Of a DNA stretch of 49,427 nucleotides, positions 1-49,427 are shown piece by piece. The DNA lies in IMG/VR virus record IMGVR_UViG_3300009788_000135, positions 1 through 49,427 of that record. One strand, given 5' to 3'. Both the position numbers and the translations under genes were made by a program. Position 1 is the first letter of the stretch, and each line of letters starts with the position of its first letter. The notes below the pieces were generated by a model that was not told the origin of the DNA, did no database searches, and was given only the letters and a program-made list of their open reading frames with translations. The DNA is from a virus.

Positions 1-2055
1 CAACGAACTGCTGACGTACTGAGGATCAAGCCGCCTAGTGTGACCATTGATGGGTTGCTGTCTTTGTCTGGTGTTACCGTGCCGACAGACGGTGATCCTG
101 GTTATGAGACCGGGTGTATCTTTCAGAAAACTGATGGGGGGGTTGGGACCTCGCTCTATGTGAACGAGGGCTCTGTCACATCATGCTTGTTTAACGCCGT
201 CGAGCCGCTTGAGTCTATCACCCTGGGTGACCTTGGTGATGTGGCTGATGCGTACCCTACCAGGCTTCTGGAAACCGGAACGTATCAGAGTACAGCCAGC
301 GGCGGTGTCACTCTCAGTGCGACCAATACCAGGCCGTTCACTCTGCTGTACGATGATGCTGGTGCTGCCCTTGACGGCGGCGCTACGTATCGTGGGCTGC
401 TTTCTAGGATTCTTCTGACAGTGGACACCCCGGCCGTTACGGTCATTTCAAGTCGCGGTCAATTGAAGCTGCTTGATCTTGTTGATGTCGCGACGGGAAT
501 CTTTGCTCCGGTTCAGGGCTACATCGAAGTAGCCGGCACGTCGATTGCAAGCAGCGGGGCGACACTTTCTTGCTTGTCGGCGAGTCTTGAGATTGGCACT
601 GCTTTGACGGCCGCAAGCGGCGGTGAAATTGCCGGTCTCCATGTGGAGACAACGGGTTCTGGTACGCTCACGGCTACCGGCACTGTGGCTGGCATCTTGA
701 TTGACAAGGCGGCTGGTGCTGCTGACTGGCCTGTCGGTATTTCGATACTGAACACAACAGCTGGTCTTGCAATCACCGGTGCTGCAAATTATGCTATCGA
801 CATCGCGACCTCTGGTGTCTTCCGCATGGGCGTACAGGACACTGGCATTGACCTGACAACTGCGTATCCGTTCGCGGTGGACGTGCAGTGTGAAGCAAAC
901 GCTGACATTGTAGCAGGTGCTACAGGTTCGTCTGCTGGCATCTATGCTCGCTATGCAATCGAAGTCGCCCAGACTTCAAACACTGCCAAGATCGGTATGT
1001 TTGGAAAATTGCGAGTCAAAGCCGATATGGCTGATGGCAATCACGCAGGCGTAATGGGATGGGTGGAGATTTCTGGAACCACTGAAATCGCCGGAACCGG
1101 AACCACCACGACCGCAGCCGGCAGTTTTGCCGTTATCGCGCCGTCGACCCTTGATCTCTCGACCGGACACCTGAACGGTATTGTCGTTGATTGCAGCGTT
1201 GACGATGCGGCAACTATCAGTGGTACACTGGCCGGAATTCGTCTCAAGAAAAGCTCAGGCTGTTATCCATGGGCGACGGGAATCCAGATTGAAGATAGCG
1301 CAAGCGCCATTGGTATTGCTATCGGTACTTGTACAACTGGCATCAGTTTTACTGGAACAATGACGCCGAACACCGGCAGGACAAACCATGCCCTGATGAT
1401 TGGCGGCAGGTCCGCCGCCGAACTGCTGGTTACGTTTGCTGGGGGCGCTGGCGCAGAGAACTTCGAGCCAGTGCAGATGAACTACAATCTCGCTGGAACC
1501 AATCCGGCCTCCACCAGTACAATCAACCTCATCCAGCAGGGCCTCTACCATGACACAAACGACATGGCGAACCTGCGGCTGAAATGTGCTGACTGGTGGA
1601 TCACTGTCGACAAAGACTGCAAAGATGTCTATGTCATGCAGGGCGAGATCAACGTCGGAGCAGGCACCAATACCATTAGCGGGGAGGTTGCGGTTCTTGG
1701 TTTGGTTCTAGACGGTGGAGCAGGCTCATTGACCAGCCCGTATTGGCATGGGATCAACATGACAATGCGTGGTGCCGGCACGCCGGCCAACGCAAGCGGT
1801 GTATTTGTTCGTGTTGAGTCCGGGGCGACAATCGCAAACGGCGTCGAGTTGCGGGCCGAAGGAACAATGACCACTGGTATTCGATACGGGAATATCTCTG
1901 GTGCCGAATGCCCAACCAATGCGTTTGCTGTTCCGACAGCCGGAACCGGCCTGACAGTAGGTAGCGTAGACGATGGTGACGGCGAAGGTTCAATCCCAAT
2001 CTTGGTTGGCGGTTCCCAGAAGTGGATAAAATACTGGGCTAGTGCAACCTCGTAA
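1..2055 (+). CDS. Virion structural protein, beta-rich, 5' truncated
   Basis: The frame is open from base 1; no stop precedes the first GTG at 40, so the gene starts left of the window and only its last 684 codons are seen. The product is rich in Gly, Ala, Thr and Ser with short repeats of alternating hydrophobic residues, as in beta-helix or beta-solenoid virion proteins. Near the visible start is a run ending in GTSLYVNEGSVTSC, a type of segment I know from phage surface or decoration proteins. It lies upstream of tail genes in the late operon and ends just before a strong terminator hairpin. The virion role is inferred from composition and position; the exact role (fibre, decoration or tail) is unknown. 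Confidence 0.7.
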   Translation, partial: QRTADVLRIKPPSVTIDGLLSLSGVTVPTDGDPGYETGCIFQKTDGGVGTSLYVNEGSVTSCLFNAVEPLESITLGDLGDVADAYPTRLLETGTYQSTASGGVTLSATNTRPFTLLYDDAGAALDGGATYRGLLSRILLTVDTPAVTVISSRGQLKLLDLVDVATGIFAPVQGYIEVAGTSIASSGATLSCLSASLEIGTALTAASGGEIAGLHVETTGSGTLTATGTVAGILIDKAAGAADWPVGISILNTTAGLAITGAANYAIDIATSGVFRMGVQDTGIDLTTAYPFAVDVQCEANADIVAGATGSSAGIYARYAIEVAQTSNTAKIGMFGKLRVKADMADGNHAGVMGWVEISGTTEIAGTGTTTTAAGSFAVIAPSTLDLSTGHLNGIVVDCSVDDAATISGTLAGIRLKKSSGCYPWATGIQIEDSASAIGIAIGTCTTGISFTGTMTPNTGRTNHALMIGGRSAAELLVTFAGGAGAENFEPVQMNYNLAGTNPASTSTINLIQQGLYHDTNDMANLRLKCADWWITVDKDCKDVYVMQGEINVGAGTNTISGEVAVLGLVLDGGAGSLTSPYWHGINMTMRGAGTPANASGVFVRVESGATIANGVELRAEGTMTTGIRYGNISGAECPTNAFAVPTAGTGLTVGSVDDGDGEGSIPILVGGSQKWIKYWASATS

Positions 2056-2070
2056 TCGACTGAGTTCTTT

Positions 2071-2106
2071 CCCGGCGGCACTCCTGTCGCCGGGTTTTCG
2101 TTTTTT
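2071..2106 (+). terminator. Rho-independent terminator
   Basis: A hairpin of ten pairs, including one G-U, with the tetraloop CTCC (bases 81-84 of that line, i.e. 2081-2084) is followed by TTTT, CG and then six T. It directly follows the first gene, so transcription of the following genes needs read-through or a new start. Confidence 0.85.
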
Positions 2107-2124
2107 AGGCAAAGGAGAAGAGAG

Positions 2125-2532
2125 ATGATCCTTGGACAGATTTTTCAGAGTTTAGAGTCGTGGCAAAAGTTGTCAGCAATCAACATGAATGCAGCGATTG
2201 CTTACAAGATCCTCAAGTACACGAAGCTCGTCACTGATGAGTATGCCGTTATCGAAAAGCAGCGGGTTGCACTCATCCACGAGGCTGCCGGCACAGAAGA
2301 CGGTGAAGAAGTTCGGCTTGAGTCCGGAACGCCAGAGTTTGAGTATTATGTTGAGAAATTCAACGCAGTGCTGGCGGTCGAGTCTGATCTCGCCGTGTCT
2401 TCTGTCGAATTCTCGGAAGTCGTGAATGCTGTCGATGAGAAGGACGAGTCGCTGTCTGTTCAGGACCTCGGGAAGCTGGAGCCGTTTTTTCTTAGCTCTG
2501 AAATAGATCCGCCGGCTGACTCGGATGCATAG
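2125..2532 (+). CDS. DUF1617-like phage protein
   Basis: A 135-residue acidic protein. The N-terminal half is helical (residues 1-55, with LSAINMNAAIAYKILKYTK) and the end is acidic with LGKLEPFF. The size, the helical start with paired Lys/Tyr and the C-terminal LEPF motif resemble the DUF1617 family of small phage proteins found among tail genes, whose function is not known. The start has a good AAGGAG site about nine bases ahead. It sits between a virion protein and the probable tail nozzle, so a role in virion or tail assembly is likely. Confidence 0.6.
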   Translation: MILGQIFQSLESWQKLSAINMNAAIAYKILKYTKLVTDEYAVIEKQRVALIHEAAGTEDGEEVRLESGTPEFEYYVEKFNAVLAVESDLAVSSVEFSEVVNAVDEKDESLSVQDLGKLEPFFLSSEIDPPADSDA

Positions 2533-2534
2533 GG

Positions 2535-4871
2535 ATGGCCAGGAAACATAAGCTGATCGACATTAAGTTCCCCCTCGGTGGACTGAACCGCAGGGGGGCA
2601 CATCGGCAGCAACCGCCCTACACCTCTCGCAACCTATCGAATGTGCGGCCGAAAGGCAATCTTCAGGGAAGGGAGCGAGGGGGCTCGCGCCCAGGTTTGA
2701 TCGAGTCGCACCTCGACAGTCTGGGAGCGGCCGTTCGGTTGTTGGACCCCATGATTCTTGCGCTTGGTGACGGCTTCACATCTTGGTCGGATACGTTCGA
2801 CGGGACAACGCTTGTCGCTGCGTGGACACAGGCCAGCTGGGCGGATGATGTTCCCAGTATTCTACCAACGGCACTGGCGAGTGTTGATACGTCTGTCAGC
2901 GAGGGTGAGGTTGTGCTCGACGCCTTGCCGATCGACACGTCTCAGCCTTATGTGGTGGAAATCTTCTTGACGCCTTGGAACGGCGAGTGGCACGGGGACT
3001 ATCGGCTCTATTTCCGGCTGGATGATAGTAGCCCGGACGCGGAGACCGATGGCGTGGTTATCGAGTTGGTGCAGACAGGCAGTACAGGAGCTTATACTGC
3101 GTCCCTTACGTCGCTTGTAAGTACCACGCCCTCAGTGATTGATACCGACTCCGGTACGATTGCTGTCCAGCCTGGGTGGCTGACGGCTACGATCTCAAGC
3201 ACTACTGTGACGGTTTACTGGAATGGTACCCAGATACTCACGGGCGTTGTTGGTGCGCACGGTGGTGTACGAGTTGGCTTTGGCATGGAATGTACTACGG
3301 AGTCGGGGATTTGTTTGGCGAACACGTTCCGTGTGCAGTATTATTCGACGGGTTCTGTTGATGCGCTTCGATCAATGCTCGTTGCCTCGGCCGGAGGTGA
3401 CCTGTGGCGAGAGACTGCATATGGCCGGATGACTGTTATTACATCTGACCTGACGGTCCGCAGCGATGTTCCGCTTACATCGACGCAGAGCGGACAGAAG
3501 CTTTACATTGCGGACTACGGCGACACGCGCGACTCAGGGACTGATGGGGCAGTGTCAGGTTCGGTATTAGATGACGGAGGAGCGAATGACTGGTCAACCC
3601 TTGGTATCGACCCCGACAGTGACGTATGCGTCATCTCAAACCCCACCGGAGCGACAGTTGCCGGAACCTACGGGATCGTGTCGGTCCACGCCACAAACGG
3701 CGTCACCCTCGACAGCGCGCCTGGAGACGGAACTTGCGCTTACCGGATCGAGCGAGCCCCAAAGATTTACGACCCGCTGCTGAACACGATCACGATCATG
3801 GCTGCGACGACCGGGCAGGTTCCGACCGGGAATCCGCTGATATGCCGCTATCTCGATCGAATTGTTATGGCCGGGGCCGAGATCGCCCCACACGTTTGGT
3901 ACATGAGCCGACAAGGAGACTCACTTGATTGGGACTACTCGCAAGAAGACTCGCAACGCGCTGTCGCCGGAACTAGTAGCGAAGCTGGAGTACCTGGAAC
4001 GGCTATCACCGCCCTCATCCCGCACAGCGACGATTATCTCATCATGGCATGCCGAAGCGAAATCTGGCGGCTTCGCGGTGACCCGGCCTTCGGCGGCCAG
4101 CTCGACTCGCTTAGCCAGGCGGTCGGGATTATTGGGCAGTCCGCATGGTGCCTTAATCCAGCCGGAGAGCTAGTTTTTCTGTCCCTGGATGGTATCTATG
4201 TACTGGCGCCCGGCGGCAGCACATATCCGAAGTCATTGTCAAGAGAAACGTTGCCTCGTGAGTTCCTGAATCTTGATCCGAATCTAGTCACGGCGTCCCT
4301 GGAATATGACATTCAGGGGCGGGGTGTTCATATCTACCTTACTCCCGATTCATACAACGCACGAACCCATTGGTGGCTTGACTGGGATCGCAAGACGTTC
4401 TGGCCTGTGTCGCTTGATTCAGACTATGAACCGACTGCGACTTGTGCTGTTCAGGGTATTGTAATCGAAGATTCTGGTGTCATCCTCGGTGGTCGTGACG
4501 GGACGCTTCGCCGAATGAGTGAACTAGCTGAGTCAGATACTGGGACGGCCTTCTTGACGTATGCGGAGATTGGGCCGATTGCGTTGGGGAAAGACGGTAA
4601 TACTGGATCGATTCTGACCATGTCTGGAGAGATTGCCATTGGAAGCGGCGATGTAACATGGACGACATATCCAGCACAAACATTTGAGGGAACAGAAACT
4701 GCTTCAGCTTCTGACACGGGGACCTTTGTTGCTGGCCTCAATGCCAGCGTTCGTCCTGGTTGCCGGGGGCAGGCGATGATGATTAAGCTGACTGGCGAAA
4801 CTGCACGAAGCTGGAGCATCGAGCAGATTATAGCCACAGTAAAGCCCACCGGCCGACGGAGGCAGGCTTAA
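2535..4871 (+). CDS. Probable tail nozzle/tail tube structural protein
   Basis: A 778-residue protein. The first 55 residues (FPLGGLNRR, QQPPYTSRNLSNVRP, RERGGSRPG) match the style of N-termini of podovirus tail nozzle proteins, where the chain begins with a surface-exposed strand followed by repeated beta-propeller blades. Residues about 75-275 look like a beta-sandwich insertion with a lectin- or laminin-G-like pattern (FDGTTLVAAW, YRLYFRLDD, TVTVYWNGTQI). The remainder has repeated W/Y-rich beta strands. The gene lies two bases after the preceding stop, and its stop overlaps the fibre start (TAATG), so the two are probably co-translated. Tail nozzle is an inference from N-terminal pattern, size and position. 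Confidence 0.5.
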   Translation: MARKHKLIDIKFPLGGLNRRGAHRQQPPYTSRNLSNVRPKGNLQGRERGGSRPGLIESHLDSLGAAVRLLDPMILALGDGFTSWSDTFDGTTLVAAWTQASWADDVPSILPTALASVDTSVSEGEVVLDALPIDTSQPYVVEIFLTPWNGEWHGDYRLYFRLDDSSPDAETDGVVIELVQTGSTGAYTASLTSLVSTTPSVIDTDSGTIAVQPGWLTATISSTTVTVYWNGTQILTGVVGAHGGVRVGFGMECTTESGICLANTFRVQYYSTGSVDALRSMLVASAGGDLWRETAYGRMTVITSDLTVRSDVPLTSTQSGQKLYIADYGDTRDSGTDGAVSGSVLDDGGANDWSTLGIDPDSDVCVISNPTGATVAGTYGIVSVHATNGVTLDSAPGDGTCAYRIERAPKIYDPLLNTITIMAATTGQVPTGNPLICRYLDRIVMAGAEIAPHVWYMSRQGDSLDWDYSQEDSQRAVAGTSSEAGVPGTAITALIPHSDDYLIMACRSEIWRLRGDPAFGGQLDSLSQAVGIIGQSAWCLNPAGELVFLSLDGIYVLAPGGSTYPKSLSRETLPREFLNLDPNLVTASLEYDIQGRGVHIYLTPDSYNARTHWWLDWDRKTFWPVSLDSDYEPTATCAVQGIVIEDSGVILGGRDGTLRRMSELAESDTGTAFLTYAEIGPIALGKDGNTGSILTMSGEIAIGSGDVTWTTYPAQTFEGTETASASDTGTFVAGLNASVRPGCRGQAMMIKLTGETARSWSIEQIIATVKPTGRRRQA

Positions 4872-7800
4872 TGCGTCGCCCGCCAAATCCCAATAGTCCC
4901 GAAGAGGTGCGGAGAGCGATCCAGTTACTTAATCAGGGTGAGGACGAGGCTGCTAGTGGCCTTGCAGCGTTCATTGTCTTGGTTGCTGAAACGTATGTCC
5001 CTTATGTCAATGCACACTCAAGCGTTGATCTTGACGACCAGAATATCACTTCGACTGGCAATGCATCGTTCGCAAATTGCACACTTACCGGCTACATGGA
5101 TGGGTACGCCGATGTGGCTGCTGACGGCGAGATACTGTATTGGGATACCGGAAACGCAAGGTTCGATGTTGGCGATCATGGAGACATTGCGGGGCTTGGG
5201 GACAATGACCACCCGCAATACTCGCATCTGAAAACCGGGTGGGCCCCTGGAACCGCTGCCGATGAAGCCTATACCCTTGCTATAGACACCCCCTCACGAA
5301 CATTCTCGCTGACACACTCCGGAACCGGTGAGTATTGGATTGCTGGTGTAAGAGAGACATTCGCTGCTCCACTGAGTGTCGTGTTCGATGACACGGAGGG
5401 AATGTGGCATATTTCCATAACGTCCGGCGGCACGATGGAGGCTTCACAGACTGACTGGAATTTTGACGACACAGCAGTATTTGTTTCGGAGTTTTATTGG
5501 GATGCGGTCAATGGTGCGGTCGTTGGGATGTCTTCTGAGCTCCACTCATGGATTCTTTCAGATCCGTTACATGAGTATCTACACGAATCGTTTGGAACGC
5601 GATGGGCCAACGGTCTTGGTGTTGCGATTAACGGGGATGAACTTGATGTCGGTATAGGGAGGATATTCGACGAGGATATCGAGTGTAATATTACCGATGA
5701 TCTCGGCTCTGGTAGATGGGATCAGACGCTTACCCCTTTGACCTGTCCGATATTGTACAGGGATGGTGCTGCCGGTAACTGGCGTGTCGACGCCGCAAGC
5801 TCGGTCCCTGTGATACTTACTGCAAATGTTCCACAAGTAAACTATGCAACCGGTGGGGTGTGGGACCTTGAGGATGTCGGTGTAAATAGGTATTTTGTTT
5901 ACTGGATCATCGCATCGACCAATCAGAATTATCCGGTATACCTCGTCCCTGGGCAGGAAGATGGTGCCACACTAAATGCGACAAGGGACGGGAATAGCAT
6001 CGCCGACATGGAATTTGGCAATTTGCCGGTTGAAGAGTCGAAAGTCATTGCCCGCGTCATTGTGCAGCGGCAGGCCGGCTCGCCATACTACAGCCTCATT
6101 GAGGTGAATGATTACAGGAATGTAGTGGACGAGCCTGGAGTCGGGGCCGTAGTTGGTGACCATGGAAACCTTGTTGGGTTAAACGATGACGATCACGCCC
6201 AGTATCACAATGATGCCAGAGCGGCAACATGGCTTGCGGCAAATCACGAAACAACGTATAACCACGCAAATTATGACACTGCCTACGGATGGGGCGATCA
6301 TGCAGGGTTATATGTCCCAATTGCAAATGATGGCAAGGTGAAGGTTGACGTTGGTGCGACAGGGGATTATCTCGGTGCTGCATTCAATGATGGTGCTTTG
6401 CGTACGAGCACCGGGATCTCGTTTGCTGATGGGGGAAACTTCGTTACCTTAACGACTAACGATGGAGAGATTGTACACAACAGTCTGTCTGGATATGACT
6501 CCAATGACCACGTAGATCACACTACCGTTACGTTCTCAGCAGGGAGTGGACTGACTGGTGGCGGCACGCTTGCAGCAAACAGGACGTTCGACTTAGACAT
6601 CAACGGCTTGGATGCGGATACAATTGTTGCTGCTGATACAATTGCGTTTTATGATGCAACTGGCACTCATAATAATAAAACCGCGTTCTCGGACTTCAAT
6701 GCAGCTCTGGATCATGGTGCGTTCCTGGGTCTGGGCGACGACGATCACACTTCGTATCATACGGACGGTCGTGCTGCCACGTGGCTCGCAGCGAATCACG
6801 AGACGACCTACGATCACTCGCTCATCGGTCCGGCGATACTCGATGACGTCACGTTTGATATCGGAACGTCTGTGGATTACTGGTTCTTGTACAACTCATC
6901 CGGTACTGCGTACGAGTTCTGGTCCACTAACGTGAATGGCGGCGGAGCCGATGGTCTCGTCATGGCTGTCCAGGACGGGACGGATGATGTTGATTTCACT
7001 GGGGACATTGCTGCCAGTGCTGGTACGTTTTCTGGCTTGATTACCGGCACTGCCGGAGCAGACATCACTGCAACTACCAACCAGGAGGCGACACCTGGAG
7101 TCACCTCTACGTCGGTTGCGACGGTGATTCAGGCCGGGACGTCATCCGGCTCAGACGAGACATACGATAATCTTTGGGAGGCAATGAAGTTTACGGCTTC
7201 TGGCAATCACGCTCTCCGTAGCTTTAGGGTGCAACTTAAGAAAACTGGTACAATCACCAACCTGTCGTCATTGATGACAGGTTATCTGTACACCGATGTT
7301 GCCGGTAAGCCTGGCGCACAGATTGGGTCCCTTGGGACTGTTGTTGCGTACGGTTCGATAGGCACAGGTTATACGGTACTGTACTTTGGCGTCTCTTCCG
7401 GCGTGACATTATCATCTGGCTCTGATTATTGGATAGTGTTGAAGCAATCCATTCCGCCGGATGGAGGGACAGTTTTTATACGCCGATCCAGTTCCGGAAC
7501 GGCAACATGGGCCTATTCGGCAGACGGGTCATCTTGGACGACAGAAAATAGCAAAACCGGGCGGTTTGATCTCTTGGGAATGGACGCACAGCCTATTTAT
7601 GGAATCAGCTTGAGCTCTATAGCTGTCTTTGGGGAGAGCACGACTGCTTCTGGTGTTCGCGGAGAGAGCATCAGTGATAACGGAGTGTATGGATTCAGCA
7701 AGAATTCCAGTGGGGTCTATGGAACAAGTACGCGCGGGCATGGTGTCAATGGCGTAAGTACAGATAAATACGGTGTTAGGGGGGAGAGCTCCAATGATGC

Positions 7801-9181
7801 TGGTGTCAGGGGGCTCGGTGGTGGTTTTGGTGTGTATGGATCTTCCCCGGGCGGCATCGCTATGTATGGGGTTAGCACCAATAGCTATTCGGGTTTCTTC
7901 ACCAGAAATACAGCAACTCCATCTAACCCAGTTGAAGTTGTCAGGATAAAACAAGACCATGCTTCAGATACGAATCATGCACTTGTCATTCAACAGGACG
8001 GCAGTGGTTCGATTTTACGGCTTTACGATGGTGCAGTGCTGGTTGCGGACTTCAAAGATGGCGGAGACGTCGATGTGACTGGTGTAATCACTTGTGATGG
8101 GCTAGGAAGTGTCAATACTGGTGCCGGAACTGGGGCGTCAGGGACTAGCGACTCAGGCAAGGGTCTTCATGGCATTAGTACCTCCGGCACTGCCATACAT
8201 GGGGCCAGTACCTCCGGGTGGGGCATATATGGCGAGAGTACCTCTTCCTGGTGCGGTTACTTTTATCGGAATGTGTCAGACCCGACAGTGAATGATGAAG
8301 TCGTAAGAATTCATCAAGCACATGCTGGATGCTCTAAAGACGCTGCCAGAATCTATCAAACTGGAACCGGAAGTATATTGCAGCTATACGATGGCGCGGC
8401 ACTTGTGGCCGACTTCAAGGACGCTGGAGACGTTGATCTTGTTGGGGACGTGGAAATAACCGGAGACCTAGACGTAACAGGAACGATTACTGGCATAGTT
8501 GCTGGAGGAAACCCTGGAGACGACGTTGCTTTTGAATTCGGTGATGAGCCTGATTATTGGTTCGTGTACAATTCTGGTGGCACAATTTTTGAGTTTTGGA
8601 CCTCAGACTCGGATGGAGGCGGGGCGGATGCCGTAGTGTGGTCAGTGGATGATGGAACAAAGGAGACTAACTTCTTTGGTGATGTCGATGTGACTGGGGT
8701 GTTCACTTGTGATGGGCTAGGAAGTGTCAATACTGGTGCCGGAACCGGCGCATCAGGAACAAGTGACGCGGGCAAGGGCCTTTACGGAATTAGTACTTCT
8801 GGAGATGCGGTCTATGGACATAGCATATCCGGAAGAGGTATATACGGGGAGAGTCACGAATCATTCTGTGGATACTTCTACCGAAATATATCAGACCCAA
8901 GTGTAGATGATGAAGTTGTTCGGATTCATCAAGCATATGCTGGATGCTCTAAAGACGCTGCTCGTATTTACCAGACTGGGACCGGGAGTATCTTACAACT
9001 GTTTGACGGGGCGTCGCTCGAAGTTGATTTCAAAGATGGCGGGGATGTTGACTTTACGAGCATCGTCAAAGCGGGTGGCTACAAGTCATCGGACGGCACC
9101 GCAGGCGCGACTTCGGAATATGCGCTGGACGGTGGCGGAACCCTTTCTGTCAAAAACGGCCTCGTTACGGGGTACGCATAA
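4871..9181 (+). CDS. Tail fibre / receptor-binding protein with internal repeats
   Basis: A 1436-residue fibre. The N-terminus is short and helical (EEVRRAIQLLNQ). Three copies of a DHG-x-GL-x-DxDH-x-YH motif follow at codons about 98-118, 428-446 and 617-633, a motif common in phage fibres. Two copies of RAATWLAANHETTY occur at about 450 and 635. From about residue 915 the chain is built of short G[VI][YRH]GxS repeats typical of a trimeric beta-helix. A long unit is then nearly duplicated (DNA 8088-8450 and 8703-9065). The C-terminus (YKSSDGTAG, SVKNGLVTG) has the ending seen in many tail fibres. It starts with GGAGG eight bases before ATG and overlaps the upstream stop. It most likely contacts the host surface. 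Confidence 0.85.
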   Translation: MRRPPNPNSPEEVRRAIQLLNQGEDEAASGLAAFIVLVAETYVPYVNAHSSVDLDDQNITSTGNASFANCTLTGYMDGYADVAADGEILYWDTGNARFDVGDHGDIAGLGDNDHPQYSHLKTGWAPGTAADEAYTLAIDTPSRTFSLTHSGTGEYWIAGVRETFAAPLSVVFDDTEGMWHISITSGGTMEASQTDWNFDDTAVFVSEFYWDAVNGAVVGMSSELHSWILSDPLHEYLHESFGTRWANGLGVAINGDELDVGIGRIFDEDIECNITDDLGSGRWDQTLTPLTCPILYRDGAAGNWRVDAASSVPVILTANVPQVNYATGGVWDLEDVGVNRYFVYWIIASTNQNYPVYLVPGQEDGATLNATRDGNSIADMEFGNLPVEESKVIARVIVQRQAGSPYYSLIEVNDYRNVVDEPGVGAVVGDHGNLVGLNDDDHAQYHNDARAATWLAANHETTYNHANYDTAYGWGDHAGLYVPIANDGKVKVDVGATGDYLGAAFNDGALRTSTGISFADGGNFVTLTTNDGEIVHNSLSGYDSNDHVDHTTVTFSAGSGLTGGGTLAANRTFDLDINGLDADTIVAADTIAFYDATGTHNNKTAFSDFNAALDHGAFLGLGDDDHTSYHTDGRAATWLAANHETTYDHSLIGPAILDDVTFDIGTSVDYWFLYNSSGTAYEFWSTNVNGGGADGLVMAVQDGTDDVDFTGDIAASAGTFSGLITGTAGADITATTNQEATPGVTSTSVATVIQAGTSSGSDETYDNLWEAMKFTASGNHALRSFRVQLKKTGTITNLSSLMTGYLYTDVAGKPGAQIGSLGTVVAYGSIGTGYTVLYFGVSSGVTLSSGSDYWIVLKQSIPPDGGTVFIRRSSSGTATWAYSADGSSWTTENSKTGRFDLLGMDAQPIYGISLSSIAVFGESTTASGVRGESISDNGVYGFSKNSSGVYGTSTRGHGVNGVSTDKYGVRGESSNDAGVRGLGGGFGVYGSSPGGIAMYGVSTNSYSGFFTRNTATPSNPVEVVRIKQDHASDTNHALVIQQDGSGSILRLYDGAVLVADFKDGGDVDVTGVITCDGLGSVNTGAGTGASGTSDSGKGLHGISTSGTAIHGASTSGWGIYGESTSSWCGYFYRNVSDPTVNDEVVRIHQAHAGCSKDAARIYQTGTGSILQLYDGAALVADFKDAGDVDLVGDVEITGDLDVTGTITGIVAGGNPGDDVAFEFGDEPDYWFVYNSGGTIFEFWTSDSDGGGADAVVWSVDDGTKETNFFGDVDVTGVFTCDGLGSVNTGAGTGASGTSDAGKGLYGISTSGDAVYGHSISGRGIYGESHESFCGYFYRNISDPSVDDEVVRIHQAYAGCSKDAARIYQTGTGSILQLFDGASLEVDFKDGGDVDFTSIVKAGGYKSSDGTAGATSEYALDGGGTLSVKNGLVTGYA
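8088..8130 (+). repeat. Direct repeat copy 1 inside fibre gene
   Basis: These 43 bases are identical to 8703-8745, exactly 615 bases downstream and in the same reading frame. The surrounding unit (to about 8450) is also highly similar to its partner, so the pair marks an internal duplication of a fibre segment. Confidence 0.9.
8703..8745 (+). repeat. Direct repeat copy 2 inside fibre gene
   Basis: Exact partner of 8088-8130. Recombination between the copies would remove or add 615 bases (205 codons) in frame. Confidence 0.9.
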
Positions 9182-9183
9182 TA

Positions 9184-10437
9184 ATGGGCGGAGCATACAC
9201 AGCAACACCAGCAGAAGAGACGCCGGCTGACTTGCCGCCGGGCTGGAATCTGACCTGGCCATATACGGGACCGTGGCCTCCGGGGTATGAGCCGGATCTT
9301 TCTCTGAGCCTTGATGCCACGGCAGTAATAAACCCGACTGATGTGGTTGCCACGTTGTCAGTGCTTACTGACCAAGGAAGCTATGTCACCGCTGAGCCAT
9401 CTTCTCAGATTGTATGGAGTGCCAAGTGGGACGACACCAATGAAACCTTAGACTTGAGGCAAAGTGAGGGTACGTTCAGCCAGGAGGTTAGCCTGGATTA
9501 CGCCGATGTCGGCGATAGTTTCTGGGGAGCCGACCCCATATTTTCGGTTGACGCAAGTGCGACCGATAACGGCCGAACGTTTACGCTGTCGGCAAACAGC
9601 TCCCCATTCGATGGACAGCGTGTTCTCGCTCAGGCGGTGGTCACGGTGACGGTAGGTTCAACGTGTGAGGTTGATCGGGAATATCAGCAACCGACTAGAC
9701 CCGTAGCTCCAGAAATGGCAAACGATTGCATGGATTATGTTACGGATGGCATGCGTGTATTTGAAGAAAATACAGACTCTGGTCCAGGTGGATGGCCGCC
9801 TTATATAAACAAGAAAATTACGGATGGATGCGACACTCCTAGATTTTGGATGTGGACACGGTATCCCCGTTTGAATTTTGAGGGGGCGACCGTCGGTGTT
9901 ATTGACAAGTATGGCTTTGCGCATCCTCCGTTGGGCGGCTATGATGGTGGATGGACTGGTACGCCACAGACTGGCAGTGGCGACGGAGACGACCATTGGT
10001 GGCTGATGCAGTTCTTGCAAGAGAGACCGGGTATCGAGGAAGATCCCACTAATACTAAGCCGATCTTTGGTACAATCCATTGGTCGGAAATTACGACGTG
10101 GTCAATCTTGACATGCCATTTAGAGCGTGCTGCGGATGGGGCTTGTATCGTCTGGGAGGAGCGGGATCATTGGAGCTGGACTCTTGAACAAAATGATTTA
10201 TGTAACCCCGAAGATCGCCCTACCGTTTATGGCAACACCGATGTGTGCCGGGGTGTTCTTCCACCCTCCCCATGCACGAATTTAGCACAGGGTCCACCCT
10301 TCATGGAGCCTGGGGACACAGAGGTTCAGGAGGTTTCAAGCACATTGCCTGAAGAGGACGAACCGTTGAGCACCGGAAGTAGTTTCTTCAAGACGTGGGG
10401 ATATTATATTGACCAGATATTCCCGGATGGATACTAA
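9184..10437 (+). CDS. Virion-associated protein of unknown function after fibre
   Basis: A 417-residue protein. The first 40 residues are Pro/Gly/Trp-rich (DLPPGWNLTWPYTGPWPPGY). Residues 40-160 form alternating strands in the style of an Ig-like or beta-sandwich domain. The rest is rich in Trp, Cys, Asp and Pro and resembles no family I recognise; it has at least eight cysteines, many near CN or DxC contexts. It starts two bases after the fibre stop and its stop overlaps the next ATG (TAATG). Position and strict packing with the fibre suggest a fibre partner, adaptor or chaperone, but this is inference. Confidence 0.5.
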   Translation: MGGAYTATPAEETPADLPPGWNLTWPYTGPWPPGYEPDLSLSLDATAVINPTDVVATLSVLTDQGSYVTAEPSSQIVWSAKWDDTNETLDLRQSEGTFSQEVSLDYADVGDSFWGADPIFSVDASATDNGRTFTLSANSSPFDGQRVLAQAVVTVTVGSTCEVDREYQQPTRPVAPEMANDCMDYVTDGMRVFEENTDSGPGGWPPYINKKITDGCDTPRFWMWTRYPRLNFEGATVGVIDKYGFAHPPLGGYDGGWTGTPQTGSGDGDDHWWLMQFLQERPGIEEDPTNTKPIFGTIHWSEITTWSILTCHLERAADGACIVWEERDHWSWTLEQNDLCNPEDRPTVYGNTDVCRGVLPPSPCTNLAQGPPFMEPGDTEVQEVSSTLPEEDEPLSTGSSFFKTWGYYIDQIFPDGY

Positions 10438-10652
10438 TGCCGCGGAGAAAAGCGCCAATGGTCACGGTTACAGTCCGATCTCGTGGGCTCGGTGATACTG
10501 TGCGAAAGATAACAACTGCAATAGGCATTGCTAATGTTGTCAGTATCGTAGCGGCAGCGCTCAATGTTGATTGTGGATGTGAAGAACGACGGAAAAAGCT
10601 CAATGAACTTTTTCCATACTGTGTAGATACCGGAATAACGACCGAACAATAA
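10437..10652 (+). CDS. Small conserved phage protein, single hydrophobic helix
   Basis: A 71-residue basic protein with a central hydrophobic stretch (residues about 28-45, AIGIANVVSIVAAALNV). A CGCEERRKKLNELFPY segment follows. The C-x-C-x-ER(K)xxLNxLFPY pattern recurs in small proteins of many tailed phages and is of unknown function. The start overlaps the previous stop. The hydrophobic stretch could be a membrane helix or a buried virion helix. Confidence 0.65.
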   Translation: MPRRKAPMVTVTVRSRGLGDTVRKITTAIGIANVVSIVAAALNVDCGCEERRKKLNELFPYCVDTGITTEQ

Positions 10653-10663
10653 GGAGCAGAAAC

Positions 10664-11287
10664 ATGAGTATAGGGCTGAGAGCGGCGTTTCGGACGCAGG
10701 GTAAAGGCATTGCAGGCCGTCAGGCGCAGACAGCAGCGAACACTGCTGCTACTCTGGCTTCAATCGAAGTTGCAAAGGTCGGCACGACAGCCGCAAAGCG
10801 ACAGTTGCAGTGGGCTACTCAGGATCGAGCAGCAAACGTCGGTGCGGCGGCCGGGGTTGGTGATAGTATGCAGCAGATGATCGATAACTATAACCGTGCC
10901 TACGGCGAGGCTAAAGACGTGAACGAAGCCCGCTACCAGCAGCAACTGGGCATCGCCGATGCGACAACCGGCCAAAGGATGGCCGACGTGTCGAGCGCTT
11001 TCGGTCGACAGGGTTCTGATATCGCGCAGCGACTTGCCGGGCTCGGCATGTCAAATACAACTGTTGCGCCGACTATGCAGCTTGGAGTTGAGCGAGAAAG
11101 ACAATCGGCCCTCAATCGAACGGCTGATGAGATGCAACAGACGAAACTTGGAATCATTGGAGCCAGGGAGGACAGGTTCCCTGATCTTGGTTCGCTTCAG
11201 TCGACACTGGCAGGAGCTGCATCTGGGAAAATGACCCCGCAGGTCGCGGCGATGCTGAAGGCATTTGGAAACATCAGGAGCGTTTAA
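10664..11287 (+). CDS. Probable internal virion protein
   Basis: A 207-residue Ala/Gln-rich helical protein with no transmembrane segment (repeated AANTAATLASIEVAK-like helices). It is preceded by AAGGAG seven bases before ATG and its stop overlaps the next start (TAATG). Size, helix content and place before two larger helical proteins match the first of the three internal (ejection) proteins found in podovirus late operons. The family is not identified. Confidence 0.55.
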   Translation: MSIGLRAAFRTQGKGIAGRQAQTAANTAATLASIEVAKVGTTAAKRQLQWATQDRAANVGAAAGVGDSMQQMIDNYNRAYGEAKDVNEARYQQQLGIADATTGQRMADVSSAFGRQGSDIAQRLAGLGMSNTTVAPTMQLGVERERQSALNRTADEMQQTKLGIIGAREDRFPDLGSLQSTLAGAASGKMTPQVAAMLKAFGNIRSV

Positions 11288-12369
11288 TGGCAATCAGAAT
11301 AGAACGCGGTGGAAGTGGCAGCGATACGGCCGGACAAATCCTTGCCCAGGCTGGTCAAGGCGAAGCCAACCGCCAGCAACAGACGCTTCAGGCTTTATTG
11401 CAGCTCGCCGGTGCAGCACGCCCCGGCCCTGTCGGTGGCGGAGGCGGAGGCGGCGGAGGCGGGGCCGGATACGACGAAAGGGCGCTGGCTATCCAGAAGC
11501 TTAATAGTGCCCGGGCCATGAAGACGGAGGAGATCCAGGCCCAGGCTAAGCGAGACCAGCAGGCGGCCGACCAGGCGACTGCAAAGACAGCCGTGAAATT
11601 CGGGCTAGATGAGCAGGTTCGTGAGCAAGAGTTCGAGAACACGGTCAGGGAAAAGCAGGAAGCAGCAAGGCTTGAGGCCGAGAACTTCGATTATGAGTAT
11701 TCTCAGAAGTCGAAGCAGAGAATTGCCAGGATCAATCAGGCAAGACAGACACTTCGCACTAGCGAAGATTTCACCCCAGACGAGAAAGCAGATGGAGAAC
11801 GGGAGTTGACTCGTCAACTGATGGGAATAACCCAGGATGCAATGCCGGCTGATCGGAACAGGTGGAAGGGTGACCCCAGGAAAGCTCCCGGGAACGGGGA
11901 GACCTGGCAGGATGAAGATGGTAATACCATGACAACGGGGCCGGATGGAGTGCCGAAGCTCATCTTGCAATACAAACAAAGCCGTGCGTATCAGGAGCTA
12001 GAACTGAAAGCTGAGCGAGCACAAAAGGTCGAGGACAAGCAGGCTGAATTGCAATCCAGCCGACGGGACAGTTACATGGAACTCTTGACCGGCGAAGTAA
12101 CGGAGACGATAGGCGGGATTGAAGAAAAGCGCAAGCGAACGTCAGGCGAGGCCCAGGAAATCATGGCTAAACTGGATGCTTTTGACGCCGTAGGGCATGG
12201 TGAAGCTCCCCAGACTTTACAGGCTCCACAGATGACGGCCGAGAATGCGGACGTGATTTATGAGAGCCTCAATCCAGGTGACGAGTACATTGGTCCTGAT
12301 GGACAGCGACGACGTAAGCCTGGCTTACTTCCGCAGCAACCGATACCGATGAATATTCCGCAGTTCTAA
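11287..12369 (+). CDS. Probable internal virion protein, coiled coil with poly-Gly linker
   Basis: A 360-residue charged, Gln/Glu/Lys-rich protein. Residues about 1-42 are helical, then a run of ten glycines starting near residue 50 separates this from a long predicted coiled coil (residues about 65-165 and 230-285). The end is Pro/Gln-rich. It is co-translated with the gene before it and lies 11 bases before the very large ejection-type protein. An internal virion or core role is inferred from composition and neighbourhood. Confidence 0.55.
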   Translation: MAIRIERGGSGSDTAGQILAQAGQGEANRQQQTLQALLQLAGAARPGPVGGGGGGGGGGAGYDERALAIQKLNSARAMKTEEIQAQAKRDQQAADQATAKTAVKFGLDEQVREQEFENTVREKQEAARLEAENFDYEYSQKSKQRIARINQARQTLRTSEDFTPDEKADGERELTRQLMGITQDAMPADRNRWKGDPRKAPGNGETWQDEDGNTMTTGPDGVPKLILQYKQSRAYQELELKAERAQKVEDKQAELQSSRRDSYMELLTGEVTETIGGIEEKRKRTSGEAQEIMAKLDAFDAVGHGEAPQTLQAPQMTAENADVIYESLNPGDEYIGPDGQRRRKPGLLPQQPIPMNIPQF

Positions 12370-12380
12370 AAGGAAAAGTA

Positions 12381-15300
12381 ATGGGCTGGAGAGACGGCGA
12401 GATCGTAGCTGGCACAGGGTCCTGGCAGGATGGTGAGCCCGTAAGAGTAGCGCCAAGTGGGCCTGGGTCCTGGCAAGGCGGCAGGATTGTGGAACCAGAA
12501 CAGCCTGCACTTACTGAGGAGCAGAGGGAGCACTTCTTGCTGGCCGCCAAGAGAGAAGCGGCATTAGCTTCAGAATGGGAGAAGTCTAGTAAGTCGAATC
12601 TTCCAGGGTTTAGGTCCATGGCTATCCAGATGGGGGCAAACATTGCCTCGCCGGTTGCCAGGCTACTCGGTCAAGGTGAGCGAGCAGATCAACTGAATCG
12701 GCTGGCAACTGCTGCCGGGCAAGTTCAGGAAGAAAGGGAAAAAGGCGGGCCGATCCCAGACTGGCTGCAACGAGCCGCAAGGGGTGCCGGCGTGTCGATT
12801 GGAACTGCCGGAGCGGCAGGCATGTTCACGGGTCCATACGGTATTATCGGATCATTCTCTGCACAAGAAGGCAATCGAGCTTGGACTGAAGGGAAAGATG
12901 CTGGGCTCAAGGGCAAGAAGCTTGCTGAGTATGTCCTGAAGCAGGCTACGATCGAAGCCGTGCCAGCGCTTGTCATGCAGAAGTTGGGGTTGGGTGGCTT
13001 TGAAAAGATACTTGGTGGAAAACAGGCTGCTTCCGCTGGCTTGAGAGAAGGCTTTAAGCGAGCTGGACTGAATCTTGCGACGGAACTTCCTGAGGAGTTA
13101 GTAACAGAGCTTGCGCATAATTTTGAGTCTGCGTTTTCAGGCGTTGATCCGAACGCAATGAGTGCCGAGAACATCCAGCAGACAGTCCTTGATACCGTTG
13201 CTCAGACCGTCCTTGCCATGGGCGCAGCCAGTGTGCCTAGCCTGGCAGCAGCACACAAAGAAGGGAAGGTTGGCAAGAAAGACAGAGCGAAGACTGCCCT
13301 TGTCGAGTCTGCTGAGTCCGGTGTGCCCATATCTCGTAAGCAGTGGCGAAAACTAGACCTTCCAGAGAACGAGGGTCGCAGTCAGGCCGATCGTTTAGAG
13401 GCCGCAAAAGGGGCTTCCGCAGAGATTAGAGCGGCCGAGGCGGCAGCAATAGAACAGCAGGTACAGCCTGGAGCTGTCGAGGAGCTCACACAGGACCCCA
13501 GGCCCCCCCAGGAAGCCGCTCAGGCGACTCCGCAGGCAGAACCCGGCGAGCAGCCGGTCCAGCCTCCGGTGGCCCCAGAAGGCGGCTTGGGGGCCCCTCC
13601 AGTGCCGCCTGGTGAGACTGAGAGCCAGTCGTTCGAGGCCATGGTGGCCGCCTCGCCAGTACCCCCTCAAGAGTCGGCCCAGAGGAATCTTACCAAGCAG
13701 GTCTCCGCGGCTAAGCAGCCGATTGGCGAGGCGAAAGGTCTAGTCAAGGACGAGAATGGGAGCATCTCAGTCCCGGTCGAGACGTTCGCGAAGGCATGGC
13801 GAGGGACAAAGACGCTGCTCAAGCGAGGTTTTGCCACAGGTGGACTGCTCCCAGAAGTCGTCCAGACAGTGAAACTACGGAAGGAGGGACAGCAGGCAAA
13901 GCTTTCGAGGCAGATCAGTGAAGCTCAAAGCGACTACAAGACCGCAGCAAAAGAGACTTATGGAACCAAGAATCCGTCAGCCGTACACACCGAAGAAATC
14001 AGCGATGTGCTTGGTGGCAGGTCTGACATCAGCACGCTTCCTGATTCCATGCAGGACTCAGTGGCTGCTATGCGATCTGGAATAGATGCCAGCTCTCGTG
14101 AGCTCATTCGATCCGGGGCCGTCCAGGGTGCGCTGGCGGCGATTGTCGCGAGGAATACTGGAGTCTATCTGACCAGAACGTTCAGGGCATTTTCTGATCC
14201 GAAGTGGCCAAGCAAGGTTCCAGAGAAAGTGATGAACCGGGCGATTGCCCTGATACGGGCAGAGTATCCAGGCAAGACTGAGGCTGAAGTGCATGGGCTT
14301 ATTGCGGCAATCCTTTATGAGGGCAAGGCGGCACAGACTCCGCTTGCCCTCATACGCAGGGCGTCGCTCGGTGCTAAGGATCTCGGCATCCTCAGGAAAA
14401 GAAATCTTGAGATACCGGAAGAGATCCTGGACTTGTTAGGCGAGAATCGTGATCCACTTGTGAATTACACACAGAGCATGGCGAAGATTGGTAGCCTGAT
14501 CGCCAACCACAAATTCCTGACGGAAGTTCGCGAGGCCGGCTTGGCTGGTGGATTCTTCAGCGAGGTGCCGACGGTCAATGAGTTCGGTGAGATGAAGACT
14601 AAGATTGCTAAGGAAGGCACCGCGTCAATGGAGCCACTCAGTGGACTCTACACGACGCCTGAGATTGCAGATGCGTTCATGCGGGCAACCGACCCAAAGA
14701 AAATCGGGCCGATCCTGCGGGCGTACTACAGATTAAACGCGCTGGTCAAGACATCTAAGACCGTCTATTCGCCGCAGGCGATCGTTAGGAACTTCATAGC
14801 CAACCCCCTGATCGCAATCAAGAACGGGCACATAGACCTCACCGGAGATTACCTCGGCCAGGCAAAAGACTTTTGGAAGGCGGTGAAGGCGACCGGGAAA
14901 GATATCACGCCAGACTGGGCGAAGCGTCTTTCTAATAGGGTTTTGCCACAATTTGTCAATAATCTCCTTGCTATGAATGAAAAGGAGTTCAGGGCATATA
15001 TGTCCCGGACTGCCGAGGCCGGCGTGATTGGGCACGATGTTATTGTTGGTGAGTTAAAGGCAACGCTGAAAGACGCTGGGCTATTTGGTGCAGACGCAGA
15101 CATCGCAGGGGCGGACGCGCAGAGGCGCGGAAAAACACTCGCAGCATTTAGGGTGGCTGGGAAACAAGCAGTCAGTATCTATCAGGCTGGCGACTCAGTG
15201 TGGAAGCTTTTCGGCTGGAACCGCGAGATGAAGGCGTACCACAAGGCATACCCGGACATGCCTCAGGCGGAACTTGAACAGGCAGCCGCCGACATAGTGA

Positions 15301-16490
15301 CTGATGTATACCCGACATACTCTAAGACGTCTGAGTTCGTTGGCTTAATGCGTAAGAATATACTGACTGGATCGTTCGTCAGCTTTCCAGCCGAGATAAT
15401 TCGCACATCGTTCAACACCATGGAGCTGACCCGTAAGGAAATGACATCGGACAATCCAGAGGTACAGAAGATTGGGTATCGCAGGCTTACTGGCATGATA
15501 TCCGCTGCGACCATTTCGATTGGCGTGCCGATCATGTCAAGGTTTATTGCTGGAGTCTCAGCAGATGACGAAGACGACATGCGGAAGTTCATGCCAGAGT
15601 GGCAGAGGAACAGTCATGTTGTGCATCTTAGTAAATCTAAGGCCGGGAACAATCGCTATATTGATATGTCGTATGCTGACCCGCATTCTATAATTGTGAA
15701 ACCATTGAAGGCATTTTTTGCCGGCGCAAAAGAAGACGACATCAAAGCAGCATTCGAGGAGAGCTTCCGAGAATTCTTTGACCCGTTCATCAGCGAAGAG
15801 ATTCTCATCAAGGCCCTGTCCGAAGCATGGCGAAATTCCAAGGGAGCCAACGGACTGGATGTCTACAATAAGGAAGACACTACATTTCAAAAAGGACTGA
15901 CCATTGGACAGCATGTCGGCAGAGCATTCCTGCCCGGAGCAGCCGTTTCCGCAGAGAGGATCGGTCGCGGGATGGCCGGTAAAGTGGAGCGAACCGGCAA
16001 GGTTCGCGACCCAGCAATCGAGGCGATTTCTGTGGTGACGGGGCAACGGATTGAAGAGATGGACATTCGGCAGAATTTATCCTATATCTCCAGGAGCTTC
16101 AGCGGCAGCCTCCGAGACTCAGAAAGCATCTTTCGTAGCGTGGTCAATAATCGGGGGAGCGTTAGTGAGAGTTCGATCATCGCTGCGTATGAGCGGTCCG
16201 ACAACGCACGCAGGGACGCATTTAAGGAGATGACTGAGGTTGCTAATGCTGCTGTGCGGCTCGGCGTACCAGCCGCAGAAGTGGTTACCATTATGAGGGA
16301 ACAAGGGCTGACAAGCAATGATGTGGTGCGTGTGATGCGGGGGACATATGAACCATATCAGCCGACAAAAGCGAGGCTCAAGACGATGCAGCGGTATAAC
16401 CCCGGTGAATTTGCGGGGCGGCGTGAAGCCTGGGGCGCTGCATGGCAATCTGCCATCAATCCTGAGGCAGGCGAGCCGGCTGTACAGTAG
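12381..16490 (+). CDS. Large internal virion/ejection protein
   Basis: A 1369-residue protein, the second-largest in the window. The N-terminus has three W-x-x-G repeats within 35 residues (GWRDG, SWQDG, SWQGG). Residues about 55-320 are helical with an Ala/Gly-rich hydrophobic stretch near residue 140 (GAGVSIGTAGAAGMFTG). A Pro/Gln/Glu linker follows (residues about 350-420). The long helical C-terminal half includes TSKTVYSPQAIVRNFIAN, which resembles large polyvalent-protein-associated domains of phage ejection proteins (I recall LPD38). I see no lytic-transglycosylase or peptidase motif. It probably enters the host envelope with the DNA. Confidence 0.65.
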   Translation: MGWRDGEIVAGTGSWQDGEPVRVAPSGPGSWQGGRIVEPEQPALTEEQREHFLLAAKREAALASEWEKSSKSNLPGFRSMAIQMGANIASPVARLLGQGERADQLNRLATAAGQVQEEREKGGPIPDWLQRAARGAGVSIGTAGAAGMFTGPYGIIGSFSAQEGNRAWTEGKDAGLKGKKLAEYVLKQATIEAVPALVMQKLGLGGFEKILGGKQAASAGLREGFKRAGLNLATELPEELVTELAHNFESAFSGVDPNAMSAENIQQTVLDTVAQTVLAMGAASVPSLAAAHKEGKVGKKDRAKTALVESAESGVPISRKQWRKLDLPENEGRSQADRLEAAKGASAEIRAAEAAAIEQQVQPGAVEELTQDPRPPQEAAQATPQAEPGEQPVQPPVAPEGGLGAPPVPPGETESQSFEAMVAASPVPPQESAQRNLTKQVSAAKQPIGEAKGLVKDENGSISVPVETFAKAWRGTKTLLKRGFATGGLLPEVVQTVKLRKEGQQAKLSRQISEAQSDYKTAAKETYGTKNPSAVHTEEISDVLGGRSDISTLPDSMQDSVAAMRSGIDASSRELIRSGAVQGALAAIVARNTGVYLTRTFRAFSDPKWPSKVPEKVMNRAIALIRAEYPGKTEAEVHGLIAAILYEGKAAQTPLALIRRASLGAKDLGILRKRNLEIPEEILDLLGENRDPLVNYTQSMAKIGSLIANHKFLTEVREAGLAGGFFSEVPTVNEFGEMKTKIAKEGTASMEPLSGLYTTPEIADAFMRATDPKKIGPILRAYYRLNALVKTSKTVYSPQAIVRNFIANPLIAIKNGHIDLTGDYLGQAKDFWKAVKATGKDITPDWAKRLSNRVLPQFVNNLLAMNEKEFRAYMSRTAEAGVIGHDVIVGELKATLKDAGLFGADADIAGADAQRRGKTLAAFRVAGKQAVSIYQAGDSVWKLFGWNREMKAYHKAYPDMPQAELEQAAADIVTDVYPTYSKTSEFVGLMRKNILTGSFVSFPAEIIRTSFNTMELTRKEMTSDNPEVQKIGYRRLTGMISAATISIGVPIMSRFIAGVSADDEDDMRKFMPEWQRNSHVVHLSKSKAGNNRYIDMSYADPHSIIVKPLKAFFAGAKEDDIKAAFEESFREFFDPFISEEILIKALSEAWRNSKGANGLDVYNKEDTTFQKGLTIGQHVGRAFLPGAAVSAERIGRGMAGKVERTGKVRDPAIEAISVVTGQRIEEMDIRQNLSYISRSFSGSLRDSESIFRSVVNNRGSVSESSIIAAYERSDNARRDAFKEMTEVANAAVRLGVPAAEVVTIMREQGLTSNDVVRVMRGTYEPYQPTKARLKTMQRYNPGEFAGRREAWGAAWQSAINPEAGEPAVQ

Positions 16491-16554
16491 AATTTTTGTC
16501 ATAATGAACGCTGATTAAACTGAAGAGAACGCTTCTTTTCCAGGGTGCCAGCAG

Positions 16555-17133
16555 ATGAAACCAGTCAATCTCTACGTCAAGCCAGGAGACATTATCGGCT
16601 TTAGCGGCAAGTCTCTGCGTAGCGATGCGATCAACATTGTAACTGGCGGCATTCCAAGATGGGGGATCAGTCATGTAGGAATTATTGGTGACCGTCACGG
16701 CAGTAGGTATCTTTTTGAGGCCTCGGACAAATTGAACTGGTGTGAAATTCGTCACGAGATGTCCCGTGGCGTTCAGGCTCACCTCCTGGACGATGTACTT
16801 GAAAGTTACAATGGTCGGGTATGGCACTACAGCCTTTATCGCAGGCTTTACCAACACGAGGATTTTCGGCTGTCTGCGTTCCTGCATGGATCGCTTGGCA
16901 CGCCGTACGATCGAGCAGGCGCAATTCAGTCCGGCGGATTCCTATGGGGGCTTCTCAACTCGAAGCTGCGTGGCGAGTCGCTCACTGAAGATTTCTGTTC
17001 CGAGGTGTGTGCCGCCGCCGAGTCGCGCATCGGCATTTTTCCAACAACCAACGCAAGTCGTTGGAATCCTAACAAGCTGGTTCGTACAATGCGACGTGCC
17101 GGCCTCCTTCACCGTCCAATGAGGTTAAAATGA
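16555..17133 (+). CDS. Permuted NlpC/P60-type (YiiX-like) amidase/peptidase
   Basis: A 192-residue protein with the layout of circularly permuted papain-fold enzymes. GDIIGF is at 11-16, the putative catalytic His is in SHVGIIG (H40), LFEAS follows, GTPYDRAG is at 115-122, and the putative Cys nucleophile is in FCSEVC (C148). Such enzymes cut peptide or amide bonds, in several phages within peptidoglycan. It begins the cassette after the virion genes, and its stop overlaps the start of a 24-residue peptide. There is no signal peptide, so a holin-type exit or virion packaging would be needed. It is the best endolysin candidate in the window; a virion-associated hydrolase is the alternative. 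Confidence 0.65.
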   Translation: MKPVNLYVKPGDIIGFSGKSLRSDAINIVTGGIPRWGISHVGIIGDRHGSRYLFEASDKLNWCEIRHEMSRGVQAHLLDDVLESYNGRVWHYSLYRRLYQHEDFRLSAFLHGSLGTPYDRAGAIQSGGFLWGLLNSKLRGESLTEDFCSEVCAAAESRIGIFPTTNASRWNPNKLVRTMRRAGLLHRPMRLK

Positions 17134-17204
17134 GTAAAGTCAACTGTCTTGTTACTGCTATCGTCAAGTTTCTGAAAAGTCTGGCCTCGATCAAGAAATC
17201 GTAA
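17130..17204 (+). CDS. 24-residue amphipathic peptide
   Basis: The frame MSKVNCLVTAIVKFLKSLASIKKS is preceded by GAGG six bases before ATG and overlaps the upstream stop as ATGA. The peptide has alternating hydrophobic and Lys/Ser positions over its whole length, giving one amphipathic, net positive helix. That is a form seen in small membrane-active peptides. It lies between a cell-wall hydrolase and a membrane protease. A lysis role is plausible; no homology is claimed. Confidence 0.45.
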   Translation: MSKVNCLVTAIVKFLKSLASIKKS

Positions 17205-17247
17205 CCGGACGTTCCCAAGTTCTTTTCGTAAGAAGAGAGGAGACACT

Positions 17248-18351
17248 ATGAGTCTGAGACCAGTGAAACCAACATTTTGGGATTATGCTGTGGTTTTTTT
17301 GCTTCCAATAGTCATTGTATTTGCCATCACGTCCCTCGTGCTGTGGGCCACGTCTGCACCGGCCGCCATGGTGGATTGCATCAGCGCCACCTGCCGTGTG
17401 ACATCTGTGGAAGGCGATAAAGTAACTGGCGTCGGCACCGGCTGTGTGTTTGAGATCAGCAACGGCAATGTGTTTGTGCTGACCAATGCCCATGTGGCCG
17501 ACAGAGACAGAATGAAGGTGGAATTCTGGGAAGACGGACATTTGTCAAGGCCGCTTTATGGCAGCACTGTCATGCGCTCCGTTAGTCGGGATATTGCGGT
17601 CATTTCGATCGATGCTGCTGTCTTTGGACAGTCACTTCCGAACGTCATTCCAATAGCACCACTGAATACACAACTACACATCGGACAAACCATTACCTCG
17701 GTTGGCTGTGCAAACAGTGCGTGGGCGACGGCGTTTAAGGGGCACATACGTAACCCTGTTGATGATGTGGGTGGCTTGATTGCGTTCGATCCAACGCCTG
17801 CGCTGGGCCGCAGTGGATCGGCAATCTTCGATGAAGATGGTAAACACATCGTAGCATTGTTGCGAGCTCAGAGGCTGGAATACAAGGACGGCCCTCCGAT
17901 CTACGGCCTTGCCGTGAGCATCCGAGACATCTGGGCTTCGCTGTATGGCGACATGGTGGACACAGGTCGCACCATAAAGGATCGCGAGACCTTTTGGCCC
18001 CCGGCCATTCAGGAGCAAGTCCCGGTGCAGTGTGGGCCAAGGGGCTGTCCAACGCCGGGAGGGTCGGGGCAGCGTGTCCTGCCGTACCGACAGCGACAGG
18101 ACGACATCGATCGCCGTCAAGACAGGCGGATTGATGATCTGTATCCGACCAAGCCATTCGAGGTTCCGAAGCTTGAGGTGGAGCCTCCGGCGGACGGAGG
18201 GAATGTTCACGAGTCGGCCCCGCCGCCTCCGGTCGTCAAAGAGCGTGGGCCACCTATCGGCTTCATTGTCGGATTCCTGCTACTTGCGGCTGGTGTTGGT
18301 ATGGTACTCGGCCTCGCTGTTCAGTGGAAGGCAACCTATCCGAAGTTGTAA
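17248..18351 (+). CDS. Membrane-anchored trypsin-like serine protease
   Basis: A 367-residue protein. An N-terminal membrane segment (residues about 13-34) is followed by a chymotrypsin/HtrA-type protease domain (about 45-235). The triad is visible: His82 in LTNAHVAD, Asp115 in SRDIAVIS and Ser189 in GRSGSAIF. After it come a CGPRGCP element, a charged Arg/Asp-rich stretch and a Pro-rich linker. A second membrane segment near the C-terminus (about 337-358) precedes a short basic tail. No PDZ domain is seen. AGAGGAG precedes the start. It lies in the lysis region between a hydrolase and small membrane proteins. Possible roles are trimming of envelope or lysis proteins, superinfection exclusion, or prohead maturation; the membrane anchors argue against maturation. 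Confidence 0.8.
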   Translation: MSLRPVKPTFWDYAVVFLLPIVIVFAITSLVLWATSAPAAMVDCISATCRVTSVEGDKVTGVGTGCVFEISNGNVFVLTNAHVADRDRMKVEFWEDGHLSRPLYGSTVMRSVSRDIAVISIDAAVFGQSLPNVIPIAPLNTQLHIGQTITSVGCANSAWATAFKGHIRNPVDDVGGLIAFDPTPALGRSGSAIFDEDGKHIVALLRAQRLEYKDGPPIYGLAVSIRDIWASLYGDMVDTGRTIKDRETFWPPAIQEQVPVQCGPRGCPTPGGSGQRVLPYRQRQDDIDRRQDRRIDDLYPTKPFEVPKLEVEPPADGGNVHESAPPPPVVKERGPPIGFIVGFLLLAAGVGMVLGLAVQWKATYPKL

Positions 18352-18367
18352 CGAAGGAGGGATGCAC

Positions 18368-18511
18368 ATGGAGAGTCATGCTATCAGTATCGTTCTGTGG
18401 TGTCTTCTGGGGGTATTTGCTCTTGCATTCGTCTTGCATGTGATGATGCTGATTGACTGCATCAGATACAAGGTCAAGAAGCCAACCTCCAGGCGATCAA
18501 AGCGTTCGTAA
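18368..18511 (+). CDS. Small single-span membrane protein, holin-like
   Basis: A 47-residue protein with one strong membrane helix (residues about 6-32, IVLWCLLGVFALAFVLHVMM) and a very basic C-terminus (KKPTSRRSKRS). The ATG at 18368 is chosen over the one at 18362 because it is eight bases from AAGGAGG. Size, single helix, positive tail and position after the protease fit a small holin or lysis regulator, but no family can be named. Confidence 0.55.
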   Translation: MESHAISIVLWCLLGVFALAFVLHVMMLIDCIRYKVKKPTSRRSKRS

Positions 18512-18556
18512 GCTCAGTTTTTCTATCAATGAGAAAGTAACGAAAGAGAGTTCATT

Positions 18557-18949
18557 ATGGTCAGTCTCGTTATCAATGTTGTTCTCGGAGCCCTTGTGCT
18601 CGGAGCGGCCTGCTACTATGTCGTTCGTTGGATGTTTCGCAAGGATACGGAGATCGAAGATCGTCGCCGAGCTGCGGCCGAGCTTGCTGGCGTACTGTCT
18701 GGTCTTGGGCTGCGGAAGATCCCGGACTTCCTGATCGACTACAGCGTCGGTGACTACAGCGGCATGGGGAAGAAGATCGCAGACCTGGCGCGACTTTTCT
18801 TGTCGGGTGAAGCCGCCGTGCTCGAAGAATTCAAGGAGGCATTCGGTAGAGTGCTCGATGCCAAGCTGAAGACCCCTGAGGGCCGGGCGTACATCCGTGT
18901 CAAGCTGGAAGACTCCGATACGGCAGACCCTAGCCCCGTCGCGAAATAA
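18557..18949 (+). CDS. Membrane-anchored small protein, lysis region
   Basis: A 130-residue protein with an N-terminal membrane helix (residues 4-24, LVINVVLGALVLGAACYYVV) then a charged helical cytoplasmic or periplasmic part. It is preceded by GAAAGAGA and followed by a strong terminator. It is not recognised as a family. A holin or Rz-like role is possible from topology alone, but it lacks the long Lys/Glu coiled coil of typical i-spanins. Confidence 0.5.
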   Translation: MVSLVINVVLGALVLGAACYYVVRWMFRKDTEIEDRRRAAAELAGVLSGLGLRKIPDFLIDYSVGDYSGMGKKIADLARLFLSGEAAVLEEFKEAFGRVLDAKLKTPEGRAYIRVKLEDSDTADPSPVAK

Positions 18950-18979
18950 CCACCCCCAGGGCAAGAAGAAGGCCTCGCT

Positions 18980-19023
18980 GACCAGCCGGGGCAACCTACC
19001 AGAGCCCTCGGCTGGTCGTTTTT
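18980..19023 (+). terminator. Rho-independent terminator
   Basis: GACCAGCCG-GGGC pairs with GCCC-TCGGCTGGTC across an 11-base loop and is followed by TTTTT. It ends the run of membrane genes, leaving two further small genes beyond it. Confidence 0.9.
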
Positions 19024-19045
19024 ATAGAAAAGAAGAAAGGAAGAC

Positions 19046-19408
19046 ATGAAAGAAGAACACTTTGGTCTCGCTGTTGGTTTCTTGCTCCTTGCGGTGACCA
19101 TTTTGTGCGCGTGCATGGCTGGTTGCTCGCATCAAATGGGGCCCGACACTTATGATTATTCCATGTATACCGTGGTCGCATACATGGACGATCAATGCGA
19201 CCCGTGCCAAGAGGTAAAGCAGTCCCTTGAGCTCCTTGAGGCGGCTGGAGCTCGGGTCATCATTGTTGATGTCCATGAGGACCCACGCAAAGCAGAAATA
19301 TGGGGCGTCACGGACGTTCCAACTTTTTTCATTTCCTCACCTCACAGTGACACGATCCGCACGTACACCATTGAAACGGTCTTGGCCGTGTGCGGGGGCT
19401 ACTTGTGA
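19046..19408 (+). CDS. Thioredoxin-fold lipoprotein
   Basis: A 120-residue protein with a type II signal peptide: hydrophobic core residues 7-22, then a CMAGC lipobox with Cys27 as the likely lipid anchor. A thioredoxin-like domain follows with a CDPC active-site pair (Cys51, Cys54), beta strand VIIVDV, and a cis-Pro motif DVPTFF (Pro92). It would sit on the periplasmic face of a membrane and could reduce or form disulphides. AAAGGAAG precedes the ATG. It follows a terminator and is co-translated with the next gene. A thiol-redox lipoprotein in a phage lysis region is unusual; an o-spanin-like or envelope-modifying role is speculative. Confidence 0.7.
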   Translation: MKEEHFGLAVGFLLLAVTILCACMAGCSHQMGPDTYDYSMYTVVAYMDDQCDPCQEVKQSLELLEAAGARVIIVDVHEDPRKAEIWGVTDVPTFFISSPHSDTIRTYTIETVLAVCGGYL

Positions 19409-19704
19409 GACTAGCGGCCTGCGGCATCTTCGGCAGCGTCATTGCGATGGGGTCAGCCGACGCTCTGAGCGGCCCGATCATCGTTCAGTATGGAGCACTA
19501 GCTATACTGGGTGGGGCGGTCCTGTATCTCCTCAAATACGCCATTCCATCCATCCTGAAGGCACAGAAGGATGAGCGGACGGCGCTTCTTGCCGATCAGG
19601 AACGAGCCAGACACGATTTCTGTGAAGCCCTCGCCGGGGTGTCGAGATCAGTTGACAACATGGCAATTGTCATATCTGGGGCCCGGCGATCAGTAGGCCC
19701 ATAG
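19405..19704 (+). CDS. Small membrane protein, possible holin
   Basis: A GTGA overlap with the upstream stop gives the start at 19405; an in-frame GTG at 19390 is the alternative. The 99-residue product has two hydrophobic segments (residues about 3-18 and 27-52, AILGGAVLYLLKYAIPSIL) then a charged helical tail (KAQKDERTALLADQERARHDF). This two-span hydrophobic-then-charged form fits a holin or antiholin. It is the last rightward gene before the convergent terminator. Confidence 0.55.
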   Translation: MRLAACGIFGSVIAMGSADALSGPIIVQYGALAILGGAVLYLLKYAIPSILKAQKDERTALLADQERARHDFCEALAGVSRSVDNMAIVISGARRSVGP

Positions 19705-19729
19705 CTGAGACGTCCACAGAGCCCCGATA

Positions 19730-19754
19730 AGAGCCACGGACCGCCCGTGGCTCT
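19730..19754. terminator. Bidirectional terminator between convergent operons
   Basis: AGAGCCACGG (19730-19739) pairs perfectly with CCGTGGCTCT (19745-19754) across a five-base loop, followed by TTCT on the plus strand. It lies between the last rightward gene and the last leftward gene, so it can stop transcription from both sides. Confidence 0.8.
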
Positions 19755-19782
19755 TTCTACTGGTAAACGGAGCGAGAGGCCA

Positions 19783-20142
19783 CTACAGGGCTTTCTGGGT
19801 GGCGCGAGGCGGTTTCTTTCCGCAGACGAATACCACGGCCGTTGGGATTTTCGAGTAGTATCGTACAATTGACGCAACTACCGACCCCGGAGGTAGGCCG
19901 TCGTGCTGGAGCTCGCTGTCCATGTGGGGGGATACTTTCCAGAAACCTTCTTCTCCGGCAATCTGGAACCGGCCGGCACGTGCTGTTCGAGTTGCTTCCG
20001 GCATACCGAATGTGCGCCATTCCGGCGTGCGGGTGCCGTGCTCTCGTTCGCAGAAGAGGTAGCCGCCAGCATGGAGTAACTGCTCACCACAACTTGGGCA
20101 TTTTTTTTCAGCGGCCTTGTGTGTAAACTGTGTTGATTTCAT
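19783..20142 (-). CDS. Zinc-ribbon protein, unknown
   Basis: A 119-residue protein. CPSCGEQL (residues about 14-21) with a later YLFCEREHG gives an incomplete zinc ribbon (C-x2-C...C-x3-H). The C-terminal half has repeated beta strands (GFWKV, SVVASIVRYYS). The start is set by an ATGA overlap with the gene before it, with GAAGG just ahead. It shares the pair GFW with its neighbour at 20139-20471 (GFWEYVPWAH versus GFWKVSPHMD), so the two may be distant paralogues. Confidence 0.6.
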   Translation of the reverse strand: MKSTQFTHKAAEKKCPSCGEQLLHAGGYLFCEREHGTRTPEWRTFGMPEATRTARAGRFQIAGEEGFWKVSPHMDSELQHDGLPPGSVVASIVRYYSKIPTAVVFVCGKKPPRATQKAL

Positions 20143-20471
20143 GTCGCCTTCACTCTCGGGGGCTTTGCTGGCCTGAATGTCCTGGCCATCCAACGTCCCC
20201 GCTTGTTCACTTGCATTTTGGCTACGAGGTAGGCCGGGGATTCTGGGGCATGTTCCATGCAATCTACATGAGCCCACGGAACATATTCCCAGAATCCTAC
20301 GGCTCCTTCGATAGTGAATCGCTTATAATCTCGACGGGTTGCCCGTGAAAGGTCCATGATGCCCCACAGCAAGCGCGCTTTCGAGTTGCCGCATATGCAG
20401 ACCATGAGCTTGCTGCTGGTCCTGTACATCCGCAGCCCGCATGTTTTACAGATCCAGTCTCTACGTCTCAT
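20139..20471 (-). CDS. Zinc-ribbon protein, unknown
   Basis: A 110-residue basic protein with C-x2-C (WICKTCG, residues about 8-11) and C-x-C (MVCICGN, about 25-27), forming a likely zinc ribbon. A VGFWEYVPWAHVDC segment follows and the tail is Arg/Lys-rich. Its start overlaps the upstream stop (TAATG). Zinc ribbons in small early phage proteins often bind nucleic acid or host proteins; the target here is unknown. Confidence 0.6.
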   Translation of the reverse strand: MRRRDWICKTCGLRMYRTSSKLMVCICGNSKARLLWGIMDLSRATRRDYKRFTIEGAVGFWEYVPWAHVDCMEHAPESPAYLVAKMQVNKRGRWMARTFRPAKPPRVKAT

Positions 20472-20815
20472 TATTTTTCCTCCATAGTATCTGCGGCTTC
20501 GTCGGCATCTTCCATGCTGTCGAAGACAAGATGATCTGACTTTTTAACAACCACAAAAATCTTCGGCATTTCGTGAAGCGGACGCAGCGTGACAACTTCA
20601 CCCACATCACGCCCGTCCACTGCGTCATGAATTTCATCAAAAGCAGTGTCCAGGTTGTTATCATCCCAATACCAGAACTGGCCGGTCTTCGCGTCCATGA
20701 TGATCTCATTCAAGCGGTCAATGTTCTTTTTGGCTGACACCAGCAGCAAAAAGAAACGGATCGCCACTGCGAGACTAAGCAACACTATCAATAACCACAG
20801 TAACCACAGCATCAT
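20471..20815 (-). CDS. Membrane-anchored small protein
   Basis: A 114-residue protein with a strong N-terminal membrane helix (residues 2-26, LWLLWLLIVLLSLAVAIRFFLLLV) then an acidic soluble domain (DDNNLDTAFDEIHDAVDG, ADEAADTMEEK). GAGGTG precedes the ATG by a short spacer. There is no recognised family. Confidence 0.6.
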   Translation of the reverse strand: MMLWLLWLLIVLLSLAVAIRFFLLLVSAKKNIDRLNEIIMDAKTGQFWYWDDNNLDTAFDEIHDAVDGRDVGEVVTLRPLHEMPKIFVVVKKSDHLVFDSMEDADEAADTMEEK

Positions 20816-20826
20816 TTCACCTCATG

Positions 20827-21126
20827 TTATTTTTGTTCGTCCCATTTTTCCCACATCGAATAAATGGCAGCGTACGCAACCCCCCATGCACCCTCATGTA
20901 AATAGGCTGCCTTCTCTATTGTCAGGATGTGCGCCCACTCATGCAGAAGCGCGTCAACCTGACCAGTTTTATCCAGTTTCACGTTGACGTAGATCCGAAA
21001 GACATCTACCCCTATAGTGAGCTCCCCATCCTCCCTTATTGGACAGCGGCGAACCTCAACACGGCTCTCAGTTGGGAACCGTAGTCGTAACTCACGAATT
21101 AAGGCACGCCAGTTTTTTGTTTTCAC
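20827..21126 (-). CDS. Small zincin-like protein with HEWAH motif
   Basis: A 99-residue protein with ALLHEWAHIL (HExxH zinc-metallopeptidase motif, residues about 59-68) and, 11 residues on, YLHEGAWGVAYAAIY. The spacing and the W-G-x-x-Y-A pattern match a family of very small phage zincin-like proteins whose substrate is unknown. The GTG start overlaps the upstream stop as GTGA. The catalytic Glu and both His are present, so an active enzyme is possible. Confidence 0.65.
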   Translation of the reverse strand: MKTKNWRALIRELRLRFPTESRVEVRRCPIREDGELTIGVDVFRIYVNVKLDKTGQVDALLHEWAHILTIEKAAYLHEGAWGVAYAAIYSMWEKWDEQK

Positions 21127-21701
21127 CTTTCAAATCCCTGCTCAAAGAAACATTTGATGCGATTAGCGACATAACGACGCGGGTTTCCAAGGCCATGTAG
21201 GAGGTTCCATGGCCTTGGAACAAGGATTGCTTTGCCGCCGGCCCCCAGAAAGGCTGTCACGTTGTAGTCATAGTCGTCAATCAAAAGAGATCCAGGACTT
21301 GCACACAGATGTTTATGTACACTCATCACATAGTTCCTGTGCATCCATGCGGGGAGATTGTCCTGAATCCATTCAAGCTTACCAGCCAAGCAGTCAGGAT
21401 CTTTTGTCGGGCTGGTAAGGATATAAACGTTGTTCCTGCCAACCGACTTAGCGGCCTCCTTAATGAGCCAGTCACACATTGTAGATTTCTTGAGGCAAGC
21501 CCAGAACCTTCTGTCAAACCGATCCCAGAATGTTTCTTTTGTAAAATTTCCCAGCGGATGTGAGGCGTTGGCGGCTCTTATGATGTTGAATCTCCACTCT
21601 GGTTTGTAGGACGTGTGATTGCAACCTACATGCCATAGTGCGGCGGGCGTAAAGATGTTCAGGACGTCATCGAGATCAAGGAAGATTCGTGTTGGTTTCA
21701 A
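21123..21701 (-). CDS. HAD-family 5'(3')-deoxyribonucleotidase-like phosphatase
   Basis: Residues 6-14 (IFLDLDDVL) give the DxD nucleophile motif of HAD phosphatases (Asp9, Asp11), and SLLIDDYDYN near residue 140 gives the acidic motif IV. VYILTSPTKD matches motif II (Thr/Ser). Known relatives remove phosphate from nucleoside monophosphates. I chose a TTG start at 21701 because AAGGAG lies nine bases ahead and the HAD motif then begins at residue 6; an upstream ATG would add 17 residues overlapping the upstream gene's end. It sits near other nucleotide-handling genes. Confidence 0.7.
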   Translation of the reverse strand: MKPTRIFLDLDDVLNIFTPAALWHVGCNHTSYKPEWRFNIIRAANASHPLGNFTKETFWDRFDRRFWACLKKSTMCDWLIKEAAKSVGRNNVYILTSPTKDPDCLAGKLEWIQDNLPAWMHRNYVMSVHKHLCASPGSLLIDDYDYNVTAFLGAGGKAILVPRPWNLLHGLGNPRRYVANRIKCFFEQGFER

Positions 21702-21727
21702 GATACTAGTCTCCTTTTTTGTCTTAG

Positions 21728-21913
21728 CTAATGGCAACGTGGGCATGAGCATCCAATCTTATGCCCCGTACACCGCGATACAAAACGGGCGTATATTTCA
21801 CGATCTGAAATCTCCACATAGTCTGGATGGTGACGACACCCCTTGCCGCAGTCCTTTGGATGCACTGAGCATGGATGGGTGGTTTTACAGGGTTTGGGCG
21901 AGGTTGGTTTCAA
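21728..21913 (-). CDS. Small Cys-rich protein with TTG start
   Basis: A 61-residue product with eight Cys and several His (PCKTTHPCSVHPKDCGKGCRHHP, then CTGHKIGCSCPRCH), which would bind two metal ions. The TTG start at 21913 follows AGGAAAG. The start region ATCTTGAAACCAAC is shared base for base with the next gene downstream (21701), supporting both TTG choices. An in-frame ATG upstream would overlap the preceding gene and has no better site. Function unknown. Confidence 0.55.
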   Translation of the reverse strand: MKPTSPKPCKTTHPCSVHPKDCGKGCRHHPDYVEISDREIYARFVSRCTGHKIGCSCPRCH

Positions 21914-21924
21914 GATGTGCTTTC

Positions 21925-22533
21925 CTAATTCCCTCGGTAGAATTCGCACTCAAGACAAGAGATACTGAGAGGCAAGGTGCAGTCAAAGGTGGCAATGCAA
22001 TCGCCGGCGATGGCATATATAACCGGTTCTGGTCCGATGTTGGTAGGTGGGAAGCCGAGTGCTTTCTTGGGGGCGTCGGGGGAATTGTAATTCCAGGCAG
22101 GGCAATCATCATTGCATCGTTTAGGCCAGGTTTCACATTGATAACAGGAAGTGTCAGGCCCGATGGGTTCTTCAGTACCAGGCTTTTCCATGTCATGCAG
22201 CTGCGACATGATATTGAACATGGCAGCACACAGTGCATTTTTCTTCGAGACGACCTGGCCGTCCTCGATTACTGTTCCGCCTCGGTGGATCATCCATGCG
22301 TCCCAGACGTGACGGAGCATAGACTTCATGCAGACCCCCGGCCCGAAGCCACCTTGCCAGTTGTCGCTGTCTCGCACCTTACCGTCTGCCTGCACTCGGT
22401 GCTTGTTGAGATACTCGCAGTATGCCTTCAGTGCAAACGGACTGAGGAAGCCCTCGTAGTCGAGCTTTTCGTCGTCCGTGTTGCGGGTGGCTCCGCCTTT
22501 GAACACCCGCATCTCTGGTTTCGTTTTTTTCAT
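21925..22533 (-). CDS. DUF5664-like protein (putative dATP/dGTP diphosphohydrolase N-terminal domain)
   Basis: A 202-residue protein. Residues 48-85 (GKVRDSDNWQGG, CMKSMLRHVWDAW) carry the DSDNWQ...MKSLxRHxxD pattern of DUF5664, which public annotations label dATP/dGTP diphosphohydrolase N-terminal domain. The second half has a Cys cluster (SCYQCETWPKRCNDDC, ISCLECEF) that likely binds metal. AAAGGAG is well placed and the ATG overlaps the upstream stop. If the label is right it would trim dATP or dGTP pools. No purZ-like gene is seen here, so I do not claim base modification. Confidence 0.6.
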   Translation of the reverse strand: MKKTKPEMRVFKGGATRNTDDEKLDYEGFLSPFALKAYCEYLNKHRVQADGKVRDSDNWQGGFGPGVCMKSMLRHVWDAWMIHRGGTVIEDGQVVSKKNALCAAMFNIMSQLHDMEKPGTEEPIGPDTSCYQCETWPKRCNDDCPAWNYNSPDAPKKALGFPPTNIGPEPVIYAIAGDCIATFDCTLPLSISCLECEFYRGN

Positions 22534-23591
22534 GTCTTGCTCCTTTGGGGCTCGGTCAGGAAGATCGGCTTTGCGTCCGTCACGCCGTAAAACTCATCAA
22601 CGACAATGAATGTCTGACTCGGATGCTGAAACTCGGCCTTGACACACTCAAGGGCAAATTCCGAGTAACCGATAAGCGCGCCACATGCGATCCACTTGGG
22701 GTAATGCACAAGAAACGTATGGAAGTGGCCAAAAACGTCAAGATCAACTGCTTCAATCCTATCCCATGCCGCCACTGTTTTGTTGGTCGGGATTGTGATG
22801 CCGCCAACGCCGCCATGGTACCGTGTAGCGTCGCCATGATGAAAGCGAATCTTGCGGCCCATGACTGTCTGGACGTTGTAGCATCCTTCTCCGACCATCC
22901 ATTGTACTCGGGGGTTATCCTTGTAGTACATGGCCATCGTCTTGTAAAGCAGCCACTCAAAACTATTCATGTGGCTGGTCTTAATTTGCTTCTTTGCTGT
23001 TGTCCGGCCATGATTACCAACGCACGTTGGGATCGATATAGGAAGCTTTGTCTCCTTTAACCACAGATCCACGCCAGCGAAGATATGTTCCTGGAGGAAC
23101 ACGCACGCCTCAGTCGGACTGAGCTCATTCGTTTCCATAAGCTCATCATGGATGTAACCAGAGATAAGATCACCGAGTAATGGATGCCACAACTCCACAA
23201 CAGGTGCAAAGCTGCTTTGGTGGTCGACCAATTCCGGAACCTTCTGGTAATACCGCTTAATCCTGGCCTCGGCCTCGGCAATGTCGAAATGATTCTTCCC
23301 ACCAACGCCCGCAGGGAAAACCCGCTCCTCGACGTGCCAGTCCGTCGCCGGGGCGATAACAGCAACGCCCCTCCGCTTGGATCGACTCGCCTTTCGGCGA
23401 AGCCGAGTCGGCTTTGCACCCTTGATCGCAAGGAGCGAGGCAAGCCGTCCCTCCAAGGCGGTCGCCTCAGCAACGGCGGTCTTGTACCTGGATCGCCACT
23501 TAGCAGCATCTCCCTTGGCTTTTGAGACCGCGAGTTCGGTAGTCTCGCTCATAGCTTCCGAGACAAGGTTTGCTGGTTTGCGCTTAGTCAT
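22530..23591 (-). CDS. Calcineurin-like metallophosphoesterase
   Basis: A 353-residue protein. A charged helical N-terminus (residues 1-75) precedes a phosphoesterase domain with all signature motifs: DWH (84-86), GDLISGYIH (140-148), GNHGR (192-196), HHGD (251-254) and GHFH (288-291). These bind two metal ions. Phage members are predicted phosphodiesterases or nucleases; the substrate cannot be told. The ATG at 23591 is chosen because AAGGAA lies ahead and it overlaps the upstream stop. It lies between a winged-helix gene and the DUF5664-like gene. Confidence 0.85.
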   Translation of the reverse strand: MTKRKPANLVSEAMSETTELAVSKAKGDAAKWRSRYKTAVAEATALEGRLASLLAIKGAKPTRLRRKASRSKRRGVAVIAPATDWHVEERVFPAGVGGKNHFDIAEAEARIKRYYQKVPELVDHQSSFAPVVELWHPLLGDLISGYIHDELMETNELSPTEACVFLQEHIFAGVDLWLKETKLPISIPTCVGNHGRTTAKKQIKTSHMNSFEWLLYKTMAMYYKDNPRVQWMVGEGCYNVQTVMGRKIRFHHGDATRYHGGVGGITIPTNKTVAAWDRIEAVDLDVFGHFHTFLVHYPKWIACGALIGYSEFALECVKAEFQHPSQTFIVVDEFYGVTDAKPIFLTEPQRSKT

Positions 23592-23832
23592 TAGATACAA
23601 GTTCCTTTAGGGTACGCGTAACAGTTCCGACACTGCGGTCAATGCCAAGCTCTCTGATAAGCTTCGTCGCGACGATTGTGTGTGACGCGGCAGGATTTTC
23701 TTTCATGGCCGAAACCACATCATGTACGTATGCCCAGTCTTTATCACTGAGACCAGTTACCCAGGACACCGTTGCCTTGCCCGGAGTTGCTGATGCCACA
23801 AGTTCATCTGGTGTCTGTTTCTTTTTTGCCAT
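23584..23832 (-). CDS. Small winged-helix DNA-binding protein
   Basis: An 82-residue protein: a basic start (MAKKKQTPDE), then a C-terminal helix-turn-helix with AASHTIVATKLIRELGIDRS as positioning and VGTVTRTLKEL as recognition helix, like winged-helix regulators. It overlaps the upstream gene by 29 bases and the downstream gene by 8. It could control the operon or act as a packaging or replication cofactor. Confidence 0.55.
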   Translation of the reverse strand: MAKKKQTPDELVASATPGKATVSWVTGLSDKDWAYVHDVVSAMKENPAASHTIVATKLIRELGIDRSVGTVTRTLKELVSND

Positions 23833-24340
23833 GGATGTTCTGATAAGCCTTTTCTGCACGTTGTGCAAGGTGGTGAAAGAGGGGGTTAGTAATGAGTTGA
23901 AGGTCGCTTAGGTCTAACAGATCCTCTGTGACTTTTACGAGATCCAAAAAATTGGCTTGTGAAAACCGGCAGGCATAGTGGCTTCTGTTGACTGACGGCG
24001 TAGAAGTCTTCATTGGTGCAAAAATTATTGTGCCACATTCGCTACATTTCGTTTCGGTAGCTGTGCGAAAACGATCAAGTCTGCGCAAGCTCCAGATGCT
24101 TTCGACCGGCAGATTTAGATTTACTGCGATCTGTGATACTGGTGTCTTAACTAGCAAGCATCTGCGGATTTTTTCACGCAGGTCTTCTGACATTGCGTCA
24201 ACAGCCATACACGCTCGACGAAAATTTGTAACTGTACCCTGAGCAACTCCAGCCATTGCTGCAATGACTCGAACTGGCATATCTGTGCGAACTAGCCGAT
24301 GAAGTATTTCGTCTTGTTGTTCTGTAAGTTGACACATCAT
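23804..24340 (-). CDS. Double helix-turn-helix regulator with Cys pair
   Basis: A 178-residue protein with two successive HTH-like segments: PVRVIAAMAGVAQGTVTNFRRA (residues about 22-43) and PVSQIAVNLNLPVESIWSLRRL (about 67-88). A CSECGTIIFAP knuckle follows (about 99-109), with HYAC later as possible further ligands. The tail is acidic. Sigma-region-4-like or late-gene regulator roles are possible. The start is ATGATG overlapping the upstream stop. It is the largest clear regulator candidate in the window. Confidence 0.6.
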   Translation of the reverse strand: MMCQLTEQQDEILHRLVRTDMPVRVIAAMAGVAQGTVTNFRRACMAVDAMSEDLREKIRRCLLVKTPVSQIAVNLNLPVESIWSLRRLDRFRTATETKCSECGTIIFAPMKTSTPSVNRSHYACRFSQANFLDLVKVTEDLLDLSDLQLITNPLFHHLAQRAEKAYQNIHGKKETDTR

Positions 24341-24726
24341 TCAGCAGCCTGTCGTGTAATTGTAAGCTCTACTCTTGGGAATTCGGTGTCAATGTTGAAC
24401 GAAGGCTCGCCACGTCTCATATGCTTATTATCGTCATCCGGCACAAGGCCGCTGTCTACAATACCGTCGTAAGCAGATTTTAATGAGCCCGTCGAGTTGT
24501 CAGGGTCCCTTCTACGATCAGTAGTATGGAAGAATGCCGCTGATACAATAACATGGTTCCATGGCATGGACTCAACTTGCTCGGCCTCGACTGCTTCTTT
24601 GGCGAGCCGTCGGTATCTCTTTATTGCCGTCGCTTTCATAAACCGCCCACCAATACTGCCGATTGTGCAGTTTGGTTCAAGCGCCCTTGCAGGCAGTGGC
24701 AGGATGATTGTAACCAGTTCATTCAT
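24337..24726 (-). CDS. rusA: RusA-like Holliday junction resolvase
   Basis: A 129-residue protein with the RusA signature: an acidic metal site in RRRDPDNSTGSLKSAYDG (Asp74, Asp76, Asp87) and GLVPDDDNKHMRR (Asp97-99). RusA cuts four-way junctions during recombination and replication. Length matches the family (about 120). The ATG overlaps the end of the primase gene by eight bases. It belongs with the Sak4-type ATPase, ssDNA-binding protein and nuclease upstream as a recombination set. Confidence 0.85.
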   Translation of the reverse strand: MNELVTIILPLPARALEPNCTIGSIGGRFMKATAIKRYRRLAKEAVEAEQVESMPWNHVIVSAAFFHTTDRRRDPDNSTGSLKSAYDGIVDSGLVPDDDNKHMRRGEPSFNIDTEFPRVELTITRQAAE

Positions 24727-27208
24727 CTGTATCTTTATCAATCTGGGGCGGAGCATGCTCGGCTGTCCAATAGCGGACCGTCTTGTCGCTTTCTGTCGGA
24801 AGGCAGATAATCTCTTGTGATTCGCACAAATCACCCAGGAGATCGTTGCGATGTCGTCCGTTTGCCCACCGTGTACCGCGAGTAATGTCCCGCTTCAGGC
24901 AGCCGGTCTTTCCATACTTGTTGACGAAGTTCAGAAGCATACGCTTCTCGGCCTCTGTCCTGCCTGCAACGATTTCAGGCGCAACATATTTGCCAAAGTC
25001 CGTAATTATTTTCTGAACCAATCGGCTCGCACGATCTGCATTCGCTATGGTAATGACCGGCGAATCATAATTATCAGAGCATGCCAGTATTAAGGCAATG
25101 CGACGTACATTTTCTTCGGCCTTCGCCCATAACTTAGAGAGCTTGGGCTCCTCTTTCGCTTTCAATTCTGCCATGTCGTCAAAGGCAATGAGCCGCTGCT
25201 CTGCATCAGCGTCAGTCGGAACCATAATCTGTTCCGGGGGAGCTTCCTTGAAGTTCCCTGCACTCTCAACTACAAATTGACTGACTGTCTTGCCGTCTGT
25301 CGGCGTGATGTTTTTTCGTTTGGCCCAAGCATGAATCAGCTCGACCACTTTCGGCGGCGGGGGAGTCGAAACGCTGAGGCCACGCCTTTTGCGAGGCTCA
25401 CTCAATTCATAAAAAACCAGACATCTAGACAGCCACCCGTCATCAAGCTCTGACGGAGACAAGCCTTCGGCAAACTTATCTGGTGAGGAAACGCCATAGA
25501 TGCAGCAGCATGGCTGTACAATAGTTCGTTGATTTCCAGCATCGGCATACTCGCGTCCAAGAAAAACATCACTTGCTGCCGAATAGAGCTGCATAAGCAG
25601 ACTGATGATCTGTCCTTGGTGCTGAGAGATTCCGCTCTTTATATGCGTGAGGAGGTGCCCGATCTCATCAAGCAGAAAAAGCGTTGCTGGCTCGCGAGAC
25701 ATGCGGCTCTCGATAGCTGCATCCGAGGCAAGGTTAGACCCACCAAGCAGGTTGACACAATTTGCCGCCATGCACAGTTCCCTGATCTTTTTCATCGCAT
25801 GATTTTTGCCGGCAGACGACTGGGCAACACTCATACAGTACAGGTTGGTCCGCGACCCGTAAACATCTTTTACCTTTCTGCCGAACAACACGCCCAGGAA
25901 TGCCAGCACGCAACCAAGAGTAAGGTATGGCTGTGGCTTGAGGGCAGTCGCATTGATCCAGGAACAAATTTCTCCAAGCAGGCCGGTGGGTTGGGTGAGG
26001 AATTTGAAATCGCTAGCCTGCATCTTATGTATCAACTCGCCTGTTGTGGGCTGGTTATCACGGATGAGTGTATAGTTCACCCAGTTTTCCTGGGTCGGCT
26101 GAGGCTGGTCATTCGTAGTCATCTCGACGAATGGATTCAGCGTCTCGCTCGGCGTGGACGTGTATATGACCTGCGACTCTTTGGCCCCTCGCTTGAACTC
26201 ACCGAGCATCTTGTCGCCAATCTCATGCGACACGGAAAACTCGTCTGGACATGGCTGCGGTGGGTTGTTTCCACGAATAAGTTGCCGAATGTCTTCCCGA
26301 GAAACAGTGATCGGAACCGGTTCATAACCATCCTCATGCAAAAGCCAGCCACGGGGCTTATCGGGCGGGTTCTGAATGGACTGCGTGACCTTGCGGCGGA
26401 AGTCCTTCTCATCCTTTCGTGTGCTGAGGTCCCAGGGTGGGACGCATCGCGGGTTGTACTCGCGAGCAAGGATGTCGTAGGCTCGATCGGCCGAGAGTTC
26501 ATAGCCCCAGGTCATGCAGCCACAGGCCCAAAAGAGCTTGTCGTGTCCAGCCTGCCCCTGGACAGCTGGGTCGCATTGAGCTAGGTAAAGGCTGGCTCGC
26601 TTTGCATTGTCACAGGTCCATCCCGGCAAGCCCGGTTGCGTTGGCACAGGTGGCCGTGCCGGCTCTGGTACGGGCTGCACAGGCGGCCGAAGGAATTCCG
26701 GATATTCGGCCGGCCGCATATTCCATGGCTCTCGGCCCGGCGACCATGCATATCTTGCCCCGTCAGTACGTCTCGACGGAGCAAGCAGCACATAGCCGCC
26801 GTTGCCGCGAATGTCCACGCCAGGAAGGAAATTGACTTTATTTCCAATCGGTTCGTCTGACCGATAAAACTCGTGGCATCCACCTCTTGGTGTGTATTGA
26901 ACTACCGTTGGCTCCAAACATTCTGTTATAGAGCCGTATCCATTTATGCCTTTTTCTTTGTCCATATCTATATCAACCACATAGACGCCGCTAATTTGCC
27001 CGCAGGCTACAGCCACGTTTGCATCTGGCCATTTTGTCCACCACCCGCGAATCCGCTTAGTGTCGATGGTTGCGTCTTTGACACCGTGCGTTGTAAGTGG
27101 AACCTTCTGGCCTGGCTTGATCGGAAAGACATGCCAGCCGGCTGCGGCGTACCGCAGTGCAGCTTCGAGAAGTTGGTTCAATGTTGTACCTCTGCCATGT
27201 GAAACCAT
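24719..27208 (-). CDS. Primase-polymerase (AEP) fused to DUF3987-like helicase ATPase
   Basis: An 829-residue protein. The N-terminal AEP primase-polymerase domain (residues about 15-165) shows motif I DIDMD (79-83), motif II GGCH (His112) and motif III VDIRG (Asp132). A Pro-rich linker and small Cys/Trp segments follow. A P-loop ATPase resembling DUF3987 has Walker A AQSSAGKN (462-469) and Walker B LFLLDEIGH (510-518), with Arg-rich motifs and a wHTH-like end. It would start and extend DNA and unwind the fork. The start is ambiguous: ATG 27208 has poor spacing, while TTG 27181 has AGAGG seven bases ahead and a TTGA overlap, removing nine residues before the domain. It probably anchors replication. 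Confidence 0.85.
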   Translation of the reverse strand: MVSHGRGTTLNQLLEAALRYAAAGWHVFPIKPGQKVPLTTHGVKDATIDTKRIRGWWTKWPDANVAVACGQISGVYVVDIDMDKEKGINGYGSITECLEPTVVQYTPRGGCHEFYRSDEPIGNKVNFLPGVDIRGNGGYVLLAPSRRTDGARYAWSPGREPWNMRPAEYPEFLRPPVQPVPEPARPPVPTQPGLPGWTCDNAKRASLYLAQCDPAVQGQAGHDKLFWACGCMTWGYELSADRAYDILAREYNPRCVPPWDLSTRKDEKDFRRKVTQSIQNPPDKPRGWLLHEDGYEPVPITVSREDIRQLIRGNNPPQPCPDEFSVSHEIGDKMLGEFKRGAKESQVIYTSTPSETLNPFVEMTTNDQPQPTQENWVNYTLIRDNQPTTGELIHKMQASDFKFLTQPTGLLGEICSWINATALKPQPYLTLGCVLAFLGVLFGRKVKDVYGSRTNLYCMSVAQSSAGKNHAMKKIRELCMAANCVNLLGGSNLASDAAIESRMSREPATLFLLDEIGHLLTHIKSGISQHQGQIISLLMQLYSAASDVFLGREYADAGNQRTIVQPCCCIYGVSSPDKFAEGLSPSELDDGWLSRCLVFYELSEPRKRRGLSVSTPPPPKVVELIHAWAKRKNITPTDGKTVSQFVVESAGNFKEAPPEQIMVPTDADAEQRLIAFDDMAELKAKEEPKLSKLWAKAEENVRRIALILACSDNYDSPVITIANADRASRLVQKIITDFGKYVAPEIVAGRTEAEKRMLLNFVNKYGKTGCLKRDITRGTRWANGRHRNDLLGDLCESQEIICLPTESDKTVRYWTAEHAPPQIDKDTDE

Positions 27209-27420
27209 CCCTCTCTGCCATTGACATTTCCGTATTGGCGCCCTGTAGGGTACACCTTATATTTAACACGCTCAATGGGGCTTTGATGCGGAGGAATGTC
27301 TGACGCCGAATATAATTCGATCTTCGGGACTGCATGAATAGGAACATAAAATGACTTCGTACCGTCGGCAAACTCAAATGTTCTGTGGTGAGCTGCACCA
27401 CCATGACAGTAGACAAGCAT
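27178..27420 (-). CDS. Small phage protein of unknown function
   Basis: An 80-residue protein with alternating strands (RTFEFADGTKSFYVPI, KYKVYPTGRQYG). The start overlaps the helicase stop (TAATG) with GGAGAG ahead, and the end overlaps the primase gene. There is no recognised family. Its place between helicase and primase suggests an accessory replication role, by position only. Confidence 0.6.
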   Translation of the reverse strand: MLVYCHGGAAHHRTFEFADGTKSFYVPIHAVPKIELYSASDIPPHQSPIERVKYKVYPTGRQYGNVNGREGWFHMAEVQH

Positions 27421-29036
27421 TATGACTCTCCAAGTGGTGCATTGTAGCCAACAATCTCGAAATACCGGCCGTTTTTCTTGACAGTAACTGTCTTTGTCCA
27501 GTCAAGGAGCTCCTGTGTCAGGAATAGATTTTCCAGAGCTTCCCCAACTGTTGGCGGACCCTTCTTACTGACAAATCGTTCCCGCCACCATCTAGCGGCC
27601 CTGTGACCAGCGAACCCATCATGGTCAAGGCAAATCCATTCACGAAACATACTTTTGTCACAACGATATTGAATCTTCAATGAATCCGGCGAATCTTTTT
27701 TGACATGCCTTGTTGCAAAGACTGCATGCACTTGATGGACTTCTGGCTCATGCGAGAGGATAGATTTCTTGGACGCCTTGTCAGAGTGCATCCGGCGATT
27801 CTTTTCCTCTGCCTCCAGCCGCTCGACTTCAAGTTTCGGTATCTCCCAACCACACTGCGGACACCTCCGAATTGCACGACTGAACGACTCACGACACTCC
27901 GTGCATGTTGCCAGAACCACCGCTTGGCCATCAGCAAGACAATCAATTGGTCCGTGCTCGTCAATACATCCGGCGAAGTCCAGGACGAGACAATCATTTT
28001 TCTGCGAGTGGATACGGAGTCCACGCCCGACCATTTGTGAGAATAAGCCAGGCGAGAGGGTTGGACGCAGGAGCACGATGCAATCGATGTGTGGAGCGTC
28101 GAAGCCTTCCGTGAGGACATTAACGCAGCATACTGCCCGAATCCTTTGAGCCTTAAAATCCTGAATGAGCCTGTCGCGTACTTCATGCTTTGTTTTTCCA
28201 GTTATGACCGGTGCATAGACACCATGCTTCCGTAATTCTTCAGAAACTCGACTACAATGCTCAATATCGACACAAAAGAAGACGGCACTCCGTCGCCTCT
28301 CAACAACCATGATGCGGCAGGTTTCGGCGACAGCGTTGGCGACTATGTCTGAACGGTTTGTCACGTCAGCCAAAGACTTTACGATATAGTCGCCGCCGCT
28401 GTTTCGCCGAACTCCCTGAAGGTCTGGCTGACATCGCCCAACCTTTGAACGCAATCTACACAAAAACCCCTTGTCGATCAGGTCAGTTATTCCCGCCTCA
28501 TAGCACACCTCCTGTAGTATATGGTCTTTGTGGCAGATCGGGCCGCAGTTCATGCGGAACGGCGTGGCTGTCCAGCCAATAACCCGAAGCTTCTGATTGA
28601 ACTTCTTGCAGCCAGCAAGAAAAGTCCGGTACTTCCCTTCGCCACTCGGCGGAATACGATGCGCCTCATCCACAAAGGCGTAATCAAAAGCTTGGAATTC
28701 CCCAGCTTTCCTGAAGACCGAGTCAATGGAGGCAAAAAGAATCGACGACTCATAATCATACTGTCCAAGGCCGGCCGAAAATACGCCGATGTCACCGTTG
28801 GGGTAGGACCCGAGAAGCTTTTCTGCGTTTTGCTGCACGAGCTCCTTTCTATGGGCCAAAATAATACCACGGACCCATGGGGCTGGCACCTTCCATTTCT
28901 GGATCATCCCAGCCATGATGACGCTCTTGCCGCCGCCGGTCGGAATCACAACGCACGGATTCGTCTCTTTCGTGCAGATGTGAGCATGTACTGCTTCGAT
29001 TGCTTCGTGCTGGTATTGGCGGTACTGGAAAGTCAT
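27420..29036 (-). CDS. Superfamily 2 DNA helicase with zinc ribbon
   Basis: A 538-residue protein. The first RecA-like domain carries PTGGGKS (Walker A, 32-38), VDEAHR (DEAH, 122-127) and GWTATPF (motif III, 154-160). The second domain has TEGFDAP and QMVGRGLRIH (motif VI, about 348-357). A zinc ribbon follows (CTECRESFSRAIRRCPQCG), then a conserved C-terminal domain. This is the RecG/Rad25-like phage helicase layout, used for unwinding during replication or recombination. It overlaps neighbours on both sides (ATGA and TAATG). Confidence 0.85.
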   Translation of the reverse strand: MTFQYRQYQHEAIEAVHAHICTKETNPCVVIPTGGGKSVIMAGMIQKWKVPAPWVRGIILAHRKELVQQNAEKLLGSYPNGDIGVFSAGLGQYDYESSILFASIDSVFRKAGEFQAFDYAFVDEAHRIPPSGEGKYRTFLAGCKKFNQKLRVIGWTATPFRMNCGPICHKDHILQEVCYEAGITDLIDKGFLCRLRSKVGRCQPDLQGVRRNSGGDYIVKSLADVTNRSDIVANAVAETCRIMVVERRRSAVFFCVDIEHCSRVSEELRKHGVYAPVITGKTKHEVRDRLIQDFKAQRIRAVCCVNVLTEGFDAPHIDCIVLLRPTLSPGLFSQMVGRGLRIHSQKNDCLVLDFAGCIDEHGPIDCLADGQAVVLATCTECRESFSRAIRRCPQCGWEIPKLEVERLEAEEKNRRMHSDKASKKSILSHEPEVHQVHAVFATRHVKKDSPDSLKIQYRCDKSMFREWICLDHDGFAGHRAARWWRERFVSKKGPPTVGEALENLFLTQELLDWTKTVTVKKNGRYFEIVGYNAPLGES

Positions 29037-29323
29037 CGTGAATGCTTGGCCTTAGGGACGACTAAGATGTCACTGTGTTTGTATGTCGGGAGCACAACCA
29101 CCGGGATTCCTTTGAGAAACATCTGGCCAGTCGTGCTACCGGTGCGATGATAGCCCAGGAGGGCCGCATTCTTACGCAAGAGAGTCCTGAACTGCCTCCC
29201 CGTCTCTGACGACACAATAAAGTGCTGGATCTGACAGTAACTAACCCCGAGTGCGTAAGCATGATTCAGGGCCTGCACGGCCATTTTGCGAACGTTTTTG
29301 TTTGTCATTGCAAGTTGAGTCAT
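29033..29323 (-). CDS. Small basic phage protein, unknown
   Basis: The ATG at 29323 overlaps the upstream stop as ATGA, giving 96 residues: a basic helical start (TNKNVRKMAVQALNHAY) and a VVVLPTYKHSDILVV segment later. The R-T-G-x-T region could be a nucleotide or DNA contact but no family is recognised. It lies directly before the helicase. Confidence 0.5.
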   Translation of the reverse strand: MTQLAMTNKNVRKMAVQALNHAYALGVSYCQIQHFIVSSETGRQFRTLLRKNAALLGYHRTGSTTGQMFLKGIPVVVLPTYKHSDILVVPKAKHSR

Positions 29324-29802
29324 GCATCCACCGACCCCTCGATCGCCTCGACTACCTGTTCTTCGGTGATCCTCATCACACAAGACCGTCGCCACTCCAT
29401 GATCCGCTCAATGGACGCCTTTCCGCAGCCCTTCACGCCAACGAGTCGCACGGGGATGATGTTATTGAAGCACATTGCACCAGAGTTAAAGACATGCATG
29501 CGATCACTTGGCGATAAGCTGAACAGGTCGTCCGCCGTGATCTCGTACAACATCGGGCCGAGGCGTTCTTCTTCCTGTTTCAGGATGGCTTTTTGTATGG
29601 CTGCAAGGGCCTTGACGATGTTGTGCTGCTTAACAGCCGCAGCACAACCATGCTTATCAAGCCGTTTAAGGCTCGTCAAGTCCTGCGTTTCAAGCATTTG
29701 ATTCAACTCGGCCAGTTCACCCATGATAGCTGCGTGTTCTGCTTCTCTACGAGATGACCCGGCATAAAGATTATGTTTCGTCCTCTGTAACCACTTAAAC
29801 AT
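29320..29802 (-). CDS. Phage protein with possible helix-hairpin-helix
   Basis: A 160-residue protein. A helical Lys/Glu/Gln-rich N-terminal half is followed by PVRLVGVKGCGKASIERI (residues about 117-134), which fits the hairpin of helix-hairpin-helix DNA-binding motifs (GVxGxGKxxxxxI). The ATG at 29802 with GGAGG five bases ahead is preferred over the GTG three bases earlier. A DNA-binding accessory to the helicase is possible. Confidence 0.5.
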   Translation of the reverse strand: MFKWLQRTKHNLYAGSSRREAEHAAIMGELAELNQMLETQDLTSLKRLDKHGCAAAVKQHNIVKALAAIQKAILKQEEERLGPMLYEITADDLFSLSPSDRMHVFNSGAMCFNNIIPVRLVGVKGCGKASIERIMEWRRSCVMRITEEQVVEAIEGSVDA

Positions 29803-29813
29803 CACAACCTCCC

Positions 29814-29978
29814 TTAACTCTCGTACCCGTTATACTTCCCGTAGCCCGGCTTACACTCCGGATCATTTTTCGCTCGCCGTCGCTCTCGCCTCGCCTTCGC
29901 CCGCTTAATCCACTGGTGATATACCCCGGGCCAGCCATCAGCCTTTTCGACTCCTGCTTTCTCGCGTTTCCAGCCCAA
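29814..29978 (-). CDS. Small basic protein with TTG start
   Basis: A TTG directly after the upstream stop begins a 54-codon frame with AGGAGG seven bases ahead. The product is very basic in the middle (KRAKARRERRRAK) with W and Y at both ends (GWPGVYHQW, GYGKYNGY). It fills an otherwise empty 165-base space exactly, ending 11 bases before the next start. A nucleic-acid-binding role is suggested by charge only. Confidence 0.6.
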   Translation of the reverse strand: MGWKREKAGVEKADGWPGVYHQWIKRAKARRERRRAKNDPECKPGYGKYNGYES

Positions 29979-30173
29979 TTACAGAATCCTCCTCATGCGA
30001 GGCCTGGGGTCTGTGTCTTTATCGCACGCGGTGTCAATGACCCATATCTCAAACATCCATGCTCCATACAGCCAATAGAGGTGCAGCCCAAGGAGTCGCA
30101 TGATTGGATTCAACAAGAAACAGGTGATGCGGATAGGCCAATAACCCCAATATTTTCCAGCGTTCTTCTTCAT
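29979..30173 (-). CDS. Small membrane protein
   Basis: The ATG at 30173 overlaps the nuclease stop as ATGA. The 64-residue product has a hydrophobic central part rich in Trp, Leu and Tyr (residues about 15-48, ITCFLLNPIMRLLGLHLYW, YGAWMFEIWVI) and a charged tail (DKDTDPRPRMRR). It is probably membrane-inserted; role unknown. Confidence 0.55.
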   Translation of the reverse strand: MKKNAGKYWGYWPIRITCFLLNPIMRLLGLHLYWLYGAWMFEIWVIDTACDKDTDPRPRMRRIL

Positions 30174-31483
30174 ACTGCATTTTCCCTGATCTCGCATTTC
30201 TGCGACCCCGGCAGGTGATGGAATATCGCACGGCCTCCGGGGAGCTCGGCCGCACAGTAGTCAGTATCCCTACATGTCCCAAGGGCTTTCGTAAGGTCTA
30301 TGTCCTCACTGTACCGTTTTTTCCATGCAGATGCCAGCTCATGGGCGGCCCCCCGCCAAACAATACCACCATCTGGGTAGCGACCGATGATGTCGTCTGG
30401 ACTGTACTCGGTGACCTCAGCACCAAAGAGTCTCTTTGCTTCAGTAACGAACGGAGCAGAGAGACCTGAAAGGGGTAGAGTTCTAAGCTCATTAGTTGAG
30501 TATCCTCCTTTCTCGCGACCGTGCCGAAACAGCTCGCCGCCTTCCTTGACAAAGTCAATCCACATACTCCCCGCGTCATTTCTTCCGTGGTCGCTAGGCT
30601 CGCATCCAAATAGCAGGCCGGGTAGTATGAGGTGATGTGAACACGCCTTGTCTTGGTCAGCCTCACACAAGCCACGACACTGCATTGTACACCTCCACGT
30701 AGCGTTGCCGTCCATGGTGGGCGTGGCATAGCAGCATTGTCGACAACTGACCGACGGGATCGGCAAGGCTGACTCTGCGGTTCCGTGGCAGAGTGACTGG
30801 GCGGAGCACCACTTGCACTCATACCAGTCGGGCCGCTCGCTCAGTCTAGGCGGTGGCGTATTTGATGTAATGATTCGTCGGGCTCGTTCCATGAGGTCCT
30901 CCGAGAATTCCTTGTCGTAGCGGATTCGTTCAGCATAGAGCTCATCTGTGTCCTTATTGACTGCGAGGTAGAGGGCCCGCTTCATGCCTGTTTTGTGCGT
31001 GTAGGTTTGCATTTGGGCATAGTGAACCGGTTTTGACTTCCTGACTCCGTACTTTTTGAGCTTCATGAACGATTTAGCACTGTGCGTCTTATATTCTCCG
31101 ACATGCCAAGTCTTTTCTGCCCCAGGAACACCAAGAATTGCGCTGTCCATGTGGCCGGAGAAGTGACCGCCGTGATCGTAGACAGCAAACTGCTCGCCGT
31201 TACTGTCAACCTCATGGACGGTACATCCAATCGCTCGCAGTTCCGCAGTAAACCGAGGCTCTGCGAGGTCCCCCGTCTCAAACAGACGGTAGACGCGACC
31301 GGAGACGTCTTCCTCGCAGCAATTCCTGAATTCATACCAGAGATACCTTTCGCAGGGGTGGCCGATCTCACTTGCCCCGCAATAGCCACGGCTTGGTTCG
31401 GCGTCACCTTGCTGCTTGTGCCATGCGTAGATAGCCGTCACAACCGGGCTGTCCTGGGGGAGGTATTTGGCTACGTCTGTCAT
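30170..31483 (-). CDS. RecB/Cas4-like PD-(D/E)XK nuclease with Cys cluster
   Basis: A 437-residue protein. The nuclease core shows GHMDSAI (Asp113) and VGEYKTH (Glu130, Lys132), the D...ExK pattern of PD-(D/E)XK exonucleases. Cys at 35, 44, 223, 226 and 232 could hold an iron-sulphur or zinc cluster as in AddB/Cas4 relatives. The C-terminal 190 residues hold many more Cys (SCRQCCYATPTMDGNATWRC). Such enzymes resect DNA ends; beside a Sak4-like ATPase and an ssDNA-binding protein it probably serves phage recombination. AGGAGAC precedes the ATG. Confidence 0.75.
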   Translation of the reverse strand: MTDVAKYLPQDSPVVTAIYAWHKQQGDAEPSRGYCGASEIGHPCERYLWYEFRNCCEEDVSGRVYRLFETGDLAEPRFTAELRAIGCTVHEVDSNGEQFAVYDHGGHFSGHMDSAILGVPGAEKTWHVGEYKTHSAKSFMKLKKYGVRKSKPVHYAQMQTYTHKTGMKRALYLAVNKDTDELYAERIRYDKEFSEDLMERARRIITSNTPPPRLSERPDWYECKWCSAQSLCHGTAESALPIPSVSCRQCCYATPTMDGNATWRCTMQCRGLCEADQDKACSHHLILPGLLFGCEPSDHGRNDAGSMWIDFVKEGGELFRHGREKGGYSTNELRTLPLSGLSAPFVTEAKRLFGAEVTEYSPDDIIGRYPDGGIVWRGAAHELASAWKKRYSEDIDLTKALGTCRDTDYCAAELPGGRAIFHHLPGSQKCEIRENAV

Positions 31484-31515
31484 GTCTTTGCGTCTCCTGG
31501 AAAGCAGACTTCAGG

Positions 31516-31866
31516 TTATTCCGGTATGTGAATGACGACTATTTTTGTACCAAACGGCACTATAATCTCCGCTTTTTCGGCCACCTCGGCGGGTCGAGCA
31601 ACAGAATTACAGGACTGTGCTCGCGTAAAGAGTATATGTTCCGGTGCCGCTACCTCACAGAGCATCAAGTCGTTGGGTTGTGGTGGTTCGTAAACCGAGT
31701 CGTAATACAGGCAGGGATTATCAACTGGCAGAACCGCGTCAGCTAGCAAGACCCTGAAGCGGCGGCCCCTCAGGTTGTTTCCATTGGTGTGAACTAATTC
31801 CCCACTGCCGTCGTAAAACAGACTGTAAGAACCGTCATTAACTTCAACAATGTCTCCAACTTTCAT
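31516..31866 (-). CDS. Small phage protein, unknown
   Basis: The ATG at 31866 with CGGAGA ahead gives 116 residues. The N-terminus (MKVGDIVEVNDGSYSLFY) has the look of a small beta-barrel (KOW/SH3-like) start. The end (IIVPFGTKIVVIHI) is also strand-rich. Function unknown; it lies between the DUF7173-like gene and the nuclease. Confidence 0.55.
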   Translation of the reverse strand: MKVGDIVEVNDGSYSLFYDGSGELVHTNGNNLRGRRFRVLLADAVLPVDNPCLYYDSVYEPPQPNDLMLCEVAAPEHILFTRAQSCNSVARPAEVAEKAEIIVPFGTKIVVIHIPE

Positions 31867-31908
31867 TTCGTTTCTCCGTGTTAAGTTAGTGTCATTACAA
31901 CGAATCAC

Positions 31909-32331
31909 TCATGCTTTCGGAGCCTTCAGCACAACAGAAATTTTCTTCAGTGTGACGGTGACGTGCTTGGCAATTTGCTCGTACACGCTTGGAAACCGCG
32001 ACGCAAATGCCTTGTAAGCGGGCTCATCGAGCTTCATGGTTGTCTTTGTGGCAACCGGAGGAGCGGTATCAAGTTGCTCCCTGCGGAATAACGCACAAAT
32101 CGCTTCGCAGTCGGCAGCAAAATTGAATCCGCGGGTGACTGTGATTTTCGTTCCGTCTTCCAGATCGAAAGTTTTTTGCCCTTCTTCCGGGCCGCCTACC
32201 TTCGCTGCAACAAGCTCCTCGAATTTGATTCGTTGTTGCTTAGCAAGCTCTTCGGCCGCCTTGGCGGTTGCAAGGGAGGAGACAAGGTCCTCTAGAGATG
32301 GTTGGTGGACAAGGACGGTTGTTTGAGGCAT
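31909..32331 (-). CDS. Conserved phage protein of the Sak4/SSB cluster
   Basis: The ATG at 32331 has AGGAG eight bases ahead and is preferred over the in-frame GTG at 32340. It encodes 140 residues: a helical N-terminus (residues 15-45, AKAAEELAKQQRIKFEELVAAKVG) and a strand-rich segment (KTFDLEDGTKITVTRGFN). This layout matches a small conserved protein commonly found next to ssDNA-binding proteins in phages (I recall the name DUF7173), function unknown. Confidence 0.55.
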   Translation of the reverse strand: MPQTTVLVHQPSLEDLVSSLATAKAAEELAKQQRIKFEELVAAKVGGPEEGQKTFDLEDGTKITVTRGFNFAADCEAICALFRREQLDTAPPVATKTTMKLDEPAYKAFASRFPSVYEQIAKHVTVTLKKISVVLKAPKA

Positions 32332-32370
32332 TGGAGCCACTCCTGTTGGTTATGAAAAAAAACAGAAAAA

Positions 32371-32465
32371 GACGACGTGCCGGAGTCGAACCGACTTATC
32401 ACACGTACGTGCGGCTTCCAAAGCCCGCCGTCCGGTATCCTTACCAACTCGCAGTTGCACATCCC
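32371..32465 (-). tRNA. Atypical tRNA-like element
   Basis: Between two genes, the minus strand carries an A-box-like TGCGAGTTGGTAAGG and a perfect B-box GGTTCGACTCC. The T-arm pairs fully (GTCGG with CCGGC around TTCGACT). A hairpin GCG(G)GC-TTTGGAA-GCCGC would present UGG (Pro) after U33, and a CAC-GTAC-GTG hairpin could be a long variable arm. The ends pair only partly (GGGATGT with ACGTCGT, or GATGTGC with GCACGTC but then a short T stem). A T-rich run follows. The D stem has mismatches, so a degenerate or non-canonical tRNA is likely. An overlapping 46-codon frame is considered less likely. Confidence 0.5.
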
Positions 32466-32488
32466 ATGCGACGAACTGCTTGCTCATG

Positions 32489-33157
32489 TTATTGCTGAGG
32501 CTGCATCCAAGGAACCTGCTGGGTCGGAGGCTGCTGAGGCTGCTGCGGTGCTATGTGTGCAGCTTGCATTTGCTCCACCTGCTGCCCACCGCAAGGAGCC
32601 TGAGGTGGCTGAGCCGCGAGCTGCTGAGCGGGTTGCATGATTGGTGCAGCCCATGGCTGGCCCACAGGTTGAACTAAGGACTGCTGAGCCGGCGGTGGCT
32701 GCATGGTGGGGGCTTGCGTTGGAGGAACTGGGCAGGCACCAGACGCAAACATGAGTGGAGAATAGGTGCGAATTTTATTGTCGCCACCCTTGTCGACTGT
32801 GACGCTTGCAATACACGTTTTCTGTTGGAATTGAAGCGTGTCGGCAAATTTTTCGTCGCCGATTGTCGCCTTGCAGAGTGCAGACAGTGTCCTCAGTGCA
32901 ATTTCGACAGCCTTCTGACTCGGATTGTCAATATTGAGACGGTCCCAAAGCTTTTGTCCCTTGCCGGGGCCGTCAACGATGACCATCTGCAATTCGATGT
33001 AGTGCCCGTTGTTGGCCTTCGTAGGCTTCACTTCGGACTTCTCGATTAGCACTGGATACTTGCCAGGCAGAAGGGCCTCGAAATCTGGAGTCGGCTCTAC
33101 GCTATTCGGATCGAACGGTACTCCTCCAAAAAAACTGCTTACGTCGCCTTGACTCAT
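32489..33157 (-). CDS. DUF669-type ssDNA-binding protein
   Basis: A 222-residue protein. Residues 20-145 match DUF669 proteins (LLPGKYPVLIEKSEVKPTK, YIELQMVIVDGPGKGQKLWDRLN, CIASVTVD), which act like single-stranded DNA-binding proteins in phage recombination sets. The last 75 residues are Pro/Gln-rich and disordered, like the tail of bacterial SSB. It is adjacent to a Sak4-like ATPase and a RecB-like nuclease, the usual neighbourhood. Confidence 0.75.
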   Translation of the reverse strand: MSQGDVSSFFGGVPFDPNSVEPTPDFEALLPGKYPVLIEKSEVKPTKANNGHYIELQMVIVDGPGKGQKLWDRLNIDNPSQKAVEIALRTLSALCKATIGDEKFADTLQFQQKTCIASVTVDKGGDNKIRTYSPLMFASGACPVPPTQAPTMQPPPAQQSLVQPVGQPWAAPIMQPAQQLAAQPPQAPCGGQQVEQMQAAHIAPQQPQQPPTQQVPWMQPQQ

Positions 33158-33202
33158 GGTGCTTGTCTCTCTTAGGTTTGATGAATGGAAACTTACGACG
33201 AT

Positions 33203-33367
33203 CTACTCGTGCGGTGCCGCCCTCTTTGCAGCAGCGAGAAAAATGAAAATATCATTGGCGTGCCCAAAAAACTCGTTTTGCTTTTTTTTCGAGAGGGCCT
33301 TGAAAATTTCCCCGAAAGCGGTTTCCGTTGCTTCGGCCTCTTCTTTCGTGTAATCGCCCTGTGCCAT
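33203..33367 (-). CDS. Small conserved phage protein (EMF-ALxKxK type)
   Basis: A 54-residue protein with CCGGAGA eight bases before ATG. The segments EEAEATETAFGEIFKALSKKK and GHANDIFIFLAAAKRAAP recur in small helical proteins of many phages near the ssDNA-binding and Sak4 genes; the function is not known. It fills the space between the ATPase and DUF669 genes. A longer frame on the same strand is a shadow. Confidence 0.7.
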   Translation of the reverse strand: MAQGDYTKEEAEATETAFGEIFKALSKKKQNEFFGHANDIFIFLAAAKRAAPHE

Positions 33368-33422
33368 AATGCAATCTCCGGTGATAGTGATTGATAGAAC
33401 TTATAACGACTCGACGTCCATG

Positions 33423-34172
33423 TCATTTTGCAGCGGCTGCCGCCACGTTCGGCTGTGCAGGAAATTTCGCAGCCAGGCCGCTAGAGATGGCCGAGACGAA
33501 CGAAGGCCAATCGAACGGCAATACCGGCGGAAGGTTATAACGGTTTTTCGCAAGTGCCTGTTGCGTCTCGGCAGTAACAAGCACACGGCCGCCTCTGGCG
33601 TCATATCTGGCGTGACACAGAAAATCGGCCCACTCGACAAAAATGTTTCGGTAGTCGTCCGGCAGATCGGCAGTCGTCTTTTCAATGGTAATGCCGTCTG
33701 AATTTGTGATGTCCGTTCGCTTCTCGTGGGCAAGTAGAAGCACGGAAATCCCCCTGCCCACGATGCGGTCCAGTGTAGGCAGTAGCTTCTGGTAGGTGTA
33801 GTTTTTTAGCACCTGCTTGCCGTTGCCGTATCCGCCATGGGATCTATTGAGGGTTTGGTCGACCCCGCCTTTCACGCCTGTTACATGCTCCTCAAGACGC
33901 CGTAACAGCCAATCGACGGAATCGACTACAACAACGCTATAGCCATGTTGCTCTCGTTCAAGAGCGAGGAGCCATTGTTCAATCTCGGCCCATGTAGCGA
34001 GATACGGAGTCCGCGAACATTGGACTGCACCAGCCCCATTCTCGCAGTCAACAATGATCGAACCATCGGCCGACGCACCAAATGTTGTCTTCCCGATACC
34101 AGGCGGGCCGTAGACAATACCTTTCGGTGCCGACGGATGTGGACTATTCAAAATGCCATCTAGTACGCTCAT
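33423..34172 (-). CDS. Sak4-like RecA-fold ATPase (AAA_24)
   Basis: The ATG at 34172, one base after the upstream stop, gives 249 residues. Walker A GPPGIGKTT (22-30) and Walker B VVVVDSVDWLL (80-90, Asp84) are clear. TADLPDDYRNIFVEWADF and ARGGRVLVT are further parts of the phage AAA_24 family. Sak4-type ATPases, together with ssDNA-binding proteins, promote single-strand annealing and recombination. Confidence 0.8.
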   Translation of the reverse strand: MSVLDGILNSPHPSAPKGIVYGPPGIGKTTFGASADGSIIVDCENGAGAVQCSRTPYLATWAEIEQWLLALEREQHGYSVVVVDSVDWLLRRLEEHVTGVKGGVDQTLNRSHGGYGNGKQVLKNYTYQKLLPTLDRIVGRGISVLLLAHEKRTDITNSDGITIEKTTADLPDDYRNIFVEWADFLCHARYDARGGRVLVTAETQQALAKNRYNLPPVLPFDWPSFVSAISSGLAAKFPAQPNVAAAAAK

Positions 34173-34173
34173 G

Positions 34174-34362
34174 TCAGTTCTCTCTTGAAAGGGTGATTTC
34201 GTGCGAAATGCGACGGCCGTGCAGAATATCAAGCATCTGATGAATCGATTGTTCTGGTACCAATATCGGGGGCTGCTTAAGCTCCTTGAGTAGCTCGGAA
34301 GCATTCATCATTAAGCCTTTGAGAATTATCGCTTGGTCGCCTGATACAATGGCGGTGAGCAT
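34174..34362 (-). CDS. Small helical protein, unknown
   Basis: A 62-residue protein starting four bases after the upstream stop, with AGGTAA just ahead. Helical, with ASELLKELKQPP and QSIHQMLDILHGRRI. Function unknown; coupled by position to the Sak4-like gene. Confidence 0.5.
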   Translation of the reverse strand: MLTAIVSGDQAIILKGLMMNASELLKELKQPPILVPEQSIHQMLDILHGRRISHEITLSREN

Positions 34363-34366
34363 GCGG

Positions 34367-34531
34367 TTACCTGATCGAAATGGTGACTTCAGCCGTGTCT
34401 ACGTAGTCTCCACGCATGTCCTCTACGATATCGTCCAATGCAACAGCCATGCAGTGGGCATCGATTCCGTGACCCACCGCCCCGATCGCATGTTCGTCTC
34501 CCTTATAGGAAATGTAAATTGTTCGGCTCAT
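34367..34531 (-). CDS. Small protein, unknown
   Basis: The ATG at 34531 with AAGAG ahead gives 54 residues (SRTIYISYKGDEHAIGAVG, then VALDDIVEDMRGDYV). It is acidic with a strand-rich start. Longer in-frame starts would lack a binding site. Function unknown. Confidence 0.5.
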   Translation of the reverse strand: MSRTIYISYKGDEHAIGAVGHGIDAHCMAVALDDIVEDMRGDYVDTAEVTISIR

Positions 34532-34609
34532 GGTTTTTCTCTTGAGAAACGTAGTTGATTTCTGTAGTTTAATCGGGATGCAGACAAAACACAAGAATAT
34601 TCCATAGAT

Positions 34610-35281
34610 TTATTCGGAATTACCCTGGATAATCCGGCGTATGGTGCGTGCCGACCAGGGCTTGCCGCGGAATGGGCCAAGAAATTCATCCAGATAAACT
34701 GCTATCTGAATTGACGTCAAACCACAATTATGGAAGGTTTCCACAAGATCCATTGCCGCCTGTTCCCCGCCGTCCTCCACGAGTACCTTAGTGTTCGGAT
34801 CGACCCGATAGCCAACTGGTGCCCGTCCAAGGTGCTGGCCGGCAGCCTGTTTGCGTTTAAGTCCTGCTGATGTCCTGGCGGAAATGCGGTCTCTCTCGTA
34901 GGCTGCAAAGGCGGCTAGGATATGGGAGAAAAGCTTACCTTCCGGGGTGTCTTCATTCGGGCTGCCGTCTGCGAATTCGATCGTTGCCCCCGCCCTATCG
35001 ACTTGATGGCGAATTGTAAGATTGACGAGCATGTCACGGGCGAGGCGGTCGCACGTGTCGACCACCAGAACCATGCCGGGTTCCAACCGACTGATTGCCA
35101 GCGACAGCTCAGGCCGATCGAGAACCTTACCGGAAATGGCGATGTCCGCAAAGACGCTGTGTAACTCATGCCCGCTTCGATCGCAATAGACCTTACATCG
35201 CTCTTTCTGCTTCTCGTTCGACTGGCACTCGTCCGCGTTGGGGCGAGGAGAAAAGCGACAGTAGATGATTGCTTTCTTCAT
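34610..35281 (-). CDS. Serine recombinase (resolvase/invertase type)
   Basis: The ATG at 35281, four bases after the upstream stop, gives 223 residues (an in-frame GTG at 35305 is an alternative). The resolvase domain is complete: YCRFSPRP with catalytic Ser11, DIAISGKVLDRP, VVDTCDRLARD (the D-R-L-x-R motif) and LAAFAAYERDRISARTSAGL. The C-terminal part (GRAPVGYRVDPNT, WSARTIRRII) looks like a short recombinase/HTH domain. At 223 residues it lacks the large C-terminal domain of phage serine integrases, so resolvase- or invertase-like action is more likely. A 20-bp inverted repeat at 40.6/40.9 kb is a candidate target. Confidence 0.85.
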   Translation of the reverse strand: MKKAIIYCRFSPRPNADECQSNEKQKERCKVYCDRSGHELHSVFADIAISGKVLDRPELSLAISRLEPGMVLVVDTCDRLARDMLVNLTIRHQVDRAGATIEFADGSPNEDTPEGKLFSHILAAFAAYERDRISARTSAGLKRKQAAGQHLGRAPVGYRVDPNTKVLVEDGGEQAAMDLVETFHNCGLTSIQIAVYLDEFLGPFRGKPWSARTIRRIIQGNSE

Positions 35282-35285
35282 GCGC

Positions 35286-35459
35286 TTATTTTCTTTCTGA
35301 ATCACTTGTCATGTAACCTGGCTTGTGGCCGTGCCTTTCAAATCGATCCATCCCAATACGGTCCGACTCCGCCTCCTTGCATGAGTCGTACGGGCCGCAT
35401 GGTGGACAGCCGGGAACCCCGACCACCCACCATGCACCGTCGCGTTGTTCAGTTTTCAT
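35286..35459 (-). CDS. Small phage protein (GPYDxxxEAExDxxG type)
   Basis: A 57-residue protein with CPPCGPYDSCKEAESDRIGMDRFERHGHKPGYMT. A GPYxTxxEAExxxxGLxRF pattern recurs in small proteins of many phages, function unknown. The start overlaps the upstream stop (TGATG). Confidence 0.65.
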   Translation of the reverse strand: MKTEQRDGAWWVVGVPGCPPCGPYDSCKEAESDRIGMDRFERHGHKPGYMTSDSERK

Positions 35460-35788
35460 CAGAAGGTCAGATATCGGGCAACCATGCCTTTCGTGCATCC
35501 GTTGTGCCTGTATCCTTCCGGGGCCTTCGTGGCAAACGCTCTTCTTGCAGCAAAAACAGCATCCCTTGACCTTCCGATATCAATCGCTATTTGCCCCGTG
35601 GTGCGTGACGTATCCCATATTTCCGCAATCTCTTGTTCGGTCCATGGTTTTCTGGCCCGGCGACCGTTCAGTGTGGGCTTATTGTATGCCCTTGCTCTTT
35701 CTTGGGATCGTTGCCTGAGGACAGGAGTCGGTCTGCATGAATCGTTAATGCCAAGTTCTCTAGTTCTTTCTGCTAAGTTACTACTCAT
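35459..35788 (-). CDS. Small Myb/SANT-like DNA-binding protein
   Basis: The ATG at 35788 with GGAG ahead gives 109 residues. Residues about 44-85 (RKPWTEQEIAEIWDTSRTTGQIAIDIGRSRDAVFAAR) fit a Myb/SANT-like helix-turn-helix: conserved Trp, acidic first helix and a recognition helix. It probably binds DNA as a regulator; target unknown. Confidence 0.6.
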   Translation of the reverse strand: MSSNLAERTRELGINDSCRPTPVLRQRSQERARAYNKPTLNGRRARKPWTEQEIAEIWDTSRTTGQIAIDIGRSRDAVFAARRAFATKAPEGYRHNGCTKGMVARYLTF

Positions 35789-35820
35789 CGTTCGATCTCC
35801 TTGGTTAAAATGGTAAAAAA

Positions 35821-36156
35821 CTACTCCGCTACGTACACGTCGAACCACTCTCCGGGTTCACGGGTGTCTGGGTTGCTGCAATGCTCTTGTGCCTCCTCTT
35901 CGGTTAGCCCGACCTTGCCTTCTACGTCCTCGGCTGACCGGTTCAGATGCGGAGCGTAAGTGCGACGAATCTTAAAGGTTCTCATTTGCTCTCCCACTAG
36001 TATGTTGAGGACTTCAGGGATAGCTTCGCTAATACCAATCGAAAGATAAGCGAAGTCGATCTCTTCATCCAGTATGACGCCGTCACCGAAAACGAGCGAC
36101 AGCATGAAATCTTCCACCTCTCGAAATGTGTTGTCCGTGTCGTGTTCGGTTCGCAT
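35821..36156 (-). CDS. Small acidic protein; second in-frame start
   Basis: The frame of 111 residues starts at ATG 36156 (AAGGGG ahead). A second in-frame ATG at 35985 has its own strong GGGAG five bases ahead and would give a 54-residue protein MRTFKIRRTYAPHL to EPGEWFDVYVAE. That C-terminal part resembles a small free-standing phage protein family (VTREEAxxxCxxP...GWFD). The first 57 residues are acidic and of another style. It may be two products or a fusion. Confidence 0.6.
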   Translation of the reverse strand: MRTEHDTDNTFREVEDFMLSLVFGDGVILDEEIDFAYLSIGISEAIPEVLNILVGEQMRTFKIRRTYAPHLNRSAEDVEGKVGLTEEEAQEHCSNPDTREPGEWFDVYVAE

Positions 36157-36217
36157 AGTTTGCCCCTTTGCTTACCTTCTAGGATGAAACTGACGACCTA
36201 TTCAGCTGATATCCCTA

Positions 36218-36670
36218 TCAAGATACAGCTAATCGAGACTTCAGGCCGAAGTGCCGAGCGAATTTATTCGCTTCGCGGCTTAGCAGCCATCCATCATGAT
36301 GTAGAATATGTGATTGCCTGCCCTTTGCTTTTGCATCAGCGTCGATCATGTTTTTCACCCGCTTCCTGTACTCCTTGAATAAAGCTCCCGGCTTCGCTTC
36401 AATGTCGTAGACCTGAAATACATTGAATTGAAAGCAGACATCGCGAACTAGTGCAACGTGCCTGGCTGTTGTCTTACTGTAGGCGTTAAGCGTCAGAAGA
36501 ATCACATGGCCCCGCTTTGTCTTGACGTGCCGAGCGATCGGGAAGTGATTGCCGTAGCTGTAAATCGTGTCACCCTCAAAAAAAAACGTCCCTGTCGCGG
36601 TCTTGGCAGACTTTTGTGATTGGTCCGCCCAGAGCCGTGCAACCATGGCAGGCTTGTGTACTTTTTTCAT
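36218..36670 (-). CDS. Conserved phage/plasmid protein with YSYGxHFPIAR motif (DUF8033-like)
   Basis: A 150-residue protein. GTFFFEGDTIYSYGNHFPIARHV (residues about 28-50) and LTLNAYSKTTARHVALV are typical of a conserved phage and plasmid family that I recall as DUF8033. Function unknown; the N-terminus is basic and helical. It lies among the small leftward genes. Confidence 0.65.
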   Translation of the reverse strand: MKKVHKPAMVARLWADQSQKSAKTATGTFFFEGDTIYSYGNHFPIARHVKTKRGHVILLTLNAYSKTTARHVALVRDVCFQFNVFQVYDIEAKPGALFKEYRKRVKNMIDADAKAKGRQSHILHHDGWLLSREANKFARHFGLKSRLAVS

Positions 36671-36723
36671 TGCATTTTCTCCTCGTGAAATGGGTTTACT
36701 TACTTTCCGCCGCGTTCGGCGGC

Positions 36724-37143
36724 CTACTCACCTGTCGATACGGGTCGACCACATGATTCGCAAAATCGGAATTCGAGGGGTGTGAACTCCCCGCAGCAGC
36801 CGCAACTAATCACGCCCTCTGCTTCGCAGTGTTCACGCTCTGCTTGTTTGTACCAATCGCCCCAGGTTGTTGTAAACACGTCGCCATCGTCCTCTTGACC
36901 GAGGGTCAAGCTGTAGGTGTCCCCTGTGTCGAGGTATCTTAGTACGCGGCCGACACAATCTACGGACACAATGCCGAACGTGGCATGAGACCACCCAGAG
37001 CGATCAAGGAAGTGCTCCGCAACTTCCAAGACGCCTCCGTGCCGATTTGCATAGGTTGCCGCTCGTTCGCATGCGTCATTAAAGGTTCCGCGTTCTTTGC
37101 GTGTCAAGAGTCTTTGTTCTCTATATGTCGCTTTCTTGCCCAT
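36724..37143 (-). CDS. Zinc-ribbon protein, unknown
   Basis: A 139-residue protein, basic at the start (GKKATYREQRLLTRKERG), with a C-terminal zinc ribbon (SCGCCGEFTPLEFRFCESCGR). The middle has strand-rich SHATFGIVSVDCVGRVLRYLDTGDTY. GGGGAG is placed before the ATG. Function unknown. Confidence 0.6.
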   Translation of the reverse strand: MGKKATYREQRLLTRKERGTFNDACERAATYANRHGGVLEVAEHFLDRSGWSHATFGIVSVDCVGRVLRYLDTGDTYSLTLGQEDDGDVFTTTWGDWYKQAEREHCEAEGVISCGCCGEFTPLEFRFCESCGRPVSTGE

Positions 37144-37175
37144 GGTGTCTAGCTCCCCTTCTATTGGTTACGGGC

Positions 37176-37400
37176 TCATAGTGTCACCCTTGCAACGTTT
37201 CCGGAAATGATAATGGCCGTCGGTCGCTTGCCACGGACCCTTGTGACAATGTCAGATATCTCATGGATGCCGTATGGCCTGCCCAATTGCGTTGGTCGCC
37301 CTTCGCGACCGTCCTGATTGAAGATGATAGTCGACGCAGAATGAATCGGGTTGGCCGGTCGTCTGTATCGACTTGGCATGAATCTGGAAATCCGGTTCAT
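37176..37400 (-). CDS. Small basic protein, unknown
   Basis: A 74-residue protein with a very basic start (MNRISRFMPSRYRRPANP) and a strand-rich end (RPTAIIISGNVARVTL). GGAGA precedes the ATG. Not recognised. Confidence 0.5.
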   Translation of the reverse strand: MNRISRFMPSRYRRPANPIHSASTIIFNQDGREGRPTQLGRPYGIHEISDIVTRVRGKRPTAIIISGNVARVTL

Positions 37401-37432
37401 TATTGAATCTCCGCAGTGAAGTGACTTGTGGC

Positions 37433-37636
37433 TTACGAATCGATGTGAAGGTATCCGTACGCTTGCTTGGAAACGGCCTCTTGTTCTTTTTTACTTAAGT
37501 CGCTTCCAGAGTGTAGGCGATAAAACCTGCAAATAGCGTTGACGGCACTGTCGGCTAATGCCCTGCGGTCGGCCTCGCCCTGCGGCAAGTCAACCTGCTT
37601 GAATAGTTCGGCTGCGATTACGGCTAGGTTCTTCAT
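37433..37636 (-). CDS. Small helical protein, unknown
   Basis: The ATG at 37636 with AGAAGAAGAG ahead gives 67 residues (NLAVIAAELFKQVDLPQGEADRRALADSAVNAICRF). Helical; longer frames have no binding site. An A/C-rich leader with CCCGTAAC lies upstream. Not recognised. Confidence 0.55.
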   Translation of the reverse strand: MKNLAVIAAELFKQVDLPQGEADRRALADSAVNAICRFYRLHSGSDLSKKEQEAVSKQAYGYLHIDS

Positions 37637-37665
37637 GTTCACTCTTCTTCTGTTACGGGTTGTGG

Positions 37666-37959
37666 TTAGATAGTCCAACGGATTCCGATGTACTGTCGCC
37701 ATTCATGCGTGCAAACGCCGGACATAAGATCAATTGACGGATTGCCTTCCCGTGCCAGAATTCGGGCTTCCAGGTCCCCAGCGTCAACGTCCCCGAGCAT
37801 TGCAATTTGCTCAAGGCAATCGTCAAGAGCCCCGGCTTCGCTATTGCCGATACCTACGGCACAAGAATCGTATTCGGTGTTACTCACGCCGAACCCTTGG
37901 AAAAATTGTTCATGTTCAATTCCCAGGTCCGTCACCTCAAAGCGTTTTGCTTTTTTCAT
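37666..37959 (-). CDS. Small acidic protein, unknown
   Basis: A 97-residue protein, co-translated with the gene before (ATGA overlap). Acidic with KRFEVTDLGIEHEQFFQGFGVS and GALDDCLEQIAM; a CAVGIGNS segment sits in the middle. The N-terminal pattern resembles proteins that begin with a short beta ribbon. Function unknown. Confidence 0.55.
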   Translation of the reverse strand: MKKAKRFEVTDLGIEHEQFFQGFGVSNTEYDSCAVGIGNSEAGALDDCLEQIAMLGDVDAGDLEARILAREGNPSIDLMSGVCTHEWRQYIGIRWTI

Positions 37960-38237
37960 GGTTCTTCTTCTTTGTATGTAAGTGTGTTCTCAGTTACGGA
38001 CACGGGCTGCTTGTCACGCCAACGAAAGGCGGCCCGTGTGGCTCGTTGCCCATCCTGTTGTATCTCGGGCCAATCGTAGTCGACGTAGTCGACTTCCCCG
38101 CTGGCATGACGTATTGGCCAAAACACACGGTAACCGTTGGGGTGGTCAAGGCGAATTACGGAGTCTGCCCGGGTTGAGATTTGGACGACGTGTGCCGTCC
38201 AAATTCCGCGAGTTACAGAGTGCAAGATATCGTGCAT
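37956..38237 (-). CDS. Small protein, unknown
   Basis: The ATG at 38237 with AAGGAG seven bases ahead gives 93 residues (not the longer upstream frame). Strand-rich with GIWTAHVVQISTRADSVIRLDHPNGYRVFWPIRH. The C-terminus ENTLTYKEEEP is encoded by DNA that looks like the leader of the next gene (ACTGAGAACACAC), suggesting a run-on into a former spacer. Confidence 0.55.
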   Translation of the reverse strand: MHDILHSVTRGIWTAHVVQISTRADSVIRLDHPNGYRVFWPIRHASGEVDYVDYDWPEIQQDGQRATRAAFRWRDKQPVSVTENTLTYKEEEP

Positions 38238-38269
38238 GACGTTCTCCTTACATGAGTGTGATTGTTTAC

Positions 38270-38542
38270 CTACCGGCCGGTTCGCATGCCTTCCGGCCAG
38301 TAAAGCAGAAGCAGGCTTTGCTCGCCGGACGCCTTCCGGATGCTGACCGGCCGTTGTCGTGACCTGCCTTCCGCAAGGGCGACACTGACCGCAAGGGCTT
38401 CCTTGTGGTGCAGCTCTGGCAGTGCTTCCCATTTATAGCCGTCATACACTGCTACTTGGTAGAGAGTAGTAGCTTTCGAGCGTTTCCTTTTCGCTTGTCG
38501 GGCAATCCTTTTTGCTTGTCGGACAAAATCTTGCAAGACCAT
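38270..38542 (-). CDS. Small basic protein, unknown
   Basis: A 90-residue protein with AGGAGG ahead. The N-terminus repeats RQAKR (VRQAKRIARQAKRKRSK) and is strongly basic; the rest has a strand (LYQVAVYDGYKWEAL) and an acidic-poor tail. It likely binds nucleic acid; not recognised. Confidence 0.5.
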   Translation of the reverse strand: MVLQDFVRQAKRIARQAKRKRSKATTLYQVAVYDGYKWEALPELHHKEALAVSVALAEGRSRQRPVSIRKASGEQSLLLLYWPEGMRTGR

Positions 38543-38600
38543 GGTCTAGCCTCCTGATGAAAAAGGGTTGTGTGATTGCCCCAGTTGAACGATGTTGAGG

Positions 38601-39122
38601 TTACACGTCGATCGTGGCAAATATATCCTCATACTTGTCCGACAGCCCGACATAATCCTTAGTCTGGTTAATGTCGAGGAACTCGACGGCCACTGCCAAA
38701 TCGAAGTCATGCTCAAAATACATGCACTTCTGTCGAAGTATCTGCCCCGCCCGACGGACAAGCAGTCGAGCGTAGTCAAGGTTTGCTTGCGAGTTCTTTT
38801 CGGTTACGACAGTCAGACGACGGACCTTGTCTTTGTAAAGCTTCATTTCCATCCGGTCAGATTCGCCGTACCAATAGCCGTCGGCTACCGCGTCGACGGT
38901 ACAACCGCCGAACTTGTTCCAGAATAGGCGGTAGATTGCCTCGGCTCGGATGTGACTGACGGGGTTGCCGTCATTATAGTTTTGCGGAATCATGGTTGCA
39001 AACTTCATGGCTCGTTGCTCCTGTTGTGGTTGTACAGAAAATCCGGCAGCTATATCATACCCACTATCGTCAAGCAGTGGGTTAAGTAGCTGTTCTTTGG
39101 AAATTACAATATCATACTTCAC
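38601..39122 (-). CDS. Small protein with two in-frame starts
   Basis: The GTG at 39122 has AGGAG well placed and gives 173 residues beginning KYDIVIS, similar to the MKYNI start of the gene before it. A second ATG at 39008 also has AGGAG ahead and would give 135 residues (KFATMIPQNYNDGNP). The segment between (SVQPQQEQRA) reads from an A/C-rich leader-like stretch, so the N-terminal 38 residues may be a former separate peptide. No family recognised; the C-terminal half is acidic/helical. Confidence 0.55.
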   Translation of the reverse strand: MKYDIVISKEQLLNPLLDDSGYDIAAGFSVQPQQEQRAMKFATMIPQNYNDGNPVSHIRAEAIYRLFWNKFGGCTVDAVADGYWYGESDRMEMKLYKDKVRRLTVVTEKNSQANLDYARLLVRRAGQILRQKCMYFEHDFDLAVAVEFLDINQTKDYVGLSDKYEDIFATIDV

Positions 39123-39159
39123 GGACTGTTCTCCTGTGTGTTACGATTACTTGCCGTCC

Positions 39160-39696
39160 CTAGCTGAGCACTCCATGTGTATCTTTACAGTGTCCTTCTT
39201 GGATTAGCGAGGCCGCCCTTCTTCCATAGGAGCCTTGCAGTTCCCAGACTAACCCACTGTTTATTAGGTGTTGAAACCCTATTGCTACCTGATCGGCGTT
39301 CAATTGGTCGGATTCATAGGCCGATATGAATCCGACGACGTCATACGTGTTCGGACAAATGTCAGTATCCATCTGCAACGCTTGCAGTGCAATGGATGTC
39401 CTAGCCATACTGTCCCCAAGGTCAGTGTCCAGGTAGTGGTCGGCCAGACGGTCGCACAGGTTAATTGTTTCCTGCACAATAGCTTGCTCGGGTGCATTCA
39501 GAACGTAGTCAGGTTTTTCCATGGCTTCTCCCCTTGGCGTGTTCAGCATTGCGATGTGTGCCAAGGCTTTTTCGATAGCATGCCGCATGCTATCGAGCCT
39601 GTTTGTAACGTAGACGACCTTTTCATCGTGGTCGTAGACTTCCGCAAGATAACTTGTGTCGTCTGATCCGAAAAAAGTAGCGATGTTGTATTTCAT
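39160..39696 (-). CDS. HicB-like small protein with extended C-terminus
   Basis: A 178-residue protein. The N-terminus (YNIATFFGSDDTSYLAEVYDHDEKVVYV) fits the first strands of a HicB-like fold. It parallels the N-terminus of the 52-residue product at 39723-39881 (MKLSIEVIYSPDDGGYYAEVF...). Residues 55-178 are helical. No HicA-like toxin gene is beside it. GAGGGAAG precedes the ATG. Confidence 0.55.
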   Translation of the reverse strand: MKYNIATFFGSDDTSYLAEVYDHDEKVVYVTNRLDSMRHAIEKALAHIAMLNTPRGEAMEKPDYVLNAPEQAIVQETINLCDRLADHYLDTDLGDSMARTSIALQALQMDTDICPNTYDVVGFISAYESDQLNADQVAIGFQHLINSGLVWELQGSYGRRAASLIQEGHCKDTHGVLS

Positions 39697-39722
39697 CGGC
39701 TCTTCCCTCTTGCGTGTTTGTG

Positions 39723-39881
39723 TTACTCTTGCTCGTCAATCCAGTTCGACGCGGCCGTTTTTGCTCTCCATCGTATTGGTTCTATTTGTGTTGTATGAAC
39801 GGTTCCCCCATTCTCGTTGAATACCTCGGCATAGTAGCCCCCGTCGTCAGGACTGTAGATTACTTCGATGCTTAGCTTCAT
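39723..39881 (-). CDS. HicB-like 52-residue protein, first gene of leftward operon
   Basis: The frame begins with GAGGGG seven bases before ATG and is the first after the leftward promoter. SIEVIYSPDDGGYYAEV looks like a HicB-type strand-turn-strand; the C-terminus is WRAKTAASNWIDEQE. It is too short for a full HicB regulator and no HicA partner lies nearby, so a degraded or miniature relative is likely. Confidence 0.6.
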   Translation of the reverse strand: MKLSIEVIYSPDDGGYYAEVFNENGGTVHTTQIEPIRWRAKTAASNWIDEQE

Positions 39882-39947
39882 AGCTTATCCCCTCAGTGTG
39901 TTGCGTGGTTGCGGTCGTGTTGCGTGGTTTACAATCTCTCTACCACA

Positions 39948-39975
39948 AGCATAGCGTGTGTTATTGAGTTGTCAA
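39948..39975 (-). promoter_or_regulatory. Leftward sigma-70-like promoter
   Basis: On the minus strand TTGACA (39970-39975) is followed after 16 bases by TATGCT (39948-39953). It lies 67 bases ahead of the first leftward gene (39881) and is the only strong candidate seen for that operon. Confidence 0.65.
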
Positions 39976-40049
39976 GTAGAATTCTTTGAGATTAGCGAAA
40001 TAGTTTATTGTGGTGTGATGTTGAGGGTGTGTTGAGTGTAGGTGCTCTT

Positions 40050-40062
40050 ACTAATGATTAGT
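40050..40062. promoter_or_regulatory. Operator-like palindrome 1
   Basis: ACTAATGATTAGT is a perfect odd palindrome. Its core TAATGATTA is the complement of TAATCATTA at 40079, whose centre lies 27 bases away. Paired sites of this kind often bind a dimeric regulator; the regulator is not known. Confidence 0.45.
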
Positions 40063-40078
40063 GTGTAGGTGTATGAGG

Positions 40079-40087
40079 TAATCATTA
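40079..40087. promoter_or_regulatory. Operator-like palindrome 2
   Basis: TAATCATTA, second copy of the same core, 27 bases from the first centre to centre. Both lie about 80-110 bases upstream of the leftward promoter. Confidence 0.4.
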
Positions 40088-40198
40088 GGTGTGAGTGGGT
40101 GCAGGTGGGTGGGTGCTAGCCTTGCTGGTGTATCCGATTGACTACACCCGACCATTGACCATGGTAGACGACACCCACATTGCCCATCATAACCATGT

Positions 40199-40231
40199 CT
40201 CTGGCCTATGAGGTCACCTCATAGGCCAGAG
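40199..40231. repeat. Perfect 33-bp palindrome
   Basis: CTCTGGCCTATGAGGT pairs with ACCTCATAGGCCAGAG around one central C. No T-run follows, so it is not a plain terminator. A cruciform or protein site is likely. Confidence 0.85.
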
Positions 40232-40584
40232 GAGCATGCGCCAGAGGGCACTTCTAGCCTTGTATAGGCTATTTTTCGCCATTCTCCCCAGGGGGCCCCA
40301 TCCACTCCTGAATCTCGATCCCACCCCCCGGGTTTATTGGCCCACGGCGTATAGGTAGCCCGCCTCCCCGGCCACATGAGAATCAAAAACAGGGGCCCAC
40401 GATCCATAGCTCAGACTCTGAACAAGAGACGCATGCCAGAGGCCCCAGGAGGCTCATCAGTGCGTTTCTAGCCTCTGAGGCGAATCTGGGCCCAAAGAGA
40501 GTCTCAGGGGCCTGTACGAAGCCCAGGAACCAAATGAGAGAAAAACCCCACCATTGCTAGCATTACCTGAACAGGGTGTTCACA

Positions 40585-40615
40585 CATCCCTTAGTTGGGT
40601 AACGAAAAAAAGACC
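40585..40615 (+). repeat. Inverted repeat, left arm
   Basis: CATCCCTTAGTTGGGTAACG (40585-40604) is perfectly inverted at 40941-40960; the match continues imperfectly through an A-run and GACC. The spacer between the 20-bp arms is 336 bases. Confidence 0.9.
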
Positions 40616-40789
40616 GGGGGGTGTGTGACACATCAAAGCCTTGTGATCAAAAGGGTTAAGTGCCCAAAACGGCCAAGTGTCACACAGGGCGCTTCTAAAG
40701 GAAAATCTGGAGAATCTGGTTGAATATGGGGGGGTAGGTAAAAAAGGGAGAAGCAGGGGGCGTGACGCCGCGACACAAGAGAAAAGGAA

Positions 40790-40855
40790 TAAGGAATACA
40801 GTATACAATATATATTATATATATATACCTATTACCTTACTCCTATTAGACTTAC
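40790..40855. other. AT-rich stretch, possible unwinding element
   Basis: Long A/T run with alternating TA palindromes (AATATATATT, ATATATATAT) and the heptamer CCTATTA twice (40828-40834, 40842-40848). It lies in the centre of the inverted-repeat island, next to a G-rich tract. This is a form typical of a replication origin unwinding site. Confidence 0.5.
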
Positions 40856-40914
40856 GTTCGGGGGCCCCTATGCCCCTCGTGTCAGGCTTTCCCCCCGTAA
40901 GAGAATTGCAAAAA

Positions 40915-40939
40915 CACACGGGACACGTGTGGTCTTTTT
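40915..40939 (+). terminator. Terminator-like hairpin overlapping right arm
   Basis: CACACG pairs with CGTGTG over a GGACA loop and is followed by GTC and five T. The stem is short. It would stop rightward transcription leaving the island; the T-run belongs to the inverted-repeat arm. Confidence 0.4.
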
Positions 40940-40960
40940 GCGTTACCCAACTAAGGGATG
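40931..40960 (-). repeat. Inverted repeat, right arm
   Basis: CGTTACCCAACTAAGGGATG at 40941-40960 is the exact reverse complement of the left arm at 40585-40604; GGTC and a T-run on its inner side match the A-run and GACC of the left arm with one substitution and one length change. Confidence 0.9.
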
Positions 40961-41110
40961 ACTGAGCCACCATCCCCTATCGTAACGACCCCCCACGCTG
41001 GGGACGCCTCCACATTGGACAGCCGCCCCCGGGCTCCGAACATGGGCTGGCTGTAAAAAACGAAATCCGGGGCCTCGCGTGTGAGGGAGGCGTTGTTCAG
41101 TGTTTTTTCA

Positions 41111-41139
41111 TTGACATAAAGCAAGGGTTAGATCATACT
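41111..41139 (+). promoter_or_regulatory. Rightward sigma-70-like promoter
   Basis: TTGACA (41111-41116), 17 bases, then CATACT (41134-41139, four of six consensus bases). It lies about 50 bases before the first rightward gene and would drive the terminase-to-capsid genes. Confidence 0.7.
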
Positions 41140-41189
41140 ATGGGTATTCTGACTCAGAAAACTCTTTCATAAAGTAAGGGAGGAACGAG

Positions 41190-42167
41190 ATGCAATGTCT
41201 TATTAGTGGGTGCAGTCGTGATTCTAAAAGTCGTGGACTATGCGTCAATTGCTACCAAGCAGCAAAGCGTACAGTTAAGAAAGGTACGGCCACATGGGAA
41301 GCCCTGATTGCCGCCGGGCTTGCCAAGCAGGCCCGAGACTACCATCCCAATTTTGATATAGCGCTGAAGAGGGTATTGGGTCGGACTGCCGGCCAGGAAG
41401 TGCTGATGAAGACCGCGTCAGGTGATCCCGACGCTGTCCCTGGCATCCGAACGATCTCGCCGCCCGATCAAGCCGCCTTGCAAGAGCGGGTTGCTCTTGA
41501 GAAGGGCCCCCAGACGATCCTTCCGCCGAGAGAGTCGCGGGCCGCCGAGGATCAGGCCGCCAAGCCGGCCGGACAGCCGGGGCCAGGGATCTTTGAACCC
41601 GATGCTCAGTATGCCAAGCGAACCGGGTACTCGGAAGCCGATGTCAATGCCGGGAAATATGACCATCTTGCGGTAATCCCTCTGGTGCCACAAGGTGAGC
41701 CGCCGGTGCCAGAGAAGCAGGATGGCTATAGCCCGCAGCTCCGTTCGTTCGTACAAAAGCAGGCAGCGTCGAACGATGAATCTCCCGGCCCGCCGGAGGA
41801 CCAGCCGAGTAAGGCCGATTGGATAATGGGAAAGGCGCTTGGCCTCGTTCCGCCTACATACGAGCCGAGGGATTGCGACGTTGCGCCGGAGCAGATGGAG
41901 CCACCTGTCGAGCTGAACACACGTGGACTGCCCGCAGCACCGCCTTTAGACACGCCGATGCCCGGGCCGCTGGCTCAGCGGCCTTGCATAGAAGACAAAC
42001 GTGAGCAGCGAATAGAAGCGAACTTGGACGCAGCTTATCAGATTGTACCGACTAGCCCGTCGACAGTCGAAATGGTGCATGCCCCGCCGTCAGAGCCACC
42101 GGAACCAGACAAGGAAGAACGGCCATCGCTACCATGGGAGCGTTCAGCGAATCTCCCCGCCGAATAG
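41190..42167 (+). CDS. Zinc-finger protein with disordered tail
   Basis: A 325-residue protein. Residues 3-22 (CLISGCSRDSKSRGLCVNCY) form a C...C...C-x2-C zinc knuckle followed by QAAKRTVKKGTATWEALIAAGL. This pairing of RGLCxxCYxAxxxxVKxGxxTWxxLxxxGL is a known small phage family. The remaining 270 residues are Pro/Glu/Lys-rich and disordered. GGGAGG precedes the ATG. First gene of the rightward unit; function unknown. Confidence 0.65.
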   Translation: MQCLISGCSRDSKSRGLCVNCYQAAKRTVKKGTATWEALIAAGLAKQARDYHPNFDIALKRVLGRTAGQEVLMKTASGDPDAVPGIRTISPPDQAALQERVALEKGPQTILPPRESRAAEDQAAKPAGQPGPGIFEPDAQYAKRTGYSEADVNAGKYDHLAVIPLVPQGEPPVPEKQDGYSPQLRSFVQKQAASNDESPGPPEDQPSKADWIMGKALGLVPPTYEPRDCDVAPEQMEPPVELNTRGLPAAPPLDTPMPGPLAQRPCIEDKREQRIEANLDAAYQIVPTSPSTVEMVHAPPSEPPEPDKEERPSLPWERSANLPAE

Positions 42168-42216
42168 TCGTCGATTACAATGGTAATTGGGTCTCAGGTA
42201 CAGGAAGGGCCACGTT

Positions 42217-42987
42217 TTGGCAAATATCAAGCTAACGACGGATCAGCAACAACAAATTGCGACTCGGTTTGTTGACGGCGAGATGCAAGTGACCCTCGCG
42301 AAAGATTTCGGTGTCTGTGTGCAGACGATCTCGAAAGTCTGTCAGAGCCTCAAGGCCGTTCGCCCCAAGGCTAAGCCAGCGACCGAAAGTGATATGAAGG
42401 CATTTGCATCACGAGTAAGGCAGATTCTGTGGGCGCAGGAAAAAGGGAAAGAGCAGGGGAAGTCGTATGAGAAATGGAAGGCTCGTGTTTGGTTGCTGGA
42501 GGCGCCGGAAGGCGGGGGACTCAAGCATACTGAAGCCATCATAAGGGCGTCGAAAGAATTTCCGTGTCTCACCCGGGTCTTCAGTGAGTATGACGTCCGT
42601 AAGTTTGATTCCGACCCGGAGTCACATGCTCACATTCGGCACGTAGGCACCCCCGCCGCTCGTGAGGACAGCGTCGAATGCGAAGGCATTGAACAAACAT
42701 ATCGTGATAGCCTTCGCTGGGCAATCGAGGCGGCCGGGTGGACATCTCGTACCGGCGGGAGGCCTACGAGTTGTCCGTGTGATGCTGCATGGTATCTCTA
42801 CGAACAAGCTGTCGCCGACCCAAAGGATTTTCTTGCCAAGGTCGGTCAAGTTGAGTCAAAGGGGGATGCGGAGCTAGCAGAAAAACGTAACTCCAGGATA
42901 GCCGGGGCGAGATCTATTGCTGAGATTGATACGATGTTGAGTGAACTTGAATCCGAAAGAGAGGTTGAAGATGAAAATGTTACGTGA
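42217..42987 (+). CDS. Probable terminase small subunit or HTH regulator
   Basis: A TTG at 42217 with AGGAAGGG seven bases ahead is preferred over the upstream ATG at 42187. The product has 256 residues. Residues about 6-40 (LTTDQQQQIATRFVDGEMQVTLAKDFGVCVQTISKVCQSL) are a helix-turn-helix. The rest is helical with acidic ends (SELESEREVEDENV). Its place upstream of the large terminase and the N-terminal HTH fit a terminase small subunit, but two small genes lie between, so a regulator is possible. Confidence 0.5.
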   Translation: MANIKLTTDQQQQIATRFVDGEMQVTLAKDFGVCVQTISKVCQSLKAVRPKAKPATESDMKAFASRVRQILWAQEKGKEQGKSYEKWKARVWLLEAPEGGGLKHTEAIIRASKEFPCLTRVFSEYDVRKFDSDPESHAHIRHVGTPAAREDSVECEGIEQTYRDSLRWAIEAAGWTSRTGGRPTSCPCDAAWYLYEQAVADPKDFLAKVGQVESKGDAELAEKRNSRIAGARSIAEIDTMLSELESEREVEDENVT

Positions 42988-43510
42988 TCTTTTGAGATTT
43001 TGGTGGAGCCCAGACTGCGTCAATGCCGCCAGAGTTGTCGATCATGCTACATGGCGGTTGCGCGGACAGTTCTTAGTTAATGCAAGAAATGTTCTCAGTG
43101 ACAAGATTAAACTTAATCAGGCTGAAGGTCTCAGGCCTTCAGGAACGCCTATCATGATGGGTAGTGCGGAAGAGAAATTGAAGATTGGCAGATACAGAAG
43201 AAAAGTGTTTTTGCGTGCAGTCGATGCGTTTCAAATGACAAAGGAACGTCAACTTAGTAAAACAGAGTGGCCCGAGTGGCTTCATGCGGCATGGAACGGT
43301 CGGGTTGAAATGATTGACTCCATGTTCTCTCATCCAGACGGAGCTAAGGTAGGTGAGATGCCTGATTTTTTTGTCAACACTCAGAAGGGACTGCGTCACG
43401 TGGAACATGGCGACTGGATTGTCCGTGACGAGAACTGGCATCTGGTTCACTGTGAAGAATTCATCTTTGAGGCGGCGTACGAACCAGTGGAGGTTGCCAA
43501 TGAAGCGTAG
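42971..43510 (+). CDS. Phage protein with C-terminal GDWIVRD domain
   Basis: The ATG at 42971 with GAGAGG six bases ahead gives 179 residues and overlaps the gene before it. The N-terminus is helical (LLRFWWSPDCVNAARVVDHAT). The C-terminal 45 residues (HVEHGDWIVRDENWHLVHCEEFIFEAAYEPV) match a small domain common in phages (GDWIxxD...FExxYEPV). Function unknown. Confidence 0.6.
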   Translation: MKMLRDLLRFWWSPDCVNAARVVDHATWRLRGQFLVNARNVLSDKIKLNQAEGLRPSGTPIMMGSAEEKLKIGRYRRKVFLRAVDAFQMTKERQLSKTEWPEWLHAAWNGRVEMIDSMFSHPDGAKVGEMPDFFVNTQKGLRHVEHGDWIVRDENWHLVHCEEFIFEAAYEPVEVANEA

Positions 43511-43754
43511 AATCGCGAAAGTCAAGCCGATGAATCCGAAGCAGCGTAAGAAGAAAGCGAAGGGTCCGGAACTCGTGCGGGAGTGCGACAACTGCGGAAA
43601 AGCGTTTGGTGACAATCCGTTAGGCATGACGCATGCTCGTATAGGGCCGTCTGGAGTGATAGCGGCAGGGATGGGGCTTGTTACGAGAAAGCGTCCGGAC
43701 GGTTTTATTTTGTTCTTTTGTAATGAAGAATGTCGAGACAACGACGGCAAATGA
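43500..43754 (+). CDS. Small basic zinc-binding protein
   Basis: The ATG at 43500 with GGAGG seven bases ahead gives 84 residues: Lys/Arg-rich start (KRRIAKVKPMNPKQRKKKAKG), then a C-x2-C pair (ECDNCGKAF) and a distal C-x3-C (FFCNEEC) for zinc. It overlaps the large terminase start. It may assist packaging; not recognised as a family. Confidence 0.6.
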   Translation: MKRRIAKVKPMNPKQRKKKAKGPELVRECDNCGKAFGDNPLGMTHARIGPSGVIAAGMGLVTRKRPDGFILFFCNEECRDNDGK

Positions 43755-45607
43755 AGGTCTCCACTCCATTCTCCGCGAGAGTGCCCAAAGAGATTAGAGC
43801 CAACTTGCGCTGGCGGCAAGCGGTCCATAGGCGAGTCAGGGAAGACCCGGATTTTGCCTCAGTAATTATCGATGCCTGCGCTCGTGATCCGATTTTTTTT
43901 CTTAATGGTTTCGGGTACACCTACGATCCACGTAGTGAGCCATTCAGTAAGCTTCCGTTCATTCTTTATCCATTCCAAGAGGAGGCTGTCCTCGATCTGA
44001 TCCGCTCGTTCAACGTCAAAGACAGGCTGATTGAAAAGAGCCGTGATATGGGGGCCTCATGGATCTGTCTCAGCGCATTCTACTGGGCATGGCGATTCCG
44101 CCCAGGTCTATCCTTCTTGCTCGTTTCGCGAACCGAAGACTATGTCGACAAGGCTGGGAATCCGAAGTCATTATTCTGGAAGTTTGACTACCTTCAGACC
44201 AATTCCCCAGTATGGCTCCAGCCACAAGGTTTCATTAAGAGTCAGCACCGTCGATTGCTGCATGCAGAGAATCCCGAGAATGGATCTGTTATTGATGGTG
44301 AGTCAACGACTGGAGACGTCGCTCGTGGCGACCGGAGAACAGCAATCTTACTGGATGAGTTCGCGGCAGTCGAACAAGGACACCGTGTCCTTGCCTCGAC
44401 TCGGGATACGACAAAATCTCGAATTTTCAACAGCACGCCGAAGGGTATAAATAACGCTTTCTATGATATACGGCAGACGGTCATTGACAAGACCCGCCTT
44501 CATTGGTCGGTACACCCACTGAAGAATGTCGGCCTTTACACAACAGACAAAACGGGAGCCTTGAAGGTCCTTGACCCAGCAGGCTATCCGACCCACTACG
44601 CCCCCACCTTGGACGGAAAGCCCCGTTCGCCGTGGTATGATAACGAGTGCAGGCGGTGTGCGGGTGCCCAGGAGATTGCACAAGAGCTTGACATCGATTA
44701 CCTTGGTTCTGGATATCAGTTCTTCAATGCAGAAGCTGTCCAAGAGACGATCCGAAAGTATGCAAGGCCTCCTATTTCTGTCGGGGATCTCGATTACGAT
44801 GCAGTGACTGCTGAGCCGACTGCTTTTCGTGACAACCCAAGCGGTCGCTTGGAGCTGTGGTGTCTTCTTAATAAGGATGGAAAACCACCAAGTGACCATA
44901 AGTACGTTGTTGCGTGTGACATTTCTGCCGGAACTGGTGCAAGCAATTCGTGCGCTTCAATCTGGGACGCGGCAACAAAAGAGAAGGTTGGCCAATATGT
45001 CAATCCTTACATACGACCTGAGGATTTTGCGAAGCAGGCCGTGGCTCTTGCATTGTGGTTCCGCTGTGCTCCTGTCGTGCCAGTTGTACGTGCTGATCTC
45101 GTGCCGGAAGGTGGTGGCGGCGCATTCTTGATCTGGGAAAGTAACGGTCCCGGTCGACAGTTCGGCTCTCGTGTCATGGACCTGGGGTATGGGAATATCT
45201 ATCTGCGACAACGAGATGAGTCGATCAGTAAGAAAGTGACGGATATTCCTGGATGGGCTTCGACAAAGGAAACGAAAAAGGTTCTCCTGGGCGCTTATCA
45301 AATCGCAATCGCTAGCGGTAATTGTGTCAATCGCTCGAAGGAGGCGTTGGACGAGACCCTTGAATATGTTTTCACGGCAGATGAAAGGATAGCTCATGCG
45401 AGGTCAATCTGCAAAACTGATCCGACTGGTGCGGGATCGAGCCATGGTGATCGTGTCATGGCTGATGCGCTCGCATGGAAGGGCATGGAGGCTAGACGTC
45501 AGAAGCCGGTTGAAGAAGTGCCAGAGATTCCGATAGGCTCCCTTGCATGGCGTAATCAACAGCGAGAGTCGAACAAGAAGACAGACCCTGACAGAGCAGG
45601 CTGGTAA
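43730..45607 (+). CDS. terL: Terminase large subunit
   Basis: A 625-residue protein. The ATPase domain shows Walker A-like EKSRDMGAS (residues 102-110) and Walker B AILLDEFA (205-212). The RNase H-like nuclease domain includes VACDISAGTGASNS (about 393-406) and GDRVMADALAW near the end. It packages DNA into proheads. The start at 43730 is chosen; an in-frame ATG at 43751 overlaps the previous stop. Upstream small genes probably include the small subunit. Confidence 0.9.
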   Translation: MSRQRRQMKVSTPFSARVPKEIRANLRWRQAVHRRVREDPDFASVIIDACARDPIFFLNGFGYTYDPRSEPFSKLPFILYPFQEEAVLDLIRSFNVKDRLIEKSRDMGASWICLSAFYWAWRFRPGLSFLLVSRTEDYVDKAGNPKSLFWKFDYLQTNSPVWLQPQGFIKSQHRRLLHAENPENGSVIDGESTTGDVARGDRRTAILLDEFAAVEQGHRVLASTRDTTKSRIFNSTPKGINNAFYDIRQTVIDKTRLHWSVHPLKNVGLYTTDKTGALKVLDPAGYPTHYAPTLDGKPRSPWYDNECRRCAGAQEIAQELDIDYLGSGYQFFNAEAVQETIRKYARPPISVGDLDYDAVTAEPTAFRDNPSGRLELWCLLNKDGKPPSDHKYVVACDISAGTGASNSCASIWDAATKEKVGQYVNPYIRPEDFAKQAVALALWFRCAPVVPVVRADLVPEGGGGAFLIWESNGPGRQFGSRVMDLGYGNIYLRQRDESISKKVTDIPGWASTKETKKVLLGAYQIAIASGNCVNRSKEALDETLEYVFTADERIAHARSICKTDPTGAGSSHGDRVMADALAWKGMEARRQKPVEEVPEIPIGSLAWRNQQRESNKKTDPDRAGW

Positions 45608-45630
45608 CAATCAACAACAAAGGATGAAAA

Positions 45631-47361
45631 ATGAACCCCCTTAACCCTAAACAGATGGAACGACTCCAGGAGAGCATCAAGTGGTCGAACAGGCGACTTA
45701 GGGTTCCTCGCCAGAAGCGCATTGAGGCGGTAAAACTGTTTGTAGGTTTCCATCATACCGAGGACGGTTTGCAGAAGCGTGTGCCGGTCAACATGCTGGC
45801 GCTCGCTGTGATAATCTATGTGAGGCTTCTAGCGGCGCGTGCTCCTCGTGCAATGTTTTCGACTAATATTGTTGAGCTAAAGCCGACGGCTGCGAACATG
45901 GAGCTGGCGATCAATATGATTCCGGAGGAGATTAAGCTCGGTGATACATTTCAGCAAATGGTCCTTGAGGCACTCTTTTCTCCATGGGGTATCGTGAAAT
46001 GCGGCTTGCATACTGTTGGCCAGGCGCTGGGGCACTCGTACGGAGAGCCGTTTGTTGACAACGTGTCGCTGGACGACTACTTCATTGACATGAACGCGAA
46101 GCATCGAGATAAGATCGACTACGAGGGAAACGATTACTGGCTCGATTACGAGGAGGTAATGGAGTCGAAGTGGGCTGACAAGAAGGCCCTCAAAGGCCTC
46201 GAACCCGATGACTATACAACACGTGGCGAAGAAGGTGAAAACCGCGCCGTAACAACGCGAGCCAGAGAAGACGGCAAGACGTTTAGTGACAAGCTCTGGA
46301 TGAGAGACGTGTGGCTACCTGACGAAAGCCTTCTGTTGACTTATGGAATAAGAAACAAGCGGGTCTTCAATGTGGTTGAATGGACTGGGCCCGAACGTGG
46401 GCCTTACTACAAGCTCGGCTTTACGGCTGTGCCTGATAGCCTTCTTCCATTACCTCCCGTGGGACTCTGGCGCGATTTACATGAACTTGGGAATGCGTTG
46501 TTTCGTAAACTCGATAACCAGGCTGTCGGTCAAAAAGCTGTCATGGGCTTCCCTGGCGGCAATGAGGAAGCTGCTACGAACTTCAAGAACGCCAAAGACC
46601 AAGACGGAATCACTTTTCCGGCTGGCGGAAAGCCGGAGCTACTCGCGACACCCGGCGTCGACCAGAAGACGCTCGCGTTCTTCATGCAGGTCCAGCAGCT
46701 TAGTAGCTACGTGGCCGGCAACCTGGACAGCCTTGGTGGTCTTGCGCCGCAAACTTCAACAGTTGGGCAGGATAAGCTCATCAGTGAAGCGTCTGGTGCG
46801 CAATTGCGAGACATGAGTGCCAAGGTGATTGCCGTGGCGCGTGATGTGTTCAAGGCCTTGGCTTATTACGAGTGGAACGACCCTGTTAAACGAAGGACTC
46901 TTGAGAAACCGATTCCTGGTATACCCGACACGACAATTCCAGTCGAGTTTTCTAAGAGATCAAAGAAGGGAGGATTCAGCTCGTACAACTTAGACATTGA
47001 CGTCTACTCATTACAAGACGATAGTCCGACACTGAGACTTCAGAAATTGATGGCGTTTGTTGAGCGACTCGTGCTTCCGCTTGCTCCATTGATTGAGCAG
47101 GTAGGGGGAAGTATCGACGTGCAGGCCATCTTACGGAAGGCGGCGGAGTATGCTGATTTGCCTGACGCCTCAGACATCGTCACTTTTATGGATCAGCCGC
47201 CAGTCGCTGGTGCGGGTCCCCAGGCCTCCAGGAAGCCGGCGAACACGACAAGAACCTATGAAAGGGCTGGAAGGCCTGGGGCTACGCCCCGCAGCGCTAA
47301 TCAGAACATGCAGCAGCTACTGATGGGCGGCAACCCTGGGGGGGACCCTGCTGCTCAGTAG
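45631..47361 (+). CDS. Portal protein
   Basis: A 576-residue protein, directly after the large terminase. AAAGGA precedes the ATG. The N-terminus is helical (MERLQESIKWSNRRL, RRLRVPRQKRIEAVK), with aromatic-rich core segments (YDNDYWLDYEEVMESKW-like) and a C-terminus rich in Ala, Gly and Gln. Position, size and absence of other enzymes fit the portal family; the ring at the capsid vertex through which DNA passes. Confidence 0.85.
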   Translation: MNPLNPKQMERLQESIKWSNRRLRVPRQKRIEAVKLFVGFHHTEDGLQKRVPVNMLALAVIIYVRLLAARAPRAMFSTNIVELKPTAANMELAINMIPEEIKLGDTFQQMVLEALFSPWGIVKCGLHTVGQALGHSYGEPFVDNVSLDDYFIDMNAKHRDKIDYEGNDYWLDYEEVMESKWADKKALKGLEPDDYTTRGEEGENRAVTTRAREDGKTFSDKLWMRDVWLPDESLLLTYGIRNKRVFNVVEWTGPERGPYYKLGFTAVPDSLLPLPPVGLWRDLHELGNALFRKLDNQAVGQKAVMGFPGGNEEAATNFKNAKDQDGITFPAGGKPELLATPGVDQKTLAFFMQVQQLSSYVAGNLDSLGGLAPQTSTVGQDKLISEASGAQLRDMSAKVIAVARDVFKALAYYEWNDPVKRRTLEKPIPGIPDTTIPVEFSKRSKKGGFSSYNLDIDVYSLQDDSPTLRLQKLMAFVERLVLPLAPLIEQVGGSIDVQAILRKAAEYADLPDASDIVTFMDQPPVAGAGPQASRKPANTTRTYERAGRPGATPRSANQNMQQLLMGGNPGGDPAAQ

Positions 47362-47409
47362 CCGTTCATTGCTTTTTTGGCTGACTTGAACGTTAGTTAG
47401 AATAGGGAG

Positions 47410-47748
47410 ATGGCTATTTATTGTTTTACGACCGATGACGGAGCTACCGCAGAGCGTCAGTTTCCGATGGGCAAGGCCCCAAAGTCGATTTTGATTGATG
47501 GCCATCACGCCTTTCGCGACTTCCAGGCCGAGAACTCCCCTAAAGTGGCGGGTCGGGGTTGGCCAATGGAGCCGTGTGTTGCGTCTGGTGTTAATGCCGC
47601 CCAGGCCGGGGAGCTCCGAAAGTTCTTCAAGGACCAGGGCGTACCAACAGACGTAACTACTGACGGCGACCCGGTTTACACCAGCCCAGGTCATCGCAAA
47701 CAGGCACTGAAACTACGCGGCATACACGACAAATCGGGCTATTACTAA
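47410..47748 (+). CDS. Small conserved phage protein after portal
   Basis: A 112-residue protein (IYCFTTDDGATAERQFPMGKAP, then RDFQAENSPKVAGRGWPMEPCVASGVN). The RDF-x-AE...GWP-x-x-xxxxGV pattern recurs in small phage proteins beside portal genes, function unknown. AGGGAG lies directly before the ATG. Likely virion or assembly related. Confidence 0.6.
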   Translation: MAIYCFTTDDGATAERQFPMGKAPKSILIDGHHAFRDFQAENSPKVAGRGWPMEPCVASGVNAAQAGELRKFFKDQGVPTDVTTDGDPVYTSPGHRKQALKLRGIHDKSGYY

Positions 47749-47770
47749 CCACCCATTGGAAGGGAGACCC

Positions 47771-48787
47771 ATGCCATTAGACGAAAAAGCGTTCACAGAA
47801 GAGATTGACATTTTTATCACCGAGGCCGATGAAGAAGCCAAGGAGCTCGTGTCGACTGCTGCGGAAAACGAAGAGGTCACTGATGATTTGTCGAGCGAAG
47901 CTGAACAAGAAGATGAAGCCGACGGACACGAGATTTTTGACGAAAAGACAGACTACGGAAGTCCTGGTGCTGAAACACACGAAGATGGAGCTGTCGGGGA
48001 TACTAGTGAAGCTCAAGGAAATGAACAGGAAGAATCCGCCGCACCAGCCATAAGTGACTATGCGATGTCGCGTGCTGCCAGCATTGGGATCTCTCCGGAG
48101 CATGCCAATGAATTCTCGTCTGGCGAGGCGCTGCTTGCCGAGGTGCGCTACCTAGAGGATCGGGCAGCGGCCCCATTGCCACCGATACAGAAACAAGTTC
48201 AAGAGCCAGAAGGCGTGCCGCAGCCGGTCGACCCATTTGCGGACCTGCCACCGCTTGACCCGGAAGAATGGGAACCAAAAGCCATCGCGATGTTTGACGG
48301 CTTGAAGGACGCAATGCGGAGTGCCCTGCAAAAACAGCAGGATGAAATGACGTCGTTCCGTGAGGCTCAGGCCGCCAGTGAAGCGGCAAGTAATGAAGCC
48401 GCCGGTCGCGAGGTTACGCAGTGGTTCGATTCTGAAGTCAATAAACTACCATTCGATAAAGCCCTGGGGTCGGGCGGTCACGGCGATCAGGCCCCGGGAA
48501 GTTTGCAACTTGCGAAACGTACTGCGCTTGCAGATCAATGTGCCGTATTGTTTGCTGGATATCAAGCATCCGGGCAACCAACGCCGACGCGCGAAGAAAT
48601 TTTCCGCACATCGGCAAGACTCGTTTTTGCAGACGAGTATCAGTCACTACATGAAAGTGAAGTGTCGTCTGGTCTGAAAAAGCAGGCCGGCCAGCACATC
48701 AATCGTGCAAGTGGAAAGAAAACCAAATCAACACAATCTCCGGAGGACGAGACTGCTGCACTTTTGGATGAGGTGTATTCAAAGTAG
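47771..48787 (+). CDS. Capsid scaffolding protein
   Basis: The ATG at 47771 with GGGAG four bases ahead gives 338 residues, instead of the longer frame at 47756. It is acidic and helical (residues 1-110 very acidic; then Gln/Ala-rich), with a basic end. Position between portal and major capsid and composition fit a scaffolding protein; no protease motif is visible. Confidence 0.75.
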   Translation: MPLDEKAFTEEIDIFITEADEEAKELVSTAAENEEVTDDLSSEAEQEDEADGHEIFDEKTDYGSPGAETHEDGAVGDTSEAQGNEQEESAAPAISDYAMSRAASIGISPEHANEFSSGEALLAEVRYLEDRAAAPLPPIQKQVQEPEGVPQPVDPFADLPPLDPEEWEPKAIAMFDGLKDAMRSALQKQQDEMTSFREAQAASEAASNEAAGREVTQWFDSEVNKLPFDKALGSGGHGDQAPGSLQLAKRTALADQCAVLFAGYQASGQPTPTREEIFRTSARLVFADEYQSLHESEVSSGLKKQAGQHINRASGKKTKSTQSPEDETAALLDEVYSK

Positions 48788-48824
48788 CCAGTAACCACCG
48801 GGGTCAACACGAAAGAACAATACT

Positions 48825-49427
48825 ATGGCAGGAATTGCCTATGCAGACGTGCCTGATGCCGCAAGGCTCACGCAGGAAAACCTTATTAAGCGAGGCTCCT
48901 TCGTTGATATGGCGACCGACCTAACCGACCACGTCGCCGTGCGCGAAATGTGGAAGGGCAAGAAAAAGAAGTTCGACGGCGGCGACGACTGGCGATTTTT
49001 CGCCCAGGTCGACCACAACCACAGCGCAAAGGCCGTTGGTCTCTATGAGACGGACGGTTCAGCGATCAATGAGACGACGATCCAGCTCGAAGTCCAGCCT
49101 CGCCACGTTAATGCCCATTACGTCTTCGACGTTCGTGAGAAGGCATTTCAAATGGGCGGCCATAAGATTGTCGATCTCATTCAAACGAAGTACATTGGGA
49201 TGATGACGAGCTTCTATGAGAAGCTGGAGTCCTATCTGTGGGGTAAGCCTGTGGACTCGTCCGATGAGCGAACGCCGTACGGGATCGAGTATTGGGTGAC
49301 GAAGGGTGCAACCGAGTCGGATTTTGCAGACTTTACTGGTCTTGATCCGACCGGGTTCTCAGCAGGTCGTGCTGGCAAGTCATCCACGGACTACCCTCGG
49401 TGGGCCAACTTTGCGTCTCCGTACCTG
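48825..49427 (+). CDS. Major capsid protein, 3' truncated
   Basis: The ATG at 48825 begins a frame open to the window edge (201 codons seen). It starts MAGIAYADVPDAAR, with a long helix and then WKGKKKKFDGGDDWRFFAQVDHN, IVDLIQTKYIGMMTSFYEKLES and WGKPVDSSDERTPYGIEYWV. The region YEKLESYLWGKP and the loop-rich part that follows resemble HK97-fold capsid proteins of podoviruses. It directly follows the scaffold. The rest of the gene is outside the window. Confidence 0.85.
   Translation, partial: MAGIAYADVPDAARLTQENLIKRGSFVDMATDLTDHVAVREMWKGKKKKFDGGDDWRFFAQVDHNHSAKAVGLYETDGSAINETTIQLEVQPRHVNAHYVFDVREKAFQMGGHKIVDLIQTKYIGMMTSFYEKLESYLWGKPVDSSDERTPYGIEYWVTKGATESDFADFTGLDPTGFSAGRAGKSSTDYPRWANFASPYL

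Follow-up and report, generated by a model that had tools for sequence, protein, structure and literature searches.

RSF1010 carries iterons followed by stem-loops for priming (PMC4234260), and in phage P4 the winged-helix domain of the alpha protein binds the origin repeats (PMC4234260). In the PrimPol replicons pRN1 and Bordetella phage BIP-1, a stem-loop has been proposed as the origin, with no origin iterons (PMC4234260). The recognition sites of the NrS-1 PrimPol are TTTGGTTA and GTG (PMC8718748). Here, we describe a gene-free island in a window that comprises one whole IMG/VR record of 49,427 bases, and judging from its sequence the island is probably a phage replication origin of the iteron type. 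It would provide a predicted origin for a group of uncultivated phages with genomes of about 50 kb, with a conserved core (the ACTTANGT word, an AT stretch and a hairpin) and fast-changing iterons. Start-site choice by PrimPol-helicase phages thereby becomes directly testable, the PrimPol replicons pRN1 and BIP-1 having been described as free of origin iterons.

The candidate initiator encoded by the window is a PrimPol-helicase:

24719..27208, minus strand: PrimPol-helicase (Prim-Pol, DUF3987, predicted C-terminal winged helix)

Our comparison with the described systems reveals that the RSF1010 oriV, with its RepC iterons and its ssiA/ssiB hairpins primed by RepB', is alike in combining initiator-bound iterons, unwinding and small stem-loops exposed to a dedicated primase (PMC4234260), whereas it employs three separate Rep proteins in place of one PrimPol-helicase; the likeness is drawn with no claim of a sequence relation. 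The alpha protein of P4 is likewise a single primase-helicase with a winged-helix domain, but its primase is of the Toprim type, in contrast to the archaeo-eukaryotic PrimPol of the window, and its repeats are different. PrimPol, helicase and winged helix are all shared with pRN1 and BIP-1, in which the stem-loop adjoins the replication gene, whereas the iterons and AT core of the island lie 13.6 kb from the PrimPol gene. With this distance, and with arms 324-336 nt apart, a pRN1-type stem-loop origin was rejected.

The island is enclosed by an inverted repeat, which is real and far above chance. Its perfect 20-bp arms CATCCCTTAGTTGGGTAACG (40585-40604, plus strand; 40941-40960, minus strand) are spaced by 336 nt and form the longest perfect inverted repeat of the window with arms at most 2 kb apart, as compared with a chance expectation of 7e-5 for perfect pairs of at least 20 within 1500 bp. 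These coordinates, first given in an earlier note on the same DNA, were reproduced, and the imperfect extension described there amounts to an ungapped match of 31 nt at 90%, or to 41 nt per arm when gaps are allowed:

40575..40615, plus strand: left arm, gapped alignment with two 1-nt gaps; perfect part 40585-40604
40931..40971, minus strand: right arm, gapped alignment; perfect part 40941-40960

At up to three mismatches, a scan of the window finds the arm sequence only at these two sites and no third, and the arm pattern was found in no viral contig searched outside the window. The only reading frames inside the island are GTG-start frames of 94 and 67 aa that enter the right arm and were given no weight, in agreement with the gene-free interval noted earlier; Rfam and tRNA scans gave no match.

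Between the arms, the sites GTGTGACAC (40623-40631) and GTGTCACAC (40677-40685) are present as the earlier note claimed. They belong to a set of repeats with a GACAC core, of which there are five copies in 376 bp versus 0.9 expected (Poisson p 0.002), and among these repeats TGTGTGACAC constitutes an exact inverted pair. The arms themselves contain no GACAC core. The elements inside the island are as follows:

40622..40634, plus strand: iteron-like repeat TGTGTGACACATC, GACAC core 40627-40631
40674..40686, minus strand: iteron-like repeat TGTGTGACACTTG, inverted copy, core 40677-40681
40772..40776, plus strand: GACAC core, copy 3
40879..40883, minus strand: GACAC core, copy 4
40922..40926, plus strand: GACAC core, copy 5
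40788..40829, no strand: (TA)n core, lowest-GC 40-mer of the whole record, putative DNA-unwinding element
40810..40898, plus strand: noncoding block, 78% over 90 bp in relative L004, where the arms have no counterpart
40850..40857, plus strand: conserved word ACTTACGT adjoining the AT core, candidate priming or recognition site
40859..40879, plus strand: hairpin, with predicted stems at the equivalent place in several relatives

As expected of an iteron-type origin, several short repeats are present (the five GACAC cores here and 8-mers in relatives), and a predicted AT-rich unwinding region lies beside the repeats in 8/8 records.

A DNA-level search of the region among annotated phages gave no match, and the TerS profile matched nothing in bacterial genomes, in which a host or prophage was sought. 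By comparison, a TerL search retrieved 80 metagenomic loci, and the TerS profile added further ones. Mapping of the window proteins onto these relatives reveals the order leftward genes, gene-free region, zinc-knuckle gene, terS, terL and portal. The island occurs in most relatives with TerL above about 50% identity whose contig reaches the region, and most of the later, TerS-retrieved loci carry it likewise. Its layout in relatives is a purine-rich strand, a (TA)n core, a pyrimidine-rich strand and then often a hairpin; phage-specific repeats are part of the islands, many of which also contain the conserved ACTTANGT word and the hairpin. In all eight long records (the window and seven relatives), the 40-mer with the lowest GC content anywhere in the record is that of the core. 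TATATA (z 18) and AAGTGT/ACACTT (z 13) are within the top three over-represented 6-mers of 15 islands, and AAGTGT/ACACTT ranks first once TA words are set aside. Across 17 sequences, 9 of the 21 occurrences of ACTTA[CGT]GT fall within 120 bp of the core versus 0.17 expected, an exploratory figure, as the pattern was picked after the sequences had been viewed. In the folded sequences, the predicted stems come next.

The repeats around the core differ from phage to phage. L004 carries GTGTGTAA five times, L011 GGGGACAC five times, and L018 GATGCGGA seven times in addition to GATGCGGAC, so that five to seven exact 8-mer copies are found in each of the three; L013 and L049 share TTGACAC, and L116, a locus retrieved later, contains repeats of the GGGAGAATG type as judged by eye. 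Repeats of the left and right flanks match each other, inverted or direct, at p <=0.015 in 8/19 islands, these values resting on single-shuffle controls with two tests per island and no correction. Inverted matches pass this threshold in the window, L011, L018, L116 and L046; direct ones do so in L004, L013, L018, L105, L116, L117 and L046, the last of which has direct copies of about 34 bp flanking the core. The test was not significant in L019, L021, L023, L049, L081, L110 and L124, among others. Since flank repeats are inverted or direct across relatives, the inverted arrangement of the window represents one variant of a general theme, in which repeats surround an AT core. Separately, L008 (100-169) and L049 (6267-6335) contain 20-bp arms CTTGCTGACCACAGCCCCCC with a gap of 29-30 nt, about 600 bp left of the AT core.

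The terminase genes offer another reading. As terS and terL lie close by, the island might be a packaging site (pac or cos) for the terminase encoded directly to its right, and an alignment of seven phages reveals a second conserved block at 40291-40380 (GGGGGCCCCAT..TAGCCC) that would suit such a role. This reading is quite unlikely: no fixed terminus is seen at the island, given three circularly closed relatives and variable contig ends, and the repeats change completely while TerS is clearly conserved. The second noncoding block (GGGGGCCCCAT...CACCCCCCGGG...GTAGCCCGCCTCC, window 40291-40380) lies 207-635 bp left of the AT core in the seven phages, and is possibly a packaging site or a second origin element. 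Also left of the island, a perfect 16-bp hairpin CTCTGGCCTATGAGGT with a 1-nt loop is located at 40199-40231.

Promoter-like sites occur at 39975-39948 (leftward) and 41111-41139 (rightward), both outside the arms, which bears out the proposed position of the island between divergent promoters. This position, together with a weak two-sided terminator-like hairpin at 40915-40931, would fit a transcription boundary, in which insulating terminators and operator sites separate the divergent operons and have no role in replication. Such a boundary is unlikely, given that terminator-like sites number 4 in 1.7 kb versus 1.7 expected, near chance, and that it leaves the record-wide AT minimum, the ACTTANGT word and the two-sided repeats unexplained. 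The earlier suggestion of two terminators may hold as a minor extra role, but it does not account for the conserved AT core and repeats.

By comparison, an origin with paired arms, the second option of the earlier note, is supported by the synteny, the AT-rich core, the iterons, the conserved hairpin block, the PrimPol and the GC-skew minimum. The PrimPol-helicase is encoded by the window, all six near-complete relatives and G016 (8/8); in G016 (C1:4055-6328) the PrimPol gene shares the strand of terL, opposite to the arrangement of the window. The last ~65 residues of the PrimPol were modelled as a winged helix (mean pLDDT 88), and a structure search of the PDB with this C-terminus yielded chiefly winged-helix proteins (best E 0.006, probability 1.00), whereas a PDB sequence search with it returned nothing useful. 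The modelled domain is a candidate binder of the repeats; a comparison of recognition-helix changes with iteron changes established no tie between the two. Cumulative GC skew reaches a minimum no more than 1.3 kb from the core in 7/8 records, when the nearer of two minima per record is taken. The skew switch proposed earlier as a sign of an origin is present near the core, but it is confounded with the switch of gene strand at the same place. Third-position skew is 0.031 in co-directional versus -0.032 in head-on genes, which is the right direction but weak.

Based on these features, we propose that the short repeats flanking the core would be bound by a phage-encoded protein; the PrimPol-helicase, acting through the winged helix at its C-terminus, is the most likely candidate. 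The (TA)n core would melt, the helicase domain would enlarge the bubble, and the PrimPol (or a host primase) would prime near the ACTTACGT word and the hairpin, single-stranded beside the core. Forks would depart both ways, along the two divergent gene blocks. In this model the inverted arms would be the outermost phage-specific repeats of the origin, which is the weakest step of the origin reading; alternatively, they could be a by-product of repeat turnover.

The window also encodes a serine recombinase, and the assignment of this gene to the resolvase family was confirmed (PF00239, E 5e-31):

34610..35281, minus strand: serine recombinase (resolvase/invertase catalytic domain), judged to lie outside the function of the island

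The occurrence of inverted arms and a serine recombinase in one genome had suggested an invertible DNA switch, in which the recombinase flips 40605-40940 at the arms. Hin/Gin-type serine invertases are alike in having a small serine recombinase gene and inverted arms, but the arms here lack both a clear dyad and conservation, and the island also occurs without a recombinase. The best dyad within an arm has 7 of 12 half-site matches, which is ordinary in that 1.4% of genome positions equal it. The arms were sought in all relatives searched, including those with recombinases 47-57% identical, and the best scores equalled shuffled controls. Their absence from every relative searched and the conservation of the block 40810-40898 in L004 run opposite to the conserved arms with a variable middle that the earlier note had named as something to look for in relatives. 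In L046, moreover, the copies around the core are direct rather than inverted. A relative of the recombinase is found in 13/28 records, but none was found in four of the six near-complete relatives with island and PrimPol (G003, G005, G009 and G012). G005, G009 and G010 have exact end repeats of 123-144 bp, as in circular assemblies; with G005 and G009 circularly closed, absence of the recombinase there is unlikely to result from missing sequence. Because the promoter-like sites lie outside the arms, a flip of the segment would redirect neither. Four close contig pairs (L008/L049, L013/L014, L021/L022 and L081/L083), two of them from recombinase carriers, retain a single orientation when aligned across the island, which is modest evidence, as each pair may represent one virus from linked samples. 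Taken together, these observations speak against a switch, which appears very unlikely, and they caution that a recombinase and inverted arms in one genome are by themselves not evidence for one. The L003 contig, from a different record, matches 10,224 bp of the window at 99.99%, but it was rejected as a flip test because it stops at 34836, inside the recombinase gene, and does not reach the island. Upstream of the recombinase gene, no conserved site that might be its own target was seen except within the close pair G015/G016.

The only trace of a larger inversion involves the gene to the right of the island:

41190..42167, plus strand: 325-aa protein, zinc-knuckle domain at the N-terminus, gene accompanying the island in relatives

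A search with this protein gave no match. In 17/20 loci, about 260-1330 bp separate the zinc-knuckle gene from the core, and the gene is found on a constant side relative to island polarity. In L029 (around 6759-7272) and L032 (around 6536-6958), whose recombinases are 54-58% identical, island and zinc-knuckle gene are jointly reversed relative to terL, which would favour a switch; however, the reversed segment exceeds the one bounded by the arms. No strong inverted repeats bound it, and we therefore consider it an old rearrangement. It is very unlikely that the origin and the zinc-knuckle gene form a cassette invertible as a unit by the phage (or another) recombinase, with L029 and L032 in the flipped state; if so, its inversion would swap the block membership of the gene and the polarity of the origin. 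Small genes for RGLC..CY zinc-knuckle domains lie beside the island in the window and in relatives, sometimes two in tandem.
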